The position numbers and the translations under genes were made by a program. From contig CALJEI010000006.1 of NCBI GenBank assembly GCA_938074605.1, forward strand, positions 1 to 64,000: a stretch of DNA of 64,000 nt. The letters are read 5' to 3'. This DNA is from an uncultured Ignisphaera sp. Its GTDB lineage: Archaea > Thermoproteota > Thermoprotei_A > Sulfolobales > Ignisphaeraceae. Positions 1 to 64,000 of this stretch are shown in pieces (within the stretch, counting starts at the first letter, position 1; each line of letters opens with the position of its first letter). The notes below the pieces were generated by a model. It worked only from the letters and a program-made list of their open reading frames with translations, made no database searches and was not told where the DNA came from.

Positions 1-21
1 AAATTAACTTAATCATTATAT

Positions 22-432
22 TTAAGGCTTAGCCTCTGTAACGGCTGAAATAACATTACAAGCCCTAGTATATATTTTAATAGTATACTTAGCACCAGGA
101 ATAGTAGTAGCACCTTGTAGGTCTAAGTTATATGTTATTTCATTACCAGGTGGAAGACTGATTTCCTGTGTTAATGAATATACTCCTACTCCTGCTATCT
201 CGATTTTGTATATGACTGCAGCTGCTGAACCTTCGTTCTTTATGTGGAGAACTAGTGTAGAAGTGGTAGCGTTGATGTAGCTGTCTGGGTATACCTTTAT
301 ACTCTCTGTTCCTCCTAGTGTTGCCCACCAGCCCATTATCCATCCTATTACTCCTATGGCTATTACTAGTGTTACTGCCACTAGTATTACTACGGCTATT
401 ATTGGTTCTATTCCCTTGTATAAGATCTTCAT
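22..432 (-). CDS. Archaeal type IV pilin-like protein
   Basis: A 136-residue pilin precursor. The N-terminus MKILYKG followed by IEPIIAVVIL is a class III (prepilin) signal: a short basic leader, predicted cleavage after Gly7, and a hydrophobic helix to about residue 33 that would form the filament core. The remaining roughly 100 residues look like a beta-rich extracellular domain. It lies downstream of the platform protein and ATPase genes and next to a decayed paralogue, so it is probably the filament subunit or a minor pilin of that machine. It has its own TATA box and a GAGGT ribosome site. The family call is from the signal sequence; whether the filament serves adhesion or another purpose is unknown. 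Confidence 0.8.
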   Translation of the reverse strand: MKILYKGIEPIIAVVILVAVTLVIAIGVIGWIMGWWATLGGTESIKVYPDSYINATTSTLVLHIKNEGSAAAVIYKIEIAGVGVYSLTQEISLPPGNEITYNLDLQGATTIPGAKYTIKIYTRACNVISAVTEAKP

Positions 433-467
433 TTTTATTTTACCTCTTTCTATATTTTGTTTTTTGG

Positions 468-477
468 GTTTATATAT
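468..477 (-). promoter_or_regulatory. TATA box of the pilin gene
   Basis: On the minus strand this reads ATATATAAAC, about 40 bases before the pilin ATG. An AGAGGT ribosome site lies at about 442-448, so the transcript would have a short leader. This suggests the pilin is also expressed independently of the upstream ATPase/platform genes. Confidence 0.5.
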
Positions 478-492
478 CCTATAGTTTGGTTT

Positions 493-859
493 TTACTTTA
501 CTATTGTTACTTTTACTACTTTTTCTGGTATTAGGTGTGGTGTTCCTAATTTTAGATATAGTCTTATGATGTATATTGTTCTGTGGTATATTACTTGTGT
601 GGCTTTATTTGTATATCTTTTTGTTGTCCTGGCTCTACTGTTTTTGGTGGATTTAATATAATTTCCTCTATTCCATGTATCTCTATTTTGTAGATTTCTT
701 ACATATCCTTCATTTACTGCTTTTATGTGTAGCCACTAGTATTCTTAGTGGCTTTGGTTTTCACATTATTGAGTTGTATATTGTTAGTAGTATTATGCCT
801 ATTGCTGTAAATGTTATAGCTACTCCAATTGGGATTGCTATAGCGAATAGTCTATTCAT
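493..859 (-). pseudogene. Decayed type IV pilin paralogue
   Basis: The minus strand starts at ATG 859, three bases after the platform gene's stop, and reads a 32-residue hydrophobic peptide (MNRLFAIAIPIGVAITF...) ending in TGA at 761-763. Pilin-like sequence then continues in other frames. LHIKAVNEGYV (frame with codon at 730) and IYKIEIHG (frame with codon at 690) match LHIKNEG and IYKIEIAG of the intact pilin next door, in the same order. A final segment (YLKLGTPHL to VKVTIVK) ends at TAA 493-495. At least one nonsense codon and about three frameshifts are needed to join the parts. The adjacent intact pilin is the closest relative visible here. Sequencing error is an alternative, but several lesions in one gene make decay more likely. 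Confidence 0.65.
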
Positions 860-862
860 ATA

Positions 863-2695
863 CTATGCACCTAGATAGGTAAGTGTAGCTACTAGCGATA
901 TTGCTGATACTGTTGATAGTATTGCTGCATGGAGGAATCCTGATGCTATCGTTGTCTGTGACGACTTTCCTGCTATTAGCCCCATTACATAGGAATTCAC
1001 AATGTTTCCAAGTCCCATTACAAGTAGAAGTGGTGTTACTACCGCTAGTGATATGTTTGCCATTGTGAGTAACATATACATTATTATTATTGGCATTGTT
1101 GCAAGCATTACTGCTCCAAAGTATGGAAGAATTATCTGTGTCCTCATTCTTCTTCTCGTCTCCTCCTCAAGCTCACTTAGAATTTGGGTAAATCTAGCTA
1201 GAACATCTATAACCTCTGGAGACCCTCCACCAACAATAATAGAATCCGCTAAAAACCTAAATGATGCTACTACAAACCATTCTTTTACACCTCTAAGAGC
1301 TCTTCTAAGAGCATCCTCAAGACTAAGGCCTATTGAGAGAGCAGCAGCAGCTCGTGTAACCACTGGTGATAGTGTTCTATAGCTTCTTGCTGAAAGCATT
1401 ATTATACACTTCTCTGGCGCTAAACCTGTTTTTCTTACCTCGCTTAAATCCCTAAGAAAATCAGCAGTTGATCTAACAATACCTCTATAGCCTTTCACCA
1501 TAGCTCTATAGGTAAACCATGGGGGTAGGGATAGAGTTAGAATTGCAATAATTAGCGACATCATTAAAGACTTCACAATCCCTAGATTTAGAGCACCACC
1601 TAATAGCAGGTCAATACCACCAGTCACCATAAGTGCAACTATAAATACTGCTATAGACATAGGTATACATGTAATTAATGTTGTATAGGCCCTTCCATAG
1701 TTTATAGGAGTTCTAGGCTGGTTTAAATGAATAGCAAACATTATAGCCATACCCATTACCGGAAGAGCGAGAAAGTTATATAGGGACGGCATTGTAATAT
1801 CAATAGCTATAACCACCTCTCCAGGAGTTCTCATAGCCTGTGCAGCTGTAATTGCGCTAGAGACTGCAAAGAATACAAATAGTGTTACAGATACAATTAC
1901 ACCAAATATTGTATAGACCTCTAGATAGGACGAAAGTCTACCCATAATAGCCTTAATCTCATTTATTCTCAACTCAAATAACTCCCTAGTTCTAATCTCA
2001 AGATAGTGAACAACATCACCACCACTTCTAAGAGTTGTGGTATAGCCCAGCATAAGATCTCTAAATTTTGTACATGGATGGCGAAGAGCAACATAATTTA
2101 GGGCAGTAAGCGGATCTTCTCCAAACATTTTAATTCTCGTTATAATCCTCTGCGCCTCCCCCCTAATCCCTTTAAAAACTTTTAGCTGAGAAACTCTTTC
2201 AATAACCTTCTCAAAGCTATAGCCACCTCTAGTCATTGTGGATATATAGGCCATGAAGAAAGGAAGCTCATTTTCAACCTCAACTCTTCTTATAGAGGCC
2301 ATTAAACCTGGGTATGCAAGTCTGAAGGAGAAAAGAAGCATAGGAATAGCTATAGCTATAACTATAGCTATAGCCATATACACTAGTGGTGGAGCTGTAA
2401 AGAAGTAGATAAGAATTATAGTTAGTATGGAGAATATAACTGCAAATACTGTTAGTGCTATAGTCTCTGAAGCATATTTAATGGGATGTATAGCAAGTCC
2501 TGCTCTTTCTATGGCTTTATCAAGCTCAAATGTTTTTACAAGTCCTTTTCCCCACGATTCAAAGAAGCTAAGGGAGAGGGCTGTAAAAACCTCTCTTACT
2601 GTAGGTGCTCTTCTACTTGTAGCCATTTTCCGATTCTGTAGAGGCTGTTTCACACCTTTCCTTCCCTTTTTTACTAGCCAGAGTCTTAACTTCAT
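863..2695 (-). CDS. Type IV pilus/archaellum-like platform protein (tandem T2SF/GspF domains)
   Basis: A 610-residue polytopic membrane protein of the GspF/TadC/FlaJ class, the inner-membrane platform that couples an assembly ATPase to pilin insertion. Two cytoplasmic T2SF domains are visible, the first near residues 138-240 (ELPFFMAYISTMTRGGYSFEKVI) and the second near 420-540 (STADFLRDLSEVRKTGLAPEKC). Hydrophobic blocks lie near 80-125, 260-400 and the C-terminus. It starts 15 bases after the ATPase stop with an AGGTGG ribosome site, so the two are co-transcribed. The family is clear; which filament it builds is inferred only from the pilin genes downstream. Confidence 0.85.
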   Translation of the reverse strand: MKLRLWLVKKGRKGVKQPLQNRKMATSRRAPTVREVFTALSLSFFESWGKGLVKTFELDKAIERAGLAIHPIKYASETIALTVFAVIFSILTIILIYFFTAPPLVYMAIAIVIAIAIPMLLFSFRLAYPGLMASIRRVEVENELPFFMAYISTMTRGGYSFEKVIERVSQLKVFKGIRGEAQRIITRIKMFGEDPLTALNYVALRHPCTKFRDLMLGYTTTLRSGGDVVHYLEIRTRELFELRINEIKAIMGRLSSYLEVYTIFGVIVSVTLFVFFAVSSAITAAQAMRTPGEVVIAIDITMPSLYNFLALPVMGMAIMFAIHLNQPRTPINYGRAYTTLITCIPMSIAVFIVALMVTGGIDLLLGGALNLGIVKSLMMSLIIAILTLSLPPWFTYRAMVKGYRGIVRSTADFLRDLSEVRKTGLAPEKCIIMLSARSYRTLSPVVTRAAAALSIGLSLEDALRRALRGVKEWFVVASFRFLADSIIVGGGSPEVIDVLARFTQILSELEEETRRRMRTQIILPYFGAVMLATMPIIIMYMLLTMANISLAVVTPLLLVMGLGNIVNSYVMGLIAGKSSQTTIASGFLHAAILSTVSAISLVATLTYLGA

Positions 2696-2709
2696 AACAT
2701 ACCACCTAT

Positions 2710-4317
2710 CTAAATAAAGCCAATGATCCTGAGGATGTTGACTGGATCTATATAGTATCTATGGATATATGTTGCAACAGATCTATAGTCATTTCTACCA
2801 GTTTCTACAAGCCAATCAAGAACAGCTTTTCTCTTCCTAAGCTCCTCCAGTAGACTATCAATTGAAAGCCCAGTTAACTCACCTATTCTTTTTAGCATAA
2901 TACTGTTTTTAATATCAATTGAGAAGGTATCCTCTATGGGATTCCATCTAGCAATCTCCATATAGTCATTAAAGTCTCTAACCTCCCACACATTTGTTAT
3001 CCTTCTAGCTGGTCTTACCCTACCCCTCTCATCCCTTATCTGAACTCTTCTAATAACCATAGCTATATTTATTAGAGGTATATATGACTCTGGAATATCC
3101 ATAGGCTTTGATGTAAGTCTCTTTACAGCGGCATCAATATTTTCAGCATGTAGTGTCGTCATACCGCTGTGACCAGTTGCAATAGCCTGAAAAAGTACAA
3201 ATGCTTCCTCACCCCTCACCTCACCAACTATAATTACATCGGGTCTATATCTAAGGGAGAGCCTAACTAGGTGGAAGAGAGAGACCTCACCAACCCCACT
3301 ACCTATGTAAGATGGTCTTGATACAAGCTGCACCCAGTTATCGTGTGGAAGTCTAAGCTCAGGGGTATCCTCTATAGTCACCACCTTATATGTTGGTCTA
3401 AGGAGGGTTGCAAGAGCGTTTAACGTAGATGTTTTACCTGAGCCAGTAACACCAAGTATAAGTGTTGTTAGCTTATAGTCCATTGCAAGCCAGAAGTAGG
3501 CTGCAATCTCAGATGAAATTGTATTAAAGCTAATTAGATCAGCTATTGTTATGGGTGATTCACTAAATTTTCTAATAGTGAATGTAGAGCCTGAGGTAGA
3601 AACCTCCTTTCTAAATGTTGCTGCAAGTCTATGTCCACCAGGTAGAATTGCATCTAGAACTGGATAGGCTACAGAGATATGCTTACCAGCCATATGCGCT
3701 AGTTTAAGTAGATATTCATCTAAATCCTCCTCACTAGAAAACTCTATATTCGTTGGAATGGATTCATATTTTCTATGCCATACATATATAGGTTTTCTAG
3801 GACCGTTACAGGATATATCCTCTATATACCTGTCCCTAAAGATGGGGTCTAGAATACCATAGCCAGCCAAATCCCTCTCAACATAATACTCTATCTTACT
3901 CCATGATAGTCCAGGGGTTTTTGTAAATCTAATTTGGAACTCTCTAATAACTCTTCTAGCAGTTTTTAGAATCTCCCTAGTGGCATCTATATCTAGAGAA
4001 ACTATAGGCTTAAGCTCCCATATAATGAAGTCCTTAATCTGGTTATATATTCTCTGCTCATCTTCAGAAAGAGAGATTTCGTAGACCTCATAAAATATTC
4101 TCCCAGTAGCCTCATCCTCAACAATATTTATATATGCAAAGGGCTCTCTAACAGAATAAGACTCTATCTTTCTATACCCCTTTATAGTACTAAACAGCTT
4201 ATGTATAGCTCTATACGATACCCCAAGAGGGGGTGTCTCTAAGTCGGGGCTAGCCTCTATAGGCTGAGACCTAGACCTTTTCTTAAATAGCTTAGCAAAC
4301 TTCTCAAAGGGATTCAC
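2710..4317 (-). CDS. Type II/IV secretion ATPase (GspE/VirB11/PilB-like)
   Basis: A 535-residue hexameric secretion ATPase that would power pilin assembly at the cytoplasmic membrane face. Walker A is GVTGSGKT near residues 289-296, the acidic box is EDTPELRLP near 316-324, Walker B is DVIIVGEVRG near 360-369, and the His box is GHSGMTTLH near 382-390. The N-terminal part (about 80-260) matches the usual N-domain of this family. The start is GTG with an upstream GGTG ribosome site. It is the first gene of the minus-strand pilus cluster and shares a short divergent promoter region with the large surface protein gene. Confidence 0.9.
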   Translation of the reverse strand: MNPFEKFAKLFKKRSRSQPIEASPDLETPPLGVSYRAIHKLFSTIKGYRKIESYSVREPFAYINIVEDEATGRIFYEVYEISLSEDEQRIYNQIKDFIIWELKPIVSLDIDATREILKTARRVIREFQIRFTKTPGLSWSKIEYYVERDLAGYGILDPIFRDRYIEDISCNGPRKPIYVWHRKYESIPTNIEFSSEEDLDEYLLKLAHMAGKHISVAYPVLDAILPGGHRLAATFRKEVSTSGSTFTIRKFSESPITIADLISFNTISSEIAAYFWLAMDYKLTTLILGVTGSGKTSTLNALATLLRPTYKVVTIEDTPELRLPHDNWVQLVSRPSYIGSGVGEVSLFHLVRLSLRYRPDVIIVGEVRGEEAFVLFQAIATGHSGMTTLHAENIDAAVKRLTSKPMDIPESYIPLINIAMVIRRVQIRDERGRVRPARRITNVWEVRDFNDYMEIARWNPIEDTFSIDIKNSIMLKRIGELTGLSIDSLLEELRKRKAVLDWLVETGRNDYRSVATYIHRYYIDPVNILRIIGFI

Positions 4318-4447
4318 TATTCACCACTTATCAGATAGCAGTTACGGAAGTATATATAGGTAATAGAGTATATAAACTTCTCTGCAAGATTTATAAAGCT
4401 TTATTTTAATTATTTAATACAGATATTTAGTATGATAGGTTTGCCAT

Positions 4448-7400
4448 ATGAACTGGAGAACAGATTTAATAATTTTGGCGGTCATGGCCTCTATTATATC
4501 ACTCTATACATCTTCACCCAATGTATATGCGGAATTTACACAGCCAATGGATATAGTATTCAGCTATACAATTGATGTAGTGAGACTGGGGGTAATGCCA
4601 AGATATATAGCTGCTATAGATGTTAATCGACTACTTATAGCAGGCACTATAAATAATAGCAATGGCGTAGCTATTCTAAATGTAAATGATCCCTATATAG
4701 GTGCTGTAGTTGAGCAAATATATCCATTGACGGGTAGCCCAACATGTATAGCTGTAGATGGTTTTCCTGTAAGAAGGGTTGCTGTTGGTAGCGATATGGG
4801 CGATGTTCTAGTGTTTAATATTGAGGGTGGTAGAATAACTAGGTATCTACATACTATACTGGGTGCAGACTTCTATGTAAATAAAATCTATCTCTCAAGA
4901 GCGACACAATCATATAAGGTGATTGTGCTTACCAGTGAGGGTGGTCCAAGGACAGTGCCGTGTACAAGATGCTATGCATATATATTTGATGAGGGTCTGC
5001 CTGGCATTATGAGAATTGGTCCTAGAACTGGCAATGCTACTATAGCTATTGATGGAGTATATGTACAGGATATTGTACCGCTAACAGTATTTGACACTAC
5101 GGCAGTGTATAGCAATGCTTCACTGGTTGCCTTAACCTATATACCGGCTACCCTCATAAGACTAGAGTTTAGCATAGCATATCTTTACAACGATACACTG
5201 TATCCAGCTGCAAATACCTTGGTAGAGGTCTTGGCATATGATAAGGCTAGAGGTATAAGCTATCTATATGGTGTTAACGCCAATGATAGGGGCAATGTAT
5301 CTATACCAATAATAGTAGGGCTATATGCAAACCTCTCAATAAGGGATGTAACTGGTAGAATTATCTGGAGTACAGTATTTGATCCAGCAAAACATATAGC
5401 TATAGACAATACTGTCACACTACCATCAGTTATAATAACGACTCAACCTGATACAAGGCCTGCTACAAGAGTTTATGGGACACCAGAATTTCTAAAGGTT
5501 GCTATAGAGGTTCTAGATCTATCTAATGCTCCAAGCAGATACACTATTGTTGCATCTTCAAACTTTAGACTCAATATAGATGTAGAGGGTCTCTCCTTTA
5601 TAATTAGTGCTAAAGAGCCTCGCTACACGCTGGTATTTGGATATCCATCGAAAGGGGAGCTGAATATTGTTAGAGTAGCTATAGCTGGTAGAATCCTTCA
5701 GAGAGTAATTCAGACAATAGACTATATAGGTCTAAATACAGTGCCTGTAAGTGTGGTAACATATGCTGATGGAAGCTATATGCATGTGGCTCTCTCAGAT
5801 GGAAGGATAAGAGTCTTTAGACCTACGCCTTATAATCACACACTATACTATATCTATCCGATGGATGCCCCAGTGAGAAAGTTTCTACCCATATTAACAG
5901 TAGAGGGCTATGTATATACAGTTATAACAGCTAGAGGCATACAAGTTTTAACAGCATCGCCAACCCAGATACCAGTAATAAGAAACTTAACAACATTATA
6001 TGGAACAGTGCCGGGCTATGTAGATGGTGATGTTCTAGCCGATTTATCTACACTATTTCTAGCATCTACAAAAAGCGTTACTGTAGTTAGAAATATAGAT
6101 GTTGCAGCTAGAGGGAGAAGGGTAGTTACACTAGATGAGATTAGAGCTCCAAGTCTTATAGTAAAGCTATCTCTACCTATAAATGAGACCTATGATAAGG
6201 TTACAGCCAGCTTCACCTATCCAAAAAATACAGTTATAGTTAAGCCTGATGAAAATGGCTTTATAAGAATAGATAATGTGGTACCAGGTATAAATTATAG
6301 CCTATCTATATGGTATCAAGAACCATATGTAGTACCAGAAAATAAAAGCATATTGTTAACAAGCTTTAAGGATGAGTTTATCGAAATTCCAATGAGGTAT
6401 AGAGAATATACTGTTAGGATTAAAATATTTGATCCATTGAATGGAGAGCCGATAGTACCATATAATATGTATATTGATGGTAAGCTAGTTGCTGAAAAAG
6501 TAAAGCTGCCAGAGATTATCGCCAAGGCTATATATGGTCTTCACACAATTACTTTAGAGCCTGCTAAAGGCTATGAGGCAGCATACGAACCACTTACACA
6601 AAACATATATATTGATAGTGATAAAGAGTTGGAGATACAGCTAATTAGAAAAAGCTATAGGCTAACATTACATATCATAGATCGAGTATCGAATACCTCA
6701 CCTAAAGCCCCCATACAGATAAGGTTTCCAGCTATAGGAAGAATACATATCCTATCGCCAGGTGAATATCTAGAGACAACAATGCAGTTTGGCAATACAA
6801 CAGTTTATATAGAGCCAGTAAGAGGTTGGGAGTTTGCCTATAGCCCAACAACAGCCATTGTTGAGGTTTTGGGCGATTCTAGCTATACAATCTATATAGA
6901 TAGGATAAAGTATAGAGTTAAGCTAAACATATATGATGAATATACGTATAGCTTAGTAACACCGGTACAGATTCTCATTAATGGGACCTTAGTTTATAGA
7001 GGCTCTGAAAATACTATAGATTTTACAGTAGGCTATGGTATATGGAATTTAACTATTGCGCCATATGGAGAGAGAGCATATACACCATATACCACTGTGA
7101 TATATATTGATGGTGATCAAGAACTAGAGTATGTACTGAATAGAACTCTATATGGAGTTGTACTTGAGGTTAGAGATGTATATGGGCCACTGCTAACACC
7201 ACTAAATATTTCCATGAGTGGTATAGTTAATGCTAGCCAGATACTAAAGCCTCCTGCAACAAGGATAAGCTTTATGCTACCATATGGAGAATACAGGGTG
7301 TATATAGAGCCTATAGGAGATGCAAGAAAAATCTATATGCCAATAACCACAAACCTAATAGTTAAGTCAGATCTGCTTAAAACAATAGGTGTTGAGAGAA

Positions 7401-8029
7401 TTAGATATAGACTAGATATATCTATCCGCGACATGCCAATAGGAAGAGTTACTGGTATATTTGATCTGTATGCAAATAAGAGTAAGATATATAGTGGAAT
7501 TAGAGGTATAGCCTCAATAGAGATTCCATGTGGTGTCTACAGTATAGAGCTAGTACCCCAACCACCATGGGATACATTCTATGAATCATCAAAACCTATA
7601 GTAACACATATATTCAATGATACATCCCTTATTGTTACTGTAAATAGAAAGAGTTTTAACTTAAGAATAGCTATTGTAGAGGGGGCAACACCTGTAAAAA
7701 ATGCCCTTGTATCTATAGAAAGCCTTGAAACTGGTGTTATTATAACACAGCTCATAACTGATGAAAGTGGAGTTATATCTACAAAGATACCATATGGAGT
7801 ATATAAAGTGGCTGTTACACACCAAGACTACTACCCACATGAGGTGGTGGTAAATATTGTTGGAGATGTCTATGAGATAGCCTATTTGAGGCCAACTATA
7901 ACAACACTTATAATGAGGTATCTACCCATAGTACTTGTATTGATTGGAGTAGCAGCAGGTATGTATATTATTCTAAAGGTTAAAGCTATTATAGCAAGGA
8001 GGCTTACTCCTGAGGAAGAGCTGTTCTAG
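4448..8029 (+). CDS. Large membrane-anchored extracellular repeat protein, function unknown
   Basis: A 1193-residue protein with an N-terminal hydrophobic signal or anchor (about residues 8-28) and one C-terminal transmembrane helix (about 1155-1178) followed by a short basic tail, giving an outside-facing topology. The first 550 residues look like a beta-propeller, with blade-like VNDPYIGAVV and DGRIRVFRP segments. From about 620 to 1140 there are around six diverged repeats of about 85 residues, each built as YRxxIxIxD...G..hIEP.gYE..Y.P.T, resembling PEGA or carboxypeptidase-regulatory beta-sandwich repeats. Many NxT/S sequons suggest N-glycosylation. It is divergent from the pilus ATPase gene, so it may act with that system, but this is inference. 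No enzymatic motif is seen. Confidence 0.75.
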   Translation: MNWRTDLIILAVMASIISLYTSSPNVYAEFTQPMDIVFSYTIDVVRLGVMPRYIAAIDVNRLLIAGTINNSNGVAILNVNDPYIGAVVEQIYPLTGSPTCIAVDGFPVRRVAVGSDMGDVLVFNIEGGRITRYLHTILGADFYVNKIYLSRATQSYKVIVLTSEGGPRTVPCTRCYAYIFDEGLPGIMRIGPRTGNATIAIDGVYVQDIVPLTVFDTTAVYSNASLVALTYIPATLIRLEFSIAYLYNDTLYPAANTLVEVLAYDKARGISYLYGVNANDRGNVSIPIIVGLYANLSIRDVTGRIIWSTVFDPAKHIAIDNTVTLPSVIITTQPDTRPATRVYGTPEFLKVAIEVLDLSNAPSRYTIVASSNFRLNIDVEGLSFIISAKEPRYTLVFGYPSKGELNIVRVAIAGRILQRVIQTIDYIGLNTVPVSVVTYADGSYMHVALSDGRIRVFRPTPYNHTLYYIYPMDAPVRKFLPILTVEGYVYTVITARGIQVLTASPTQIPVIRNLTTLYGTVPGYVDGDVLADLSTLFLASTKSVTVVRNIDVAARGRRVVTLDEIRAPSLIVKLSLPINETYDKVTASFTYPKNTVIVKPDENGFIRIDNVVPGINYSLSIWYQEPYVVPENKSILLTSFKDEFIEIPMRYREYTVRIKIFDPLNGEPIVPYNMYIDGKLVAEKVKLPEIIAKAIYGLHTITLEPAKGYEAAYEPLTQNIYIDSDKELEIQLIRKSYRLTLHIIDRVSNTSPKAPIQIRFPAIGRIHILSPGEYLETTMQFGNTTVYIEPVRGWEFAYSPTTAIVEVLGDSSYTIYIDRIKYRVKLNIYDEYTYSLVTPVQILINGTLVYRGSENTIDFTVGYGIWNLTIAPYGERAYTPYTTVIYIDGDQELEYVLNRTLYGVVLEVRDVYGPLLTPLNISMSGIVNASQILKPPATRISFMLPYGEYRVYIEPIGDARKIYMPITTNLIVKSDLLKTIGVERIRYRLDISIRDMPIGRVTGIFDLYANKSKIYSGIRGIASIEIPCGVYSIELVPQPPWDTFYESSKPIVTHIFNDTSLIVTVNRKSFNLRIAIVEGATPVKNALVSIESLETGVIITQLITDESGVISTKIPYGVYKVAVTHQDYYPHEVVVNIVGDVYEIAYLRPTITTLIMRYLPIVLVLIGVAAGMYIILKVKAIIARRLTPEEELF

Positions 8030-8072
8030 TAGGTAGCTATAAAAGAAATAAAAATATTTTATGGTTTTTACA

Positions 8073-8486
8073 CTATATGAATCTAAGCAAAACTGCCTTA
8101 GGTATATCATCACTATATATTACTGTTAGCCGAATTTCTATATCTATGTTGCTGAGAATCTCAATTTCTTTTCTAATAGCTGTAAGAAGCATTATTTTAT
8201 TATTAAGAGATTCTATAGCAGTCTCATAGGCCATAAGCTCCTGTGCTGGTACAGGATTTACTACTATCCTTACATTTCTTAACGCTATCTCATTCTGTGA
8301 TGTAGGTTCTGGTAGGCCTAGTTTTCCTAAAAGGCTTCTAAGTTTCTTCTCCTGTTCAACCTTTACTCTAAGTTCTTCAACCTTTTTAAGCATCTCGCCA
8401 AGTCTTCTTCTAAGTTCTGCAATATTATCATCAATATGTTTCATAAATTCTCCAATACTATTGAACTCCTTTATGGTGTCACTCAT
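8073..8486 (-). CDS. Small coiled-coil protein, unknown
   Basis: A protein of about 137 residues that I do not recognise. The N-terminal half (roughly residues 15-60) is a charged heptad-like coiled coil (IAELRRRLGEMLKKVEELRVKVEQ), and the C-terminal half contains a second helix-rich segment followed by a beta-type end (RLTVIYSDDIPKAVLL). No signal peptide or membrane segment is visible. ATG 8486 is preferred because an AGGTG ribosome site lies six bases upstream, although GTG 8495 is also in frame. It converges with the large surface protein gene. Confidence 0.6.
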   Translation of the reverse strand: MSDTIKEFNSIGEFMKHIDDNIAELRRRLGEMLKKVEELRVKVEQEKKLRSLLGKLGLPEPTSQNEIALRNVRIVVNPVPAQELMAYETAIESLNNKIMLLTAIRKEIEILSNIDIEIRLTVIYSDDIPKAVLLRFI

Positions 8487-8614
8487 AGACTTCACCTCTG
8501 TACTCCTTAAAAAATTGGCTTAGAAGTATTTATATATTTTTAGAGTAGCAATATTTTTTATCTTAGTTAGCTATTCTAGCTGTTTATAGTGGAGGTATAA
8601 AGTGGTGTATACTA

Positions 8615-9364
8615 ATGTTTCTAAGTAGGGGGGGTGTTATTGAGACTGTTAGAGCAAGTGTAAAAACTCTTAGAAGTATATTGAGTAGCTATATTGGTAA
8701 TAGGTTTACTGGCCGTATAACCTATAGATATCCAGCCGAGGGGATCTTCATATCTATAGAGATGGTGAATGGTCTTCTTATAGCATGCAGGGGGGTGGCG
8801 CTAGGGGCACTATATGAGGGGGCTAGCTGCTGTGAGGTCGCTGTAAAATATCTAGATAGATTAGAGGGCAGTATAGAGGTTGTAGAGATTAGTGTAGATG
8901 CAATTATGAACGATATCATAGTTTTCCCCTCCTCTAAAATAGAGGGGGAAACAGAACTCAATAGACAACTTACGGTAATGGCACCCACTGCCGAATTGGC
9001 TAAGGAGGTAAAAGAACCTTCTATACCACCACCCAAATATGGGGTAGGTACAGTATCTAATGAGTGTATAGATCCAATACAGCTCTACAGTATATTAAAG
9101 ACATCTCAACTAATCTTTCAAACAATCAACTTTCTTCATCATACAGATATTGAGAAGATAGTAAGTGAACTGAGAAGTAGAAATCCTAGCTATATCTATA
9201 TAAGTAGTACTGTAGATGGAGGAACACTACGAATACTCATAGACGTAACAAACAATATAGGATATTACCAGCTTGAAGTAGAGAACACCACTATATGTGG
9301 TGAGGAAGCCCATAGACGATACCTTAAAGAAAATCTTCTAAACGTAAAAATATGGATAGTATAA
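8615..9364 (+). CDS. Uncharacterised crenarchaeal protein
   Basis: A 249-residue soluble protein not assigned to a family with certainty. Residues 1-110 (RSILSSYIGNRFTGRITYRY..GIFISIEMVNGLLIACRG) resemble the beta-rich N-terminal region of archaeal DUF2226-type proteins: a strand-rich fold with a conserved GLLIAC-like core. A proline-rich linker near 130-145 joins a second mixed domain. The start is supported by a GTGGTG ribosome site. It stands alone between two intergenic regions. No catalytic motif is visible. Confidence 0.6.
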   Translation: MFLSRGGVIETVRASVKTLRSILSSYIGNRFTGRITYRYPAEGIFISIEMVNGLLIACRGVALGALYEGASCCEVAVKYLDRLEGSIEVVEISVDAIMNDIIVFPSSKIEGETELNRQLTVMAPTAELAKEVKEPSIPPPKYGVGTVSNECIDPIQLYSILKTSQLIFQTINFLHHTDIEKIVSELRSRNPSYIYISSTVDGGTLRILIDVTNNIGYYQLEVENTTICGEEAHRRYLKENLLNVKIWIV

Positions 9365-9746
9365 CACCAACAACCTATTAAATGGTATATATGGTAAGAA
9401 CAAATTATATAGTACTACGTATCTAAAAGCCCCATTCATTTAGGATATGGAGGAGGTCAGAGGTCTGTATACTGTAGATAGGGTTTGGAGAATAGTTAGA
9501 GGCTTGAGAGAAACAATGAGAATATAGCTCTATAGGGATGCTACTATATAGCTGAAACACCTACGGTGTATATGGGGAATATATTAAATAGCTATTTAAA
9601 TTATAGTCATTGGTAGAGTTGATGTAATGGATTTTGGTTTTAAATATTGATTCTATTTCTGGTTCTGTATGTAACACCACAATATTACTTTCACTTACGA
9701 TTTCCTCCCTCTACAGATATGTTGGCAGTGTCTATAACTATGGGTA
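9365..9746 (+). other. 382-bp intergenic region
   Basis: No convincing gene. One 26-codon frame (ATG 9447, MEEVRGLYTVDRVWRIV...) is open but lacks a convincing ribosome site and I do not call it. The sequence immediately before the nrdD start has a stop at 9735-9737 in the nrdD frame, so no longer NrdD N-terminus is available from here. Confidence 0.4.
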
Positions 9747-11645
9747 GTGTTATCTATATGTTGCAAATGGTGTTATCCATTGTCGCAACTTGAATCTCTT
9801 TTAGAGGAGTATCTATCTGGTTTTGAATGGGCTGTTAAAGATAATGCTAATGTGCCTAAGGCAGTAAGCGGTCTACTTTCACATATACTTGGCTCTGCTA
9901 TATATAGTGAGGCTGTAAGAATACTTCCAAGGGATTCCATAAGGCTTCATGAAGATGGTTGGATATATATATACAAGCTTAGAGACGGATCTATAGCTAG
10001 ACCCTATTGTGGGGGGCTGGATGCAAGACCTATTATTGAGAATGGGCTTAAAACCGTAACTGTTGTATCAAAGCCTCCAAAACATCTTGATTCAGCTGTT
10101 GATCAACTTGTTAATGCAACATATATGTTTAGCCATGAGAGAACAGGTGCTGTTGGGCTCTATGGCGTTGATGTTGTTTTAGCACCCTTTGTTTCTAGAG
10201 ATAGACTTGACTATAGGAGTGTTAAACAAAATATCCAGAGATTTATCTATAATTTAAACTATCCTTTAAAATCTGGTCAAAGCCCCTTTACAAACATTGT
10301 TTATGCATTTAGCAATAAATTCTATAGAGCACTACCTGTGGTTTCTAATGACAAAAAATTTAGATTTATTATCGATATATATGAGAATTACCTGGATGAA
10401 ATTAGAAGAATTCTAAAGGCTTTTATGGAGGTTTTTAGCGAGGGTGATGCAATTGGACAGCCATTTACCTTCCCCATACCTACATCTATTGTTAATAGTG
10501 ATTTTGAGAAGTATCTTAGAGAGGATGAAGAGCTGTGGAATCTATATTGGCAGATGGTTACAAAAACAGGACAGATGTACTTTTTAAATGGATATAGACA
10601 TAGGGCTGAGGATCTATTTTCATTCTGCTGTAGACTACTATCTGATATGTCGAGAGTTAGAGAGGTTCTTCATCAAGCTAAGGGGGTTTGGGATATGCCA
10701 CCATCTGTTGGCTCTATAAATGTCGTTGTAATTAATTTGCCAAGGCTTGCAATGATAGCTAGAATATCTGATGATAAAATTATGTGGGATAAGCTTGATG
10801 AACTTCTGGAGATCTCTAGAAAAACTCTTATGTGGTTTAGAGCAATGTATATAAAACTATTTGGAGAGGGTCTATATCCAATGACTAGAGAGTATATAGA
10901 TTCTATCAACCCATTTAAATTCTACTACAATACAATTGGTTTAATAGGACTTGCAGAATATGTCTCTATAATGCTTGGTGAGCCATATCTATGGCTAAAA
11001 GCATCGCCATCAATTATACCTCAGGTGGTTAAACACTATAGCGATATTCTAAATTATGTTAATTCAAGGTTGAAGGAATTTGAGGAATATGATAATGTTC
11101 TCTATAATGTTGAGGAGGTACCTGGCGAAACTCTTGGTGTAAAGCTTGCATGGAAGGATGTAGCGTTTGCTAAAGAGTTAACAAAATCTGAAGATCTATC
11201 GATATATATACCTGTTGGTGAAGTAGAGGGTAGAAAAGTACCATTTTACACCAACCAGCTATCACCACCATACACAATACTACATCTAAAACATCAGTTA
11301 GAGATCGAATCACAATGTCAGAAGCTATTTACAGGTGGAGTTATAAAGCATGTCTTTATTGATAGAGAGCTGGATGCAAATACCATAGCAAAGTTTATGA
11401 TGAAGACTCTAAAAAGTAGCGATGTAGTCTATATATCAGTTACACCAACAATAGCTGTATGCCCAACCTGTGGGTATAGAACTATTGGAAAAATTAGCAA
11501 GTGCCCAAGCTGTGGAACACCCATAGATCTATGGAGTAGAATTGTAGGATACTATAGACCTGTAAAGTCTTGGAATAGTGGAAGAGTAGCAGAATTTAAT
11601 TTAAGAAAGGATATGTCAAAAGATATAGAGGATATAGCTGGATAG
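9747..11645 (+). CDS. nrdD: Anaerobic (class III) ribonucleoside-triphosphate reductase, no ATP-cone
   Basis: A glycyl-radical ribonucleotide reductase that makes deoxynucleotides without oxygen. Landmarks are LHEDGWIYIYKL and RPYCGGLD near residues 68-92, QRFIYNLNYPLKSGQSPFTNI near 164-184, a CCRL motif with the likely catalytic cysteine at about 294-295, and INLPRLAM near 325. The C-terminal zinc knuckle is CPTCG...CPSCG (Cys572, 575, 586, 589), followed by the glycyl-radical loop SRIVGYY (Gly about 601). At 632 residues from GTG 9747 it lacks the N-terminal regulatory ATP-cone common in this family, and a stop lies just upstream. The activase NrdG is not in this window. The start codon is uncertain. 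Confidence 0.85.
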   Translation: MLSICCKWCYPLSQLESLLEEYLSGFEWAVKDNANVPKAVSGLLSHILGSAIYSEAVRILPRDSIRLHEDGWIYIYKLRDGSIARPYCGGLDARPIIENGLKTVTVVSKPPKHLDSAVDQLVNATYMFSHERTGAVGLYGVDVVLAPFVSRDRLDYRSVKQNIQRFIYNLNYPLKSGQSPFTNIVYAFSNKFYRALPVVSNDKKFRFIIDIYENYLDEIRRILKAFMEVFSEGDAIGQPFTFPIPTSIVNSDFEKYLREDEELWNLYWQMVTKTGQMYFLNGYRHRAEDLFSFCCRLLSDMSRVREVLHQAKGVWDMPPSVGSINVVVINLPRLAMIARISDDKIMWDKLDELLEISRKTLMWFRAMYIKLFGEGLYPMTREYIDSINPFKFYYNTIGLIGLAEYVSIMLGEPYLWLKASPSIIPQVVKHYSDILNYVNSRLKEFEEYDNVLYNVEEVPGETLGVKLAWKDVAFAKELTKSEDLSIYIPVGEVEGRKVPFYTNQLSPPYTILHLKHQLEIESQCQKLFTGGVIKHVFIDRELDANTIAKFMMKTLKSSDVVYISVTPTIAVCPTCGYRTIGKISKCPSCGTPIDLWSRIVGYYRPVKSWNSGRVAEFNLRKDMSKDIEDIAG

Positions 11646-11741
11646 AAAAACCGTATATCACAGAACCATAAAAATTTTCCAACGACTTACCATACAATTA
11701 CAAACTCTAGTCATATTATTTTAAAAAGAATTCATATACTA

Positions 11742-11849
11742 TTAATGTATCTTATTTTTAGTACAGCCCAACCTTCTACAATAGTACTTTAGATCATTTA
11801 CGTCAAATTTTAATTCATTTAACAATTCACTATCAACAGTTCCGTGCAT
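11742..11849 (-). CDS. Possible small protein (35 aa)
   Basis: A 35-codon frame, MHGTVDSELLNELKFD..., ending GCTKNKIH, with two cysteines and one amphipathic helix-like stretch. No strong ribosome site precedes the ATG, but a TTTAAAATAAAA box lies just upstream. It directly follows the C/D sRNA candidate on the same strand. Chance occurrence in AT-rich DNA is quite possible. Confidence 0.15.
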   Translation of the reverse strand: MHGTVDSELLNELKFDVNDLKYYCRRLGCTKNKIH

Positions 11850-11869
11850 CTTTTTTATTTTAAAGGGAT

Positions 11870-11927
11870 TGTTCAGCTGAAACCGGGAATAAATCACTAG
11901 TCATTTGGGTAACTCTTCATCATCACA
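11870..11927 (-). ncRNA. Candidate C/D box sRNA (2'-O-methylation guide)
   Basis: Minus strand: box C ATGATGA (11923-11917), a 12-nt guide AGAGTTACCCAA, a D'-like ATGA, a 3-nt loop CTA, a C'-like GTGATTT, a 14-nt guide ATTCCCGGTTTCAG, then box D CTGA (11876-11873). The core is 51 nt, normal for archaeal C/D sRNAs. The flanks can pair as a 3-bp terminal stem (TGT with ACA) with the one-base offset expected of a kink-turn. Such RNAs bind L7Ae, Nop5 and fibrillarin and guide rRNA or tRNA methylation. The D' and C' boxes are imperfect and no target was verified. Confidence 0.45.
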
Positions 11928-12230
11928 CTATAACTATGTAATGCCTAATAATAAGCTATTAGAGCAAATATTGTGTTGATCTCTAAGATTAAATTTCAGT
12001 CGTTAAATGGTATAGGGAATTTAATATGAGTTGTATTATAGCAACTCTTATGCGGTTCATTAATGGGGAGATACGCTAAAAGATAGCAGTTCATAATATT
12101 GATCTATATATGAAAACCAAAACAGTAGTGGAGGGTGGTTGCTATAGTAAGTGGTATGGCTATAGAGGATCTATTCTTCTTAGATAGATATAGTTTACAT
12201 ACTATATTTAGATATTGAATTATAAAAAAT

Positions 12231-12920
12231 CTATCTTTTTGTATATGCCCTAGCGGCAGCTGAGGCCATGTCTATAATTACCTTCTCTGGGTTCTGAGCC
12301 TTCATTATTGCTGAAGCTACTAGAACACCTGCTGTCCCAAGCTTTATTGCAGCTTCTACATCCTCTGCAGTTGAAATTCCTGCACCTGTCAATAATATAA
12401 CTTCTCTATTCACCTCTCTAACTCTCTCTACAGTACCTGTTATTACCTCTGGTTTTGCCTTTGATACAGCTATACCCGTCCCTATGAGCTCTGGTGGCTC
12501 AACAGCTATAGCTGTAGGCCTTATGGCGGATACAGCAGCTGCTGCTATAGGTGTATCAGCACAAACTAGAGTTTCTAGATCATATTTCTTAGCCTTCTCT
12601 ACTAGAGCAACAATCTCATCAAGTCTTAACCTATGTTCACTGTGGTTTATGAGAACACCTTTAACACCAATATCCTTTAGAGCTACTATTGGTAGCCATC
12701 CTGTATAGGCACCAAATTCATATGGATCTGCATGCTGTATATATACAGGTATCGATACTACTTCAACCAACTTTCTTACTTCTGTTGCAGGTGGAATTAC
12801 TATAACCTCTACTCCATACTCTCTAGCAGCTTTTTCAGCCGATTTGGCTATCTCTACCGCTTTAACACCAAATGATGTATTATATGTCTTGTAGTTTATT
12901 GCGAGTACAGGGACTTTCAA
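12231..12920 (-). CDS. tpiA: Triosephosphate isomerase
   Basis: A 229-residue archaeal-type TIM, shorter than bacterial enzymes as usual for archaea. It interconverts dihydroxyacetone phosphate and glyceraldehyde 3-phosphate in the cytosol. Visible active-site elements are the N-terminal LAINYKTY (Asn9, Lys11), the histidine in LINHSEHRL (about 93) and the catalytic glutamate in AIAVEPPELIGTG (about 141), followed by the phosphate-binding LTGAGIST and GVLVASAIM. The start is TTG, with a GGTG ribosome site about eight bases upstream. It lies downstream of fbp on the same strand, the next enzyme of gluconeogenesis. Confidence 0.95.
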   Translation of the reverse strand: MKVPVLAINYKTYNTSFGVKAVEIAKSAEKAAREYGVEVIVIPPATEVRKLVEVVSIPVYIQHADPYEFGAYTGWLPIVALKDIGVKGVLINHSEHRLRLDEIVALVEKAKKYDLETLVCADTPIAAAAVSAIRPTAIAVEPPELIGTGIAVSKAKPEVITGTVERVREVNREVILLTGAGISTAEDVEAAIKLGTAGVLVASAIMKAQNPEKVIIDMASAAARAYTKR

Positions 12921-13003
12921 AGTAGATACACCAAAGGGTATTAGGAGTATTTATACTTAATTGTGAATTATATTTAAATAAAAAATAAAATTGGTTATTG
13001 CAG

Positions 13004-14161
13004 CTACTCATGTAGAAGTTCTGTCTTTACCTTTGGCCCCTTAACCTCGTATAGTTTTGCCTCCATGAATCTATTTTGAAGCTTCTGTAGTACAGCAGGT
13101 AGTGTAGTGTACTCCATCTCCTCAGGCCCTAGTCTGTGTGGCATAAATGGTCCATGTCTCCTCATATACTCAGCTATAGTCTGTGCTATTCTTCTAGACT
13201 CATCAAATGCCGGATCATCAAATAGATCAGCTGGTCCTATTAGTCTAGCATTCTTTATCTGGAACCCTAGAGCAACTATCCTAGGTGGTCCATCGAATCT
13301 AGTACACCTTGCATTCCTCTGGCTTACAGGCATTAATGGTCCAAAGTGGCTGCCTCTCATCCAGCCAGCTACAAGATGTGGAAATGCAAATGGCTCTAAA
13401 ACCTCACCAACCGCTGGAAATCCTGATTGGGCACGAACTATAGCTACAGGATCATCTTTACCAACATACTGACCGGCAATTAGATTTAGTCTTTCAACAG
13501 CTACAACAGCCCCTATCTCATTATCACTCTTTCTATAGACCCTTCTCACAACAAATCTACCAGGTGTGCCAATAAGTGCTAGAATATCGTAGAGCTCTTC
13601 AGGGGCATTCATAATAACATACTTTCCAGCAATAACATCATAGATCTCAAACTTAAATCCGTCATGAAGCTTTGGATCAATTATAAGACCAGCTGTTGTA
13701 AATGGATCTGCAAATACTCTAAATAGCGGGAGGTTAAAGGCACCAGGCTCAGTCTTATCAGCCATAAACACTATAACAGGTTCTGCTGGCCTCTCAACAA
13801 ATTCCATTTCTGCAACTGAAGGACCTAGACCTCTTACATTACCTGAAAAGGCATCTGTTAAAAGGTCTTGCCCTGCTGCATATAGTCCTAAATCCTTAGC
13901 AACCTTTGCAGCTTCCCTAAAAGCATTCCACGCTGTTTCGTGAACTTCAGGAGCATCTACACCCTTTCTATGAGTCATTATAAACTCTAGGTCATCTCCA
14001 GCATGGGTTACATAATAGTCTACAATGATTCCCTTACTCTTAGCCTCTGCAAGAACTCTAGCTGCAGCTGCCATAGTGTCTGGGTGGACTACATGGTGAC
14101 CTGCTAGTGAACCTATATCAGCTTTTATAACAGATATTGTTGTCTTTACTTTTTCTGACAT
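13004..14161 (-). CDS. fbp: Fructose 1,6-bisphosphate aldolase/phosphatase
   Basis: A 385-residue archaeal bifunctional FBP aldolase/phosphatase (type V FBPase). One active site condenses the two triose phosphates and then removes the 1-phosphate, making gluconeogenesis unidirectional. The N-terminus TTISVIKADIGSLAGHHVVHP, with the metal-binding Asp, Gly and His residues, is diagnostic. Further conserved blocks are AGDDLEFIMTH, TDAFSGNVRGLGP, GWMRGSHFGPLMPV and ARCTRFDGPPR. Length is typical. A GGTG ribosome site lies seven bases before the ATG. It precedes tpiA by 83 bases and is probably co-transcribed with it. Confidence 0.97.
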   Translation of the reverse strand: MSEKVKTTISVIKADIGSLAGHHVVHPDTMAAAARVLAEAKSKGIIVDYYVTHAGDDLEFIMTHRKGVDAPEVHETAWNAFREAAKVAKDLGLYAAGQDLLTDAFSGNVRGLGPSVAEMEFVERPAEPVIVFMADKTEPGAFNLPLFRVFADPFTTAGLIIDPKLHDGFKFEIYDVIAGKYVIMNAPEELYDILALIGTPGRFVVRRVYRKSDNEIGAVVAVERLNLIAGQYVGKDDPVAIVRAQSGFPAVGEVLEPFAFPHLVAGWMRGSHFGPLMPVSQRNARCTRFDGPPRIVALGFQIKNARLIGPADLFDDPAFDESRRIAQTIAEYMRRHGPFMPHRLGPEEMEYTTLPAVLQKLQNRFMEAKLYEVKGPKVKTELLHE

Positions 14162-14472
14162 TGAATAACACCTACAAGGGAGTTATTGGATTTAAAGAAC
14201 TATAAAGCTATCTATTTTAACTGAAAATTACGAGTATACTTACCATGTCCTAGAACTACGGTATCAACTAGTATTATAGGTGTATGGCTTTCTATTGCAA
14301 AATGGTATTGGAACGTTCTACAACACAGTCTATATTGCCACACCTCACTCCAGACACTTATGCCCTCTACTAAATAAGTAGATTCTCATTACATTTATAG
14401 TGTATATGGATTTAATCTTTTACTACAATAATAATATATGGGTTGAACAACTTTAAAAGACCCTGTATATTG
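14162..14472. other. 311-bp intergenic region between rli and fbp
   Basis: No gene seen on either strand. A short hairpin (TCTACT, loop AAATA, AGTAGA) lies at 14366-14382, about 90 bases beyond the end of the ABCE1 gene; it could help end that transcript or shape the fbp leader. The fbp ribosome site is at the left edge. Confidence 0.3.
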
Positions 14473-16284
14473 CTACTCGATATAGAAGTATTGCCCTAGA
14501 GTTTTCTGCAGTCTGTCAAGATAACTATCAGGCTTATTTATCCTTGGCCTTCCACTATCAGGATCCCTTCTAACAGTTACATCCATAGATTTTAAAAAGC
14601 TGTTCAAGGCTTTAGCAACAGAATTAGGTGCACTTCCATAGCCTTCTCTACCAGGTATTCCATTAAATACCATTAGTCTGTCTACAGAGTAGTCGATAAG
14701 TAGAAAGTTGTGGTCTATAACAAATATTGGAGTTTTCTTTAATCTTGCAATCCTCTTTATTACTCTTGCTACTGAGAGCTGATCCTCTACATCGATGTGG
14801 GATGACGGCTCATCTAAGAGATATATATCGGCATCCCTCACTAGTGTATAGGCTATATAGAATTTTTGAAGTTCACCACCACTTAGAGAATCAAGTTCTT
14901 TACTCAATAATCTATCTATACCCAGCCTTTTAACAATCTCTACATATAGCCAGCTATCCTCCTTTATAGCATCACTATTTACACTCTTTAGACACTCTCC
15001 AACACTACTACAGCCCTCTACTACCCTCTCAAGGTATTGCGGCTTGTAGCTCATCCTAAATGCTATAGACGTAGTGTAACCAGCATCAGGCTTTAGCTCA
15101 CCTACAAGAATTCTAATAAATGTTGTTTTGCCTATGGCGTTAGGACCAACTATACCTACTACCTCACCCCTATATGCCTGTCCAGACTCAACGGTTAGTG
15201 TAAATCCATCTAATCTCTTTACTAGATTGTCCCACATAAATATAACTTCACTAGATTTTGCAATATATCTATCCTCTCTAGCTTCATGTAGTCTAAAGCT
15301 AATCTCCTCATTCCTAATCCTCATATTTTCTGAAGGTAGAAATCCCTTTAGATAATGGTCTATACCGGCCTTAGCTGTATAGACCTTTGAGAACATACCA
15401 TATGATCCAGGGATGCCAAAGGCTATAGCTATGAGATCTGCTATATAGTCTAAAAACATTAGGTCATGGTCTACAATAAATATATAGCTACCCCTAGGCA
15501 ATAGCCTATCTAGTGCCATTAGCACATTCAATCTCTCTCTAATATCCAAAAAACTTGTTGGTTCATCAAACAAATATACATTAGCATCCCTGAGAAGAGC
15601 AGCAGAAATTGCAAGTTTCTGAAGCTCACCTCCACTCAACATGGAGATATCCTTATCCCTAATAGACTCCATATTTAGAGCATCAATCACTTCTCTATAC
15701 ATCCCTCTCTCATCAATTTGCTTAAGCACCTCATCTACACTACCCCTCTTTATATATCTGGGTATAAGTTCAATATATTGGATTTTTTGGACAATTCTTA
15801 GCTGACCCTGGTACAGCTTATTGAAATAGTCATAGTATATAGTGCCTCTAAATTTCTCTAAAACCCTCTCCTTAGAGGGCTCTCTATCAAATTGCCCTAT
15901 ATTTGGTATAAGAGATCCTGAAAGAATCTTCATGGCGGTTGATTTGCCGATACCATTAGGCCCTAGAATACCGATGATTTTGCTTTCAATAGGCATTGGA
16001 AGGCCATATAGCTTAAAGGCGTTTTGCCCATACCTATGGATGAGATTCTCCTCCACCTCCTCTGGAAGATTTACAACACTTATAGCTCTATAGGGGCATT
16101 TTTTTACACAAATTCCACAGGCTATACACCTCTCTTCGTAGATTATTGGTTTCCCCTTTTTCTCTTCACTAAGCTCAATAGCCTTATATGGCTTGGTCTT
16201 ATTAATGGGGCAAAATCTTATACAGGGAATACCGCATTTATCTGGACGACACATTTCATAGTCTATTGTAGCTACTCTAGCCAT
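14473..16284 (-). CDS. ABCE1/RLI ribosome-recycling ATPase
   Basis: A 603-residue iron-sulfur ABC protein that splits ribosomes after termination together with aRF1 or Pelota. The N-terminal ferredoxin-like domain has two cysteine clusters (CRPDKCGIPCIRFC near 12-25 and CIACGICVKKC near 53-63). Two nucleotide-binding domains follow: Walker A GPNGIGKST and signature LSGGELQKLAI with DEPTSFLD, then Walker A GPNAIGKTT and signature LSGGELQKFYI with DEPSSHID. The hinge region is present and the length is typical. A GGGTGTTA ribosome site precedes the ATG. Upstream on the same strand are the Glu/Trp mini-ORF, a Cgi121-like gene, a MoaD-like gene and rps17e. Confidence 0.97.
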   Translation of the reverse strand: MARVATIDYEMCRPDKCGIPCIRFCPINKTKPYKAIELSEEKKGKPIIYEERCIACGICVKKCPYRAISVVNLPEEVEENLIHRYGQNAFKLYGLPMPIESKIIGILGPNGIGKSTAMKILSGSLIPNIGQFDREPSKERVLEKFRGTIYYDYFNKLYQGQLRIVQKIQYIELIPRYIKRGSVDEVLKQIDERGMYREVIDALNMESIRDKDISMLSGGELQKLAISAALLRDANVYLFDEPTSFLDIRERLNVLMALDRLLPRGSYIFIVDHDLMFLDYIADLIAIAFGIPGSYGMFSKVYTAKAGIDHYLKGFLPSENMRIRNEEISFRLHEAREDRYIAKSSEVIFMWDNLVKRLDGFTLTVESGQAYRGEVVGIVGPNAIGKTTFIRILVGELKPDAGYTTSIAFRMSYKPQYLERVVEGCSSVGECLKSVNSDAIKEDSWLYVEIVKRLGIDRLLSKELDSLSGGELQKFYIAYTLVRDADIYLLDEPSSHIDVEDQLSVARVIKRIARLKKTPIFVIDHNFLLIDYSVDRLMVFNGIPGREGYGSAPNSVAKALNSFLKSMDVTVRRDPDSGRPRINKPDSYLDRLQKTLGQYFYIE

Positions 16285-16352
16285 GGAGTAACACCCAGAA
16301 GTTTAACTAAATTTCTAAAAAACATTGATTTATTTAGATATCTTGGTTACCT

Positions 16353-16433
16353 CTACCACTCTTCTTCTTCCCATTCCTCTTCTTCTTCCCACCATTCTTC
16401 TTCCTCTTCTTCCCATTCTTCCTCTAAGAGCAT
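16353..16433 (-). CDS. Putative 26-aa Glu/Trp-only microprotein
   Basis: The minus strand from ATG 16433 reads MLL followed by 23 residues that are only glutamate and tryptophan (pattern EEE W EEEEEE WW EEEEE W EEEE W), then TAG at 16353. A clear ribosome site, GAGGTG, lies six bases before the ATG, like the sites of the housekeeping genes here. The DNA is a purine-rich GAAGAG tract, so repeat expansion could produce such a frame. However, the start, ribosome site, tryptophan-spaced pattern and stop all fit a translated mini-gene. It sits between the Cgi121-like gene and ABCE1. I know of no matching family. Confidence 0.4.
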   Translation of the reverse strand: MLLEEEWEEEEEEWWEEEEEWEEEEW

Positions 16434-16517
16434 TGTTGGCACCTCACGCCCTAAAGCTTTACAGCAGAGGGTTATTAAACATAACTTTCTTTACAATCTC
16501 TAAAAACAATATATTGA

Positions 16518-17057
16518 CTACTCTATTAAAATACTATTGCAGCCTGAGACTCCTAAGAGAATTTTATCCAAGTTTTTCTCAAGCCCCTTAACACTACTCT
16601 CTTTAAACTGTCTAAAGACTCCTAGTACCTCAGCTATATGAGTGGATCTTTTAAGTAGCTCGTCCCAGTCTATATATACACAGCTGTAGCTCTTAACGAT
16701 ATTCTCTATTATTCCAATAATTCTATTTAGATCCTTATCATTTTCTCTAGATCGGCTGTGCACTATAACTATATGTCTATCATCATACAGCTTTTGGGTT
16801 ATGGTATTTAGTATTGTTGATATTTGTCTTTCACTAAAAAGTCTCACCATATGCTCTAACTCCATCCTTCTAGCAATATTTCTACCTCTATTAAATGCAG
16901 TATAGGATGTGAGAAATGCTACTACATGGCTTTGCCACGGCATTTTGTATAGCGATGTAGCAAAACATGTTATATCAATACCGTCTTTAGCTAATCTACT
17001 GGTTAACTCTAGACAGATTTCATTGTATCTATTGGAGCTACAGTGTATAGGTATCAA
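16518..17057 (-). CDS. KEOPS complex Cgi121-like subunit
   Basis: A 179-residue protein whose middle segment, AFNRGRNIARRMELEHMVRLFSERQIS (residues about 56-82), matches the Cgi121 core (A..GRNIAR..ELE...Y....RQI). Cgi121 is the KEOPS subunit that recruits the tRNA 3' CCA end during N6-threonylcarbamoyladenosine synthesis. The N-terminal strand pattern and HIVIVHSRSREND strand are also compatible. The C-terminal third (from about 125) is divergent. It follows the MoaD-like gene by five bases. The TTG start is uncertain. The assignment rests on one conserved block. Confidence 0.65.
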   Translation of the reverse strand: MIPIHCSSNRYNEICLELTSRLAKDGIDITCFATSLYKMPWQSHVVAFLTSYTAFNRGRNIARRMELEHMVRLFSERQISTILNTITQKLYDDRHIVIVHSRSRENDKDLNRIIGIIENIVKSYSCVYIDWDELLKRSTHIAEVLGVFRQFKESSVKGLEKNLDKILLGVSGCNSILIE

Positions 17058-17062
17058 GAGTA

Positions 17063-17356
17063 TCAGGCAAGCCCACCATGTGTAATCGGTACTAGTAGAA
17101 CTTCATCATCTTCATCAATGTAGAGCTCATCAATATTGTCAAAGACGTTGATGTCAATACCGTTAACAAGCACCATTACATCGTAGCTAGGGGCACCATC
17201 CTCACTTATTACACTGCTTAAAGCTCTAAACTTTTCTCTCAACTCTTTTAATAGAAGTTTTATGGAGATTCTTCTATCCAGTGGAATATCTATATACGAT
17301 GCTCCTATATCCACTTTAAATCTTCCTAGGAACCTTACCCTAGCTATATTCTCCAC
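17063..17356 (-). CDS. MoaD/ThiS/Urm1-like ubiquitin-fold protein
   Basis: A 97-residue beta-grasp protein: RVRFLGRFKVDIGASYIDIPL, the helix SIKLLLKELREKF, MVLVNGIDI and EDDEVLLVPITHGG are the usual MoaD strands. Such proteins carry sulfur as a C-terminal thiocarboxylate for molybdopterin or tRNA thiolation, and in archaea also modify proteins (SAMP/Urm1). The protein ends HGGLA, so the Gly-Gly is followed by two residues instead of being terminal. The GTG start abuts the S17e stop codon, implying translational coupling, and the Cgi121-like gene follows. A tRNA-linked role fits the context but is unproven. Confidence 0.8.
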   Translation of the reverse strand: MENIARVRFLGRFKVDIGASYIDIPLDRRISIKLLLKELREKFRALSSVISEDGAPSYDVMVLVNGIDINVFDNIDELYIDEDDEVLLVPITHGGLA

Positions 17357-17575
17357 CTATCCCTCCTGACCTTCTTCACCAACACCACTCTTCTGAATCT
17401 TAAGTAGATGAGTTATATAACCAGCTATTTGATTTCTCAACTTCTTTGAATTCACTATAACAAGTTTCTTTACCAGCTCTTTATTCTGTTGAAAATCTTC
17501 TGAAAACAGATCTGGATGGCTAGATAACAGTCTACGTGCAGTTCTCTTAACTAGCCCTATTCTTACCTTACCCAT
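17357..17575 (-). CDS. rps17e: 30S ribosomal protein S17e
   Basis: A 72-residue ribosomal protein with the S17e signature MGKVRIGLVKRTARRLL...FSEDFQQNKELV and KKLRNQIAGYITHLL. It belongs to the archaeal/eukaryotic small subunit. The length is normal for archaea. The C-terminus ends in a short acidic, glycine-rich tail (SGVGEEGQEG). It is the first gene of a minus-strand unit with the MoaD-like and Cgi121-like genes, and is divergent from the thermosome gene. Confidence 0.95.
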   Translation of the reverse strand: MGKVRIGLVKRTARRLLSSHPDLFSEDFQQNKELVKKLVIVNSKKLRNQIAGYITHLLKIQKSGVGEEGQEG

Positions 17576-17730
17576 ATGGTAGCCACCATTACTACTCTGA
17601 AGTCATCTCATTACTGTAGAATTTAGATCTAGAGTATATAAAGTATTCTGAATACGATAGGTAGGTTTATGTATAGAGGTCTGTGGAGGCTGTAGCCCAA
17701 ATATACCATATGAAGGTTTTTTGCATAAAA

Positions 17731-17740
17731 GCTTATATAG
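17731..17740 (+). promoter_or_regulatory. TATA box of the thermosome gene
   Basis: GCTTATATAG lies about 34-43 bases before the thermosome ATG at 17774, preceded by a purine stretch AAAA as a possible BRE. A GGTG ribosome site lies at 17764-17767. This fits a strong promoter with a short leader. Confidence 0.55.
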
Positions 17741-17773
17741 AACCTCTGCAGTTGAACTCAATTGGTGTAAGAT

Positions 17774-19438
17774 ATGGCTACACCACAGCAGCCAACAGCA
17801 TATGAACCTACTGGAATCCCAGTAATAATACTTAGAGAGGGTACATCAAGAACAACTGGAAAGGATGCCCTTAGAGCAAATATTATGGCTGCTATGACGA
17901 TAGCTGAAATGATTAAAACTACATATGGGCCAAAAGGAATGGATAAAATGCTCGTAGATGCACTAGGAGATGTTACGATAACAAATGATGGTGCTACAAT
18001 ACTTGATAAAATGGATGTTCAGCATCCTGCTGCTAAAATGCTTGTACAGATAGCTAAGGGTCAGGATGAAGAGGCTGGAGATGGAACTAAAACTGCTGTA
18101 GTGTTTGCAGGAGAGCTACTTAAGAGAGCTGAAGATCTACTTGATAAGGGGCTTCATCCAACAACAATTGTATCAGGGTATAAGAAGGCTTTAGAGTATG
18201 CTATTCAGATTGCACATCAGATAGCTGAGGATGTCGATGTAGAAAGTACATCATCTGATGAAATTCTAAAAAAGGTTGTTATATCAGCTCTAACAAGTAA
18301 GGCTGTACATGGTGCTAGAGAGTATTTAGCAGATCTTGTGGTAAAAGCAATTAGGCAGATAGCTGAAAAGAGGGGAGATAGATGGTATGTCGATATCGAT
18401 AATGTGCAAATTATAAAGAAGAAAGGTGCAAGTATACTAGATAGCCAACTTGTCTATGGTATTGTTCTTGATAAGGAGGTTGTGCATCCTGCAATGCCTA
18501 GAAGGGTTGAGAATGCAAAAATAGCTCTTCTAGATGCACCACTAGAGATAGAAAAGCCAGAGATTGATGCTGAAATTAGAATCAGCGATCCAATGCAGAT
18601 GCGTAGATTTCTAGAGGAGAAGGAGAATATCCTTAGGGATATGGTTGAGAAGCTTGCTTCTGTTGGTGCTACTGTTGTTGTTTGTCAAAAGGGTATTGAT
18701 GATGTTGCTCAACACTATTTAGCTAAAAAGGGTGTTATGGCTGTTAGAAGAGTTAAAAGAAGTGATATGGAAAAACTAGAAAAAGCAACAGGAGGAAGAA
18801 TAGTTAGCAATATTCAAGATTTAACGGAGAGAGATTTAGGTGTATGTGAACTTGTTGAAGAGAGAAAGGTTGGAGAAGATAAGATGGTGTTTGTTGAGAG
18901 GTGTAAGAATCCAAGATCAGTCTCCCTTGTTCTTAGAGCAGGTTTAGAGCGTCTAGTAGATGAGGCAGAGAGAAGTGCTAGAGATGCTCTTAGTGCAGCT
19001 GCTGATGTATTTAGACTGCCAAAGGTTGTATATGGAGCTGGTGCATTTGAAATGGAGCTAGCTAAGTATGTGAGGGAGTATGCCAATAAAATTGGGGGTA
19101 AGGAAGGTCTAGCTGTAGAAGCATTTGCAAAAGCACTTGAAGGTATAGTAGAGACTCTAGTTACAAATGCTGGTCTAGATCCAGTTGACTTTCTAATGAA
19201 GTTAAGAGCAGAGCATATGACGCCCAACGGAAAGTGGTCAGCTATAGATGTATTTTTAGGCAAGATTATAGATGCTAAGACATTAGGTGTTATTGAGCCA
19301 CTCTTAGTAAAAGTATCAGCACTTAAAGCTGGTACAGAAGCTGCAACGCTAATAATGAGGATAGACGATGTTATAGCAGCATCTAAGAGGAGAGAGGAGG
19401 AAAAGAAGGAGGGCAAGAAGGAAGAGGAAGAGAAGTGA
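17774..19438 (+). CDS. Thermosome (group II chaperonin) subunit
   Basis: A 554-residue subunit of the archaeal double-ring chaperonin that folds proteins in an ATP-driven, built-in-lid cycle. Conserved ATPase motifs are [34 protein letters not shown] and, in the C-terminal equatorial part, [14 protein letters not shown]. The apical domain spans about 200-370. The tail after [14 protein letters not shown] is lysine/glutamate-rich rather than the Gly-Gly-Met repeat of bacterial GroEL. One subunit gene is seen here; crenarchaea usually have two or three. It has its own promoter. Confidence 0.97.
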
Positions 19439-19442
19439 TATT

Positions 19443-21014
19443 TTAAAGTCTAGATACTTTCATCAATACAGGTTCAACAAGCTCCGGTATTGTAATTAAG
19501 GCTTCGCCTGGCTTTAAAGACGAAATTGCTTTTTTATATTCATTTCTAAGTATAATTGTTGAGAGAACAGCATCTATATCGCTAGACGATTTTATTGTAT
19601 GTATAATCTTCGTATTTGTATTCTTTAGCACTACTGGGGCTAGCATTGATGGTGCTTGTGACACTACTACAAAGCCTATACCCCATTTCCTTACCTCAGC
19701 TACAAGATTTGAGATGGGGTTATCCGTAGAAAGTATGTTGTGGGCTTCATCAACTGCTATTATAAGTGGTTTCTCTATATTGTTATATTGGGCTTTTAAC
19801 GCTATAGATCTTATCAATAGTGATGAGAATATTTTTTTAATCCTCACATTTGGGATTTCAGATATATCAAATATGTATATTTTATTCTTATCTATAGTAA
19901 CTTTCTTAAGGCTATGCCACTTTATCTTAAGATAGTTTGTTGAGAGAGGCTTGAGCTTTCTGATTAACGCCTCTCTTGACTCTGTAAACCATCTTGCGGT
20001 AGTTGGGCTATTCTCTATAATCTCTATTAGAGTGTCTATTACATCAATAGCTACACCTCTTCTCTGTGAGGCTATGTTAACAGCATCCTCCAGTATGTGT
20101 GCTTGGGCAGGTGTTAAATCTAGAGCACTCTCCAATATTTCTATAAATGCCAGTGGCTCTATTCTTATCATCTCCTCTATATCTAGTGGTTCTGGAATTA
20201 TACCCCTAATAGGATTTGTATATACAACACTATTACTACCATTTAATAGAGACATGTACTCTCCATGCCAATCAACCACAACAACAGCATATCCATTTGC
20301 TGCGGCCTCTCTTACAAGTATTGATGTTGTTGTTGACTTTCCACTACCTGTAGAACCTACAATGGCTATGTGCCTCAAAATATGATCATCACTTAATGCA
20401 ATAGCTATATTTGGGTTGGAGTAGAGATGCCCAATCCTTATCCTACCTTTGTCAAAGACTTCCAGTAGATATTTATACTCATCAGCATTTAAGGTTCTAA
20501 AGCGTGGTACAATGGGTACTGGATGCGGTATGGGGATGGTGCTTATATCACCTCTACTTCTTTTAAGGCGCTGAAGAACTTTATCAATAATGCTTGATAT
20601 GTTTAGACACTGTAGCACTATCTTTAAAGTGTTATCAGCACTGTTAATTCTACACAGAATATTGCCTTGACTAAGAGTTGTAACTAGTGAGCATATTATT
20701 TCAGATTCTTTTTTAACGTTATCTACATCACTAGATAGTATGGCTATATATGTAGCCAGCTGACTTGGTTCAATACATGTTAGAATTATATAGGAACTAG
20801 CTCTAGATCTAGAGCTTAGGGTTTGAATAAATTCTAATGTAAGTGTAGATAGAATAGTGTTGTCCTCTACTCTTTGAATCATTGAAAGCTCTAGAGTAGA
20901 AGTGTAGATAATATGATTTCCTGGAAGTATATTTAGAGCTACTACATTATCATTAACACGCTCTATAAATAGAGCAATGCTTCTTCTACTACCAAGACAA
21001 CTACAGCTATCCAA
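19443..21014 (-). CDS. HerA-like ATPase (DUF87 helicase/translocase family)
   Basis: A 523-residue P-loop ATPase of the HerA/FtsK superfamily. A beta-barrel-like N-terminal domain precedes the ATPase core. RIGHLYSNPNIAIALSDD is a HAS-barrel type lead-in, Walker A is GSTGSGKSTTTS (residues about 220-231), VVVVDWHGEY follows, and Walker B is LIIAVDEAHNIL near 430. A C-terminal arginine-rich sensor region is present. HerA works with NurA in DNA-end resection, but neither nurA nor mre11/rad50 is adjacent, so this may be one of the other archaeal HerA-like proteins. It lies downstream of the Rpo8-like gene on the same strand. Confidence 0.8.
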   Translation of the reverse strand: MDSCSCLGSRRSIALFIERVNDNVVALNILPGNHIIYTSTLELSMIQRVEDNTILSTLTLEFIQTLSSRSRASSYIILTCIEPSQLATYIAILSSDVDNVKKESEIICSLVTTLSQGNILCRINSADNTLKIVLQCLNISSIIDKVLQRLKRSRGDISTIPIPHPVPIVPRFRTLNADEYKYLLEVFDKGRIRIGHLYSNPNIAIALSDDHILRHIAIVGSTGSGKSTTTSILVREAAANGYAVVVVDWHGEYMSLLNGSNSVVYTNPIRGIIPEPLDIEEMIRIEPLAFIEILESALDLTPAQAHILEDAVNIASQRRGVAIDVIDTLIEIIENSPTTARWFTESREALIRKLKPLSTNYLKIKWHSLKKVTIDKNKIYIFDISEIPNVRIKKIFSSLLIRSIALKAQYNNIEKPLIIAVDEAHNILSTDNPISNLVAEVRKWGIGFVVVSQAPSMLAPVVLKNTNTKIIHTIKSSSDIDAVLSTIILRNEYKKAISSLKPGEALITIPELVEPVLMKVSRL

Positions 21015-21082
21015 AACCCCTGTATAGTAGAGGAAAATATATTGTGTTAACTAAAAACCTACACATAATGTGAAAAGACTGG

Positions 21083-21439
21083 CTATACGCTTATCTTTAT
21101 ATATACCTTATCCATATAGTTGAAAAAATCTGCTACTTCCTTGTTACTTGTATCAATTACTATTAGATAGCCCCATATACTCACATATATACGGACACTA
21201 GCATCTACCTTCTTCTTTGATATTACATATCCATGGGCCACAAAATCCCTTCCCTCAATATATGTAGGTACCTCCTTATCTATCACTACTTCAGCTAAAT
21301 CCCCCTCTCTAACAATATTTACACTTCTATGAATGTCCATCTGTATAGATGTTTCGTCACAACTCATACTAATAAGATATACATTTGGTATCTTCGACTC
21401 ACTTACTTTTATAACATTACACCTTAAGTTTACGCCCAT
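21083..21439 (-). CDS. rpoG: Probable RNA polymerase subunit Rpo8 (RpoG)
   Basis: A 118-residue all-beta protein. The pattern CNVIKV...YLISMSCDETSIQMDIH...DLAEVVIDKEVP, followed by DFVAHGYVISKK and IYVSIWGYLIVID, fits the crenarchaeal orthologue of eukaryotic Rpb8, an OB-fold polymerase subunit found in Crenarchaeota and Korarchaeota but not Euryarchaeota. The length is right. The call rests on the GYV and SxWGxL blocks plus strand pattern, recalled rather than computed. Alternative: another small OB-fold protein. It is followed after 68 bases by the HerA-like gene. Confidence 0.65.
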   Translation of the reverse strand: MGVNLRCNVIKVSESKIPNVYLISMSCDETSIQMDIHRSVNIVREGDLAEVVIDKEVPTYIEGRDFVAHGYVISKKKVDASVRIYVSIWGYLIVIDTSNKEVADFFNYMDKVYIKISV

Positions 21440-21703
21440 CTTTACTCACACAGCTAAATGTAATTTAGATGCCAAACTCTAAAGCTTAAATTTTTTAGAG
21501 AATAAATCGTGAGGTAACCACCTTTACTAACCCTAGATAATTTAGAAGACGAGATTAAGCACTAAACTATAGTGAATTTCTATACTATATTAGAGCTAAA
21601 GCCTCTATAGAGTAGTATGAGTGGGGGATGGAAATCGACAGATTCATGTAAGATAAACACTTATTATTTGAGACATTGATTATTCTTATGTAAGTGAGTG
21701 CTT

Positions 21704-22144
21704 ATGAGTTATACACCTAGAAGTCTGGCTAGTGAGCTTGTTAGATTAATTGATAAGAGAGTAGTAGTTAAGCTTGTAGATGGTAAGGTGTATACAGGGA
21801 GGCTTACCTCATTTGACCAAACTTCTCTACATATTGTTTTAGGCGATGTCGAGGGTTCTGACGGTGGGAGATATCACAGGGTTATAATAAATGGTTCAAG
21901 AATTTCAGAAATACTTGTACAGGAGCAGCCAACCTTTAACGCTGAAGAGTTTGCCTCAGTAGTTACACAAAAACTTGGTCTAAGAAGTGATGTTATAAAG
22001 GTTCTTACAGATGTTAATGCTGTTATTATATATGACAGAATAAGGGTTACAGAAGCAGGTGTAGAGGGCTCTGGAAGTCTAGCCCAAAAAATATATGAGA
22101 TCTATATGGAGTATATGGAGAGTAGGAAGAAGGGTGTTAAGTAG
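21704..22144 (+). CDS. Sm-like protein with C-terminal domain (SmAP3 type)
   Basis: About 146 residues. The first 75 are an Sm fold: Sm1 RLIDKRVVVKLVDGKVYTGRLTSFDQ...LHIVLGDVEG and Sm2 RVIINGSRISEILV. A C-terminal domain of about 70 residues (FNAEEFASVVTQKLG to EIYMEYMES) is the hallmark of archaeal SmAP3, which forms RNA-binding rings. ATG 21704 is favoured; GTG 21698 is in frame two codons earlier. The stop codon lies only a few bases before the tgtA coding frame, so the two genes are coupled. Confidence 0.85.
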   Translation: MSYTPRSLASELVRLIDKRVVVKLVDGKVYTGRLTSFDQTSLHIVLGDVEGSDGGRYHRVIINGSRISEILVQEQPTFNAEEFASVVTQKLGLRSDVIKVLTDVNAVIIYDRIRVTEAGVEGSGSLAQKIYEIYMEYMESRKKGVK

Positions 22145-22150
22145 AGTTGT

Positions 22151-23698
22151 TTCGAGATAAGAGAGATAGATCTAGCTGGGCGTATAGGTAGGATAGCGAC
22201 TAGACATGGATATATAGAAACACCATATATTTTTCCTGTGGTGGACCCCACCCTAAGGGACCAATATATATCCATTAATGAGATTTATAATATTGGGTTC
22301 AATGGAATAATAACTAATGCTTACATTCTTAAAAAGCATAGGAGTGCTGTAACCGATATACATGAATATCTAAACTTCAATGGCGTGGTGATGACTGATT
22401 CTGGTGCTTATCAAATTCTAAGATATGGCGATATAGAGGTAAATAATAGAGAAATAGTGCAGTATCAATGTGAGATTAAAAGTGATATAGGTGTCATTCT
22501 TGACATACCCACATCCCATGATGTTGATAGAGATACGGCATTAAGGAGTGCTGATGAAACATATAGAAGGGCTGTAGAGGTACTGGATATAGTAGAGAAA
22601 TGTAGGGATACCTTATGGACCCTCCCTATACAGGGTGGAACACATCTTGATATCTTAAAGCGCTATGCGGAGAAGTCGGTCGATATATTTTACAGTGGCT
22701 ACAGCCTATATGCATTAGGAAGCCCAACAACTCTACTGGAACAATATGGATTTGACAGAATAATTGATATGATATTTACTGTTAGAAGCACTATACCCTT
22801 CTCAGCCCCTTTACACCTTTTTGGGGCAGGCCATCCATTAATAGTACCATTTGCCATAGCCCTTGGTATTGATACCATGGACTCAGCTAGCTACATACTT
22901 TATGCAAAGGATGGTAGGTATATGGGTAGTAGAGCTACATATAGATTAGAGGATCTTAACTACTTCCCATGTGAATGCCCAGTATGTTCAAAGCATTCAC
23001 CAGAGGAGGTACGGGAAATGCCGATAAATAAAAGAATCGAATTTTTAGCGCTACATAATTTGTATACCATATTTAGAGAGTTTAAGGAGGTAAAGCAGGC
23101 AATAAAAGAGGGGAGACTCTGGGAATATCTGGAAGATAAGGCAAATAGTCATCCAGCTGCTCGTAGAGCCTTTGAACAGTTGAAGAAATATTTAGAATTT
23201 ATCTATAGGCATACTCCAATAGTAAAACCCGACGCTAGAGCAGTCTTCATATTATCAGAAGACTCTATTTACAACCCTAAGATTATGATTCCACGAAGAA
23301 GAGTTATTGAAAGGTTTGAGCCTATTGTTAACTGTGTGAATCTAGTACCATATAGTAGAGGGAAGATATTATTAGATAGTGGAATTGAGGGATCTGAATG
23401 TATAAGCTATATATACACCCCTATACTTGGTATAGCCCCTCTACACCTAATTGATAGATATCCCTATTCACAATTTGAACTTGGACTGAAAATAACAAAA
23501 AACAGTATTATTGATGATCTCTCCTACTTAATTTTTGAGGCACTATTAAAAATAGTTGAAATAAGCAATAAAGTTGTGGTAAATATGTATATATGTTCTG
23601 ATGTAGAGTGGCAGGAGGAATTATATAGAAAGTTAGTTGATTTGATATCAATGGGAGAGACAAATATAAAAATAGTATTGAAAGCTAATAGGTGTTAG
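22151..23698 (+). CDS. tgtA: Archaeosine tRNA-guanine transglycosylase, start codon missing in frame
   Basis: Exchanges guanine-15 of tRNA for preQ0 on the way to archaeosine. The catalytic core shows MTDSGAYQILRYG, the nucleophile region DIPTSHDVDRDTA, and the zinc site CECPVCSKH near residue 275. The first in-frame GTG is 22238, but the conserved N-terminus (FEIREIDLAGRIGR...IETPYIFPV) is clearly encoded upstream from 22151, with no ATG, GTG or TTG in frame before a stop at 22142. A TTG at 22147 would start it if one T of the following TTT were absent. No C-terminal PUA domain is fused; a separate PUA gene lies nearby. Confidence 0.85.
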   Translation, partial: FEIREIDLAGRIGRIATRHGYIETPYIFPVVDPTLRDQYISINEIYNIGFNGIITNAYILKKHRSAVTDIHEYLNFNGVVMTDSGAYQILRYGDIEVNNREIVQYQCEIKSDIGVILDIPTSHDVDRDTALRSADETYRRAVEVLDIVEKCRDTLWTLPIQGGTHLDILKRYAEKSVDIFYSGYSLYALGSPTTLLEQYGFDRIIDMIFTVRSTIPFSAPLHLFGAGHPLIVPFAIALGIDTMDSASYILYAKDGRYMGSRATYRLEDLNYFPCECPVCSKHSPEEVREMPINKRIEFLALHNLYTIFREFKEVKQAIKEGRLWEYLEDKANSHPAARRAFEQLKKYLEFIYRHTPIVKPDARAVFILSEDSIYNPKIMIPRRRVIERFEPIVNCVNLVPYSRGKILLDSGIEGSECISYIYTPILGIAPLHLIDRYPYSQFELGLKITKNSIIDDLSYLIFEALLKIVEISNKVVVNMYICSDVEWQEELYRKLVDLISMGETNIKIVLKANRC

Positions 23699-23737
23699 TT
23701 ATGGGCAACACGATAATATATGGCTGCTATCTATAAT

Positions 23738-24466
23738 CTATGTATGCATCATGCTTTCTCTCTTCTCTGTTGATTGCTGGAGCTGCATACTCTGAATAAG
23801 TCTCTCCATCTCCTCAACCTTCTCTGCATAATTTACAAGTTCAGTAACATCTATATCTACATTAAGTACTGATGATATTACTCTTATGGCTGATGCTGCA
23901 GCTCTATGGTCAATACTCTCCGGTTCAGTATAGGGGAAAACTGCTATGGCTGGAATACCATGTTCTTCAAGGGCTAGAATTAGCGATGCTAATGGCCCAA
24001 CGATATAAGCTCCCTTCATAAAGTATGGCGCATCTAAACTTCTTTTACTTGATCTAGTCTTTAACCATCTGAATTCTTCTCTATCTTCACGGAACCTAAC
24101 ATCTAAACCGCCAACAAGAAAAACCTCCCCTACATTAAGCATTTTTACTACATCTATAAATGCTTTAATATAGCTGGCCATAAACCTTCTATCAGGATTT
24201 ACTCTATTCAATAAAACCACTACCCCAATGTCATTTAGCTGCTTTATAAATACTTCATGTGGCTTACTAAAACCGTAATCCTCTATCGATGTAAAATCTG
24301 CAACTAATGGTGTTTCTATAAAGCCTATTAACTCCATATTAAGCTTTGAAACCATATATCTTGTCGCCAAATATCCTACAGCTCCATATCCATGAAATCC
24401 TGTTATGAGTATTGAAACATTATTGAGTTGAATGGGTTTTACTATATTTGTCTTATAGCCCTTCAT
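23738..24466 (-). CDS. PAC2-family protein (proteasome assembly chaperone-like)
   Basis: About 242 residues. The N-terminal ILITGFHGYGAVGYLATRYMV and VADF...PHEVF, with GVVVLLNRVNPD, EVFLVGGLDVR and the C-terminal GIPAIAVFPYTEPES..HRAAASAI, define the PAC2 (former DUF75) family. These are archaeal relatives of the eukaryotic proteasome assembly chaperone PAC2. ATG 24466 is preferred because a GAGGG ribosome site lies seven bases before it; GTG 24493 is also open. It overlaps the PUA-protein gene by about 14 bases and follows PAN, so the operon context supports a proteasome-related role. Confidence 0.85.
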   Translation of the reverse strand: MKGYKTNIVKPIQLNNVSILITGFHGYGAVGYLATRYMVSKLNMELIGFIETPLVADFTSIEDYGFSKPHEVFIKQLNDIGVVVLLNRVNPDRRFMASYIKAFIDVVKMLNVGEVFLVGGLDVRFREDREEFRWLKTRSSKRSLDAPYFMKGAYIVGPLASLILALEEHGIPAIAVFPYTEPESIDHRAAASAIRVISSVLNVDIDVTELVNYAEKVEEMERLIQSMQLQQSTEKRESMMHT

Positions 24467-24974
24467 ATTTTGTACCCTCAAAACATTTTTCACGTATTTG
24501 AACCGCTGCCCCTCTAGTTGCTGTAATCATACTTTCATAGTCTAGAAGCGTTCTACCGACACCTATTAAGCTATCATTCTCATCAACAATCATCACTTCG
24601 TCGTAGGGTCTTATACGTGGATCGCCATAGATAACATGTCTTGAAAATACTGTATAGCTGTTTAAAATATCCTCTACAAATTCATTTAATACAACAACTC
24701 TATAGTATGGATATGGAAGGACTTTATGAAGGTATTTGGCAAATGTGATATGGGGTATAATCATGTAGTCAGAAGCTCTAATTGTGATAAACATTCTATT
24801 ACCATAGAGTATACATCTAATTCTCTTAGTATTCTTTGAGTAACATACCCTTAGCAGATCTCTATCTACCTCATCAAATATTTTAGAGGCCTTTAAACCA
24901 TATTGATAGACCACGAACTTCTCCAAGATATTGAGAATTTTTTCATTTAGTTTTACACATTCTAAATTAATCAA
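24453..24974 (-). CDS. PUA-domain RNA-binding protein (TgtA C-terminal-like)
   Basis: A 173-residue protein. The C-terminal 80 residues form a PUA domain: SRHVIYGDPRIRPYDEVMIVDENDSLIGVGRTLLDYESMITATRGAAVQIREK. The N-terminal part resembles the linker domain found with PUA in archaeosine transglycosylase. It could supply the PUA missing from TgtA or work with ArcS-like functions in archaeosine synthesis; this is inference. The TTG start has an excellent GGAGGT ribosome site at seven bases. It lies between PAN and the PAC2 gene in one overlapping minus-strand operon. Confidence 0.75.
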   Translation of the reverse strand: MINLECVKLNEKILNILEKFVVYQYGLKASKIFDEVDRDLLRVCYSKNTKRIRCILYGNRMFITIRASDYMIIPHITFAKYLHKVLPYPYYRVVVLNEFVEDILNSYTVFSRHVIYGDPRIRPYDEVMIVDENDSLIGVGRTLLDYESMITATRGAAVQIREKCFEGTKYEGL

Positions 24975-24988
24975 CTAAAATACCTCCT

Positions 24989-26203
24989 CTATAGGTGATA
25001 TCTATTCAAATCTTCTATATTTCTATTAGCAATACCTGTGCCATAGAAGGATGTGCTTGGTCTGTATCTCTCCTTTAACACCTTTTTTATAACCTCTACA
25101 AAGTCCTCCCTATACACAATTTCTCTACCCATCCTTATTGCCCTTAGTGCAGCTTCTGTACATAAAGTCTTTATATCAGCACCTGTAGCACCATCTGTAA
25201 GTCTAGATAGCTCTATTAAGTCAACATCGCTAGAAAGAGGCATTCTCCTTGTATGAATCTTAAATATTTCATATCTACCCTTTAAATTTGGTAGTGGTAT
25301 TTCTACAATTCTATCAAATCTACCAGGTCTTAGAATTGCTGGATCTAGAATGTCTATTCTATTAGTAGTTGCTATTACCTTAACATTATCGAGAGGATCA
25401 AAACCGTCTAGTTCTGCTAAAAGTTGTGTTAATGTTCTATGTATTTCTCTTTCACCACTTGTGCCAACATCAAGTCTTTTTGAGGCTATAGCATCTATTT
25501 CATCTATTAATATGATAGTAGGAGCCTTCTTTCTAGCTAAATTAAATACCTCTTTAACAATTCTCGCACCTTCACCGATAAATTTCTGTGCTAGTTCTGA
25601 GGCCACAATTCTTATAAAAGTTGCATTAACTTCGTGTGCTACAGCCTTGGCGAGAAGTGTCTTACCGCAACCAGGGGGACCATATAGGAGAATACCTTTT
25701 GGAGGTTCTATACCCATAACACGAAATATATGGGGATTTTTTAGCGGAAGTTCTACAGTTTCCCTCAGCTCTAGTATCTGCTCATCTAAACCACCTATAT
25801 CGCTATAGGATGTGTTTGGCCTTTCAATAACCTCAAACGCCTTTACATATGGATCTTCAACTTTGGGTAGAACTTCGACTATAGCAGAGCCTCTCTGATT
25901 TAATGCTACTGAAGCTCCAGGTCTCAGCATATTTTTATCAACTGTTTCAAGTACCTGGACAACGAGTATAGGTCCTGATGAACTCTTAACCAGCGCTCTA
26001 CCATCAGGTAAAACCTCTAGTAGTGTAGCTTCTATAAGTGGTGGTGCCATGAGTTTTTCAACTTGTGCTTTATAGTATTCAAGTTCTTCCTTATACTTTT
26101 CTACAATCTCTCTCAGTAGTAGAATTTCTGACTCCTGCTCCTTTATTTTTAGATCTACTTTGCTATATATATCCCCAGCCTCCTCGTTATCCCCAATACT
26201 CAT
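24989..26203 (-). CDS. pan: Proteasome-activating nucleotidase
   Basis: A 404-residue AAA+ unfoldase that feeds substrates to the 20S proteasome. It has an N-terminal coiled coil (residues about 12-50), an OB domain (about 55-115), and an AAA module with Walker [10 protein letters not shown], Walker [12 protein letters not shown], an SRH region ([21 protein letters not shown]) and the pore-loop-like FIRIVASEL. The C-terminus is NRYHL, so tyrosine is third from the end and the canonical HbYX docking motif (penultimate Tyr) is absent. It is the first gene of the PUA-PAC2 operon, with a GGTG ribosome site. Confidence 0.93.
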
Positions 26204-26298
26204 TCACTACACCACTATAGAAAATTTACAACGGTATAAAGCTAAAAACAGTTTTCCTAAAAATTAAATTTTAGTATTAAAGCTCAGGTGTTTAATGG

Positions 26299-26862
26299 TT
26301 GCAGGTAAAGGAATTATATTGTGATATGTGTGGAGCGCCTATTGAAAAGGGTAGAGAACATCATATAAGTATAGAGGGAACAGTACTTACAGTATGCAGC
26401 AATTGTTTTATACGGATAGAGTCTAGAGGTAAAAAGAGACAGGATATTCAGCAGAGCTCTACGAAACCAAAATCAGCCGGATACCTACAGCCAGCTACTG
26501 TAGGTAGACAAGCTGAACAACAGCCATTAGTCAGTAGAAAGGGTACTAGCTATACCACTAGATCTACAAGTCTACAGAATATGGAGCTTGTAGAGGATTA
26601 TGCTGAGCGAATCCGTAGAGCTAGAGAGAAGTTGGGTTGGACCCAATCGATTTTAGCTAGCAGAGTGAAGGTAAGTGAAAATATTATAAAGAGGATTGAA
26701 GGTGGTAAGCTTCGACCCACTTTAGAACTCGCTAAGAGACTTGAAGAGACTCTTGGTATAAAGCTTCTCATGCCCTCTATTGAAGAGGAGGTTAAGCAGC
26801 AAAAAGTACAGAAGCATGTAACGCTAGGTGAAATAGTCGATGTTAGGGTAGATAATGAGTAG
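26299..26862 (+). CDS. MBF1-like transcription coactivator (zinc ribbon plus HTH)
   Basis: A 187-residue archaeal MBF1 homologue. The N-terminal zinc ribbon has YCDMCGAPIEKG...TVCSNCF (residues about 7-35). A low-complexity linker (about 40-90) joins an XRE-type helix-turn-helix: YAERIRRAREKLGWTQSILASRVKVSENIIKRIEGGKLRPTLELAKRLEETLGI. In eukaryotes MBF1 bridges activators to TBP; archaeal MBF1 associates with ribosomes and its role is less clear. The start is TTG with an AGGTG site. It is divergent from pan and heads the hflX-trm56-tfe operon. Confidence 0.88.
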   Translation: MQVKELYCDMCGAPIEKGREHHISIEGTVLTVCSNCFIRIESRGKKRQDIQQSSTKPKSAGYLQPATVGRQAEQQPLVSRKGTSYTTRSTSLQNMELVEDYAERIRRAREKLGWTQSILASRVKVSENIIKRIEGGKLRPTLELAKRLEETLGIKLLMPSIEEEVKQQKVQKHVTLGEIVDVRVDNE

Positions 26863-26886
26863 CATGATGTGTATAAGGTATAGTAG

Positions 26887-27975
26887 ATGGAGCCAACAAT
26901 ACTTATAGTTAAAACAGATTCTGTGGATAGTATAGATGAAATTGTGGCGCTTGTAAAGGAGGCTGGATTCTATCCAAAGGAGATTGTAAGCATAAGAAAG
27001 GTGGATAGCTCATGTTTTTTAACACCTGGTAAGATCAATAAGTTAAGACACCTTGTAGAAGGCAACTCTATTAAGAGAATATTTGTCTATGCTGAGCTAA
27101 AGCCTAGGCAAGTTACATGTCTAGTTAAAGAATTAAAGGTGGATGTAGTAGATAAGGTAATGATGATTCTAGAGATTTTTCAACAGCATGCAGGTTCTAA
27201 GGAGGCTCTTCTACAGATTGAAATGGCAAGATTGAGGCACCAGCTACCCCTTATCCGTGAATGGATTCGAAGGGCTAAAATGGGGGAGCTACCAGGCTTT
27301 CTAAGCATGGGTCGATATGCTATAGATGTACACTATAGACATATCAAGAAACGTATAGCTAGACTGGGTAGAGAACTTGAGGATCTTAGGGCTAGAAGAG
27401 CTGTAGAGCGTGAGAAGAGGAGGTCTGCAGGGTATATGCATGTAGCAATAGTTGGTTATACAAATGCGGGAAAAACAACTCTATTCAATACACTAACAAA
27501 CTTGGATAAGCCAACAGGAAATGAAATGTTTACAACGCTATCAGCCAAATCATATGCCATTAGACTATGCAATACAACATTTGTTCTTGTAGACACAATA
27601 GGATTTATAAGAGATATACCGATAGACATTATAGAGTCGTTTAGAGCTGTTCTAGAGGAGATAAGTAGTGCTGATATAATCTTTCTTGTTGTTGATGGTA
27701 GTAAGAATTTAGAGAGACTCTTTTTAGAACTAGATACCTCGTTAAGCATTCTAAGGGATGTTGGTGCTCTAGGGAAACCGCTATTCATTATGATAAATAA
27801 GATCGACCTCCTAAATGATGTAAGCATAGAGGAGTATAGGAGGAATGTAGAGGAATATATTAAGAAGCATACAGTTTCATTAATTGATGTAATACCTCTA
27901 TCAGCTTTAAAGAGGATAAATATAAATATTATTAAGGATAGCCTATGTCGGTATGTCCAGAAGATCGCAACATAA
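26887..27975 (+). CDS. hflX: GTPase HflX
   Basis: A 362-residue ribosome-associated GTPase. The N-terminal HflX domain (residues 1-170) includes FLTPGKINKLRHLV and the conserved QHAGSKEALLQIEMARLRHQLP region. A basic coiled linker (about 155-185) leads to the G domain: G1 GYTNAGKTTLF, G2 FTTLSAK, G3 VDTIGFI, G4 NKID and G5 SAL. HflX splits or rescues stalled 70S-type ribosomes under stress. It overlaps trm56 by 31 bases, showing tight operon packing with tRNA and transcription genes. Confidence 0.92.
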   Translation: MEPTILIVKTDSVDSIDEIVALVKEAGFYPKEIVSIRKVDSSCFLTPGKINKLRHLVEGNSIKRIFVYAELKPRQVTCLVKELKVDVVDKVMMILEIFQQHAGSKEALLQIEMARLRHQLPLIREWIRRAKMGELPGFLSMGRYAIDVHYRHIKKRIARLGRELEDLRARRAVEREKRRSAGYMHVAIVGYTNAGKTTLFNTLTNLDKPTGNEMFTTLSAKSYAIRLCNTTFVLVDTIGFIRDIPIDIIESFRAVLEEISSADIIFLVVDGSKNLERLFLELDTSLSILRDVGALGKPLFIMINKIDLLNDVSIEEYRRNVEEYIKKHTVSLIDVIPLSALKRININIIKDSLCRYVQKIAT

Positions 27976-28523
27976 GGCAGGCACTTAATAGAGATGTGCA
28001 TGTACTTAGACTTGGCCATAGACCAGGTAGAGATCGTAGGATTACTACACATGTTGCATTAGTGGCAAGAGCCTTTGGGGCTAGGACATTCTTTTTAGCA
28101 GACGTTAGCGATCCAACAATCACTAGAAGTATTAGTAAGGTCATTAGTAGGTGGGGTGGTAGCTATTTTCAGATACACGATAATGTTGATCCACTTAGTG
28201 TAATAAGAGAGTTTAGAGGGAGGGGGGCCTGTATAGTGCATTTAACCATGTATGGATTGCCAATCACTAAGGTTATAGATGATATTAGTAGTAGATGTCG
28301 AGAAATTCTTGTTATAGTTGGCGCTGAAAAGGTTGAGAGAATATTCTATGAAATTTCAGATTATAATGTGGCTATAGGGGCTCAGCCACATTCAGAGGTT
28401 TCAGCGCTTGCAATATTTCTTGATAGACTGTGGAAAGGTATTGAGCTTGAGCTATGTTTCCATGATGCAAAATACTATATTATACCCTCTGCAAAAAATA
28501 AGGTGGTGAGAAAAGTTGAGTGA
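27945..28523 (+). CDS. trm56: tRNA (cytidine-56-2'-O)-methyltransferase
   Basis: A 192-residue SPOUT-class enzyme specific to archaea that methylates C56 in the T-loop of tRNA using S-adenosylmethionine. Signature blocks are HVLRLGHRPGRDRRITTHVALVARAFGA, CIVHLTMYGLP, LVIVGAEKVERIFYEISDYNVAIGAQPHSEVSALAIFLDRL, including the trefoil-knot GA(E/D)K and P-H-SE loops. The start overlaps hflX and the end overlaps the TTG of tfe by eight bases. Length is typical. Confidence 0.95.
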   Translation: MSVCPEDRNIRQALNRDVHVLRLGHRPGRDRRITTHVALVARAFGARTFFLADVSDPTITRSISKVISRWGGSYFQIHDNVDPLSVIREFRGRGACIVHLTMYGLPITKVIDDISSRCREILVIVGAEKVERIFYEISDYNVAIGAQPHSEVSALAIFLDRLWKGIELELCFHDAKYYIIPSAKNKVVRKVE

Positions 28524-29019
28524 GAATCTCATGCTAAAAATTATAGAGGCGTTGACTGGGGAGAATGGTAGGAGGATAGTTGAGATACTATTAAATTCTC
28601 AGGGTGGGAGAAGCGATGAAGAGCTTGCTCAGGAGCTAAACCTAAGGGTAAATGATGTTAGGAAGCTACTTTACGAATTATCTAAGCAGGGTTTTGTAGC
28701 CTATATTAGAATGACGAAGGGTGAGAGTAGGTGGTATAGCTACTACTGGTATACTGATATAGATATGTTGAAGCATAGCATCAATAGAAGAATGAATGAA
28801 GTTATAAGGGTTCTAAATGAGCGTTTAGCTTATGAAGAGTCACAGACTTTCTATATATGTCCAAATGATTCATCAAGGTATACATTTGATGAAGCATTTG
28901 AAAATAATTTTAGATGTATACAGTGTGGCTTTGAATTAATAGAGGTTGACAACTCTAGAACTGTACAGTATCTCAAAAAGCTAATTGAGGTTCTTTTGAC
29001 AATTCATAAGTATAGATGA
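28516..29019 (+). CDS. tfe: Transcription factor E alpha subunit
   Basis: A 167-residue TFIIE-alpha homologue that helps TBP/TFB and RNA polymerase open promoters. The N-terminal extended winged helix (residues about 5-90) includes DEELAQELNLRVNDVRKLLYELSKQGFVAYIR and WYSYYWYTDID. The C-terminal zinc ribbon reads YICPNDSSRYTF...FRCIQCG, so the first pair is CxND instead of CxxC and only three cysteines are visible. The TTG start overlaps trm56, and the stop overlaps the ATG of the methyltransferase gene. Confidence 0.92.
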   Translation: MSENLMLKIIEALTGENGRRIVEILLNSQGGRSDEELAQELNLRVNDVRKLLYELSKQGFVAYIRMTKGESRWYSYYWYTDIDMLKHSINRRMNEVIRVLNERLAYEESQTFYICPNDSSRYTFDEAFENNFRCIQCGFELIEVDNSRTVQYLKKLIEVLLTIHKYR

Positions 29020-29984
29020 AGATCAATATGAAGAAGCTTATAGTTGTTGATCTTTTTAGCGGTGGTGGGGGTTTTGCAAGAGGTTTTAATGAAGCTGGTT
29101 TTAGTATAGCTCTTGCTATTGATAATGATGAGGCGTGTAGTGAGACCTATAAACTAAACTTTCCCATGGCTATAACTCTCGCTGAGGACATACGTGATAT
29201 AAGTGGAAGGGATATACAATATCTATTGGGGCTTAGGCCTGATATAATTATTGGGAGTCCACCATGCGAGCCTTTTACGGGTGCTAATCCATACAGAGAG
29301 TCTAACCCTCTTGACCGTCTATATAAGGATCCTTTGGGCACCCTAACACTAGAGTTTATAAGAATTGTTGGTGAGATTAAACCAAGAATATTTGTGATGG
29401 AGAATGTACCACCATTGGCTAATGGACCTCTAAGAGGTGTTATAAAAAAAGAGTTTGAGTATATGGGCTACGGCAGAATATTCTTTAATATTTTAAGAGC
29501 TGAGGATTTTGGTACACCAAGTAGAAGAACAAGGCTATTTATTTCAAATGTTATGATAAATCCTACACCATTAAACAGATATATAACTGTAGAGGAGGTT
29601 CTTAAAGATTTGCCACACCCTGGGAGCTCATATATTCCAAACCATGAAATTGTTCCAATAAGTGAAAGGAGATTGAAGAAGATTGCAAGGGTTAGAATTG
29701 GTAAGGCTATGTACTACTATCAAGGTGCATCTAAAAAACTACCTAATTTTATAAGACTGGATCCTAGTGATATTGCACCAACTGTATTGGGTTCATCAAG
29801 ATTTATACACCCATATGAAGATAGACTCCTTACTGTAAGGGAACAGGCTAGACTCATGGGTTATCCAGATGACCATGTATTTGTTGGGGGTAGGGACCAG
29901 CAGTATAATCAAGTTGGTGAATCTGTACCACCACCACTATCATATGCAATAGCAAGTTATATACTTAAAGCCTATCTACTTTAG
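29016..29984 (+). CDS. Cytosine-C5 methyltransferase, solitary
   Basis: A 322-residue m5C methyltransferase. Motif I is DLFSGGGGFARGF, the catalytic motif IV is GSPPCEPFTGAN (Cys about 83), motif VI is VMENV, motif VIII is SRRTRLFI, and motifs IX-X include ARLMGYPDDHVFVGG and QVGESVPP. The target-recognition region (about 185-250) is short. It overlaps tfe by four bases, and no restriction nuclease is adjacent, so it is not an obvious restriction-modification unit. It could mark DNA for epigenetic purposes or, less likely, methylate RNA in the manner of Dnmt2. The lodging in a transcription/tRNA operon is the odd feature. Confidence 0.88.
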   Translation: MKINMKKLIVVDLFSGGGGFARGFNEAGFSIALAIDNDEACSETYKLNFPMAITLAEDIRDISGRDIQYLLGLRPDIIIGSPPCEPFTGANPYRESNPLDRLYKDPLGTLTLEFIRIVGEIKPRIFVMENVPPLANGPLRGVIKKEFEYMGYGRIFFNILRAEDFGTPSRRTRLFISNVMINPTPLNRYITVEEVLKDLPHPGSSYIPNHEIVPISERRLKKIARVRIGKAMYYYQGASKKLPNFIRLDPSDIAPTVLGSSRFIHPYEDRLLTVREQARLMGYPDDHVFVGGRDQQYNQVGESVPPPLSYAIASYILKAYLL

Positions 29985-29994
29985 GTGATCGAAT

Positions 29995-30495
29995 ATGGAG
30001 GGGGGCTGTGGTAAATTAAAGGTATATTTAGTGGCATATGCACCTACAAGTCCTCAGAGATTAGTAGATCTGGCAAAAGTTGCATATTCAATGGATATAG
30101 TTAAGGGGTTTATAGTTGTAAAGCCTATTGGTATAGCTGCACAGGCTGGTGTACCAGAAGTCTTTAGAATTGCTTATAAGTTGGGAAGAAGCTTTCTCGT
30201 TTTGTCACGCATTAATGAATTGAAGGAGCTTTTGAATATAGATAACATAGTATTTATAGTCCAGAATTCAAAGGAGGCTGACGACATTAGCAAACTACTA
30301 TATAAAATAGGGGGTAGTGTAGCAATAGTGGTACAAACAGGTGAAACGCCTTTTATGAAAGAGGATCTTTCATATGGCTATATAGCTAAGATACAGGAAT
30401 TTGATGATAAGCTTTCACCTAATGCAGTAGCAGAGGCCACGGCATCTCTGCTAAAAATTTATTTACATGTCCAGAGATGTGGCAGCATAGGTTAG
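29995..30495 (+). CDS. Conserved crenarchaeal protein, unknown function
   Basis: A 166-residue alpha/beta protein. Blocks are KVYLVAYAPTSPQRLVDLAKVAY, FIVVKPIGIAAQAGVPEVFRIAYKLG and VAIVVQTGETPF. I recall similar crenarchaeal proteins carried in databases as 'RecB-family nuclease', but no RecB catalytic motif is visible and the strand pattern is more Rossmann- or SPOUT-like, so no function is given. A perfect GGTGAT ribosome site precedes the ATG, ten bases after the methyltransferase stop, so it belongs to the hflX-trm56-tfe operon. Confidence 0.75.
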   Translation: MEGGCGKLKVYLVAYAPTSPQRLVDLAKVAYSMDIVKGFIVVKPIGIAAQAGVPEVFRIAYKLGRSFLVLSRINELKELLNIDNIVFIVQNSKEADDISKLLYKIGGSVAIVVQTGETPFMKEDLSYGYIAKIQEFDDKLSPNAVAEATASLLKIYLHVQRCGSIG

Positions 30496-30602
30496 AGTAG
30501 ATGCAAAGGTTAAAATGTTCTTAATGGAATTCCACATGAAATCCTTTCTATATTCTAAATGATATTTCTCCTTAGAATCTAAGAATCTATGGGGGTTTAT
30601 AA

Positions 30603-32240
30603 ATGAGTAGAATACTGGTAGTCGATGCTAATGCAAGAGGCAGGGGTAAGAGGTTTTCAACACTAGATGTAATAGGTGTTGGTCCACGCCTAGTAGTCTC
30701 CCTACTGAAAAGCTATGGACACTATGTGGATTTATCACCATATGAGATATTTATTTCGAATCCCAGTATTGCTAGAGATTTTGAAGTTCTAGCCATATCT
30801 TATATGGTGAGTGATGTTGGGGCTGTAAGGAGGGCTATAGATATTTGGCGTAAAATTAATAAAGATGGTATTGTTATGCTTGGTGGTCCAGGCACACTTG
30901 ACACAAATTTGTTAATGAGGCTTGATTTTGATATAGCCTTTAGGGGTGAATCTGAGGTTACCCTTAGTAACATTCTTAGTAGATATAAAGACTTACGTAA
31001 TGTTTTATACAGTGTTAAGGAGCATGGAATCCTACCAGGATTAGCTGTAAAGATGTCTAGTGGAAAGCTAGCTGATGGTGGTATAGGGCCTTGGGCATCA
31101 AGAGAGGTAGTCAGTAAGGTAATACCAGATGTGGATACCGTTACCAGATACCCCTTCTACTGGGCGTCTAGAGTCTATGTAGAGGTTGTTAGAGGCTGTA
31201 GCAACTTCTATAGACCTACATTAGTAGCTGGTACTACATGTCTAAATTGTAATATGTGTAGGACAAGTCCACTCAATTTAAGAATTAAATGCCCTAACAA
31301 TATACCACCTGGATGTGGATACTGTAGTGTTCCAGTAATACATGGACCTGCACGTTCTCGTGACATGGATAGTATAGTTAAAGAGGTGAAAGCTCTTATA
31401 AAGATAGGTGTTACAAGAATTGTTCTTAGCGCTCCTGATTTTCTTGACTATGGCAGGGATCTTCTTATCGAAGGTTTTCTGACAGATCCATGCAATCCTA
31501 AACCAAATATAGATATTATCGATAAACTTTTAGGAAATCTTACATCAATTACTGAGATCGCAGATGGAGATGCCGTAATCTCCATTGAGAATGTTAAGCC
31601 GTGTTTAGTAACAGAAGAGGTTGCTAAAATCCTTGGTAATTATCTTAGAGGTACTGTGGTTTATATTGGTGTTGAGAGTTGTAGCGATAAACTTTTAACA
31701 CATATTGGAAGGCCATCTACATGTAGTGATGCTCTTAGAGCTATAGAGCTTCTATCCAGATATGGTCTAAGACCATATGCATATCTTATGCATGGACTTC
31801 CATTTGAGTGTGAAGATGATATCAAGGCTACCCTAAGCTGTATCGATAGATTTAAATCCCTTGGCGTAGAAAAGGTAGTGTTATATAGGTTTACACCTCT
31901 TCCATATACAGCTTTCAGTAGCTATTCAAGGCCAGAGCCAGCTGTATTGAATCCAATTAAGGCTGAACTCTATAGGAGAGTCATAGAATTTAATAGGGGT
32001 CAGAAGAATAATCTGCTAAACAAGATTATAGATGTCGTAGTGGCATGTAGATATAATAGGGATCCACACTACCTAATATCATATCCAGTAAAACATGGGC
32101 CTGTTGTACTCATTAGGGCATCACCAAACTTTATAGGAACTATAGCAGTTGTTCGTATAGTGGGTGTAAGAAGTGATAGACTTGTTTATGGTGAGCTTAT
32201 TTATGTTAAAAAAAGATTAAAACTTAGACAGTATATTTAA
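30603..32240 (+). CDS. Radical SAM protein with a split cysteine cluster
   Basis: A 545-residue enzyme of the B12-binding/radical SAM type. The N-terminal Rossmann-like part (DVIGVGPRLVVSLLKSYGHYVDL...VMLGGPGTLDTN) fits a cobalamin-binding-like domain. The core has RGC followed, after about 40 extra residues with further cysteines, by GCGYCSVP; together these would supply the three [4Fe-4S] ligands. Later barrel blocks are VYIGVESCSDKLLTHIGRP and LRPYAYLMHGLPFECEDDI, and the end looks like a TRAM-type beta domain (GTIAVVRIVG...YGELIYVKKR). It could be a methylthiotransferase relative; substrate unknown. The ribosome site is GGGGG. Confidence 0.8.
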   Translation: MSRILVVDANARGRGKRFSTLDVIGVGPRLVVSLLKSYGHYVDLSPYEIFISNPSIARDFEVLAISYMVSDVGAVRRAIDIWRKINKDGIVMLGGPGTLDTNLLMRLDFDIAFRGESEVTLSNILSRYKDLRNVLYSVKEHGILPGLAVKMSSGKLADGGIGPWASREVVSKVIPDVDTVTRYPFYWASRVYVEVVRGCSNFYRPTLVAGTTCLNCNMCRTSPLNLRIKCPNNIPPGCGYCSVPVIHGPARSRDMDSIVKEVKALIKIGVTRIVLSAPDFLDYGRDLLIEGFLTDPCNPKPNIDIIDKLLGNLTSITEIADGDAVISIENVKPCLVTEEVAKILGNYLRGTVVYIGVESCSDKLLTHIGRPSTCSDALRAIELLSRYGLRPYAYLMHGLPFECEDDIKATLSCIDRFKSLGVEKVVLYRFTPLPYTAFSSYSRPEPAVLNPIKAELYRRVIEFNRGQKNNLLNKIIDVVVACRYNRDPHYLISYPVKHGPVVLIRASPNFIGTIAVVRIVGVRSDRLVYGELIYVKKRLKLRQYI

Positions 32241-32316
32241 TAAAACCTTTTATTCTAAAAATAGATCTATTATTAGAGACGGAAATAGCTATGACTAAAA
32301 TTAAGGGAGAATAGTA

Positions 32317-32637
32317 GTGGTAAGGGTATCCCTAATAGAACTTGAAACCTTCGATGATATTATACTACTGTTGTACTCAAGAATGTCAGCAGTAAGTATG
32401 TCATCATCACTTCTATGTAGTGAGAAAACCTGCTTCACTGTAGTTACCGTAAGCGATGAGCAGATATTCATAATATCGTCACCACCCCCGCCAACAAAAT
32501 GCAAATTTGCGTCTGTCGATGATCAGGGGAAGGTGAAATGCGGAGACCTTCCACCTGTAGGAAGACCAGTAGTATTTATATTAAATGTCAAGAATATAAA
32601 GGAGAGTGACACAATACCAGCCACATTACTCTTATAA
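32317..32637 (+). CDS. Hypothetical protein
   Basis: A 106-residue frame opening at GTG 32317 with a weak GGGAG upstream. It reads like a compact alpha/beta protein (VRVSLIELETFDDIILLLYSRM, CFTVVTVSDEQIFIISSP, KCKFASVDDQGKVKCGDLPPVGRPVVFILNV), with four cysteines that might bind metal. Unrecognised. It lies between the radical SAM gene and the tRNA and could be the last operon member. Composition is protein-like but no homology is apparent. Confidence 0.5.
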   Translation: MVRVSLIELETFDDIILLLYSRMSAVSMSSSLLCSEKTCFTVVTVSDEQIFIISSPPPPTKCKFASVDDQGKVKCGDLPPVGRPVVFILNVKNIKESDTIPATLLL

Positions 32638-32737
32638 TAAGTGAAACCAAAGTGAATTACGATAATCACAAAATATTTTTCATAATAATATCTTAAAAAC
32701 CAGCTACAGAGATACTATATAGAAATCTAAAAATGGT

Positions 32738-32825
32738 GCGGGGGTGCCCGAGCCAGGTCAAAGGGGTCGGGCTGAGGACCCGATGGCATAGGCCTGCGTG
32801 GGTTCAAATCCCACCCCCCGCACCA
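32738..32825 (+). tRNA. tRNA-Leu (GAG anticodon), CCA encoded
   Basis: The acceptor GCGGGGG pairs with CCCCCGC ending at 32821. The anticodon stem is TCGGG/CCCGA around loop CTGAGGA, with GAG at 32774-32776, which reads CUC/CUU leucine codons. A long variable arm (class II, as expected for Leu), the T-loop GGTTCAAATCC, discriminator A and an encoded CCA (32823-32825) are all present. There is no intron. A TCTTAAAAACC-like TATA element lies about 45 bases upstream. Confidence 0.95.
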
Positions 32826-33060
32826 CTATTTAGTACCACATCAAATACCAGACCATATACATTCTTAACACCCTATCAAATATTTTCTTAATTAGGAAAA
32901 TGTTGGTCTTAATGTATATATTACCTAAAGATGGAGAGCTATAAATGAAGTAAGAATAGATGGTGGAGGAGATAAGGCGGTATTGAACTATTTTTGATTA
33001 ATATGCTAAATTTAGGTTTACTAAACTTATATTTCTATTTTTGAAGACTGTGAGTAAGGC

Positions 33061-33070
33061 TTTTTATATG
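33061..33070 (+). promoter_or_regulatory. TATA box of the MATE gene (likely leaderless)
   Basis: TTTTTATATG is centred about 26 bases before ATG 33091 with no ribosome site between, which places the transcription start at or next to the ATG. This fits a leaderless mRNA. Confidence 0.5.
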
Positions 33071-33090
33071 TTTTCTAACTCTACATCTTA

Positions 33091-34542
33091 ATGAATGAGG
33101 TTTTGAGGATGGTTCCATCGAGTATCAGTAAGTATAGAGACTCTATTGTTTCAGGACCTATTCTACCAACTATGCTAAGGTTAGGGCTACCACTAATGCT
33201 TACAGATATTATAATGCTTATTTATAATATTACAGATGCATACTGGTTGAGTAGATATAGCCAATATGCACTTGCGGTTCCTAGACAGAATTGGCCTATA
33301 TTTTTAACTTTCATTTCTATACTAATAGGTGTTACAAATGCCAATTTAGCAATACTTTCACAGTATGTTGGTGCCAAAATTTATAGTAAGGTTAGTGAAG
33401 TTGCATCAAAGTTGTTCACTCTATGTATACTCATATCAACTGCTCTATTTTTAATATATCAACTTCTAAAGTATTACATCTTTTCTTACCTCATTAGAAC
33501 TCCGATTGAAATCCTTGTAGATGTTCTAAGATATGCTGAGATTATCGCTTTTGACTTTATAAGCTTTGGAGTGGGTATGTCCTTAGTCACTATAATGCAG
33601 TCTTTTGGCGATACACGGACACCAGCTACAATCATGGGTATTGGTGCAATTATCAATGCTATACTTGATCCCATATTTATTGTTGGTCTAGGTCCTATTC
33701 CTGCTATGGGTGCTCGTGGAGCTGCTTTAGCTACACTAATTACAAGGCTCTTTTCTAGTATAATTGTGTTATATCTTATAAAGGTGAGATACCCTGAAAT
33801 TAAGATAGGATTTACTTATAGACTTGATAAAGAATGGTTTTTCCTTAGCCTAAAGATAGGAATACCTGTTACCATAATGACGATATCCGATGGATTTGCA
33901 TTTACTTTTCAGCAAGCGCTGGTCAATATGTTTGGAGTTGTAATTGCTACAGCATTTGCCATAGGGTTTATGGTTTTAGACATGGCAAACGCCATACTGA
34001 GAGGATTTACAATGTCTATAAGCATAATGGTTGGGCAGAATCTAGGGGCTGGAAACTCTTCTCGTGCACGTAAAATAGCCTTGACGGCAGCACATACTAT
34101 AATGCTATTTGTATTTATAGGCTCCATCTCTGTATATCTTGGGAGAAGCTATCTAATTTCAATTTTTGCAAACGACAGTGCCGTGGTACAAGAGGCTGAA
34201 AAACTTGTGACAACAATAGCATGGATTCTACCAATGATGATGCTATCCTTTCTTGGAATGTCTGTAGGAAGAGGTTCGGGACACACAATAGTACCAACAA
34301 TAGTAAATATAATAAGATTCTGGGTAATTAGAATATGTGTTGGATGGCTACTAGCAGTAGCTATAGGGTTAAGTGCTGTGGGATTATGGACTGCTATAGC
34401 ATTATCTGAAATAACTGGTGGGGCAATCTCCTATATGTGGATCAGGGGAGGTAAATGGGCAAAACCCGTAATAAAACATCAGTTACAACAAGTTAGATCA
34501 CTAGATACCATTGAAACACCCAAAAAAGTATACACAAATTAG
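33091..34542 (+). CDS. MATE-family multidrug efflux transporter
   Basis: A 483-residue polytopic membrane protein with about 12 hydrophobic segments. The N-terminal ILPTMLRLGLPLMLTDIIMLIYNITDAYWLSRY and DTRTPATIMGIGAIINAILDPIFI are typical MATE half-1 motifs; GMSVGRGSGHTIVPTIVNI in the second half is the matching repeat. It would expel organic cations or drugs using an ion gradient. It is flanked by the tRNA and the beta-propeller gene, with no visible operon partner. Confidence 0.9.
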   Translation: MNEVLRMVPSSISKYRDSIVSGPILPTMLRLGLPLMLTDIIMLIYNITDAYWLSRYSQYALAVPRQNWPIFLTFISILIGVTNANLAILSQYVGAKIYSKVSEVASKLFTLCILISTALFLIYQLLKYYIFSYLIRTPIEILVDVLRYAEIIAFDFISFGVGMSLVTIMQSFGDTRTPATIMGIGAIINAILDPIFIVGLGPIPAMGARGAALATLITRLFSSIIVLYLIKVRYPEIKIGFTYRLDKEWFFLSLKIGIPVTIMTISDGFAFTFQQALVNMFGVVIATAFAIGFMVLDMANAILRGFTMSISIMVGQNLGAGNSSRARKIALTAAHTIMLFVFIGSISVYLGRSYLISIFANDSAVVQEAEKLVTTIAWILPMMMLSFLGMSVGRGSGHTIVPTIVNIIRFWVIRICVGWLLAVAIGLSAVGLWTAIALSEITGGAISYMWIRGGKWAKPVIKHQLQQVRSLDTIETPKKVYTN

Positions 34543-34754
34543 AAAGATTAATGAAACGTGAATTTAGGAGATGTCTTTCTGCATTGCTTGATAATCACAT
34601 GGAATTTAATTGGGATAGGGAAACAGAATAGGTGTGTAATATTAATCAATTAAATATAAGTAAATATGTCTTAAGGGACTTTAGTTATATGGGTATATGA
34701 AAGTGTGTTAGCTAAAAATATATTCAGGTGGATGTATATTTGGTATGTATTACT

Positions 34755-36923
34755 TTAGCTAATTTTTATTTCATCCTCAATTCTTTTTATATCTAGATTA
34801 TAGATTTTTATTGTAGAGCTTGATACTGTAAATAGCTTACCCCCTATGTATACTGATCTTAGAGGATCTTCATGATCAATTATATCCTCTAGATTAAGCC
34901 TAGCATTAGTGTGGCTAACTATTATGAATCCTTGTTTAAGGCCATAGCCTATATGCACTGGTATTACTGTTATGTTTCTAGCTATATATACTGTAACTGC
35001 ATGGTGGTCCTGGAGGGCAGATGACCATGTATTACTTATCTTTATCAGTGATACTTCAGCCATTTCCTTTGGGTCGGAAACATTGAATAAGGATATCTTT
35101 AGTGCACCATCTTCTAGACCTATTCCAAGTAGTAAATCTCCTACTAGTGGATGTAGATATTCGCTAAATCCAGGAATCTTTAGATAGCCTAAAACTACTG
35201 GATTGGTTGGATCTGTTACATCTATTGCAAATAATGGATCTACTTGTCTAAACGTTACTAGGAAGAATGTATTCTTCACTAATCTAGCAGCGTATATCCT
35301 CTCACCCTCTGCAAGACCCTTTAACAAGCCTATAATCTCTAAATTCTTGATATCAGTCACATATACATTATTTGATGTTGATATCGTAAAGAATATGGGG
35401 TGTACATTCAGCCTTGCAGCTATAGGTCTATCTTTTTCAATGGGTATTGTTGTAGTTGTACATATAGAGTTAAAGCATATGGTGATTTCAATATCTCTAT
35501 ACATTGGTGGAGCTATTATATATTCTGCAACCTTATATTTAATGATTTGTTCAGTAGAAGTTGTAGCAACTATAAAGTATCTATCTCCATACTCCTCCAT
35601 ACAGAACTGGTCAAGTAAAGAGCCGTTTACTTTAAACATACCTCTATATCTGATTTCAATACCATCTAAAGTGTAGATATAGAAGCGTGTTTCATCAACA
35701 TAACTATAGTTTAATTCACTGAATTCACTATTTATTTTCTCAATAATGCTAATAGCCTCCTTATAGTCTAACGAAGATAGGTACTCTACAATAGAGCTGT
35801 ATGCTTTTGAGTATTCCCCCTCCTCTACATATCTATTAATAGTCTTTGCTATGTTACTAGGTAAATACCTTAATGAGATATTGATAAATTTAACTATAGC
35901 ATCAAGATATAGCTTCTGATAGGATGTTGCAGGAGATGCTATGTATAGATTATTATTTCTAGACATATATATTCTAAAACCATAGTCGGTCATATATGCA
36001 GTAGCTCTATACTCTAGAGACTTTAAATCAATAGCAAGTATTATTGTATAGACCATCGGTAGCTCATCTATAGCAATAATTCTATTAGGTTCAATAGGCC
36101 TTTCATCTATAAGAGGAATTATATAGCCATCATTATCATTACTATATATATTTTCTGTAGCTATAACGTATAGGTAGTTCTCTGATAGCCTTGAATCAAG
36201 GTAGGATCCATATACACTTATATTTATAAGTTGTATAGGGCTATAAATGTTAGATAAATCAAATATGTAGATACTTGATAATTCTAAACCCCTCTTTACA
36301 TTAATTTTAGTTGGCGAATTCTCCAACATTACTTGGAAAACATAGTTGATAAATTGGGAATGCAATGTAATCACTATAAGTCTATCTCCATATAGGTATA
36401 GCCCCTTAACTATAGCATAGCTCTGGGGTTCAGTAATGTTTATTACTGAGGCCACTCTCTTACTTACGACATCAAATATGTAGACTCTATTTTGTAAGGC
36501 TATAACAATAATCTTATCGTTATTCTTAACAATATCAGCTTCATCTATACCCTCTACCTGAACATTGGTTTTGGATACACTAGTAGTTGAGTAACTAATA
36601 GTTGGATAGAAGGTTTCTCGAGCCAAAGGTGATGGTGTCAGATTAGAAATAGCCATAATAGGCATAGTTGCACCTAAAATTTGCTGCACCTCTAAAAGCA
36701 TTTTTCTATTATTTTCAATAAATCTTATTATACCTTCATACCCCTTTTCAAGAGATATGTTATTTTCATGTTCTCTATTCTCTATAGTAATAGATGGTGT
36801 TGTAGCTATGGATACCAATTGTTCTTTAGATACACTCAAATATCCCATCATTATAGGTAGTGTAATACCTATTAATAACATTAGTATAGATAACACATAG
36901 ATTTTATTACTCATATTACCCAT
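34755..36923 (-). CDS. Secreted protein with C-terminal beta-propeller domain
   Basis: A 722-residue exported protein. An N-terminal signal/anchor helix (about residues 6-28) precedes the archaeal beta-propeller domain (PF09826-type), marked by VEGIDEADIVKNNDKIIVIALQNRVYIFD near 160-190 and later blades such as LLGIGLEDGALKISLFNVSDPKEM. A long insertion (about 300-430) contains helical segments. Likely anchored outside the cell; the ligand or partner is unknown. It is transcribed divergently from a winged-helix membrane regulator across a 130-bp region with an operator-like structure, so the two may form a regulator-target pair. Confidence 0.85.
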   Translation of the reverse strand: MGNMSNKIYVLSILMLLIGITLPIMMGYLSVSKEQLVSIATTPSITIENREHENNISLEKGYEGIIRFIENNRKMLLEVQQILGATMPIMAISNLTPSPLARETFYPTISYSTTSVSKTNVQVEGIDEADIVKNNDKIIVIALQNRVYIFDVVSKRVASVINITEPQSYAIVKGLYLYGDRLIVITLHSQFINYVFQVMLENSPTKINVKRGLELSSIYIFDLSNIYSPIQLINISVYGSYLDSRLSENYLYVIATENIYSNDNDGYIIPLIDERPIEPNRIIAIDELPMVYTIILAIDLKSLEYRATAYMTDYGFRIYMSRNNNLYIASPATSYQKLYLDAIVKFINISLRYLPSNIAKTINRYVEEGEYSKAYSSIVEYLSSLDYKEAISIIEKINSEFSELNYSYVDETRFYIYTLDGIEIRYRGMFKVNGSLLDQFCMEEYGDRYFIVATTSTEQIIKYKVAEYIIAPPMYRDIEITICFNSICTTTTIPIEKDRPIAARLNVHPIFFTISTSNNVYVTDIKNLEIIGLLKGLAEGERIYAARLVKNTFFLVTFRQVDPLFAIDVTDPTNPVVLGYLKIPGFSEYLHPLVGDLLLGIGLEDGALKISLFNVSDPKEMAEVSLIKISNTWSSALQDHHAVTVYIARNITVIPVHIGYGLKQGFIIVSHTNARLNLEDIIDHEDPLRSVYIGGKLFTVSSSTIKIYNLDIKRIEDEIKIS

Positions 36924-36978
36924 TGTTTACACACTCAACACTATTTTCTATAGTGGTAAAAGCCTATAACATTACTCC

Positions 36979-37007
36979 TTGAACAATTTGTACAAACATT
37001 TGAACAA
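36979..37007. promoter_or_regulatory. Operator-like element: direct repeats around a palindrome
   Basis: TTGAACAA (36979-36986) and TTGAACAA (37000-37007) flank the perfect 10-bp palindrome TTTGTACAAA (36987-36996). The element lies between the divergent beta-propeller and winged-helix genes, 8 bases before a TTTTATAG box (37015-37022). It is well placed for autoregulation by the winged-helix protein. Confidence 0.45.
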
Positions 37008-37053
37008 AGTAACATTTTATAGTAGGTCTGAAAACATTTTAGTGGTTAGAGCT

Positions 37054-37470
37054 ATGGAGAAATCTTTAGAAGAGTTAAGCGATATTGCCATCAAAATCTA
37101 TATACATCTACTAGTATCTAGGGAGGCAAAAGGTGTTAGGGAAATTTCAAGAGAACTTGGAATACCTGTTAGTACTGTTCATTATAATCTTAAGAGGCTT
37201 GAGGAAAAGGGTCTTATAAAGAGAGACTATGGTGGATATACAATTGTTGTTGCTATACCACTAAGGGGATTTATTATCGTTGGTAAAAGACTTATACATA
37301 AGTTTATCTTGTATTCCCTATTCTTTTTAGGGGTAGTGATAGGAGAAGTACTTAGAATAATATTATTCGATGCAAGTCTAGAAAACTCAATGCTAACCAT
37401 TATTATATCGTCCATAGGATTTGGATTATTTCTATATGAAGCTTTAAAAGTGTATAGGACGTTAATTTGA
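37054..37470 (+). CDS. Membrane-anchored winged-helix transcription regulator
   Basis: About 138 residues from ATG 37054 (GTG 37042 is also possible; an earlier TTG at 36979 would overlap the operator and promoter). The N-terminal winged helix contains IAIKIYIHLLVSREAKGVREISRELGIPVSTVHYNLKRLEEKGLI, like MarR/TrmB-type regulators. Two transmembrane helices follow (FILYSLFFLGVVIGEVLRIIL and MLTIIISSIGFGLFLYEALKV), tethering the DNA-binding domain to the membrane as a one-component sensor. It is divergent from the beta-propeller gene. Confidence 0.8.
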   Translation: MEKSLEELSDIAIKIYIHLLVSREAKGVREISRELGIPVSTVHYNLKRLEEKGLIKRDYGGYTIVVAIPLRGFIIVGKRLIHKFILYSLFFLGVVIGEVLRIILFDASLENSMLTIIISSIGFGLFLYEALKVYRTLI

Positions 37471-37607
37471 CATGCAGTTAAGTAAACTGATAAATAAATC
37501 TAACATTTTTAGAATTCTAGCCCTTATATCTATAGTTTAATGCATTTTGTATTTTAATTTATAAGGGTTTTTAGCATCTAGCAATTATTTAGCAAGAGGT
37601 TATGTAT

Positions 37608-37922
37608 ATGTCATATGGATGGGAGGCTAGATGGGTTAGAAGAAAGTTTAAGATGGCTGAAGGTATAGAGGTTGAAACATGCTACGATATTACATCAAGT
37701 CTTATTCTCTGTCCACTTTGTGTCAATATTTCAAAGATATGTCCAAGTGTGAATGAGCCATCAACAACACTAGTATCTGGTGCTACATACTTTTTCTCAC
37801 CTGAAGATCTATTTCACCATATGCGTGCACATGCTAGAATGAGTGAATGGAGTCGGGCCTATATTGTAAGTGAGGAAGAGGAGGAAGCAGCTGAAGAAGA
37901 GGAAGAAGATTTAGCTACATAG
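37608..37922 (+). CDS. Small C2H2-like zinc-binding protein with acidic tail
   Basis: About 104 residues. CPLC near the middle, then, after a long loop, SPEDLFHHMRAHARM supplies a C2H2-style His-x4-His helix, suggesting one zinc-binding module. The last 25 residues are almost entirely Glu/Ala/Asp. ATG 37608 (MSYGW) is chosen because a GAGGT ribosome site is seven bases upstream; ATG 37602 would be too close. Its stop overlaps the end of the convergent aglB by 12 bases. Function unknown. Confidence 0.65.
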   Translation: MSYGWEARWVRRKFKMAEGIEVETCYDITSSLILCPLCVNISKICPSVNEPSTTLVSGATYFFSPEDLFHHMRAHARMSEWSRAYIVSEEEEEAAEEEEEDLAT

Positions 37923-40325
37923 ATTTCTTAATACTTCTCCTTTCAGCTTTAATAGTGAAACAACCACATATCTATTAAAATTGTTTCCAAGTACAAGTGG
38001 TTGTGAAATACCTACATAAGCAATATCAAAGAGATTCTGCTCAACATCATATACACTAATAGATCCAACAATCAATGACGATAGATCCATATATGTTTGT
38101 AGTCTACCCTGTGTATCAATTCCATAGCTTATAAGCCATGGAACAACCCTTATATTGAGATCTGGATAAAGCTTCTCAAGACCCTTCAGTACAGACCAAG
38201 CAAATAATTTTGGCAATGTAGCATTTAGAATGTTTTCTGAATTCCAATTAAGTCCTATTGCTGCAACTACTAGACTCTGTCCAACACCTATAGTTTTGTT
38301 TACAATCCATTTATTGCTTGCAATTGTTTCAGTTGCATACATATAGTATGGACTTTGATACCTCTGAATGATTGTATACGGCCCTCTAGAAGCACTTTCA
38401 TTAGTAGCTAGATAAACTATGGCACTTATAAACTTCGGCACATCTCCAAATCCTGCAGGATGCATTGGGAATGCAATATATACATTGCCATTATCCATAG
38501 CATATACATCCACAGGGCTAAAGATAAGTACATAAACTTCATCTTTTTTACATGCCCCAAAATATTTTTTGAGATATTGTAACGACTTATTTACATCACT
38601 TGTAAAGAACTGTGCTAACAACCCTATTTTACGACTATCTATTGTTGCACCATCAGCTAAGGTAGTTCTTCTAGCAATACCTGTAAGCCAGTATCCATAA
38701 TCCCACCAGCTTATAACAAGAGAATTTGTAGAGGTATTACTCCTAATAAAATCTAGTACATCAAGCCATACAGTTGTGGGACTGACAAAACCCTCAGCTC
38801 TTGAAACCATTGTGTATGTGTAAAAGTACGTAGTATGCTCATCATATGCTATGAAAATAGAGGGGGTTATAGCCGATATAGCGAGGAGAAGTGCTATTAT
38901 TTGTGTAAAGCCATATCTTACTCTGGCTAGGCGTCCAAGTCTAATAATTGTTGGCTTAGAGTATTGTAACAGTATCCCTACTATACACCCAATTAAAACA
39001 GATGTTGCTAGCTTAGCATAGTCTGAAAAGTATGCAGTATTATATGTTGCAAACCATGCAAGGAAGAACCATATAGCTATCGATAGAAGTACTATACTAC
39101 GGTTTTTCACTACATCATATATCGCTATAGGTATGCATATAAACATGAATATAAGTAGCCCAAGTAGCATGTATGAGGGTAGACCACCTAGATACGTAGG
39201 CTGGTACTGTGCTACAGTCTCTGGTACTCCAGATACTTTAATGCCAAGTCCAAGTAAAATCTTTCCAGCTACCGGTAGTATCCTTGTAAGTGTTTCTAGA
39301 AACTCTGGAACAACTTGAGCTAGTATAACAATTGCTATACCAGCTACAGCTAGTGCTAGTAGTGTATAGCCATAGATCTTTACTGCTTTAGCTCTACCTA
39401 GAAATCTATGTAGTAATAGTGCGTATCCAAAGAATACAAATGCTATTATAAATGATAAAACTAGTACTAATCTCCCCCCATGGTAAGAGGGTATAGTGTA
39501 CATAATTGCAGCTGGTATCAGAGTCTCTATAGCAAAACCTATACCAGTTTTCTTCTGTATATTGTGTTCTGATAAATCTATGAGAATAGGAGTCATAATA
39601 AGTGCTATATATACGGGTATGGCTGTTAGACCTATGCCAGTCCAAGTAGAGGCAGAGTATATAAGTGCTAATGCAGCTATAATGAAGTCTATATAGCTTC
39701 TTCTCTTATATGCCCTTAAGTGAAGCCATAGAACTAGAGGAGCTGTAAATATGCCAAATGTATATTTAACGGTAAAGCCTGCTACCTCTCTACTTATGAA
39801 GAAGAGTGAATATATGAGGGAGGCTATAATAGCGCCAATCTTACTATTTGTAGCCTCATTTACAGATAATGCAATAAATATTGTAGCTAGCAATGCTAGA
39901 AGAGGTGGTATAAACGCCATTAAATCCCATAGATCTACACCAATAGGCTTTACAAACATGTATAGAAGATACACTGTAAAGATGTGTCCTGGCAACTCAG
40001 AAGCATAGATTGATCTACATGATGGATACCAGAATATACATGTTACAGGGTTTGCAGCTGAAAGTTCAAACCATGATAGAGGGCCATGCTTAGCAAGATA
40101 ATCGACAACCCAGTAGTTAAAGAATGGATCAAGCTCATCGAGTTTAGCCTCTGGATATAAAACACCTATACCTGAGCCAACAACATTTATATATTGTTGC
40201 ATCCTTAGCCAAAGAGCTAGAATGGATATTAATAGAACGACAACTGAGGCTATTACTCTGGAGTGTTTACCCCAAAATGTTTCAATAGAGCCTATACTCA
40301 GTGCTGAGAGCCTCATGGTAAACAC
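37911..40325 (-). CDS. aglB: Oligosaccharyltransferase AglB (STT3 family)
   Basis: An 804-residue membrane enzyme that transfers lipid-linked glycans to Asn of NxS/T sequons on exported proteins. The N-terminal LDELDPFFNYWVVDYL carries the first acidic catalytic motif, about 12 transmembrane helices follow, and the soluble C-terminal domain starts with the WWDYG motif (SWWDYGYWLTG near 545). GTG 40325 and ATG 40316 are both possible starts. It lies downstream of a ribokinase-like and a HAD gene, and would modify the sequon-rich surface proteins encoded in this window. Confidence 0.95.
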   Translation of the reverse strand: MFTMRLSALSIGSIETFWGKHSRVIASVVVLLISILALWLRMQQYINVVGSGIGVLYPEAKLDELDPFFNYWVVDYLAKHGPLSWFELSAANPVTCIFWYPSCRSIYASELPGHIFTVYLLYMFVKPIGVDLWDLMAFIPPLLALLATIFIALSVNEATNSKIGAIIASLIYSLFFISREVAGFTVKYTFGIFTAPLVLWLHLRAYKRRSYIDFIIAALALIYSASTWTGIGLTAIPVYIALIMTPILIDLSEHNIQKKTGIGFAIETLIPAAIMYTIPSYHGGRLVLVLSFIIAFVFFGYALLLHRFLGRAKAVKIYGYTLLALAVAGIAIVILAQVVPEFLETLTRILPVAGKILLGLGIKVSGVPETVAQYQPTYLGGLPSYMLLGLLIFMFICIPIAIYDVVKNRSIVLLSIAIWFFLAWFATYNTAYFSDYAKLATSVLIGCIVGILLQYSKPTIIRLGRLARVRYGFTQIIALLLAISAITPSIFIAYDEHTTYFYTYTMVSRAEGFVSPTTVWLDVLDFIRSNTSTNSLVISWWDYGYWLTGIARRTTLADGATIDSRKIGLLAQFFTSDVNKSLQYLKKYFGACKKDEVYVLIFSPVDVYAMDNGNVYIAFPMHPAGFGDVPKFISAIVYLATNESASRGPYTIIQRYQSPYYMYATETIASNKWIVNKTIGVGQSLVVAAIGLNWNSENILNATLPKLFAWSVLKGLEKLYPDLNIRVVPWLISYGIDTQGRLQTYMDLSSLIVGSISVYDVEQNLFDIAYVGISQPLVLGNNFNRYVVVSLLKLKGEVLRNLCS

Positions 40326-40392
40326 TATAATAAGTGGTTAAAGTAAGTACTCAAAAGCTTTACGCTCTCCACACTAGTAATAAGTAAAAAGT

Positions 40393-41028
40393 TTAAATAT
40401 TGAAAAATCTTTTAGCCACTTCTATTGCTTCACTAAGACTCCTTACAATAGAAACCCCAAATACCTCTAGATCCTCATCTAGATAATCTGTTTCGCTTAT
40501 TCTCATATCTATAGGGTTTCTTATTACAATTATTGCATTCACATTATTAATTATAGCAGCTATTGCATCGCCAACCTTATCACCTATAAATAACGTGTTT
40601 CTAGGTTTCACATTAAGATTATTTAGAGCTATTGATAGTTGGACAGTTCGTGTAGAAGCATCTTCTCTAGAGACTAATGTATTTATACATTTAGTAAGCC
40701 CCAGTCTTCCAAGTATTTTTTCAGCTGCCTTTCTGCTTTGCATTGTTACAAATCCTATCTTCATTGAATTGCATAGATTTGCTATATAGCTATGAGCATT
40801 ATCAAGAATCCTCATATTTTCTACTGCTTTAAGCTCTTCTTCTTCTAGCATTCTATGGATATACCAAAACTCCTTTGTATTATAGTATTTCGCAATAAAG
40901 CCTAGAAATGTGTTAACATTATTATTTGAAATTCTTTTAATTTCAGATGTTATTTTACCCCAGTCTATAGGGAGTATAACAAGTGTTCCATCTATATCAA
41001 ATATTATAGCCTCTATTACACTATTCAT
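40393..41028 (-). CDS. HAD-superfamily phosphatase (phosphoglycolate phosphatase-like)
   Basis: A 211-residue HAD hydrolase. Motif I is IIFDIDGTLV (nucleophile Asp about 10), motif II is in FVTMQSRKA, and motifs III-IV are LFIGDKVGDAI. The cap is a small helical C1-type insertion, typical of phosphoglycolate or sugar phosphatases. It follows the ribokinase-like gene by six bases, so the two probably work on one sugar phosphate, although the substrate cannot be told from sequence. Confidence 0.85.
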   Translation of the reverse strand: MNSVIEAIIFDIDGTLVILPIDWGKITSEIKRISNNNVNTFLGFIAKYYNTKEFWYIHRMLEEEELKAVENMRILDNAHSYIANLCNSMKIGFVTMQSRKAAEKILGRLGLTKCINTLVSREDASTRTVQLSIALNNLNVKPRNTLFIGDKVGDAIAAIINNVNAIIVIRNPIDMRISETDYLDEDLEVFGVSIVRSLSEAIEVAKRFFNI

Positions 41029-41034
41029 TACATT

Positions 41035-41973
41035 CTACCTTCTCTTTACCTCTACCATACTATAGCTCTTTAAAAATTGCATAAGCTCTTCTCTAAATGG
41101 AGCTGACTGAGCACCCATTCTAGTTATCTTTAAAGCTGCTGCAGCATTAGCCATTCTACAAGCGTCAATTATATCCATGCCCTCAGCAATAAAAACTGCT
41201 AGTGCAGCGCTAAAGACATCACCAGCACCTGTAGTATCAACAACCTCTACCCTATATGCAGGTACATGTACAGCACTATGCTCAGATATAACCATAGCAC
41301 CATCACCTCCAAGTGTTGCTATAACATATTTAACACCTTTTTTAATGAGCATTCTACCAGCTTTAACAATATCATCAAAACTCTTTACCTGTATTCCTGA
41401 AAGCATTGAAAGCTCAACCCTATTGGGGGTCATTGCATATATGTATCTATAGATCTCTTCTGGTAGGTGTGTAGCGGGAGCAGGGTTTAAAATAACATTA
41501 ACTCCGTTCTCCCAGCTAACTCTAGCAGCATAGATAACAGTATCAAGTGGTATCTCTAGCTGAAGAAGTACTGCATTAGATCTCTTTATAACATCTATAG
41601 CCTTATTAATATCATCTTTAGAAACCTTGTAGTCAGTACCTGGAGCAACGGCTATCATATTCTCGCCACTGGTATTAAGTAGGATAAAGGCAATACCCGT
41701 ATGTGTAGTATCGTCTATTGTAACATAGTCTGTATTTACATTATTACTCCTTAGAATGTCTATAAGCTGACTCCCAAATACATCTTTGCCAATCCTACCT
41801 ATAAAATAGGTTTCAGCACCTAGCCTAGTGGCTGCAACAGCTTGATTAGCACCTTTTCCACCAGGTAACATAGTGAATCCATATCCAATTACAGTTTCGT
41901 CTTGCTGTGGAAGTTTTGGTAGACGGATATAGAAATCCATATGAATGCTACCTACAACTGATACAACAACCAT
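41035..41973 (-). CDS. Ribokinase-like PfkB-family sugar kinase
   Basis: A 312-residue PfkB-fold kinase. GGKGANQAVAATRLGAETYFIGRIGKDVFG (residues about 37-66) is the first PfkB signature, and DTTGAGDVFSAALAVFIAEG near 248-267 is the second with the catalytic Asp. NPAPATHLP and the N-terminal GSIHMDFYIRLPKLP are typical of ribokinase. The ATG is at the start of a minus-strand group with the HAD gene and aglB. Ribose is the best guess; nucleosides or other sugars are possible. Confidence 0.85.
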   Translation of the reverse strand: MVVVSVVGSIHMDFYIRLPKLPQQDETVIGYGFTMLPGGKGANQAVAATRLGAETYFIGRIGKDVFGSQLIDILRSNNVNTDYVTIDDTTHTGIAFILLNTSGENMIAVAPGTDYKVSKDDINKAIDVIKRSNAVLLQLEIPLDTVIYAARVSWENGVNVILNPAPATHLPEEIYRYIYAMTPNRVELSMLSGIQVKSFDDIVKAGRMLIKKGVKYVIATLGGDGAMVISEHSAVHVPAYRVEVVDTTGAGDVFSAALAVFIAEGMDIIDACRMANAAAALKITRMGAQSAPFREELMQFLKSYSMVEVKRR

Positions 41974-42048
41974 TTCTAATCACAAATAATCTATGGAGTG
42001 CTACAAATTAAAATTTTTGTGTAGCTATATAATCTACGGTGCATACAT

Positions 42049-44592
42049 ATGGTTAGTACAAAGATAGAAATTCCAGCGGTAATAATAATACTAGTAGTTA
42101 TCTACATAATTAGTGCAATATCTATAGCTATTACACATGCCACTCAACAATATGAGGAATTGATAATAATATATCCACAAGGCTATGACATACAAAGTAT
42201 AGAAAGTTTTGGATGTGTTATTGAGAGGATATTTACAAGATTTAACATGGCGTTACTCACATGTTCTGTTGCAGCTAGAAGGATTATTGAAGGGCTTGGT
42301 ATAAAGGTAGTACAAAACTTTAATGTATCAATAGATGTAACGACAAGTAATCTTAGAATATACAAAGAGGTTAAACAAGTATGGGTTGGGGAGCATGGCA
42401 TACCACTTGCTTGGTCATGGGCTATATCAAGAGTTGCTGCAGATATTGTTTGGAGGCACCTTGGTGTAACAGGATATGGAGCAACCATAGCTATTCTTGA
42501 TACTGGCATAGACCCTACACATCCACTTCTAGCCGGTAAGTTAAGAGGATGGATAGAATTTGATAGAAAGGGAAGACCTGTATGTTCTAGCCCAAGGGAT
42601 ACCTATGGCCATGGGACATGGGTTGCAAGCATAGCTGCTGGAGGCGATACAAATACCTATATCTTTGGTGTTGCACCATATGCTAACATTATATCTGCCT
42701 TAGTCCTACCAGGGGGCTATGGTACAGCAGCACAAGTATTGGCAGGACTAGAGTGGAGTTTAGAGCCTTATGACTGTAGAGGGGTGAAGCTAGGTATAAA
42801 ACCTGATGTGGTTTCAATGAGCTTTGGAGCTACTGCAAATTATAGTAATGTGTTTCTACAGGCCATAGCTAAACTCATAGAAAATGGCATAGTTCCTGTA
42901 GCAGCTATAGGAAATTCAGGGCCTCACACGACATCTAATCCAGGCAATATATGGGGTGTTATAGGTGTTGGTGCAACTAATTTTGATAATAATGTAGCAT
43001 GGTTTAGTAGTTATGAAGATGTTGAGTGGCCTGATCCCCCATCTACATGGCCATTTAGAGGAACCTATCAGAGGGTATATAGAAAGCCAGATTTAGTTGC
43101 CCCTGGCATAGATGTACCTGGCGCCTTTCCAGGTGAGCTATTAGCTATTGGTAGTGGTACAAGTGCTTCTACACCAATAGTTGCAGGTATAGCTGCTATG
43201 GTTAGTAGAATTCTTGCTTCTAAGGGCTTTAATGGTGTAAAGCTTGTTGAGGAGGTATATAGCATTATAACATCTACAGCAACACCAATAGATACACCAG
43301 GTTCTGGAAATGGTTTAGTTAACGCATTTAGAGCTATTTCAAAAGCCTTGGGTCGAACTATTAACAATATAGAGGTAAAGGTAGAACCCTCTACTGTAAC
43401 ACTATGGGAAGAGATAAATGTAAGTGTTAGAGGTGTTATGGAGGGGATAGAGATAGCAGTATATATGGCTGGTGTAGAGGTCTATAGAGGTATATATAGA
43501 GTAGATAGGCCAATTACTGTAAGGGTTCCACCTACACATATAGGTGGAAATGAAGTTATCGTTGTAGATCGCGGAGGTCTATACTATGGTGAGACAATAG
43601 CATCAGTATTACCATCAATATATGTAACACCAAGTAATGTAACTATAGGTAGATTCATCACCATAACTGTTTCAGGGCTTGGAATAGGGGATCTAATAAC
43701 AATATACATGAGGAATAATATTCTAACACTGGATATAGCTAATTTAAGGGGAAGCTACATCGGGAGTCTAGCTATACCACATGTACCTCCTGGTAGATAT
43801 AACATAGTGTTAAACGATTTTTCAACTCCAAGCATAAGACTCTATACCACTATAGATGTAGTTGATAGGGAGAGGGAAACCATTACACAAATAATCAATA
43901 GAACTGAGGTATACAATTATACAACTATAGTTAAGGAGTATATGGTTCTACCAATTACAGTAAACATTAAGCATCACTATATATTCAATACAACAGACTA
44001 TATAGATGTGATGACAGTTTACCCAAATATAACGATACGTAGTATAGAGGCTAAGTCTCTACATAATAGAAGGATATCGTGTAATGTAGTAAACATTACA
44101 GAAATATTCAATGGTGTACATAGAGTATGGTTTATCATAAATATGTTAGAGCCTATCGAGGAAGAAGATATAATTTTAAAGCTAGAGATCAGTTTAGGGA
44201 ATATCAACATTGATTATCCAGTTCCAATAAAGCTTCTAGCCATAGACCCAATTAGAGAAAGCTTAGAGGGACTCAAGGCAAGAATTGGGGATCTTAATGG
44301 TTCTCTACTTCTGATGGATACAAAGATGTTAAATATGTCAAATACTATAATAGAGTTGGTAAAGGATTTAGATGAGGCTAAAAACAGAATTGAGAAACTA
44401 TATATAGAGGTTAATAGCATCAGAGGGAATTTGACAAGCTACAGTCCTATAGTTGACTATGTAGCAAAGAGATTAATGGATATAGAAGATAATGTGAATT
44501 TTGTAGAAAGATTGATTTATATAGTCCTTGCGATAGCTATTACATTAATAGTGGTTAGTACTATATTTATGCGGAGGATATCAAAAGGCTAA
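42049..44592 (+). CDS. Membrane-anchored subtilisin-like serine protease
   Basis: An 847-residue S8 protease. It has an N-terminal hydrophobic helix (about residues 9-28), a pro-region, then the catalytic triad: Asp in ILDTGIDPTHP (about 149), His in YGHGTWVASIAAG (about 191) and Ser in GSGTSASTPIVAGIA (about 370). From about 440 two or three immunoglobulin-like domains follow, then a coiled coil (about 755-815), a C-terminal transmembrane helix and a short basic tail. Topology implies an extracellular protease standing off the membrane. Many NxT/S sequons are present. A GGTG ribosome site precedes the ATG. Confidence 0.92.
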   Translation: MVSTKIEIPAVIIILVVIYIISAISIAITHATQQYEELIIIYPQGYDIQSIESFGCVIERIFTRFNMALLTCSVAARRIIEGLGIKVVQNFNVSIDVTTSNLRIYKEVKQVWVGEHGIPLAWSWAISRVAADIVWRHLGVTGYGATIAILDTGIDPTHPLLAGKLRGWIEFDRKGRPVCSSPRDTYGHGTWVASIAAGGDTNTYIFGVAPYANIISALVLPGGYGTAAQVLAGLEWSLEPYDCRGVKLGIKPDVVSMSFGATANYSNVFLQAIAKLIENGIVPVAAIGNSGPHTTSNPGNIWGVIGVGATNFDNNVAWFSSYEDVEWPDPPSTWPFRGTYQRVYRKPDLVAPGIDVPGAFPGELLAIGSGTSASTPIVAGIAAMVSRILASKGFNGVKLVEEVYSIITSTATPIDTPGSGNGLVNAFRAISKALGRTINNIEVKVEPSTVTLWEEINVSVRGVMEGIEIAVYMAGVEVYRGIYRVDRPITVRVPPTHIGGNEVIVVDRGGLYYGETIASVLPSIYVTPSNVTIGRFITITVSGLGIGDLITIYMRNNILTLDIANLRGSYIGSLAIPHVPPGRYNIVLNDFSTPSIRLYTTIDVVDRERETITQIINRTEVYNYTTIVKEYMVLPITVNIKHHYIFNTTDYIDVMTVYPNITIRSIEAKSLHNRRISCNVVNITEIFNGVHRVWFIINMLEPIEEEDIILKLEISLGNINIDYPVPIKLLAIDPIRESLEGLKARIGDLNGSLLLMDTKMLNMSNTIIELVKDLDEAKNRIEKLYIEVNSIRGNLTSYSPIVDYVAKRLMDIEDNVNFVERLIYIVLAIAITLIVVSTIFMRRISKG

Positions 44593-45125
44593 TACATATC
44601 ATCGTTAATGAATGGTAATAGTGCCATTAGAACAGCATAGTATACAAGATCCTCACGGAGGACACGCCCTTTAGATAATAGCTTTATAAAACCACCTGTA
44701 TCACCTATATCTCTAGTGCCATAAAAACTGTTGACAACATCCTCAAGTTCTCTATATACACCTTTTTTAATAAGCTCTATAAAACTATCCGGTACTCTAA
44801 AAGCAGGTGAAAAACCGTAGAACTCTCTTCCGCTTCTGTCAATAATATGGGCTACATGGATATCGTAGAATAGATTGTCAACTTCAAATATACCAGCTTC
44901 CACACCAACACCATAGCTACATATACTGTTTTTCTCTAAAGCTCTTATAGCTCTAACTTTAGCACACTCCATAATTCTATCTAAACCAAATGGTTGGGGA
45001 GGTAGATTCTCTCCAATCGGATAGCTGTATATATGGACATCTCTATAAAGGGTTGAAAATGCTTTTTCCACCCCTCTTAATTTAGATGGATTTCTACTTC
45101 CAACGCATATATCCAAAGACGCCAC
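44589..45125 (-). CDS. Inosine/xanthosine triphosphatase-like protein (DUF84/YjjX family)
   Basis: A 178-residue house-cleaning nucleotidase of the YjjX/DUF84 group. CVGSRNPSKLRGVEKAF, PQPFGLDRIMECAKVRAIRALE, YGVGVEAGIFEV and the C-terminal REDLVYYAVLMALLPFIN are family blocks. Members hydrolyse non-canonical purine triphosphates such as ITP or XTP. GTG 45125 is taken; a TTG three codons later fits the GGGTGG ribosome site as well. It overlaps the protease stop by four bases, convergent. Confidence 0.88.
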   Translation of the reverse strand: MASLDICVGSRNPSKLRGVEKAFSTLYRDVHIYSYPIGENLPPQPFGLDRIMECAKVRAIRALEKNSICSYGVGVEAGIFEVDNLFYDIHVAHIIDRSGREFYGFSPAFRVPDSFIELIKKGVYRELEDVVNSFYGTRDIGDTGGFIKLLSKGRVLREDLVYYAVLMALLPFINDDMY

Positions 45126-45158
45126 CCATAAAATGGATGGATAACGATATGTTTTAGT

Positions 45159-46073
45159 TTAATATTTACAGCGTTTTAATTTGTTGATAACCGTGTTATT
45201 CTTTGAATTTAAAGTTTGGCCACCTGTTATAGTTAAAGCAATACCTGAAAGAGTTATTATGAGGGCTATAATTTGGGTGGGTGAAGGTACTTCAGTTAGC
45301 AGTGGGATAGCAAGTAATGTAGCTATGATTGGTTCAGCCAATGCTATTGATGTTACTATAGAGCTTTTAAAGTATCTCAATAGATAGTTCATAGTAGTAT
45401 GACCACCTATCATTGGTATTATGGCTAGTAGTGATAACCATATCCATGATGATAAGGGTTGATGCCATAGATCATCCTGAATAAAAATATAATTATACGT
45501 GGCTACAGTTATGGCTCCAAAGGAATATGTAGGGATTGAATAGCTATATACATCAAGGCATCTTCTAGCAGTTCTACCAATATAAAAGTATATAGCTGCT
45601 AAAATAGATGCTGTAAAAGATTCTAGAATACCAACTATATCGAGTATTGAGTTGGTGTATGTATTGCTGAAGAATATTCCTATACCTACAAATGCTGTAG
45701 CTATCCCTATAATCTCTCTACTCCCAGGAATCTCCCTAGATATAATAGCCTCTAACAGAAGTAGATGAATAGGATAGGCAACAACAACAGTGGTACTAAT
45801 GGCTACAGGTATTCTAAAGAGGGAATCCATCCACAAAATAAAGTGTAGAGCTAAAGCAATACCAGCTGGGATGAAATATCTTAGGGATGAGGAACTGTAT
45901 ATAGGCTTTGTACCATTTACAATTGATATTAAATGTAGTAGTGGAATTGAAAGAATGAGTCTCCAAAACGCGCATGCCACAGCAGAAGCACCAGAAAGTC
46001 TAACAAGAATAGATGAGGAGCCTATACTAATCATTGCAATAACAAATAATACATAATATTTATAACCCGACAT
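45159..46073 (-). CDS. EamA/DMT-family transporter
   Basis: A 304-residue protein with about ten transmembrane helices in two EamA repeats. The first includes GSSSILVRLSGASAVACAFWRLILSIPL, and the second includes ASILAAIYFYIGRTAR and LRYFKSSIVTSIALAEPIIATLLAIPLL. Substrates in this family range from amino acids to sugars and drugs; nothing here settles it. It is divergent from marC, with about 200 bases between. Confidence 0.88.
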   Translation of the reverse strand: MSGYKYYVLFVIAMISIGSSSILVRLSGASAVACAFWRLILSIPLLHLISIVNGTKPIYSSSSLRYFIPAGIALALHFILWMDSLFRIPVAISTTVVVAYPIHLLLLEAIISREIPGSREIIGIATAFVGIGIFFSNTYTNSILDIVGILESFTASILAAIYFYIGRTARRCLDVYSYSIPTYSFGAITVATYNYIFIQDDLWHQPLSSWIWLSLLAIIPMIGGHTTMNYLLRYFKSSIVTSIALAEPIIATLLAIPLLTEVPSPTQIIALIITLSGIALTITGGQTLNSKNNTVINKLKRCKY

Positions 46074-46274
46074 AGTAAGTGCCCAGGAGTAGTCAATGAT
46101 TAACCAAACTATTAAAACATTTTTGTATATAGAGTATCTGCAACTTAGCCATGTTTAACATCGTTAACTAATTCAATTATAGTTATGTATTTTGCACTAC
46201 GAGTAAAACGATATTAAACTGTATGTTTTTAAATTTAACCTGGTTCTTCCTTAAATGCTAGGTGCTATAATCTT

Positions 46275-46865
46275 ATGGTGGATCTATGGACTGTTATCTG
46301 GCTGTCTATACAGTTATTCGCTATAATGGATCCCTTAGCAGCAATTCCAGCACTTTTAGACGTTATATCCCCTTTAAATGAAAGAGATGCTCTTAAGCTT
46401 ATAAATAGAGCATCCATTGCTATATTTCTACTCTTAACAATATTCTCTACCATAGGCGGCTATATTTTGTTTGTATTTGGAATAAGTATTTCATCGCTTA
46501 GAATAGCAGCTGGCGTTATACTTATGGCTACGGCTATAGATACTCTTATAACGGGGCATAAGCCTGAGAAGATAGTAGCAGGGGAATATTTGATCGTACC
46601 TATAGCAACCCCTTTAATTGTTGGACCGGGCACCATGACACTATTGATTGCATCTTCTAGGTTATATGGAATTCTAAGCACAGTTATGGCATCCTATATG
46701 GCGTTTATATATACATACACTATACTTAGATTTTCTAACAAGATAACAAGGTTGGCGGGAAAGACATTTATACAGGGCTTAGGCAGATTTATGTCGATAA
46801 TAATAGCATCCTTTGCAGTAGAGATGTTTATAGGGGGGATAAAGGAATTTATAGCCACGTTATAA
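46275..46865 (+). CDS. MarC-family integral membrane protein
   Basis: A 196-residue membrane protein with six predicted helices. FAIMDPLAAIPALLDVI, RIAAGVILMATAIDTLITGH and ATPLIVGPGTMTLLI are hallmark MarC/UPF0056 blocks. Transport activity is presumed, but the substrate is unknown even in the family. A GGTG ribosome site lies upstream, and the next gene starts about 22 bases after the stop. Confidence 0.88.
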   Translation: MVDLWTVIWLSIQLFAIMDPLAAIPALLDVISPLNERDALKLINRASIAIFLLLTIFSTIGGYILFVFGISISSLRIAAGVILMATAIDTLITGHKPEKIVAGEYLIVPIATPLIVGPGTMTLLIASSRLYGILSTVMASYMAFIYTYTILRFSNKITRLAGKTFIQGLGRFMSIIIASFAVEMFIGGIKEFIATL

Positions 46866-46887
46866 GGTGTGTTTTTGGTGGTTTTTA

Positions 46888-47358
46888 ATGAGTTTATGTA
46901 GAGATGATGTAGAGAGTTTTACATCTAGATATGGAATTAATACAATGCTAAAGGAATTTAGTGACACTGTTGAAACAGTTGAGAGAGCGTCTCAGTTATG
47001 TGGGGCCAAACCTAGTGAGATTATAAAGACCCTTCTACTGATAGCTGATGATAAACCTGTGGTAGCCATACTTCCTGGGGATAGGAGATTAAACTATAGA
47101 AAGCTCTCGGCGGTGATAGGCGTTAAAAGTATTAGAATGGCTAAGCCTGATGAAGTGGAGAGATATACAGGGTTTGAAATTGGTGCGGTTTCACCACTAT
47201 CTGAATGTATTAAGAAGCTTAAGGTGGTCGTAGATGGATCTCTACTTACACTAAACAATATATGGGGAGGTGGTGGTAAAAAGAATAGATTAGTATTTAT
47301 GAATAGTAAAGATCTTATTAATGTACTGAAGCCGATAGTTGCAGACATTTCTTCATAA
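46888..47358 (+). CDS. YbaK/ProX-type aminoacyl-tRNA deacylase
   Basis: About 156 residues. A single-domain trans-editing enzyme that hydrolyses mischarged tRNAs: VERASQLCGAKPSEIIKTLLLIADDKPVVAILPGDRRLNYRKLSAVIG, with the conserved Lys in the third strand, then GFEIGAVSPL, the GxxxP loop. ATG 46888 follows a GGTGG ribosome site; an earlier in-frame start at 46867 lacks one. Substrate (Cys, Ala or Ser on tRNA-Pro or another tRNA) cannot be told. Confidence 0.85.
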   Translation: MSLCRDDVESFTSRYGINTMLKEFSDTVETVERASQLCGAKPSEIIKTLLLIADDKPVVAILPGDRRLNYRKLSAVIGVKSIRMAKPDEVERYTGFEIGAVSPLSECIKKLKVVVDGSLLTLNNIWGGGGKKNRLVFMNSKDLINVLKPIVADISS

Positions 47359-48153
47359 CTACTCAATTGTTGTTCTCTTGAACATCTCTATAGCGATAAA
47401 TATTAAGATGACTGATATTATTACTAGGAGTAGTAGCTCTATTTCTGGAGTTAACCACCAGTATACACTACTTAGAAAGCTTATACCAACTAGATGAAAT
47501 CTAATGAGATCTACAGCATATGTCAGTGGCAGTACCAGGGCAGCTAACTGCATCCAGTAGGGGGCATTTGATAGTGGGAACATAGCACCACTTAATAGAG
47601 TTGTTGGAAGAGTTAATAGACCTACTATAAGCTGAAATCCTTCAGGACTTCTCATTGTAGACGCTATTGCTATACCCATAGATGTGAAGCCTAGTGCTAC
47701 CATTAGACCAATTACTAAAATTATTGGGAGTGCAAGTGGATTTAGGTGGGAGGTTAGCATGAAGCCTAGTGATAACATTATAAGTCCATTTACTACAGAT
47801 ACTAATGCATCCCCTATAGCTCTACCAAGTATTGTAAGGGATCGAGGAGTAGGAGCAACTAAAACCTCTTTTAAGAAACCAAACTGTTTATCCCATATTA
47901 CAGAGATTCCACCCATAAAGCTTGCTTGAAATATTGATGTCGTAAAGATACCTGGTAGTAGGAAGGCTAAATAGTCTAACCCTCTAAATAACGCTGATGC
48001 AATAGGTCCTCTTAATGTATATGCCCAACCCAATCCAAAGAATACAAGCCATAGAATGTTATTTAAAATCATGCCTACAACTCTTGATTTAGCTCTGATA
48101 AACCGCTTCAACTGTCTGTATATCATAATATACATAGATTCCATCATTAGCAT
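47359..48153 (-). CDS. ABC-2 type transporter permease
   Basis: A 264-residue membrane protein with six helices. IYRQLKRFIRAKSRVVGMILNNILWLVFFG, LLPGIFTTSIFQASFMGG and GAMFPLSNAPYWMQLAALVLPLTYAVDLIRF are ABC-2 (DrrB-like) exporter features. It follows the ATP-binding subunit gene by four bases, and the PadR gene precedes both. Probable role: export of a drug, lipid or peptide, controlled by the PadR repressor. Confidence 0.92.
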   Translation of the reverse strand: MLMMESMYIMIYRQLKRFIRAKSRVVGMILNNILWLVFFGLGWAYTLRGPIASALFRGLDYLAFLLPGIFTTSIFQASFMGGISVIWDKQFGFLKEVLVAPTPRSLTILGRAIGDALVSVVNGLIMLSLGFMLTSHLNPLALPIILVIGLMVALGFTSMGIAIASTMRSPEGFQLIVGLLTLPTTLLSGAMFPLSNAPYWMQLAALVLPLTYAVDLIRFHLVGISFLSSVYWWLTPEIELLLLVIISVILIFIAIEMFKRTTIE

Positions 48154-48157
48154 CGCC

Positions 48158-49147
48158 TCATCTGACTCTATGCCTCATTCTAACTATATCTATGAATCCA
48201 CCCCCTGAATCTCTAATCTCTCTACCTGTTAAATGGATAAATACATCATTTAATGATGGTCTTCTATAGCTAACCTCTTTCACTTTTATCTCAGCTTTCT
48301 CTAAATACCTTAAGATTTCGGGTATGGCTTCAGAAGCTTTTCTAACCTGTATAGCTATGGTTTCACCATCTATAGTCTTACAGCTCTGTATACCATCTAT
48401 AGATAACTTACTACATACATCGATATTGTTATCAACTCTAACATATATAATGTCATTACCTATTATAGACTTTAACTCATCTGGAGAGCCTAGTGCAATA
48501 ATCTTTCCACGGTCTATAATGGCAACTCTATTACAGAGTATCTCAGCCTCCTCCATATAGTGGGTTGTAAGAAAGATTGTTACACCATGTTCATCCTTCA
48601 ACCTCTTTATATAGTCCCATATGTGGATTCTTGTCTGGGGATCTAGACCAAGTGTAGGCTCATCTAAAAATAGTATTCGTGGTACATGGAGCATTGCTCT
48701 AGCAATTTCAAGCCTTCTCCTCATACCACCTGAATAGCTTTTCACACACTTATCTTTAAATTCATAGAGTTCAACAAATTTTAGAACCTCTGCTATACGC
48801 TCCTTAAGAAGGGTGTTGTTAAGACCATATAGTTTGCCATGTATATAGAGATTTTCATACCCTGTAAGGTTATCATCTAGAGAAGGGTCTTGGAAAACTA
48901 CACCTATATGTCTTCTAACATTATGTGGCTCTCTAACAACATCATATCCTGCCACAATAGCTCTTCCAGATGTTGGTTTAAGAATTGTAGTAAGTATGTA
49001 TATAGTTGTGGTTTTTCCTGCACCATTAGGTCCTAAGAAACCAAATGTTTCACCGTGCTTAACACTAAAACTTATACCTTTTACAGCCTCTACATTACCA
49101 TACCTCTTAACGAGATTCTCAACAACTATATCCATATCACTCTTCAA
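48158..49147 (-). CDS. ABC-2 exporter ATP-binding protein (DrrA-like)
   Basis: A 329-residue ATPase: Walker A GPNGAGKTTT, Q-loop FQDPSLDDNLTG, signature YSGGMRRRLEIARAML, Walker B RILFLDEPTLGLDPQTR and switch His in TTHYMEEAE. The C-terminal regulatory extension (about 230-320) ends with SYRRPSLNDVFIHLTGREIRD, as in DrrA/CcmA daunorubicin-type exporters. The TTG start is one base after the PadR stop. Confidence 0.93.
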   Translation of the reverse strand: MKSDMDIVVENLVKRYGNVEAVKGISFSVKHGETFGFLGPNGAGKTTTIYILTTILKPTSGRAIVAGYDVVREPHNVRRHIGVVFQDPSLDDNLTGYENLYIHGKLYGLNNTLLKERIAEVLKFVELYEFKDKCVKSYSGGMRRRLEIARAMLHVPRILFLDEPTLGLDPQTRIHIWDYIKRLKDEHGVTIFLTTHYMEEAEILCNRVAIIDRGKIIALGSPDELKSIIGNDIIYVRVDNNIDVCSKLSIDGIQSCKTIDGETIAIQVRKASEAIPEILRYLEKAEIKVKEVSYRRPSLNDVFIHLTGREIRDSGGGFIDIVRMRHRVR

Positions 49148-49148
49148 C

Positions 49149-49640
49149 CTATTTACCTCTCAATTTAATATTTTCCTTAATACTATTGAGTATAGAGATG
49201 AAGTTTCTTATGGCATCCCTTAGAATCTCTAGGTCATGTTCGTCAGCTTGTGGTAGGACTGTAAAAATATTAAAGATTGCTTCTCTAAGCTCTATGCCAC
49301 CTATTTCATCAAAAATCTTCATACCTTTAGCAAAGGTTTTAAGCATATCAATTCTAGCCTTGTTGTCATTAAGAAATTTAAGCCCTTTATCACTAATTCT
49401 ATATACCTTAGCAATCCTACGACCCCTTGAGACACTACCGACCTCCTCTATATATCCAAGTTGGATGAGCCTTCTAAGCATCGGATATAGAACGCCAGGA
49501 CTTTTGAAAAGAAAAAACTCCTCTCTAATTCTCCTCATAAGTTCATATCCATGTGCAGGACCCATGGAAAGGATGTATAGTATCATTAGAGCAGTATTTA
49601 GTTTGAACTCCCTTGCTTTTCCAAAATACATTTCAACCAC
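49149..49640 (-). CDS. PadR-family transcriptional repressor
   Basis: A 163-residue regulator. The winged helix is ALMILYILSMGPAHGYELMRRI..., SPGVLYPMLRRLIQLGYIEEVG and YRISDKGLKFL, with a C-terminal helical dimerisation region (IEL..AIFNIFTVLPQADEHDLEILRDAIRNFI). The start is GTG 49640 or ATG 49631. PadR proteins typically repress the exporter beside them and are relieved by the exported drug. A 26-bp palindrome lies directly upstream. Confidence 0.9.
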   Translation of the reverse strand: MVEMYFGKAREFKLNTALMILYILSMGPAHGYELMRRIREEFFLFKSPGVLYPMLRRLIQLGYIEEVGSVSRGRRIAKVYRISDKGLKFLNDNKARIDMLKTFAKGMKIFDEIGGIELREAIFNIFTVLPQADEHDLEILRDAIRNFISILNSIKENIKLRGK

Positions 49641-50091
49641 ACAACTACCTACATAGATATATCTATAGATATATCTATATCGTATAGTATCTTATAAGTG
49701 TTAATGTTTAATCTCACTAAAGCTATATAAAGGATAAGAATATACAAAGGTTTAAATTAGTATAACATATGTGGAAAACCTATATATCTTTCTCTTGGTA
49801 TGCTAATGATATAGATGGCTACTTAAGATGTGATGTATTTGGGTTGCCTTAAATGTTTCTTTCTAATGGTATGCAGCTCCAAGATCAATGTGGGAAGTAG
49901 AGGTTGTGAGTAACATCAACTAATATATGCCTCAAGGAAAGTTTTTGGGAAGACATATTATACAGCATTAAATAAATATGAAAAGCATGTAATGTTGTCT
50001 ACTGAGGAACGACTAAGTATTGCTTGATTGTATAGATTTACTTTATAAGCTACTGAATCAAAAGTTTTATTGGCTTAATTAGATTATTGAT
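49641..50091. other. 451-bp intergenic region upstream of padR
   Basis: Between padR (leftward) and the phosphoesterase gene (rightward). The left edge holds the 26-bp PadR operator-like palindrome. The remaining AT-rich 400 bases show no gene, tRNA or boxed RNA that I recognise. Confidence 0.4.
49653..49678. promoter_or_regulatory. 26-bp perfect palindrome, likely PadR operator
   Basis: Two AGATATATCT boxes (each itself palindromic) are separated by AT and flanked by AT on both sides, giving a perfect 26-bp inverted repeat. It begins 12 bases upstream of the padR GTG on the minus strand, where the TATA box or transcription start would lie, so a bound dimer would block transcription of padR and the ABC-2 genes. 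Confidence 0.6.
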
Positions 50092-50676
50092 GTGAAATTT
50101 AAAGGTGATGGGATGGAGAGTGTTGTATATGGATTGATAGTTGGTGATAGTCACATACATGAAAGAGCAGATGAGCTTCCACCAAAGTTTGTAGAATACT
50201 TTAGGAATAGAAGATATGATTTTGTTGTTCATACAGGCGATTTGATAGACTACGATGTTCTAGACTATGTAAAAAGTTTAGCAAATAGAACCTATATAGT
50301 TCAAGGTAATATGGACTATCTAGATTTACCAGAGCAAGAGATATTTGAAGTATTTGGCATAACTATTGGTGTCATCCATGGCGATCAAGTTAGGCCTCGG
50401 GGCAATATCGCAGCTCTAACTAGAATTGCTAGAAACCTAGGTGTTCTAATTCTGATCTCTGGCCATACACACACCCCATTTATAGTATTCGACTCTGGAG
50501 TTCTTCACATAAATCCAGGCTCAGTAACTGGAGTATGGGGTGGTGGAGGAGGCTCAATGACACCATCATATATAGAGATAAAGATAGAGAAGAGTAAGAA
50601 TGTAAATATAATACTGTATCAACTTAAGGACGATGAAATTATGATGGTAAGAGAAGAGGGTATTTTATTTGCATAG
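50092..50676 (+). CDS. Metallophosphoesterase (YfcE/MJ0936-like)
   Basis: A 194-residue phosphodiesterase of the calcineurin-like fold. Metal-binding motifs are GDSHIHERAD, VHTGDLIDYDVL, VQGNMDY, VIHGDQV and SGHTHTPF with INPGSVTG. It probably hydrolyses a small phosphodiester. GTG 50092 is used; a nearby GGTGATG lies inside the frame, so ATG 50113 is also possible. Confidence 0.9.
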   Translation: MKFKGDGMESVVYGLIVGDSHIHERADELPPKFVEYFRNRRYDFVVHTGDLIDYDVLDYVKSLANRTYIVQGNMDYLDLPEQEIFEVFGITIGVIHGDQVRPRGNIAALTRIARNLGVLILISGHTHTPFIVFDSGVLHINPGSVTGVWGGGGGSMTPSYIEIKIEKSKNVNIILYQLKDDEIMMVREEGILFA

Positions 50677-51217
50677 AGATGTGGTTTAGAAAAACTACAT
50701 ATTAATACGCTAAGTTTCCTTTAAGAGGTTCACTAATTTGAATAATACTTCCTTAACCATTGAGGAGCTATTTTAATTTTGGTGTTTCATTGGTTTGTCT
50801 ATGTGTTTTAGAGTGATTCATGTTTTCTTTTATTGTTTAGAGTTATAGGATATACTGTAAGGATTTACGAACATTTTACCATAATCAAATATGCAGACTC
50901 TAAATTCCAGAAAGCTGTAGAGCTGTGAAACAATGGGGTTATTTGGTTTATGTGAGTAACTGTAGTGAGGAGCAAATATAGATAAAAAACATTATCTGCC
51001 GAGAAACAGCTGAATTTTACATTCAGCTTTAACTACATCACTCCCATCTACTTTAGTGTGGTGTTTTGGATTCGTGGATTTAATATCATGTATTATTATA
51101 TATTGCATACACTAAAGTCTATGAAAAATTTACCATAGAGGATAAGGTCTTTCAGTTATAATAAGAGATGTTATTCTATAACTTTTATTTTTAACTATTC
51201 TAATATTTTTATAGAAT
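50677..51217. other. 541-bp intergenic region
   Basis: No gene recognised. A short hairpin, AGCTGAAT, loop TTTAC, ATTCAGCT (51008-51028), lies in the middle; nearby frames are interrupted by stops. A TATA-like TTTTTATAGAA sits at the right edge before the glycosyltransferase gene. Confidence 0.4.
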
Positions 51218-52213
51218 GTGATGGAGATGTATATTGTAGTAATATACGTTATAGTGTCTATTGTAACAGTTATGGCAACTATAATGATGATGCGTCTGGA
51301 AAGGAGGCATGGACTTTTATGTATGGATGTACACAAGATTGAACGGCCATTTATACCATGTATTGGTGGCTTTGGTATTGCTATAGGGTTCCTATTAGGA
51401 ATAATGCTCCTCTATGCACTGAACATGGTTTCAGCTATTGAAGTTCTGACTTTAGGGGGCTCCATATTTTTATCACTATTGATTGGTGTGGTGGATGATT
51501 TAAATAGTTTAAAATCAAAGGAAAAAATATTATTAGGGCTGCTTCCAGCTTTGCCTATAGTTATAGCAGAATTATATTTACCTAGACCCTGGCTACCCTT
51601 TTTAGGACATGCACGCTTAACTATAGTCTATCCCCTTTTGATATTACTGGCATTCTCGATATATCAGAATGGCGCTAATATGTTAGACACACATAATGGT
51701 ACCCTACTCATATTTGCACTATCTATTCATATATTTGCAGTACTACTAAAGCTACATACATCATTTCAAATGAGTAGTTTAAATATTGTACTTGTCTTTA
51801 TAGTGGTTCTAGCATCGTATTTACCATTCAATATTTATCCTGCAAAGATATTTAATGGAAATACAGGTTCCTTTATTGTAGGGGCATCATTAGCTATATC
51901 AGCTATAATTCTTAGAGCAGAGATCTACTATATCCTAGCGTCTATGCCTATGTTTATAAATGGCTTTTACTATATTTCGTCTGTGAAGGGGTTTCTCCAG
52001 AAGGAGGAGGTGAAAAGACCAGTACATATAGATAGTAGGGGGTGTATACATCCATCTACAGGCAGCCGTATACCTCTTACACTAGTTAGAATTACAGTGG
52101 CACTCTCTAAAGCAACATTAAGTGAAAAAGAACTTGTAGCAATACTTTATACAGTATTCATTCTCACATCGTTAACTTCATACATCATAACAGTGATGCT
52201 AGGCTTTAGCTAA
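51218..52213 (+). CDS. GlcNAc-1-phosphate transferase-like membrane enzyme (MraY/WecA/Alg7 family)
   Basis: A 331-residue polytopic enzyme of glycosyltransferase family 4. DVHKIERPFIPCIGGFGIAIGFLLG, VVDDLNSLKSKEK (the DD motif) and NGANMLDTHNGT, followed by YPAKIFNGNTGSFIVGA, are the family blocks. In archaea it transfers a sugar-1-phosphate onto dolichyl phosphate, the first step of the lipid-linked glycan used by AglB. About ten helices. The start is ambiguous (GTG 51218, ATG 51221 or ATG 51227). Confidence 0.88.
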   Translation: MMEMYIVVIYVIVSIVTVMATIMMMRLERRHGLLCMDVHKIERPFIPCIGGFGIAIGFLLGIMLLYALNMVSAIEVLTLGGSIFLSLLIGVVDDLNSLKSKEKILLGLLPALPIVIAELYLPRPWLPFLGHARLTIVYPLLILLAFSIYQNGANMLDTHNGTLLIFALSIHIFAVLLKLHTSFQMSSLNIVLVFIVVLASYLPFNIYPAKIFNGNTGSFIVGASLAISAIILRAEIYYILASMPMFINGFYYISSVKGFLQKEEVKRPVHIDSRGCIHPSTGSRIPLTLVRITVALSKATLSEKELVAILYTVFILTSLTSYIITVMLGFS

Positions 52214-52228
52214 AGTTAGTTATGCATG

Positions 52229-53146
52229 TTATCCTCCAGGCATCCACAGATATAGTACCTTGTTAATAAAGTCCGTAGGCATTACATCACCTATATTAAT
52301 TATCTGAACATCTCTACCGAGAAGTAGCTCTAACAAAGACTTAGGCTTTTCAATTTCTATTGTAGGAGCGTAGTATGGCATGCCAGCTAATTTCTTAGCT
52401 ATTTCAACAGCGTCATCCAATGTACCAATATTGTCTATAAGACCTACATCTTTAGCATCAATACCCATATAGATTTTAGCAGTAAAGACCTCGTCATTCA
52501 CAGTTCTATGCGTTATAACGCGGTCGATAAATATCTGGGCTGATTTATTCACAATACTGCCAAGAATTTCTATTTCTTCTTTTGTTAGCATTCTAGATGC
52601 TGATCCTATATCTTTAAACTCACCGGATTTTATAATTGTTACATTGATGCCGAGTTTGTTAAGTAGCCCATTAATATTATAAAGCACCATTATAGAGCCT
52701 ATGGAGCCCACTAATGCATGTGGTGAGGCTATGATTCTATGAGCAGGTAAAGATATGTAGTATCCTCCACTAGCTAAGGTTTCAGGAGTATATACGATAA
52801 CAACTTTGTTTTCAGTTAGTTTCTTCATAAGCTGATATATTTCTTCAGAGGCAGCAGCAGACCCTCCAGGGCTATTAATCACTATTACAACAGCCTTTGC
52901 AGCAGGATCACTAATAACTTTATCTACATAGTATTTAAAGTTGGATGGTGTTATGGTAGCACCACCAAATATGTCTGTGCCACTATAGCTTATAGTGCCA
53001 CTTAACTTGACAATTGCTACATAACCCACCATAATTCTTTCAAACTGTTGTACAAAATTCCAGAGTAGAGTACCTACAATTATTGCAACAATTATGACTA
53101 TGGATAGTACTACTATAAGGGTTTTTTTCCTCAAGGTAAACCCCAA
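52229..53146 (-). CDS. sppA: Signal peptide peptidase SppA (S49 family)
   Basis: A 305-residue membrane-tethered serine protease that degrades cleaved signal peptides. It has an N-terminal helix (residues about 8-30), INSPGGSAAASEEIYQLMKKL, and the catalytic Ser in TLASGGYYISLPAHRIIASPHALVGSIGSI, with the general-base Lys in NVTIIKSGEFKDIGS. This archaeal form is half the length of bacterial SppA, as expected. The TTG 53146 start is uncertain; another TTG lies four codons later. Confidence 0.9.
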   Translation of the reverse strand: MGFTLRKKTLIVVLSIVIIVAIIVGTLLWNFVQQFERIMVGYVAIVKLSGTISYSGTDIFGGATITPSNFKYYVDKVISDPAAKAVVIVINSPGGSAAASEEIYQLMKKLTENKVVIVYTPETLASGGYYISLPAHRIIASPHALVGSIGSIMVLYNINGLLNKLGINVTIIKSGEFKDIGSASRMLTKEEIEILGSIVNKSAQIFIDRVITHRTVNDEVFTAKIYMGIDAKDVGLIDNIGTLDDAVEIAKKLAGMPYYAPTIEIEKPKSLLELLLGRDVQIINIGDVMPTDFINKVLYLWMPGG

Positions 53147-53212
53147 AAATAATACCGTTAGTGGTATAAAAATTCTGTATTCTAGTAACTATATCTCAAC
53201 TCCTCTAAAGTA

Positions 53213-53974
53213 CTACGTTAAATCTCCGCATACACAAGTCAGTTCATGTACTATTCTATGGAGTTCCTCAATATTTTCTAGCATCTTTGCGGAAACTCTA
53301 GGAACTCTTGTAGCCTTTGCATAGAGCCATATGGTACTCAATATACTGCTCATCATTTCACCATAGGTTCCTAATGTTCTCAGCTTCTCTATAACTATCT
53401 TAGCATCGCTTATCAAATCACCAACGACATCTAATTTTGGTACAAGGTCTATCTTATTGATAATAGGAATTACATCAACACCTAGTCTAGCTTGTATAGC
53501 TACAGACATTATTGAAATAAAAGCATAGTCTTCATATCTATGGATAACATCTGCATCAATAACAAATACTACTACAAGTTGTCTAGAGATTCTTTTTAAG
53601 ATGTCCATAAGCTTTATGGCGATATCCCTAAATATGAATATCTCCATCTGCCCAGGTGTATCAATCAATACAAAGTCTAAGTCTATACTATTGATTACCT
53701 TTTCAATAATATCTATCTTGTTAGCTAGAATATCCATAGACTTTAATAGAGCACCATTAGGGCCAAGCCCATATTCAATGGCAATTCTATGAACATCTAT
53801 AATGGATCTAACATCGAAATCAGGAGTATAGGGTATATAATCAGCAGCAGGATCTAGGTTAATTTTATATATTCTATAGCTAAATGTCTCCTCAAGCCAC
53901 TTAGAATATGCATGAACAAGTGATGACTTTCCAGCACCTGCAGGCCCAATAAACACCACAATGGTTTTACCCAT
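53213..53974 (-). CDS. GPN-loop GTPase
   Basis: About 253 residues. G1 is GPAGAGKSSL, the GPN loop is GLGPNGALLK, G3 is LIDTPGQMEIF and G4 is NKID. Eukaryotic relatives (GPN1/XAB1) help assemble RNA polymerase II; the archaeal role is unknown. ATG 53974 follows a GGTG ribosome site by six bases; GTG 53983 is also open. It precedes sppA on the same strand. Confidence 0.92.
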   Translation of the reverse strand: MGKTIVVFIGPAGAGKSSLVHAYSKWLEETFSYRIYKINLDPAADYIPYTPDFDVRSIIDVHRIAIEYGLGPNGALLKSMDILANKIDIIEKVINSIDLDFVLIDTPGQMEIFIFRDIAIKLMDILKRISRQLVVVFVIDADVIHRYEDYAFISIMSVAIQARLGVDVIPIINKIDLVPKLDVVGDLISDAKIVIEKLRTLGTYGEMMSSILSTIWLYAKATRVPRVSAKMLENIEELHRIVHELTCVCGDLT

Positions 53975-54276
53975 GTGTCTCACCGGATTTGAAATACATT
54001 ATAGTTTTTCATATACACAATCTTATTATACTACAGAAATACATTCATAAAACTTCAATATTCTTACAATTATACACCCCATCCATGAAATAGATGAAGA
54101 TTTACTAGATCAAGTTGTTTTAACCATTGATTCTATTGAGGGATAGATACCATAGTTGTAGCCACCTTTGTATTGATTTATTATAAAGTGTAAAGATGGT
54201 TTATGCTCACCTTAATTTATATTAATTCTTTGGGATATTAATTAAGATTATGGCCTAAGTATTAAGAGTTGAATTT

Positions 54277-55344
54277 CTAGTGGATTAGATTTAAAAATGT
54301 TTCAATAGGACTATAACCTAGTATAATAACTCCAATACCTCTATCTCTATTCCATATTATAAAGCCTGGAGTAGCATATATACCATATTCATACTGGGCT
54401 TCTTTAGAGTCTCTTGCTATAATTTCATCAACATTATACTTATTTATATCAGGTATCGAGCCATAGGCATCCTCTATTAGTTTAAGAACATCATCTGTGG
54501 TGGGGTGGATGTTTATATAGACCCTGTGATAAATTTCATTGATTAGCACATGTATTAATGTTGAGTTTTTACTCTCCATATATACTGCTACTAGATATCT
54601 ATGTATATCGTTGACTTCTGGATGTACTATTAAGTTCTTTAGTGCTAGTGCTATCGTGCCATTCTCTATATATTCTCTTAAAGCTGGGAGAATCTCAACA
54701 TAAAACTTTGCACAGTAGAGGCACCAGGCATCCTCATAAATAAAGATATAGTTCTTGGCATCAATAGAGCCGATAAGCGGCACTTCATCTTCATTAAATT
54801 TAGGCATCTTAATGGTCTCTAGATATATATTTGAATTGTTGAGTATAGGAACACCATAATAGCCATATATGTATGCATATGTTGCTGTTGTAATGTTGGG
54901 CTTTGAGATAAAGAATCCTTTTTCATTATCAAAGTATGCTTTAACTAGGTTAACTTTAGATAGATCAGCTGAAGTGCTATATATTCCAAATATTGGAAAT
55001 ACTGAATAGCTGGCTAGACTATTCCTCAACTCACTACTAAGGTCGTTATAGTTAACTATACATAGATTGAAGCTAATATTTATAGCATTGCTAGTATTTT
55101 TGGCAATAGCACTACTTATACTTGTAGAGAGCAGATTAAAGAGTTGCATATTTGGTTTAGTACTATGATATATTACGACAAAGGCATTTTCACTATTGTT
55201 ACATCTCCCACTTAGTTCAGTGATGGTCGGCGTCACTATAGCTTGCTGAGGGGTTATCACACCTCTGAGGTAGAAGAGCAGCGAGACTAATGCTATAGAA
55301 CTGGCTACAAGTAGGACTATTAATAGTATTATTGTTTTTTCCAA
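54277..55344 (-). CDS. Membrane-anchored DsbA-like thioredoxin-fold protein
   Basis: A 355-residue protein with an N-terminal transmembrane helix (about residues 4-27). The C-terminal half is a DsbA-type domain: IFIYEDAWCLYCAKFYVEILPAL supplies the redox CLYC, then helices, then YGIYATPGFIIWNRDRG, the cis-Pro loop. The N-terminal half (about 50-145, with FVVIYHSTKP and SVFPIFGIYS) may be a second thioredoxin-like domain that has lost its CxxC. It probably oxidises or isomerises disulfides outside the cell. The TTG start has a GTGA site. Confidence 0.8.
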   Translation of the reverse strand: MEKTIILLIVLLVASSIALVSLLFYLRGVITPQQAIVTPTITELSGRCNNSENAFVVIYHSTKPNMQLFNLLSTSISSAIAKNTSNAINISFNLCIVNYNDLSSELRNSLASYSVFPIFGIYSTSADLSKVNLVKAYFDNEKGFFISKPNITTATYAYIYGYYGVPILNNSNIYLETIKMPKFNEDEVPLIGSIDAKNYIFIYEDAWCLYCAKFYVEILPALREYIENGTIALALKNLIVHPEVNDIHRYLVAVYMESKNSTLIHVLINEIYHRVYINIHPTTDDVLKLIEDAYGSIPDINKYNVDEIIARDSKEAQYEYGIYATPGFIIWNRDRGIGVIILGYSPIETFLNLIH

Positions 55345-55416
55345 AACTTATCACTTTAAAATAAAATCTTTGTATAGGTTAATAAGTATAAATCACTGTC
55401 GCTAGAGGGAAGAACG

Positions 55417-56781
55417 TTACCCAATGAATGGTTTTAAGAAGTGTTGAGGTGTGTGGACAGGATTGATTTCATTTACATAGTTTGTCATCATCATCTCTCT
55501 AACTTTCTTAATTTCCCGTGTCTGTGAAACTATCCACGATAGTTTAACGTAGGCCGTCTCTGGTAGCATGTCATCTCCAGGTATAACCCCTATTTCAAGT
55601 AGTTTTCTACCAGTTGTATATACATTCATATTAACCCTTCCAAAAAGTGTTTGGATAGTCATTACTACAGGTATGCCCTCCTCTATAGCCCTCATTATAG
55701 ACTTTGTCACATGGCTACCTATATGGCCAAGACCAGTACCCTCTATAACTATACCATGAAATTTCTTATCGACTAGAAAATCTATTATTTCGCTTTGAAA
55801 TCCTGGATAGGCTTTAACTAAAGCCACCCTATCATCAAATCCTACTGATGCTATAACTTCCTCTCTGCTATTAGCCCTTGGGATATATCTGCTATTGATT
55901 AGTGAAAGCTCTTTTTTATGGAGATCCACTTTAGCTAGAGGTAGATCATTTATAGATTGAAAGGCATCCCTTCTACTACTATGCATCTTTCTAACCTTAA
56001 CACCTCTATGAACAAAAACATTACTATCTGAAGGTGTTGAGTGCATAACTACTACAACTTCTCCAAATGGTGCTTTAAGCGTAGTTATTACAGCAGCTAT
56101 TAGATTAAGAGCAGCATCTGCACTAGGTCTATCACTACTTCTTTGAGAGCCTACAAGAGCTATTGGGAATGGAAGGTTTCTAAGGGCAAAAGCAAGAGCA
56201 GATGCTGTAAAGCTCATAGTATCTGTGCCATGTGTAATTACAATACCCTCTACACCTGAGGAAATAGCCCTATATACATTTTCTGCAATAACCTCCCAGT
56301 GTTTTGGAGTCATATCTTCACTCAATATATTGAATAGAATCTCTGATTCATATTTAGCAAATTCGGCGAGCTCTGGAATAAGATCTAGAAGATCTGATGG
56401 TGTCATAGCAGGTTTAACAGCACCTGTTTCATATTCTACTCTACTGGCTATTGTACCACCACAACCAAAAATTTTAACCATAGGAAGACTAGTTGCTATA
56501 TCAATTTGAGACTCTCTACCAGTATGAGGAGTAGAAATACACTCACAAACCTCAATATTTTGAATATTATTAATGCTTACACCAATATTATAGCCATTAC
56601 TAAGCTTAACGATAATTGTATCAGAAGCGCTAAACTCATGTTTTGGCATTAGAAGCCCTTCTATAAATATGTTGCCACCTAGTATAATTCTAATTCTACA
56701 ACCAACTCCCACATCCAATTTCTCTAAAATATCTCTAACTCTACCACTATAGCCAGGTAGTCGATCAATCATCTTCATCAC
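55417..56781 (-). CDS. gatD: Glu-tRNA(Gln) amidotransferase subunit D
   Basis: A 454-residue archaeal GatD that releases ammonia from Asn/Gln so that GatE can convert Glu-tRNA(Gln) to Gln-tRNA(Gln). A beta-barrel N-terminal domain (1-90) precedes the L-asparaginase-like core: FGCGGTIASRVEYETGAVKP (Thr nucleophile), TPSDLLDLIPELA, VITHGTDTMSFTASALAF and VGSQRSSDRPSADAALNL. gatE is not in the window. GTG 56781 is accepted as the start. Confidence 0.95.
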   Translation of the reverse strand: MMKMIDRLPGYSGRVRDILEKLDVGVGCRIRIILGGNIFIEGLLMPKHEFSASDTIIVKLSNGYNIGVSINNIQNIEVCECISTPHTGRESQIDIATSLPMVKIFGCGGTIASRVEYETGAVKPAMTPSDLLDLIPELAEFAKYESEILFNILSEDMTPKHWEVIAENVYRAISSGVEGIVITHGTDTMSFTASALAFALRNLPFPIALVGSQRSSDRPSADAALNLIAAVITTLKAPFGEVVVVMHSTPSDSNVFVHRGVKVRKMHSSRRDAFQSINDLPLAKVDLHKKELSLINSRYIPRANSREEVIASVGFDDRVALVKAYPGFQSEIIDFLVDKKFHGIVIEGTGLGHIGSHVTKSIMRAIEEGIPVVMTIQTLFGRVNMNVYTTGRKLLEIGVIPGDDMLPETAYVKLSWIVSQTREIKKVREMMMTNYVNEINPVHTPQHFLKPFIG

Positions 56782-56942
56782 ATCTATAACCAGATTACAA
56801 TAGAGAGAAATATTAGCTTTTAGACAAAATCTATTCCTGTAAATTAAAAAACCTAAAGTAGTCCCATGGATATATTACTGAATAGTCATACACCATATCA
56901 TCATGGATATTACTGTGTATTTAAATGGATAGATGTTGAGTA

Positions 56943-58754
56943 TTAGATTTCCTCACCAACTGGGGCTATTTTCTCTATCTTTTTCATTTGTTTAAGATAC
57001 ATTTCATACATTTCCTTTGTGGTTGTTGCTTCATTTGGCGATTTATCTTCCCTCCACCTTATAAATCTAGGGAATCTTATTGATATACCAACATCTGGTT
57101 TAATCCAGCCTTTACAGCATGTATGTAGAGGTGATAGTGTGAGTTCAGCACCACTAACCTCCATGACAAGTACTGGTTCGAACCATACATCTACTTCTAT
57201 ATCACTATCAACTCTCTGATGTTTAAACGGTATTCTATATGGCTCTAACTTCTTTGGTAGACTAGCAAGTTCTTCGTCAGTAAATCCTGTACCCACTTTG
57301 CATACCGTCTTAAATCTATTTGATTCAGGATCATAGGCAGCAAGTAGAAGGGCTCCAAATGTACCTGCCCTCTTACCCCTGCCGTGAAAGGCACCAACAA
57401 CAACAAGATCAACAGTATCACTCATTTCACTCTTATAGTCTCTCTTGTATTTTATCCATAACCAGCCTCTTACTCCAGCTTGATATATTGAGTCAGGACT
57501 TAGCGACTTTATTACAAGGCCTTCACAGCCATTTTCTATGGCTTTTAGGAAGAATGTTTCAAGCTCCCTTGGGGTGGTAATGACAATACCATCAGCTAGA
57601 CTAAACACCTCTGATTCTACAATGATTCTCTTTAGCATCTCCTTTCTTTCAGTTAATGGTTTTGTAGTAAGGTCAAGGCCATCGACATAGAGACAATCAA
57701 ATACTTTTACAATAACGGGATACTCCTTTAGAGCCTCGTGAATATCCTTTTTTCTCTTTCTATGCATAAGCTCTTGAAATGGTCTAAAGTCTCCAGTTTC
57801 AGGATCTACTGTGATGATCTCACCCTCTATGATGGCTTCAAATGCATTGACATGTTTAAGCACCATCTCTACAACGTCTGGATATTGATGTGTTATTTCC
57901 TCTAGTCTTCTAGAGAATATCCACACTCTGTTTTCCTTCTTATGGATCTGTGCCCTTTCACCATCGTATTTAAATTCTGCTAGAGCTGGAGAACCAGCCT
58001 TAGTCAATATCTCATTGGGGTCACTAGCCCTTTCAGCTAGCATTGGCCTTAATGGAATTCCAGGTGTTGGCTTTATATATTTAATCTCTGAAACACCTTT
58101 TTCAGCAATAATTTTTGCTATTGCTCCAAGGTCTGGATATATATTGTATGTACGCTCAATAACATCCCTAGGAATACCAAATGCTGAAGCAAGTCCATCC
58201 ATAACAGTAGCTTCTCCAACACCTAGCCTAAGTCTACCTTCAACAAATCTAACAATGTACTTTGCTTCTTTAGCCTCAGCTTTTGCTAGAATTGCTGATA
58301 GAAGTCTTAACTTCATATCTCTACTACCTTCTCCTTGGAGGGAGGCTATTTTTACAAATGTACTATATACTTCATCCACGGTTAAGCTTTTTGATGGGGT
58401 AGCTCTGCTATTCTTTATAAAGCCCGCTAAACCCATAGTCTTTGAGGGTCTACCCGATTTAATTCTCTCTATGGCTAAACCATAGTCTCCTAGGCTCTTA
58501 TACAGCTTCTCAACTTCAGCCTCTTGAGTACCTGTAGCCATAGATATTGCTTTCTGAATACCCTTTTCAGCTATTCCAAGCTCTGGCATGCCCCTCCAAT
58601 CAGGCCATAGGATGCCGAGTATTATGTACACAACCTTGTCTATAACGTTAGTGGAGGTTTTTTTAAAGAGTGCAGCTAGTGCTGCAGCCTGTTGAATTTT
58701 ACTGCTGGTCTTTTCAAGGATGTCAAGAGTTTGTGCAATCAGTGAAAACTCCAT
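56943..58754 (-). CDS. lig: ATP-dependent DNA ligase
   Basis: A 603-residue archaeal replicative DNA ligase that joins Okazaki fragments. The N-terminal DNA-binding domain (1-230) contains the helical LGDYGLAIERIKSG. The nucleotidyl transferase motif I is EFKYDGERAQIH (Lys about 255), motif III is FEAIIEGEIITVDP, motif IV is EGLVIKSL and motif V is WIKYKRDY. The OB domain ends with PNEATTTKEMYEMYLKQ, a PCNA-proximal tail. A GGGG ribosome site lies before the ATG. Confidence 0.97.
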   Translation of the reverse strand: MEFSLIAQTLDILEKTSSKIQQAAALAALFKKTSTNVIDKVVYIILGILWPDWRGMPELGIAEKGIQKAISMATGTQEAEVEKLYKSLGDYGLAIERIKSGRPSKTMGLAGFIKNSRATPSKSLTVDEVYSTFVKIASLQGEGSRDMKLRLLSAILAKAEAKEAKYIVRFVEGRLRLGVGEATVMDGLASAFGIPRDVIERTYNIYPDLGAIAKIIAEKGVSEIKYIKPTPGIPLRPMLAERASDPNEILTKAGSPALAEFKYDGERAQIHKKENRVWIFSRRLEEITHQYPDVVEMVLKHVNAFEAIIEGEIITVDPETGDFRPFQELMHRKRKKDIHEALKEYPVIVKVFDCLYVDGLDLTTKPLTERKEMLKRIIVESEVFSLADGIVITTPRELETFFLKAIENGCEGLVIKSLSPDSIYQAGVRGWLWIKYKRDYKSEMSDTVDLVVVGAFHGRGKRAGTFGALLLAAYDPESNRFKTVCKVGTGFTDEELASLPKKLEPYRIPFKHQRVDSDIEVDVWFEPVLVMEVSGAELTLSPLHTCCKGWIKPDVGISIRFPRFIRWREDKSPNEATTTKEMYEMYLKQMKKIEKIAPVGEEI

Positions 58755-58814
58755 TTATTACCCCAAGTATACTAATTAGTTTTCAGAGTAGATATACTCT
58801 ACAGCACACAACCG

Positions 58815-58867
58815 ATGATGATAATCCGGCAAGAAGGACCGTTTATGACAGTTCAGAGTTACTCTGA
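58815..58867 (+). ncRNA. Weak C/D box sRNA candidate
   Basis: Plus strand between L35Ae and lig, antisense to both: box C ATGATGA (58815-58821) and box D CTGA (58864-58867), 53 nt end to end, with a 2-bp CC/GG terminal stem in kink-turn register. D' and C' are not convincing, and part of the region forms a CAGAG/CTCTG hairpin. May be chance. Confidence 0.2.
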
Positions 58868-58879
58868 GGAGGAAGCAGT

Positions 58880-59161
58880 TTATAGAAGTTCTATTGATGC
58901 CCCTAGAAGTTGGCCAGGGATATTCGGTTTAAACTTAACAATAACTATAGAATTTCTATAGCTATGGACCTTTAACACCCTACCCCTATATACATTACCA
59001 TAACCATCTCTAGCTATAGCCTTTGCACCAACCAGTAAGCCTACTCTCTTCCTATCAGTAAATACCCTTACCAGTACATGATCGTTATACTGCTTTGCAC
59101 ATCCTCTTCTATAACTAACAATAACTCCTATAGCCTTTAGGTGATGGCTGGGGGTATCCAA
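58880..59161 (-). CDS. rpl35ae: 50S ribosomal protein L35Ae
   Basis: A 93-residue ribosomal protein. AIGVIVSYRRGCAKQYNDHVLVRV, the basic YRGRVLKVHSYRNSIVIVKFKPNIPGQLLGASIELL and the length match the L35Ae/eL33 family of archaeal large subunits. The TTG start follows a GGTGAT ribosome site. It lies upstream of lig on the minus strand with 125 bases between. Confidence 0.88.
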   Translation of the reverse strand: MDTPSHHLKAIGVIVSYRRGCAKQYNDHVLVRVFTDRKRVGLLVGAKAIARDGYGNVYRGRVLKVHSYRNSIVIVKFKPNIPGQLLGASIELL

Positions 59162-59252
59162 ACCAAGATCACCATGGAGTAAAGTGTATATGGCGAGAAT
59201 TAAAAAGTTTAACTCACAATAAAAAATCTGTAGCTAAAATAGCCAATGGATT

Positions 59253-59912
59253 TTAAGCTGTGCCAGTGGCAGGTGCTGATGCTTTTTGCTGAATACCGCC
59301 AACAACAGGTAGCTCTGGGAATTTCTCCTTCATCCTCTGTTCAGCCACTATTCTAGCTTCGTCAAGGATCTTCCTAGCCTCGGGTGAGGCATATATGTCT
59401 CCAGTTGGCATACCAAGAGCCTCTCCAGCAGATATCACAACATCTCTTAGGCCCTCTTCAACTTCTGAAAGCTCTAGAGACATTTCAGGCATTATACCCT
59501 TTATAATCTGTCTAAGCTCCTTTACAACACCAACTACAGGAATTAACCCTGACATGATATCTCCCATAGTTATAACAGTATCAAGCCTTAAAGCAACTTG
59601 TTCTAGTGCTACCTGTGTTATTGTTAGCTGTTTAACCATCTTTCTAATCTCTGCAATTTCGTTAGCATACATAGTGGCTCTAACTTCATCACCTTGTGTT
59701 AAAGCATCTACTACTCTCTCAAATAGTGTTCTATCCCTTTCTCTGAGTCTTTCTATAAATACCTCAAGTCTACTAACCATAGCCCTTATCTTATAGTCGG
59801 CCATTACGAGCTTTTGCTTTATAGGCTCTTTACGCTTAAGGAGGTCCTTAAGCTTTTCACCTACAGTTGGTCCTCCAGCCCACCTTTTTTCAAAATCTGA
59901 GAGTGAAACCAT
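59253..59912 (-). CDS. ESCRT-III-like division protein (CdvB paralogue)
   Basis: About 219 residues of Snf7/ESCRT-III type. The alpha-helical core (FEKRWAG...KLVMADYKIRAMVSRLEVFIERLRERDRTLFERVVDALTQGDEVRATMYANEIAEIRKMVKQL) forms membrane-remodelling filaments at crenarchaeal division. The C-terminal FPELPVV resembles the MIM2 motif that binds the CdvC/Vps4 ATPase. It lacks the C-terminal winged helix that ties the main CdvB to CdvA, so it is more like CdvB1/B2. ATG 59912 is chosen with GGGA upstream; an earlier start lacks conservation. Confidence 0.85.
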   Translation of the reverse strand: MVSLSDFEKRWAGGPTVGEKLKDLLKRKEPIKQKLVMADYKIRAMVSRLEVFIERLRERDRTLFERVVDALTQGDEVRATMYANEIAEIRKMVKQLTITQVALEQVALRLDTVITMGDIMSGLIPVVGVVKELRQIIKGIMPEMSLELSEVEEGLRDVVISAGEALGMPTGDIYASPEARKILDEARIVAEQRMKEKFPELPVVGGIQQKASAPATGTA

Positions 59913-60096
59913 CTGTATTCCCACAGCTATGGTTGGAAGGAAATCAACATATAAAAAGTTAGGCCCATGGGTTACAGATATGTGGTGATGCAAGACATTA
60001 TAGCTTGTTTTAAAGGGTATTATGGGCCGACATCTTTAAAAATATTGATAGCGATTTTCATTACTACTGCTATTATCTAAATTTGGGGGCTTTAGC

Positions 60097-60687
60097 TTGA
60101 AGGCTATAGGGATATCAGGAGTTCCAGGAACGGGGAAAACAACACTTGCAAAAATGCTTTCAGAGTATCTGAAGATACCAACGATTGACTTAAGTGAATA
60201 TGCTATTAGAAATATGCTTATAATAGCATACGATTCTTCAATTCAAAGCTATATAGTGGATGAAGAAAGGCTGCAGCAGAGTATAGTAATGCTCTATCAG
60301 AATGAAGGACCACTAATAATAGATAGTCACTATGTTGAGATATTACCGCGGGAGATATTTGAAATAATATTTGTATTGAGGAGAAACCCTGATGAGTTAT
60401 TGAGTATACTGCTGTCACGTGGTTGGAGCAATAGAAAGGTTGCAGAAAATGTTGAGGCCGAGCTACTCTCCATATGCACTATTAACATTATTGAAGAACT
60501 AGGTGAAGATATAGTTATCGAAATAGATGTATCAAATAGAGATATAAGTGATGTAGCTAGAGAAACTATAGATATACTGTTTGGTGATAAGCCTGCTTAC
60601 TATGGTCATAGAATTGATTGGCTATCAATACTGTCTAGCGATAGAATTGATAGGATATTAGAATTTATAGAAAAGAATCGTATATAA
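60097..60687 (+). CDS. AK6/Fap7-like nucleoside monophosphate kinase
   Basis: A 196-residue P-loop kinase. GISGVPGTGKTTLAKML is the P-loop, then IDLSEYAI, VDEERL, IIDSHYVEILPREIFEIIFVLRRNPDELLSILLSRGWSNRKVAENVEAELLSIC, as in archaeal AK6 homologues, with the R..W and NVEAE blocks. AK6 acts in adenylate metabolism and small-subunit assembly. The start is TTG. It is divergent from the CdvB gene. Confidence 0.85.
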   Translation: MKAIGISGVPGTGKTTLAKMLSEYLKIPTIDLSEYAIRNMLIIAYDSSIQSYIVDEERLQQSIVMLYQNEGPLIIDSHYVEILPREIFEIIFVLRRNPDELLSILLSRGWSNRKVAENVEAELLSICTINIIEELGEDIVIEIDVSNRDISDVARETIDILFGDKPAYYGHRIDWLSILSSDRIDRILEFIEKNRI

Positions 60688-60779
60688 ATGACATATCCAT
60701 CAAATATTGAATAGATTGGTCTGATAAGGCTAACAGTTTATTTCATTTTAGAGCTAATAAGCATAGATAGGTAAAGAAT

Positions 60780-61172
60780 ATGTCTGAACAGACTCAAGTT
60801 CAAATACTACAAACAGCTATTACAGCTGAGGTTCCTCCTAATGCAGAACTTATTGAGATTAAGAAGATGGTTAGTGAAATTATTGAAAAGATAAATTCAA
60901 TAGGTAGTGAAGTTGTAGCATTTACACAGCATGTAAATACAATTAAAACACTTTCAATAATTCTTGGATCAATAGGTATCTGGAGATGTAGTTCATGTAA
61001 AATGAATGTAAATGGTGTATGTACTGGATGGAGGCTGCCAGAGGATCTAAGCAATAGTCTAAAGCATCTATTAAGTGATGACGCAGTAATTCAACAGGAA
61101 AATATATATAGGCTTAGAATAGATAGGCTTTCATTTATAGGCGCCATATGCCCTATATATATTCAGCGTTAG
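60780..61172 (+). CDS. Uncharacterised crenarchaeal protein with cysteine cluster
   Basis: A 130-residue protein. The N-terminal half is helical (LIEIKKMVSEIIEKINSIGSEVVAFTQHV), and the C-terminal half has IWRCSSCKMNVNGVCTGWRLPED and a later GAICPIYI, so four cysteines could bind zinc or an iron-sulfur cluster. No family is recognised. An AGGTA ribosome site precedes the ATG. It is convergent with the zinc-binding small-protein gene that follows. Confidence 0.65.
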   Translation: MSEQTQVQILQTAITAEVPPNAELIEIKKMVSEIIEKINSIGSEVVAFTQHVNTIKTLSIILGSIGIWRCSSCKMNVNGVCTGWRLPEDLSNSLKHLLSDDAVIQQENIYRLRIDRLSFIGAICPIYIQR

Positions 61173-61183
61173 CATCAAATTGT

Positions 61184-61435
61184 CTATAGAGCCTCAAGCT
61201 TCTTTTTTGTTTTTTCCCTTATTTCACTTATTCTATCCTCAAATTCTTTAATAGTCATCTTAACAGCATCCCCAAGATTCTTTTGGTCTAAATAGAGAAC
61301 AAGGCTTTTAAAGAATTTTATTGTACAAGATTTAGAATGGAATACTAGTTCCTGTCCACCAATATTGATTTTAATGCCTTGACCCTCGTAAAATATGCGG
61401 CCACATACAAGACACATAATTTTCTTATCTCCCAT
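61184..61435 (-). CDS. TRASH/zinc-knuckle-like small protein
   Basis: An 83-residue protein. IMCLVCGRIFYEGQGI and ELVFHSKSCTIKFFKSLVLYL have the CxxC...C arrangement of TRASH or YHS-type metal-binding knuckles, followed by a charged helix (EDRISEIREKTKKKLEAL). It may bind zinc or RNA; unknown. It follows the next small gene by 12 bases in the aminotransferase operon. Confidence 0.6.
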   Translation of the reverse strand: MGDKKIMCLVCGRIFYEGQGIKINIGGQELVFHSKSCTIKFFKSLVLYLDQKNLGDAVKMTIKEFEDRISEIREKTKKKLEAL

Positions 61436-61447
61436 TAATTAAACCCT

Positions 61448-61669
61448 CTATTTAATTTCTGTAGAGGAGCTCCTTTCTATCACATATTTGTCTAACTCTA
61501 GCCTCTTTATAATTTCTTCAGCCTTCTTTACAGCTTCGTCTAATTCGTCTGCTAATACATTAATGTATATTCTTGTCCCCTTTACCCTGAACCTAAATCT
61601 TTTGCCTGGCAAACCCTCATATTTATATACATCAACAAGTGTAAGCTCTATAACCATCTTTCTCCACAT
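61448..61669 (-). CDS. Small conserved-type protein, unknown
   Basis: A 73-residue protein with a beta-alpha-beta layout: VIELTLVDVYKYEGLPGKRFRFRVKGTRIYINVLADELDEAVKKAEEIIKRLELDKYVIERSS. The fold pattern resembles ribosomal L18a/LX-type modules, but this is only visual. Its ATG abuts the aminotransferase stop codon, implying translational coupling. Confidence 0.6.
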   Translation of the reverse strand: MWRKMVIELTLVDVYKYEGLPGKRFRFRVKGTRIYINVLADELDEAVKKAEEIIKRLELDKYVIERSSSTEIK

Positions 61670-63031
<1,362 letters not shown>

Positions 63032-63144
63032 TTAATACTTTAGCTAAAACATAAGATATGTAGCTAGTTAAATATTTTTTGTTTAAGATCTTCCACTGAA
63101 TATCTCAAGGTGTATTTCAAGGTCTCTATGCCGACCTAATACTA

Positions 63145-63162
63145 TGTATCATATCTGATACA
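63145..63162. promoter_or_regulatory. Inverted repeat in a divergent promoter region
   Basis: TGTATCA, loop TATC, TGATACA: a perfect 7-bp inverted repeat between the divergent aminotransferase and DUF2258-like genes. It could be an operator, for example for an Lrp-type regulator, or a chance hairpin. Confidence 0.3.
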
Positions 63163-63238
63163 AATGTTTCTATTAGAAAGTTGTGCTACAGTTAAGTTTA
63201 TCTATCCTGTTTAGAATAGGTATTTTTCGGGGAGATAT

Positions 63239-63952
63239 ATGCCGAGATTAAGCTCGGGCTTGGTTATAGCTGGAGCTTATGCAGATAAGATTAGACGTAC
63301 TATATTTGCTCAACTAAGAGACTATGTAAAGAAAGATAAAGAGTGGGGGCAAAAAATAGCATTTGCAGTAGCACAACTAAATAGAGTTTTGTACACCATA
63401 TTTGCTGAACAACTAAAGATTGATAAGGGTGATGTTGTAAGGATTAGAATAGACTATGATATAGACGAGAGTGGTAAGAATATTGTATGGAAGTGGGATA
63501 GTCTAACTGTTGAAGCATTTAGAAGAATTGCACAGGAGCAAATAGATTCAATTGTTAGACAATTGATATCTAAAGCAGCAGAAGTCGCACTAGCAGCAGT
63601 AGCATACAATTTAACGAAACTTGGTGAAACATTTGATGGCGATATAGTCTTTTCAGTGACTTTAAATGGTAAAGATGTAGGAGCAGCTATAGTCACTCCC
63701 ATTAACGAAACATTGGCTCTACTTAAGAGGGGAGGTGTTGTAGAACCAACGCCAGCAATATTTGAAAAAATAAGACTTGAGATACCAGTGGGTAGCACTA
63801 TAGAGGACATCTTAAAGAATGTTTTAGCCACAGTCATTCAGAGTGCAAGACATGTAAGCATTGATGAAGCCTTAAAAATGGTTAATGCAATTAGAGATAG
63901 AGTCTCTGTAAAGCCAATGTCTATATATATGGAGGTTGAGGAGGAGGGTTAA
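63239..63952 (+). CDS. DUF2258-like crenarchaeal protein
   Basis: A 237-residue protein that I associate with the archaeal DUF2258 family: LSSGLVIAGAYADKIRRTIFAQLRDYVKKD, AFAVAQLNRVLYTIFAEQLKIDKGDVVRIRIDYDI, and a charged C-terminus ending EVEEEG. A mixed alpha/beta soluble protein of unknown function. A strong GGGGAGA ribosome site precedes the ATG. It ends 48 bases before the window edge. Confidence 0.7.
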   Translation: MPRLSSGLVIAGAYADKIRRTIFAQLRDYVKKDKEWGQKIAFAVAQLNRVLYTIFAEQLKIDKGDVVRIRIDYDIDESGKNIVWKWDSLTVEAFRRIAQEQIDSIVRQLISKAAEVALAAVAYNLTKLGETFDGDIVFSVTLNGKDVGAAIVTPINETLALLKRGGVVEPTPAIFEKIRLEIPVGSTIEDILKNVLATVIQSARHVSIDEALKMVNAIRDRVSVKPMSIYMEVEEEG

Positions 63953-64000
63953 AGATCGTCACAACCCATAGCTGTTTGACTATATAAATTTAAATAACTA

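Follow-up and report, generated by a model that had tools for sequence, protein, structure and literature searches.

A microprotein of glutamate and tryptophan encoded beside ABCE1 in archaea, with a possible link to ribosome recycling

An overlooked microprotein gene in which nearly every codon specifies glutamate or tryptophan (the E/W gene) is strongly conserved across much of an archaeal phylum, and its product probably works with the translation machinery. We hold it as close to certain that the locus is a real, translated gene whose product acts in trans. It is described here from a 64,000-nucleotide stretch of DNA (the window). The source is an Ignisphaera-like crenarchaeon; its ABCE1 is 86% identical to that of the closest named relative, Ignisphaera sp. 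SKYB63 (L004), which has the same E/W core with the initial MLL changed to VLL. An ABCE1 scan of genome contigs gave one archaeal relative only.

The E/W gene and its neighbors

Read on the minus strand, positions 16433..16353 consist of an ATG, 25 codons and a TAG stop, and translate as MLLEEEWEEEEEEWWEEEEEWEEEEW; the gene (16353..16433) is called from this translation and from purifying selection at the codon level. A preliminary description of this DNA gave the coordinates and composition of the 26-codon Glu/Trp ORF correctly but left the strand unstated (the plus-strand reading of 16353-16433 is LPLFFF...). It also placed a GAGGTG six bases before the ATG and the ORF just upstream of ABCE1. 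Both are there: the Shine-Dalgarno sequence is at 16440..16445 on the minus strand, ending 6 nt before the ATG, and ABCE1 starts 68 nt after the ORF stop. The 26-residue product has no Cys and no Lys or Arg, and ends in EEEEW. Could such a monotonous frame be accidental? In a pattern search of the host's 1.63-Mb genome the motif TGGGARGARGARGAR occurs at the E/W locus only, and a double-motif pattern is found in 125 of the phylum's 398 genomes, compared with 2 of the 398 when the pattern is reversed as a control. The ORF is therefore real, far beyond chance.

The minus-strand gene order is eS17-like, MoaD/Urm1-like, Cgi121-like, E/W ORF, ABCE1. ABCE1 (Rli1), the 603-residue ribosome splitting factor (14473..16284, minus strand), was identified from its ORF and orthologs and is the dominant conserved neighbor. 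On the upstream side lies a 179-residue protein (16518..17057, minus strand), probably the KEOPS subunit Cgi121 (NCBIfam NF011465, E=1.4e-6, below the curated cut-off); a gene of similar size occupies the same place in many relatives. It is followed by a small MoaD/Urm1-like protein (17063..17356, minus strand; weak Pfam Urm1/ThiS match) and by what we take to be an eS17-like ribosomal protein (17357..17575, minus strand), which recurs beside the E/W gene in relatives. It is of note that the window holds a 106-residue ORF elsewhere (37602-37922, plus strand) with a EEEEEAAEEEEE tail over a GAGGAAGAA repeat, adjoining an oligosaccharyltransferase-like gene.

Selection on the coding frame

The cleanest test of selection used loci located by ABCE1 alone, in 16 genomes of the source's family. 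At all 16 an E/W ORF ends 54-176 nt upstream of ABCE1 and keeps the core EEEW(E)nWWEEEEEW(E)nW. Among 2705 codon pairs there were 963 third-position differences as against 82 at position 1 and 54 at position 2 (0.356, 0.030 and 0.020 per site, respectively), while the flanking DNA is saturated (p-distance 0.54-0.60, with many gaps). Length changes in the Glu runs involve whole codons, the first residue ahead of the core varies (Leu, Phe, Tyr or Arg), and the other replacements are only Glu/Trp mismatches (13 pairs, which stem from one divergent member aligned across a length change). Judged from this codon pattern, the ORF is a coding sequence under strong purifying selection. The suggestion that it encodes a microprotein thus has strong support from the conserved frame, the Trp positions and the silent changes: the Glu/Trp mini-ORF that had been sought beside ABCE1 in relatives, with Trp positions kept despite silent changes, is present at all 16 loci, and frameshifting indels of the repeat, named beforehand as grounds for refutation, were not seen among the 16 family genomes.

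A wider ABCE1-anchored set comprised 76 loci having at least 11 Asp/Glu among the last 18 residues plus one aromatic; it was partly retrieved via the E/W pattern and so is less independent than the 16-genome test. Lys, Arg and His together make up 1 of its 1368 residues, and the last residue is Trp in 71 of 76. Lys and Arg are absent although their AAR and AGR codons are no less rich in purines than GAR, which argues that the peptide is selected and not a purine tract. That the core, almost entirely purine with spaced T, is a non-coding polypurine DNA or RNA element merely resembling an ORF has accordingly a negligible chance of being right, given the codon-position bias, the lack of purine-only Lys/Arg codons, and the f11 relatives, which encode Asp and Phe with pyrimidine-containing codons.

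Distribution across the phylum

'Order' and 'family' (f1, f2 and so on) are used as arbitrary labels for genome groups, and since families are non-independent lineages the figures below are counts, not probabilities. A single-motif match is found in all 18 genomes of the source's family, although in one of them (G012, where a full ABCE1 was not found) the sole match, L018, is not an E/W mini-ORF. At least one such match occurs in 167 of the 197 genomes of the order. Because single matches can be due to chance, clusters were used after the order-wide search. By printed coordinates, a same-strand E/W gene lies within 1.2 kb upstream of ABCE1 in 80 genomes, representing 24 of the 39 families with a match; the gaps at these loci are often 40-130 nt, and the synteny extends to families with ABCE1 identities of only 42-50%. 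Variants ending in EEEEW, such as EDEEEDEWPEDEEEDEWPEDEDEDFEEEEW, are found upstream of ABCE1 even in some genomes without a strict-pattern match. The E/W relatives consist almost purely of Glu and aromatic residues, usually end in ...EEEW-COOH, and have Shine-Dalgarno-like sites in 114 of 124 cases.

Is the gene always upstream of ABCE1? In 15 genomes the two are divergently oriented within 3 kb of each other; for instance, much of f9 has the E/W gene inverted with respect to ABCE1 yet still next to the S17e gene and to a neighbor the size of Cgi121. Copies unlinked to ABCE1 are found in f3, f4, f5 and one genus of f11. Flipped and unlinked copies retain the frame, the terminator and usually the C-terminal Trp. 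Relocated E/W genes have no consistent replacement neighbor, those seen including NfeD, a metallo-beta-lactamase, MoeA, RadA and oxidoreductases; unlinked copies from other classes may be paralogs or the result of convergence. Finally, ABCE1 is present without a detectable E/W gene in f15, f22 and f51, so the gene is dispensable for ABCE1 as such.

Several arrangements deserve separate mention. In a number of classes (L249, L250, L252, L253, L258) a TFS/RPB9-like zinc ribbon of about 100 residues sits between the E/W gene and ABCE1, which suggests that an E/W - Zn ribbon - ABCE1 cluster is ancestral. E/W tails are also fused to zinc-ribbon or larger proteins (L238:1314-1569, minus strand; L248:1326-1608, plus; L293:1296-2102, plus), and in one case the tail is on a LysW-like zinc ribbon (L247:1287-1563, minus strand; NCBIfam E=6.4e-7, below the cut-off). 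Most f23 E/W proteins (L229-L234) have a basic N-terminus, e.g. MSRRKTPPK, and an internal WEDWGEEEE that recalls the end of LysW. In f35 and f37 (L296, L298, L300) E/W ORFs adjoin proteins with AbrB (MazE-like) and, at one locus, PhoU domains; these E/W genes may have a different function or be paralogs. A viral origin was considered and rejected: the DNA pattern matches 58 IMG/VR stretches, of which most lie in long unrelated ORFs or in other frames, and only L312 and L333 resemble stand-alone E/W mini-ORFs. Several other IMG/VR contigs (L311, L314, L316, L319 among them) carry long viral ORFs with many WEEE or DWDAYDEE repeats, in length unlike the mini-ORF.

An independent short gene

The preliminary description also raised the possibility of a translated leader tuning ABCE1. 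A location upstream of ABCE1 is what such a cis-acting leader peptide or attenuator would have, and a T-run between the two genes is a regular feature of the family: a T6 run at 16317..16322 (minus strand) is, from the sequence and family comparison, the putative poly-U terminator of the E/W gene, and runs of T5 or more occur in 16 of 16 family E/W-ABCE1 gaps (shuffle mean 2.8, maximum 8). U-tracts set the efficiency of archaeal termination (PMC8716108). To which gene does the T-run belong? At inverted loci a T5+ run follows the E/W stop within 100 nt in all 11 cases but precedes ABCE1 in only 1 of 10, and at unlinked loci of other classes it follows the E/W gene in 16 of 18. Because the T-run stays with the E/W gene and not with ABCE1, the former is an independent short gene, and we reject a leader role as its general function. 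The gene is kept when divergent (15 genomes) or unlinked (many copies). Neither the constant same-strand upstream place nor the terminator within the ABCE1 leader region expected of an attenuator is found, and we regard this explanation as very improbable.

The E/W gene may also have its own promoter. The best promoter-like match is a TATA/BRE-like element, AGTTATGTTTAATAA, at 16472..16486 (minus strand), -62 from the first Glu codon, and TATA-like words cluster -70 to -50 upstream of the Glu core in the 16 family members; we infer that this is the putative E/W promoter.

Possible function and partner

Spacing between Trp residues is centered on 5 and WW pairs are frequent. The strongest Trp periodicity is near 75 degrees, with no signal at 100 degrees (z=-1.1), which rules out a single-faced amphipathic helix. 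With some 75% Glu the peptide is probably disordered at neutral pH, and conservation of the C-terminal Trp points to a free end that is recognized. With Trp spaced near 5 and no helical face, the peptide looks like a disordered, multivalent acid-Trp ligand, and contact with a basic surface, as first suggested, is plausible.

What might it bind? The best explanation, in our judgment, is an independent microprotein gene whose trans-acting product docks on a translation factor, most likely ABCE1 or the 30S-ABCE1 complex; we advance this tentatively, as a reading just short of evenly balanced. A highly acidic disordered chain would display Trp at intervals of about five residues, together with a free Trp at its C-terminus, and these side chains could dock multivalently into basic-rimmed hydrophobic pockets of the factor. 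The likeliest target would be ABCE1, alone or on the recycled 30S subunit, in the fashion of the eIF3j N-terminus, and the peptide would then act as an accessory factor in ribosome recycling or re-initiation. An accessory peptide of ABCE1 or of the post-splitting 30S complex is favored because of the eIF3j analogy and because ABCE1 is the recurrent neighbor. In eIF3j, Trp52 of an acidic motif occupies a hydrophobic pocket on the RRM of eIF3b, and the acids around it add affinity (PMC2824034); yeast eIF3j/Hcr1 binds ABCE1 directly and acts jointly with it during termination and recycling, and its loss is suppressed by extra ABCE1 (PMC5737393). The yeast N-terminus, MSWDDE..DSWDAE..QSWDAEEEE, has three SWD repeats (sequence of PDB 7a1g).

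These proposals differ in strength. That the partner lies within the recycling machinery has not quite an equal chance of being right or wrong. An eIF3j-like docking on ABCE1 itself is somewhat unlikely, and a phylum-wide recycling cofactor docking on ABCE1 as a functional and perhaps ancestral equivalent of the eIF3j Trp-acidic N-terminus is distinctly so. Comparison of E/W-positive with E/W-negative ABCE1s gave no clear docking site from conservation, and net charge did not discriminate between them. Two positions differ, although both are confounded by phylogeny: W445 (window numbering), which is Trp in 90% of E/W-positive and almost none of E/W-negative proteins, and R84.

Could ABCE1 instead be a mere operon neighbor? 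The peptide might be a generic acidic chaperone or nucleic-acid mimic that shields a very basic client, such as a chromatin protein or a ribosomal protein like eS17, until assembly. Its extreme acidity and stacking-capable indoles, the translation-related neighbors eS17, Cgi121 and ABCE1, and retention of the gene after relocation beside unrelated genes would all fit, but the recurrence of ABCE1 as neighbor in 24 families and the C-terminal Trp in the wider set would be left unexplained. We consider this rather unlikely. More improbable is a mimic of the ribosomal stalk tail that competes for ABCE1 or translational GTPases by means of an acidic run and a bulky hydrophobic C-terminus. Archaeal stalk (aP1) tails are indeed acidic, flexible and hydrophobic at the C-terminus and recruit translation factors, and the conserved ...EEEW-COOH end would suit such a role; a sequence relation is absent, however, and the Trp repeats run along the whole chain and not just its end.

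Docking on a recycling factor, if true, would give a testable archaeal link between ribosome recycling and initiation. In archaea eIF3j is not known. The E/W genes sit in a blind spot: they are shorter than gene callers usually accept, low-complexity masking hides them, and they yield no tryptic peptides. Trypsin/Lys-C proteomics as used on Saccharolobus 30S subunits (PMC11698992) is unlikely to detect them since the ORF has no Lys or Arg. An RNA atlas of S. acidocaldarius includes 95 putative small protein genes (PMC12817955).

Comparison with known systems

The E/W ORF has no Pfam or NCBIfam match at E<=1, a 37-residue relative has no PDB match at E<=10, and EEEEWEEEE was not found in a limited literature collection; no family in the searched libraries resembles a near two-letter protein kept phylum-wide under strong selection. 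The acidic Trp-containing C-terminus (EDWGE) of the LysW/ArgW amino-group carrier proteins offers a likeness, as does the L247 tail, but the E/W ORF has neither zinc-binding CxxC pairs nor an EDWGE end. Like the tail of aP1, it is an acidic chain with a hydrophobic C-terminus; it is, however, a separate gene of 26 codons with internal Trp repeats and without the N-terminal dimerization domain. Binding of the stalk to EF1A is the subject of PMC6791870. Acidic transcription activation domains also set aromatic residues in an acidic disordered chain, with fuzzy, multivalent binding (PMC8137143, PMC10550315), but their context is eukaryotic transcription and they have no fixed C-terminal Trp. With eIF3j/Hcr1 the peptide shares Trp spaced in Asp/Glu runs, as in the acidic N-terminal motif, and eIF3j is tied to ABCE1 and recycling (PMC2824034, PMC5737393). 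This is resemblance only, with no eIF3j homology or further domains in the 26-residue E/W chain: the eIF3j motif sits in a 265-residue protein with further domains and few Trp, whereas the E/W peptide is free-standing and ends in Trp. As far as sequence comparison goes, the E/W protein family is categorically new, and its binding principle has precedents.
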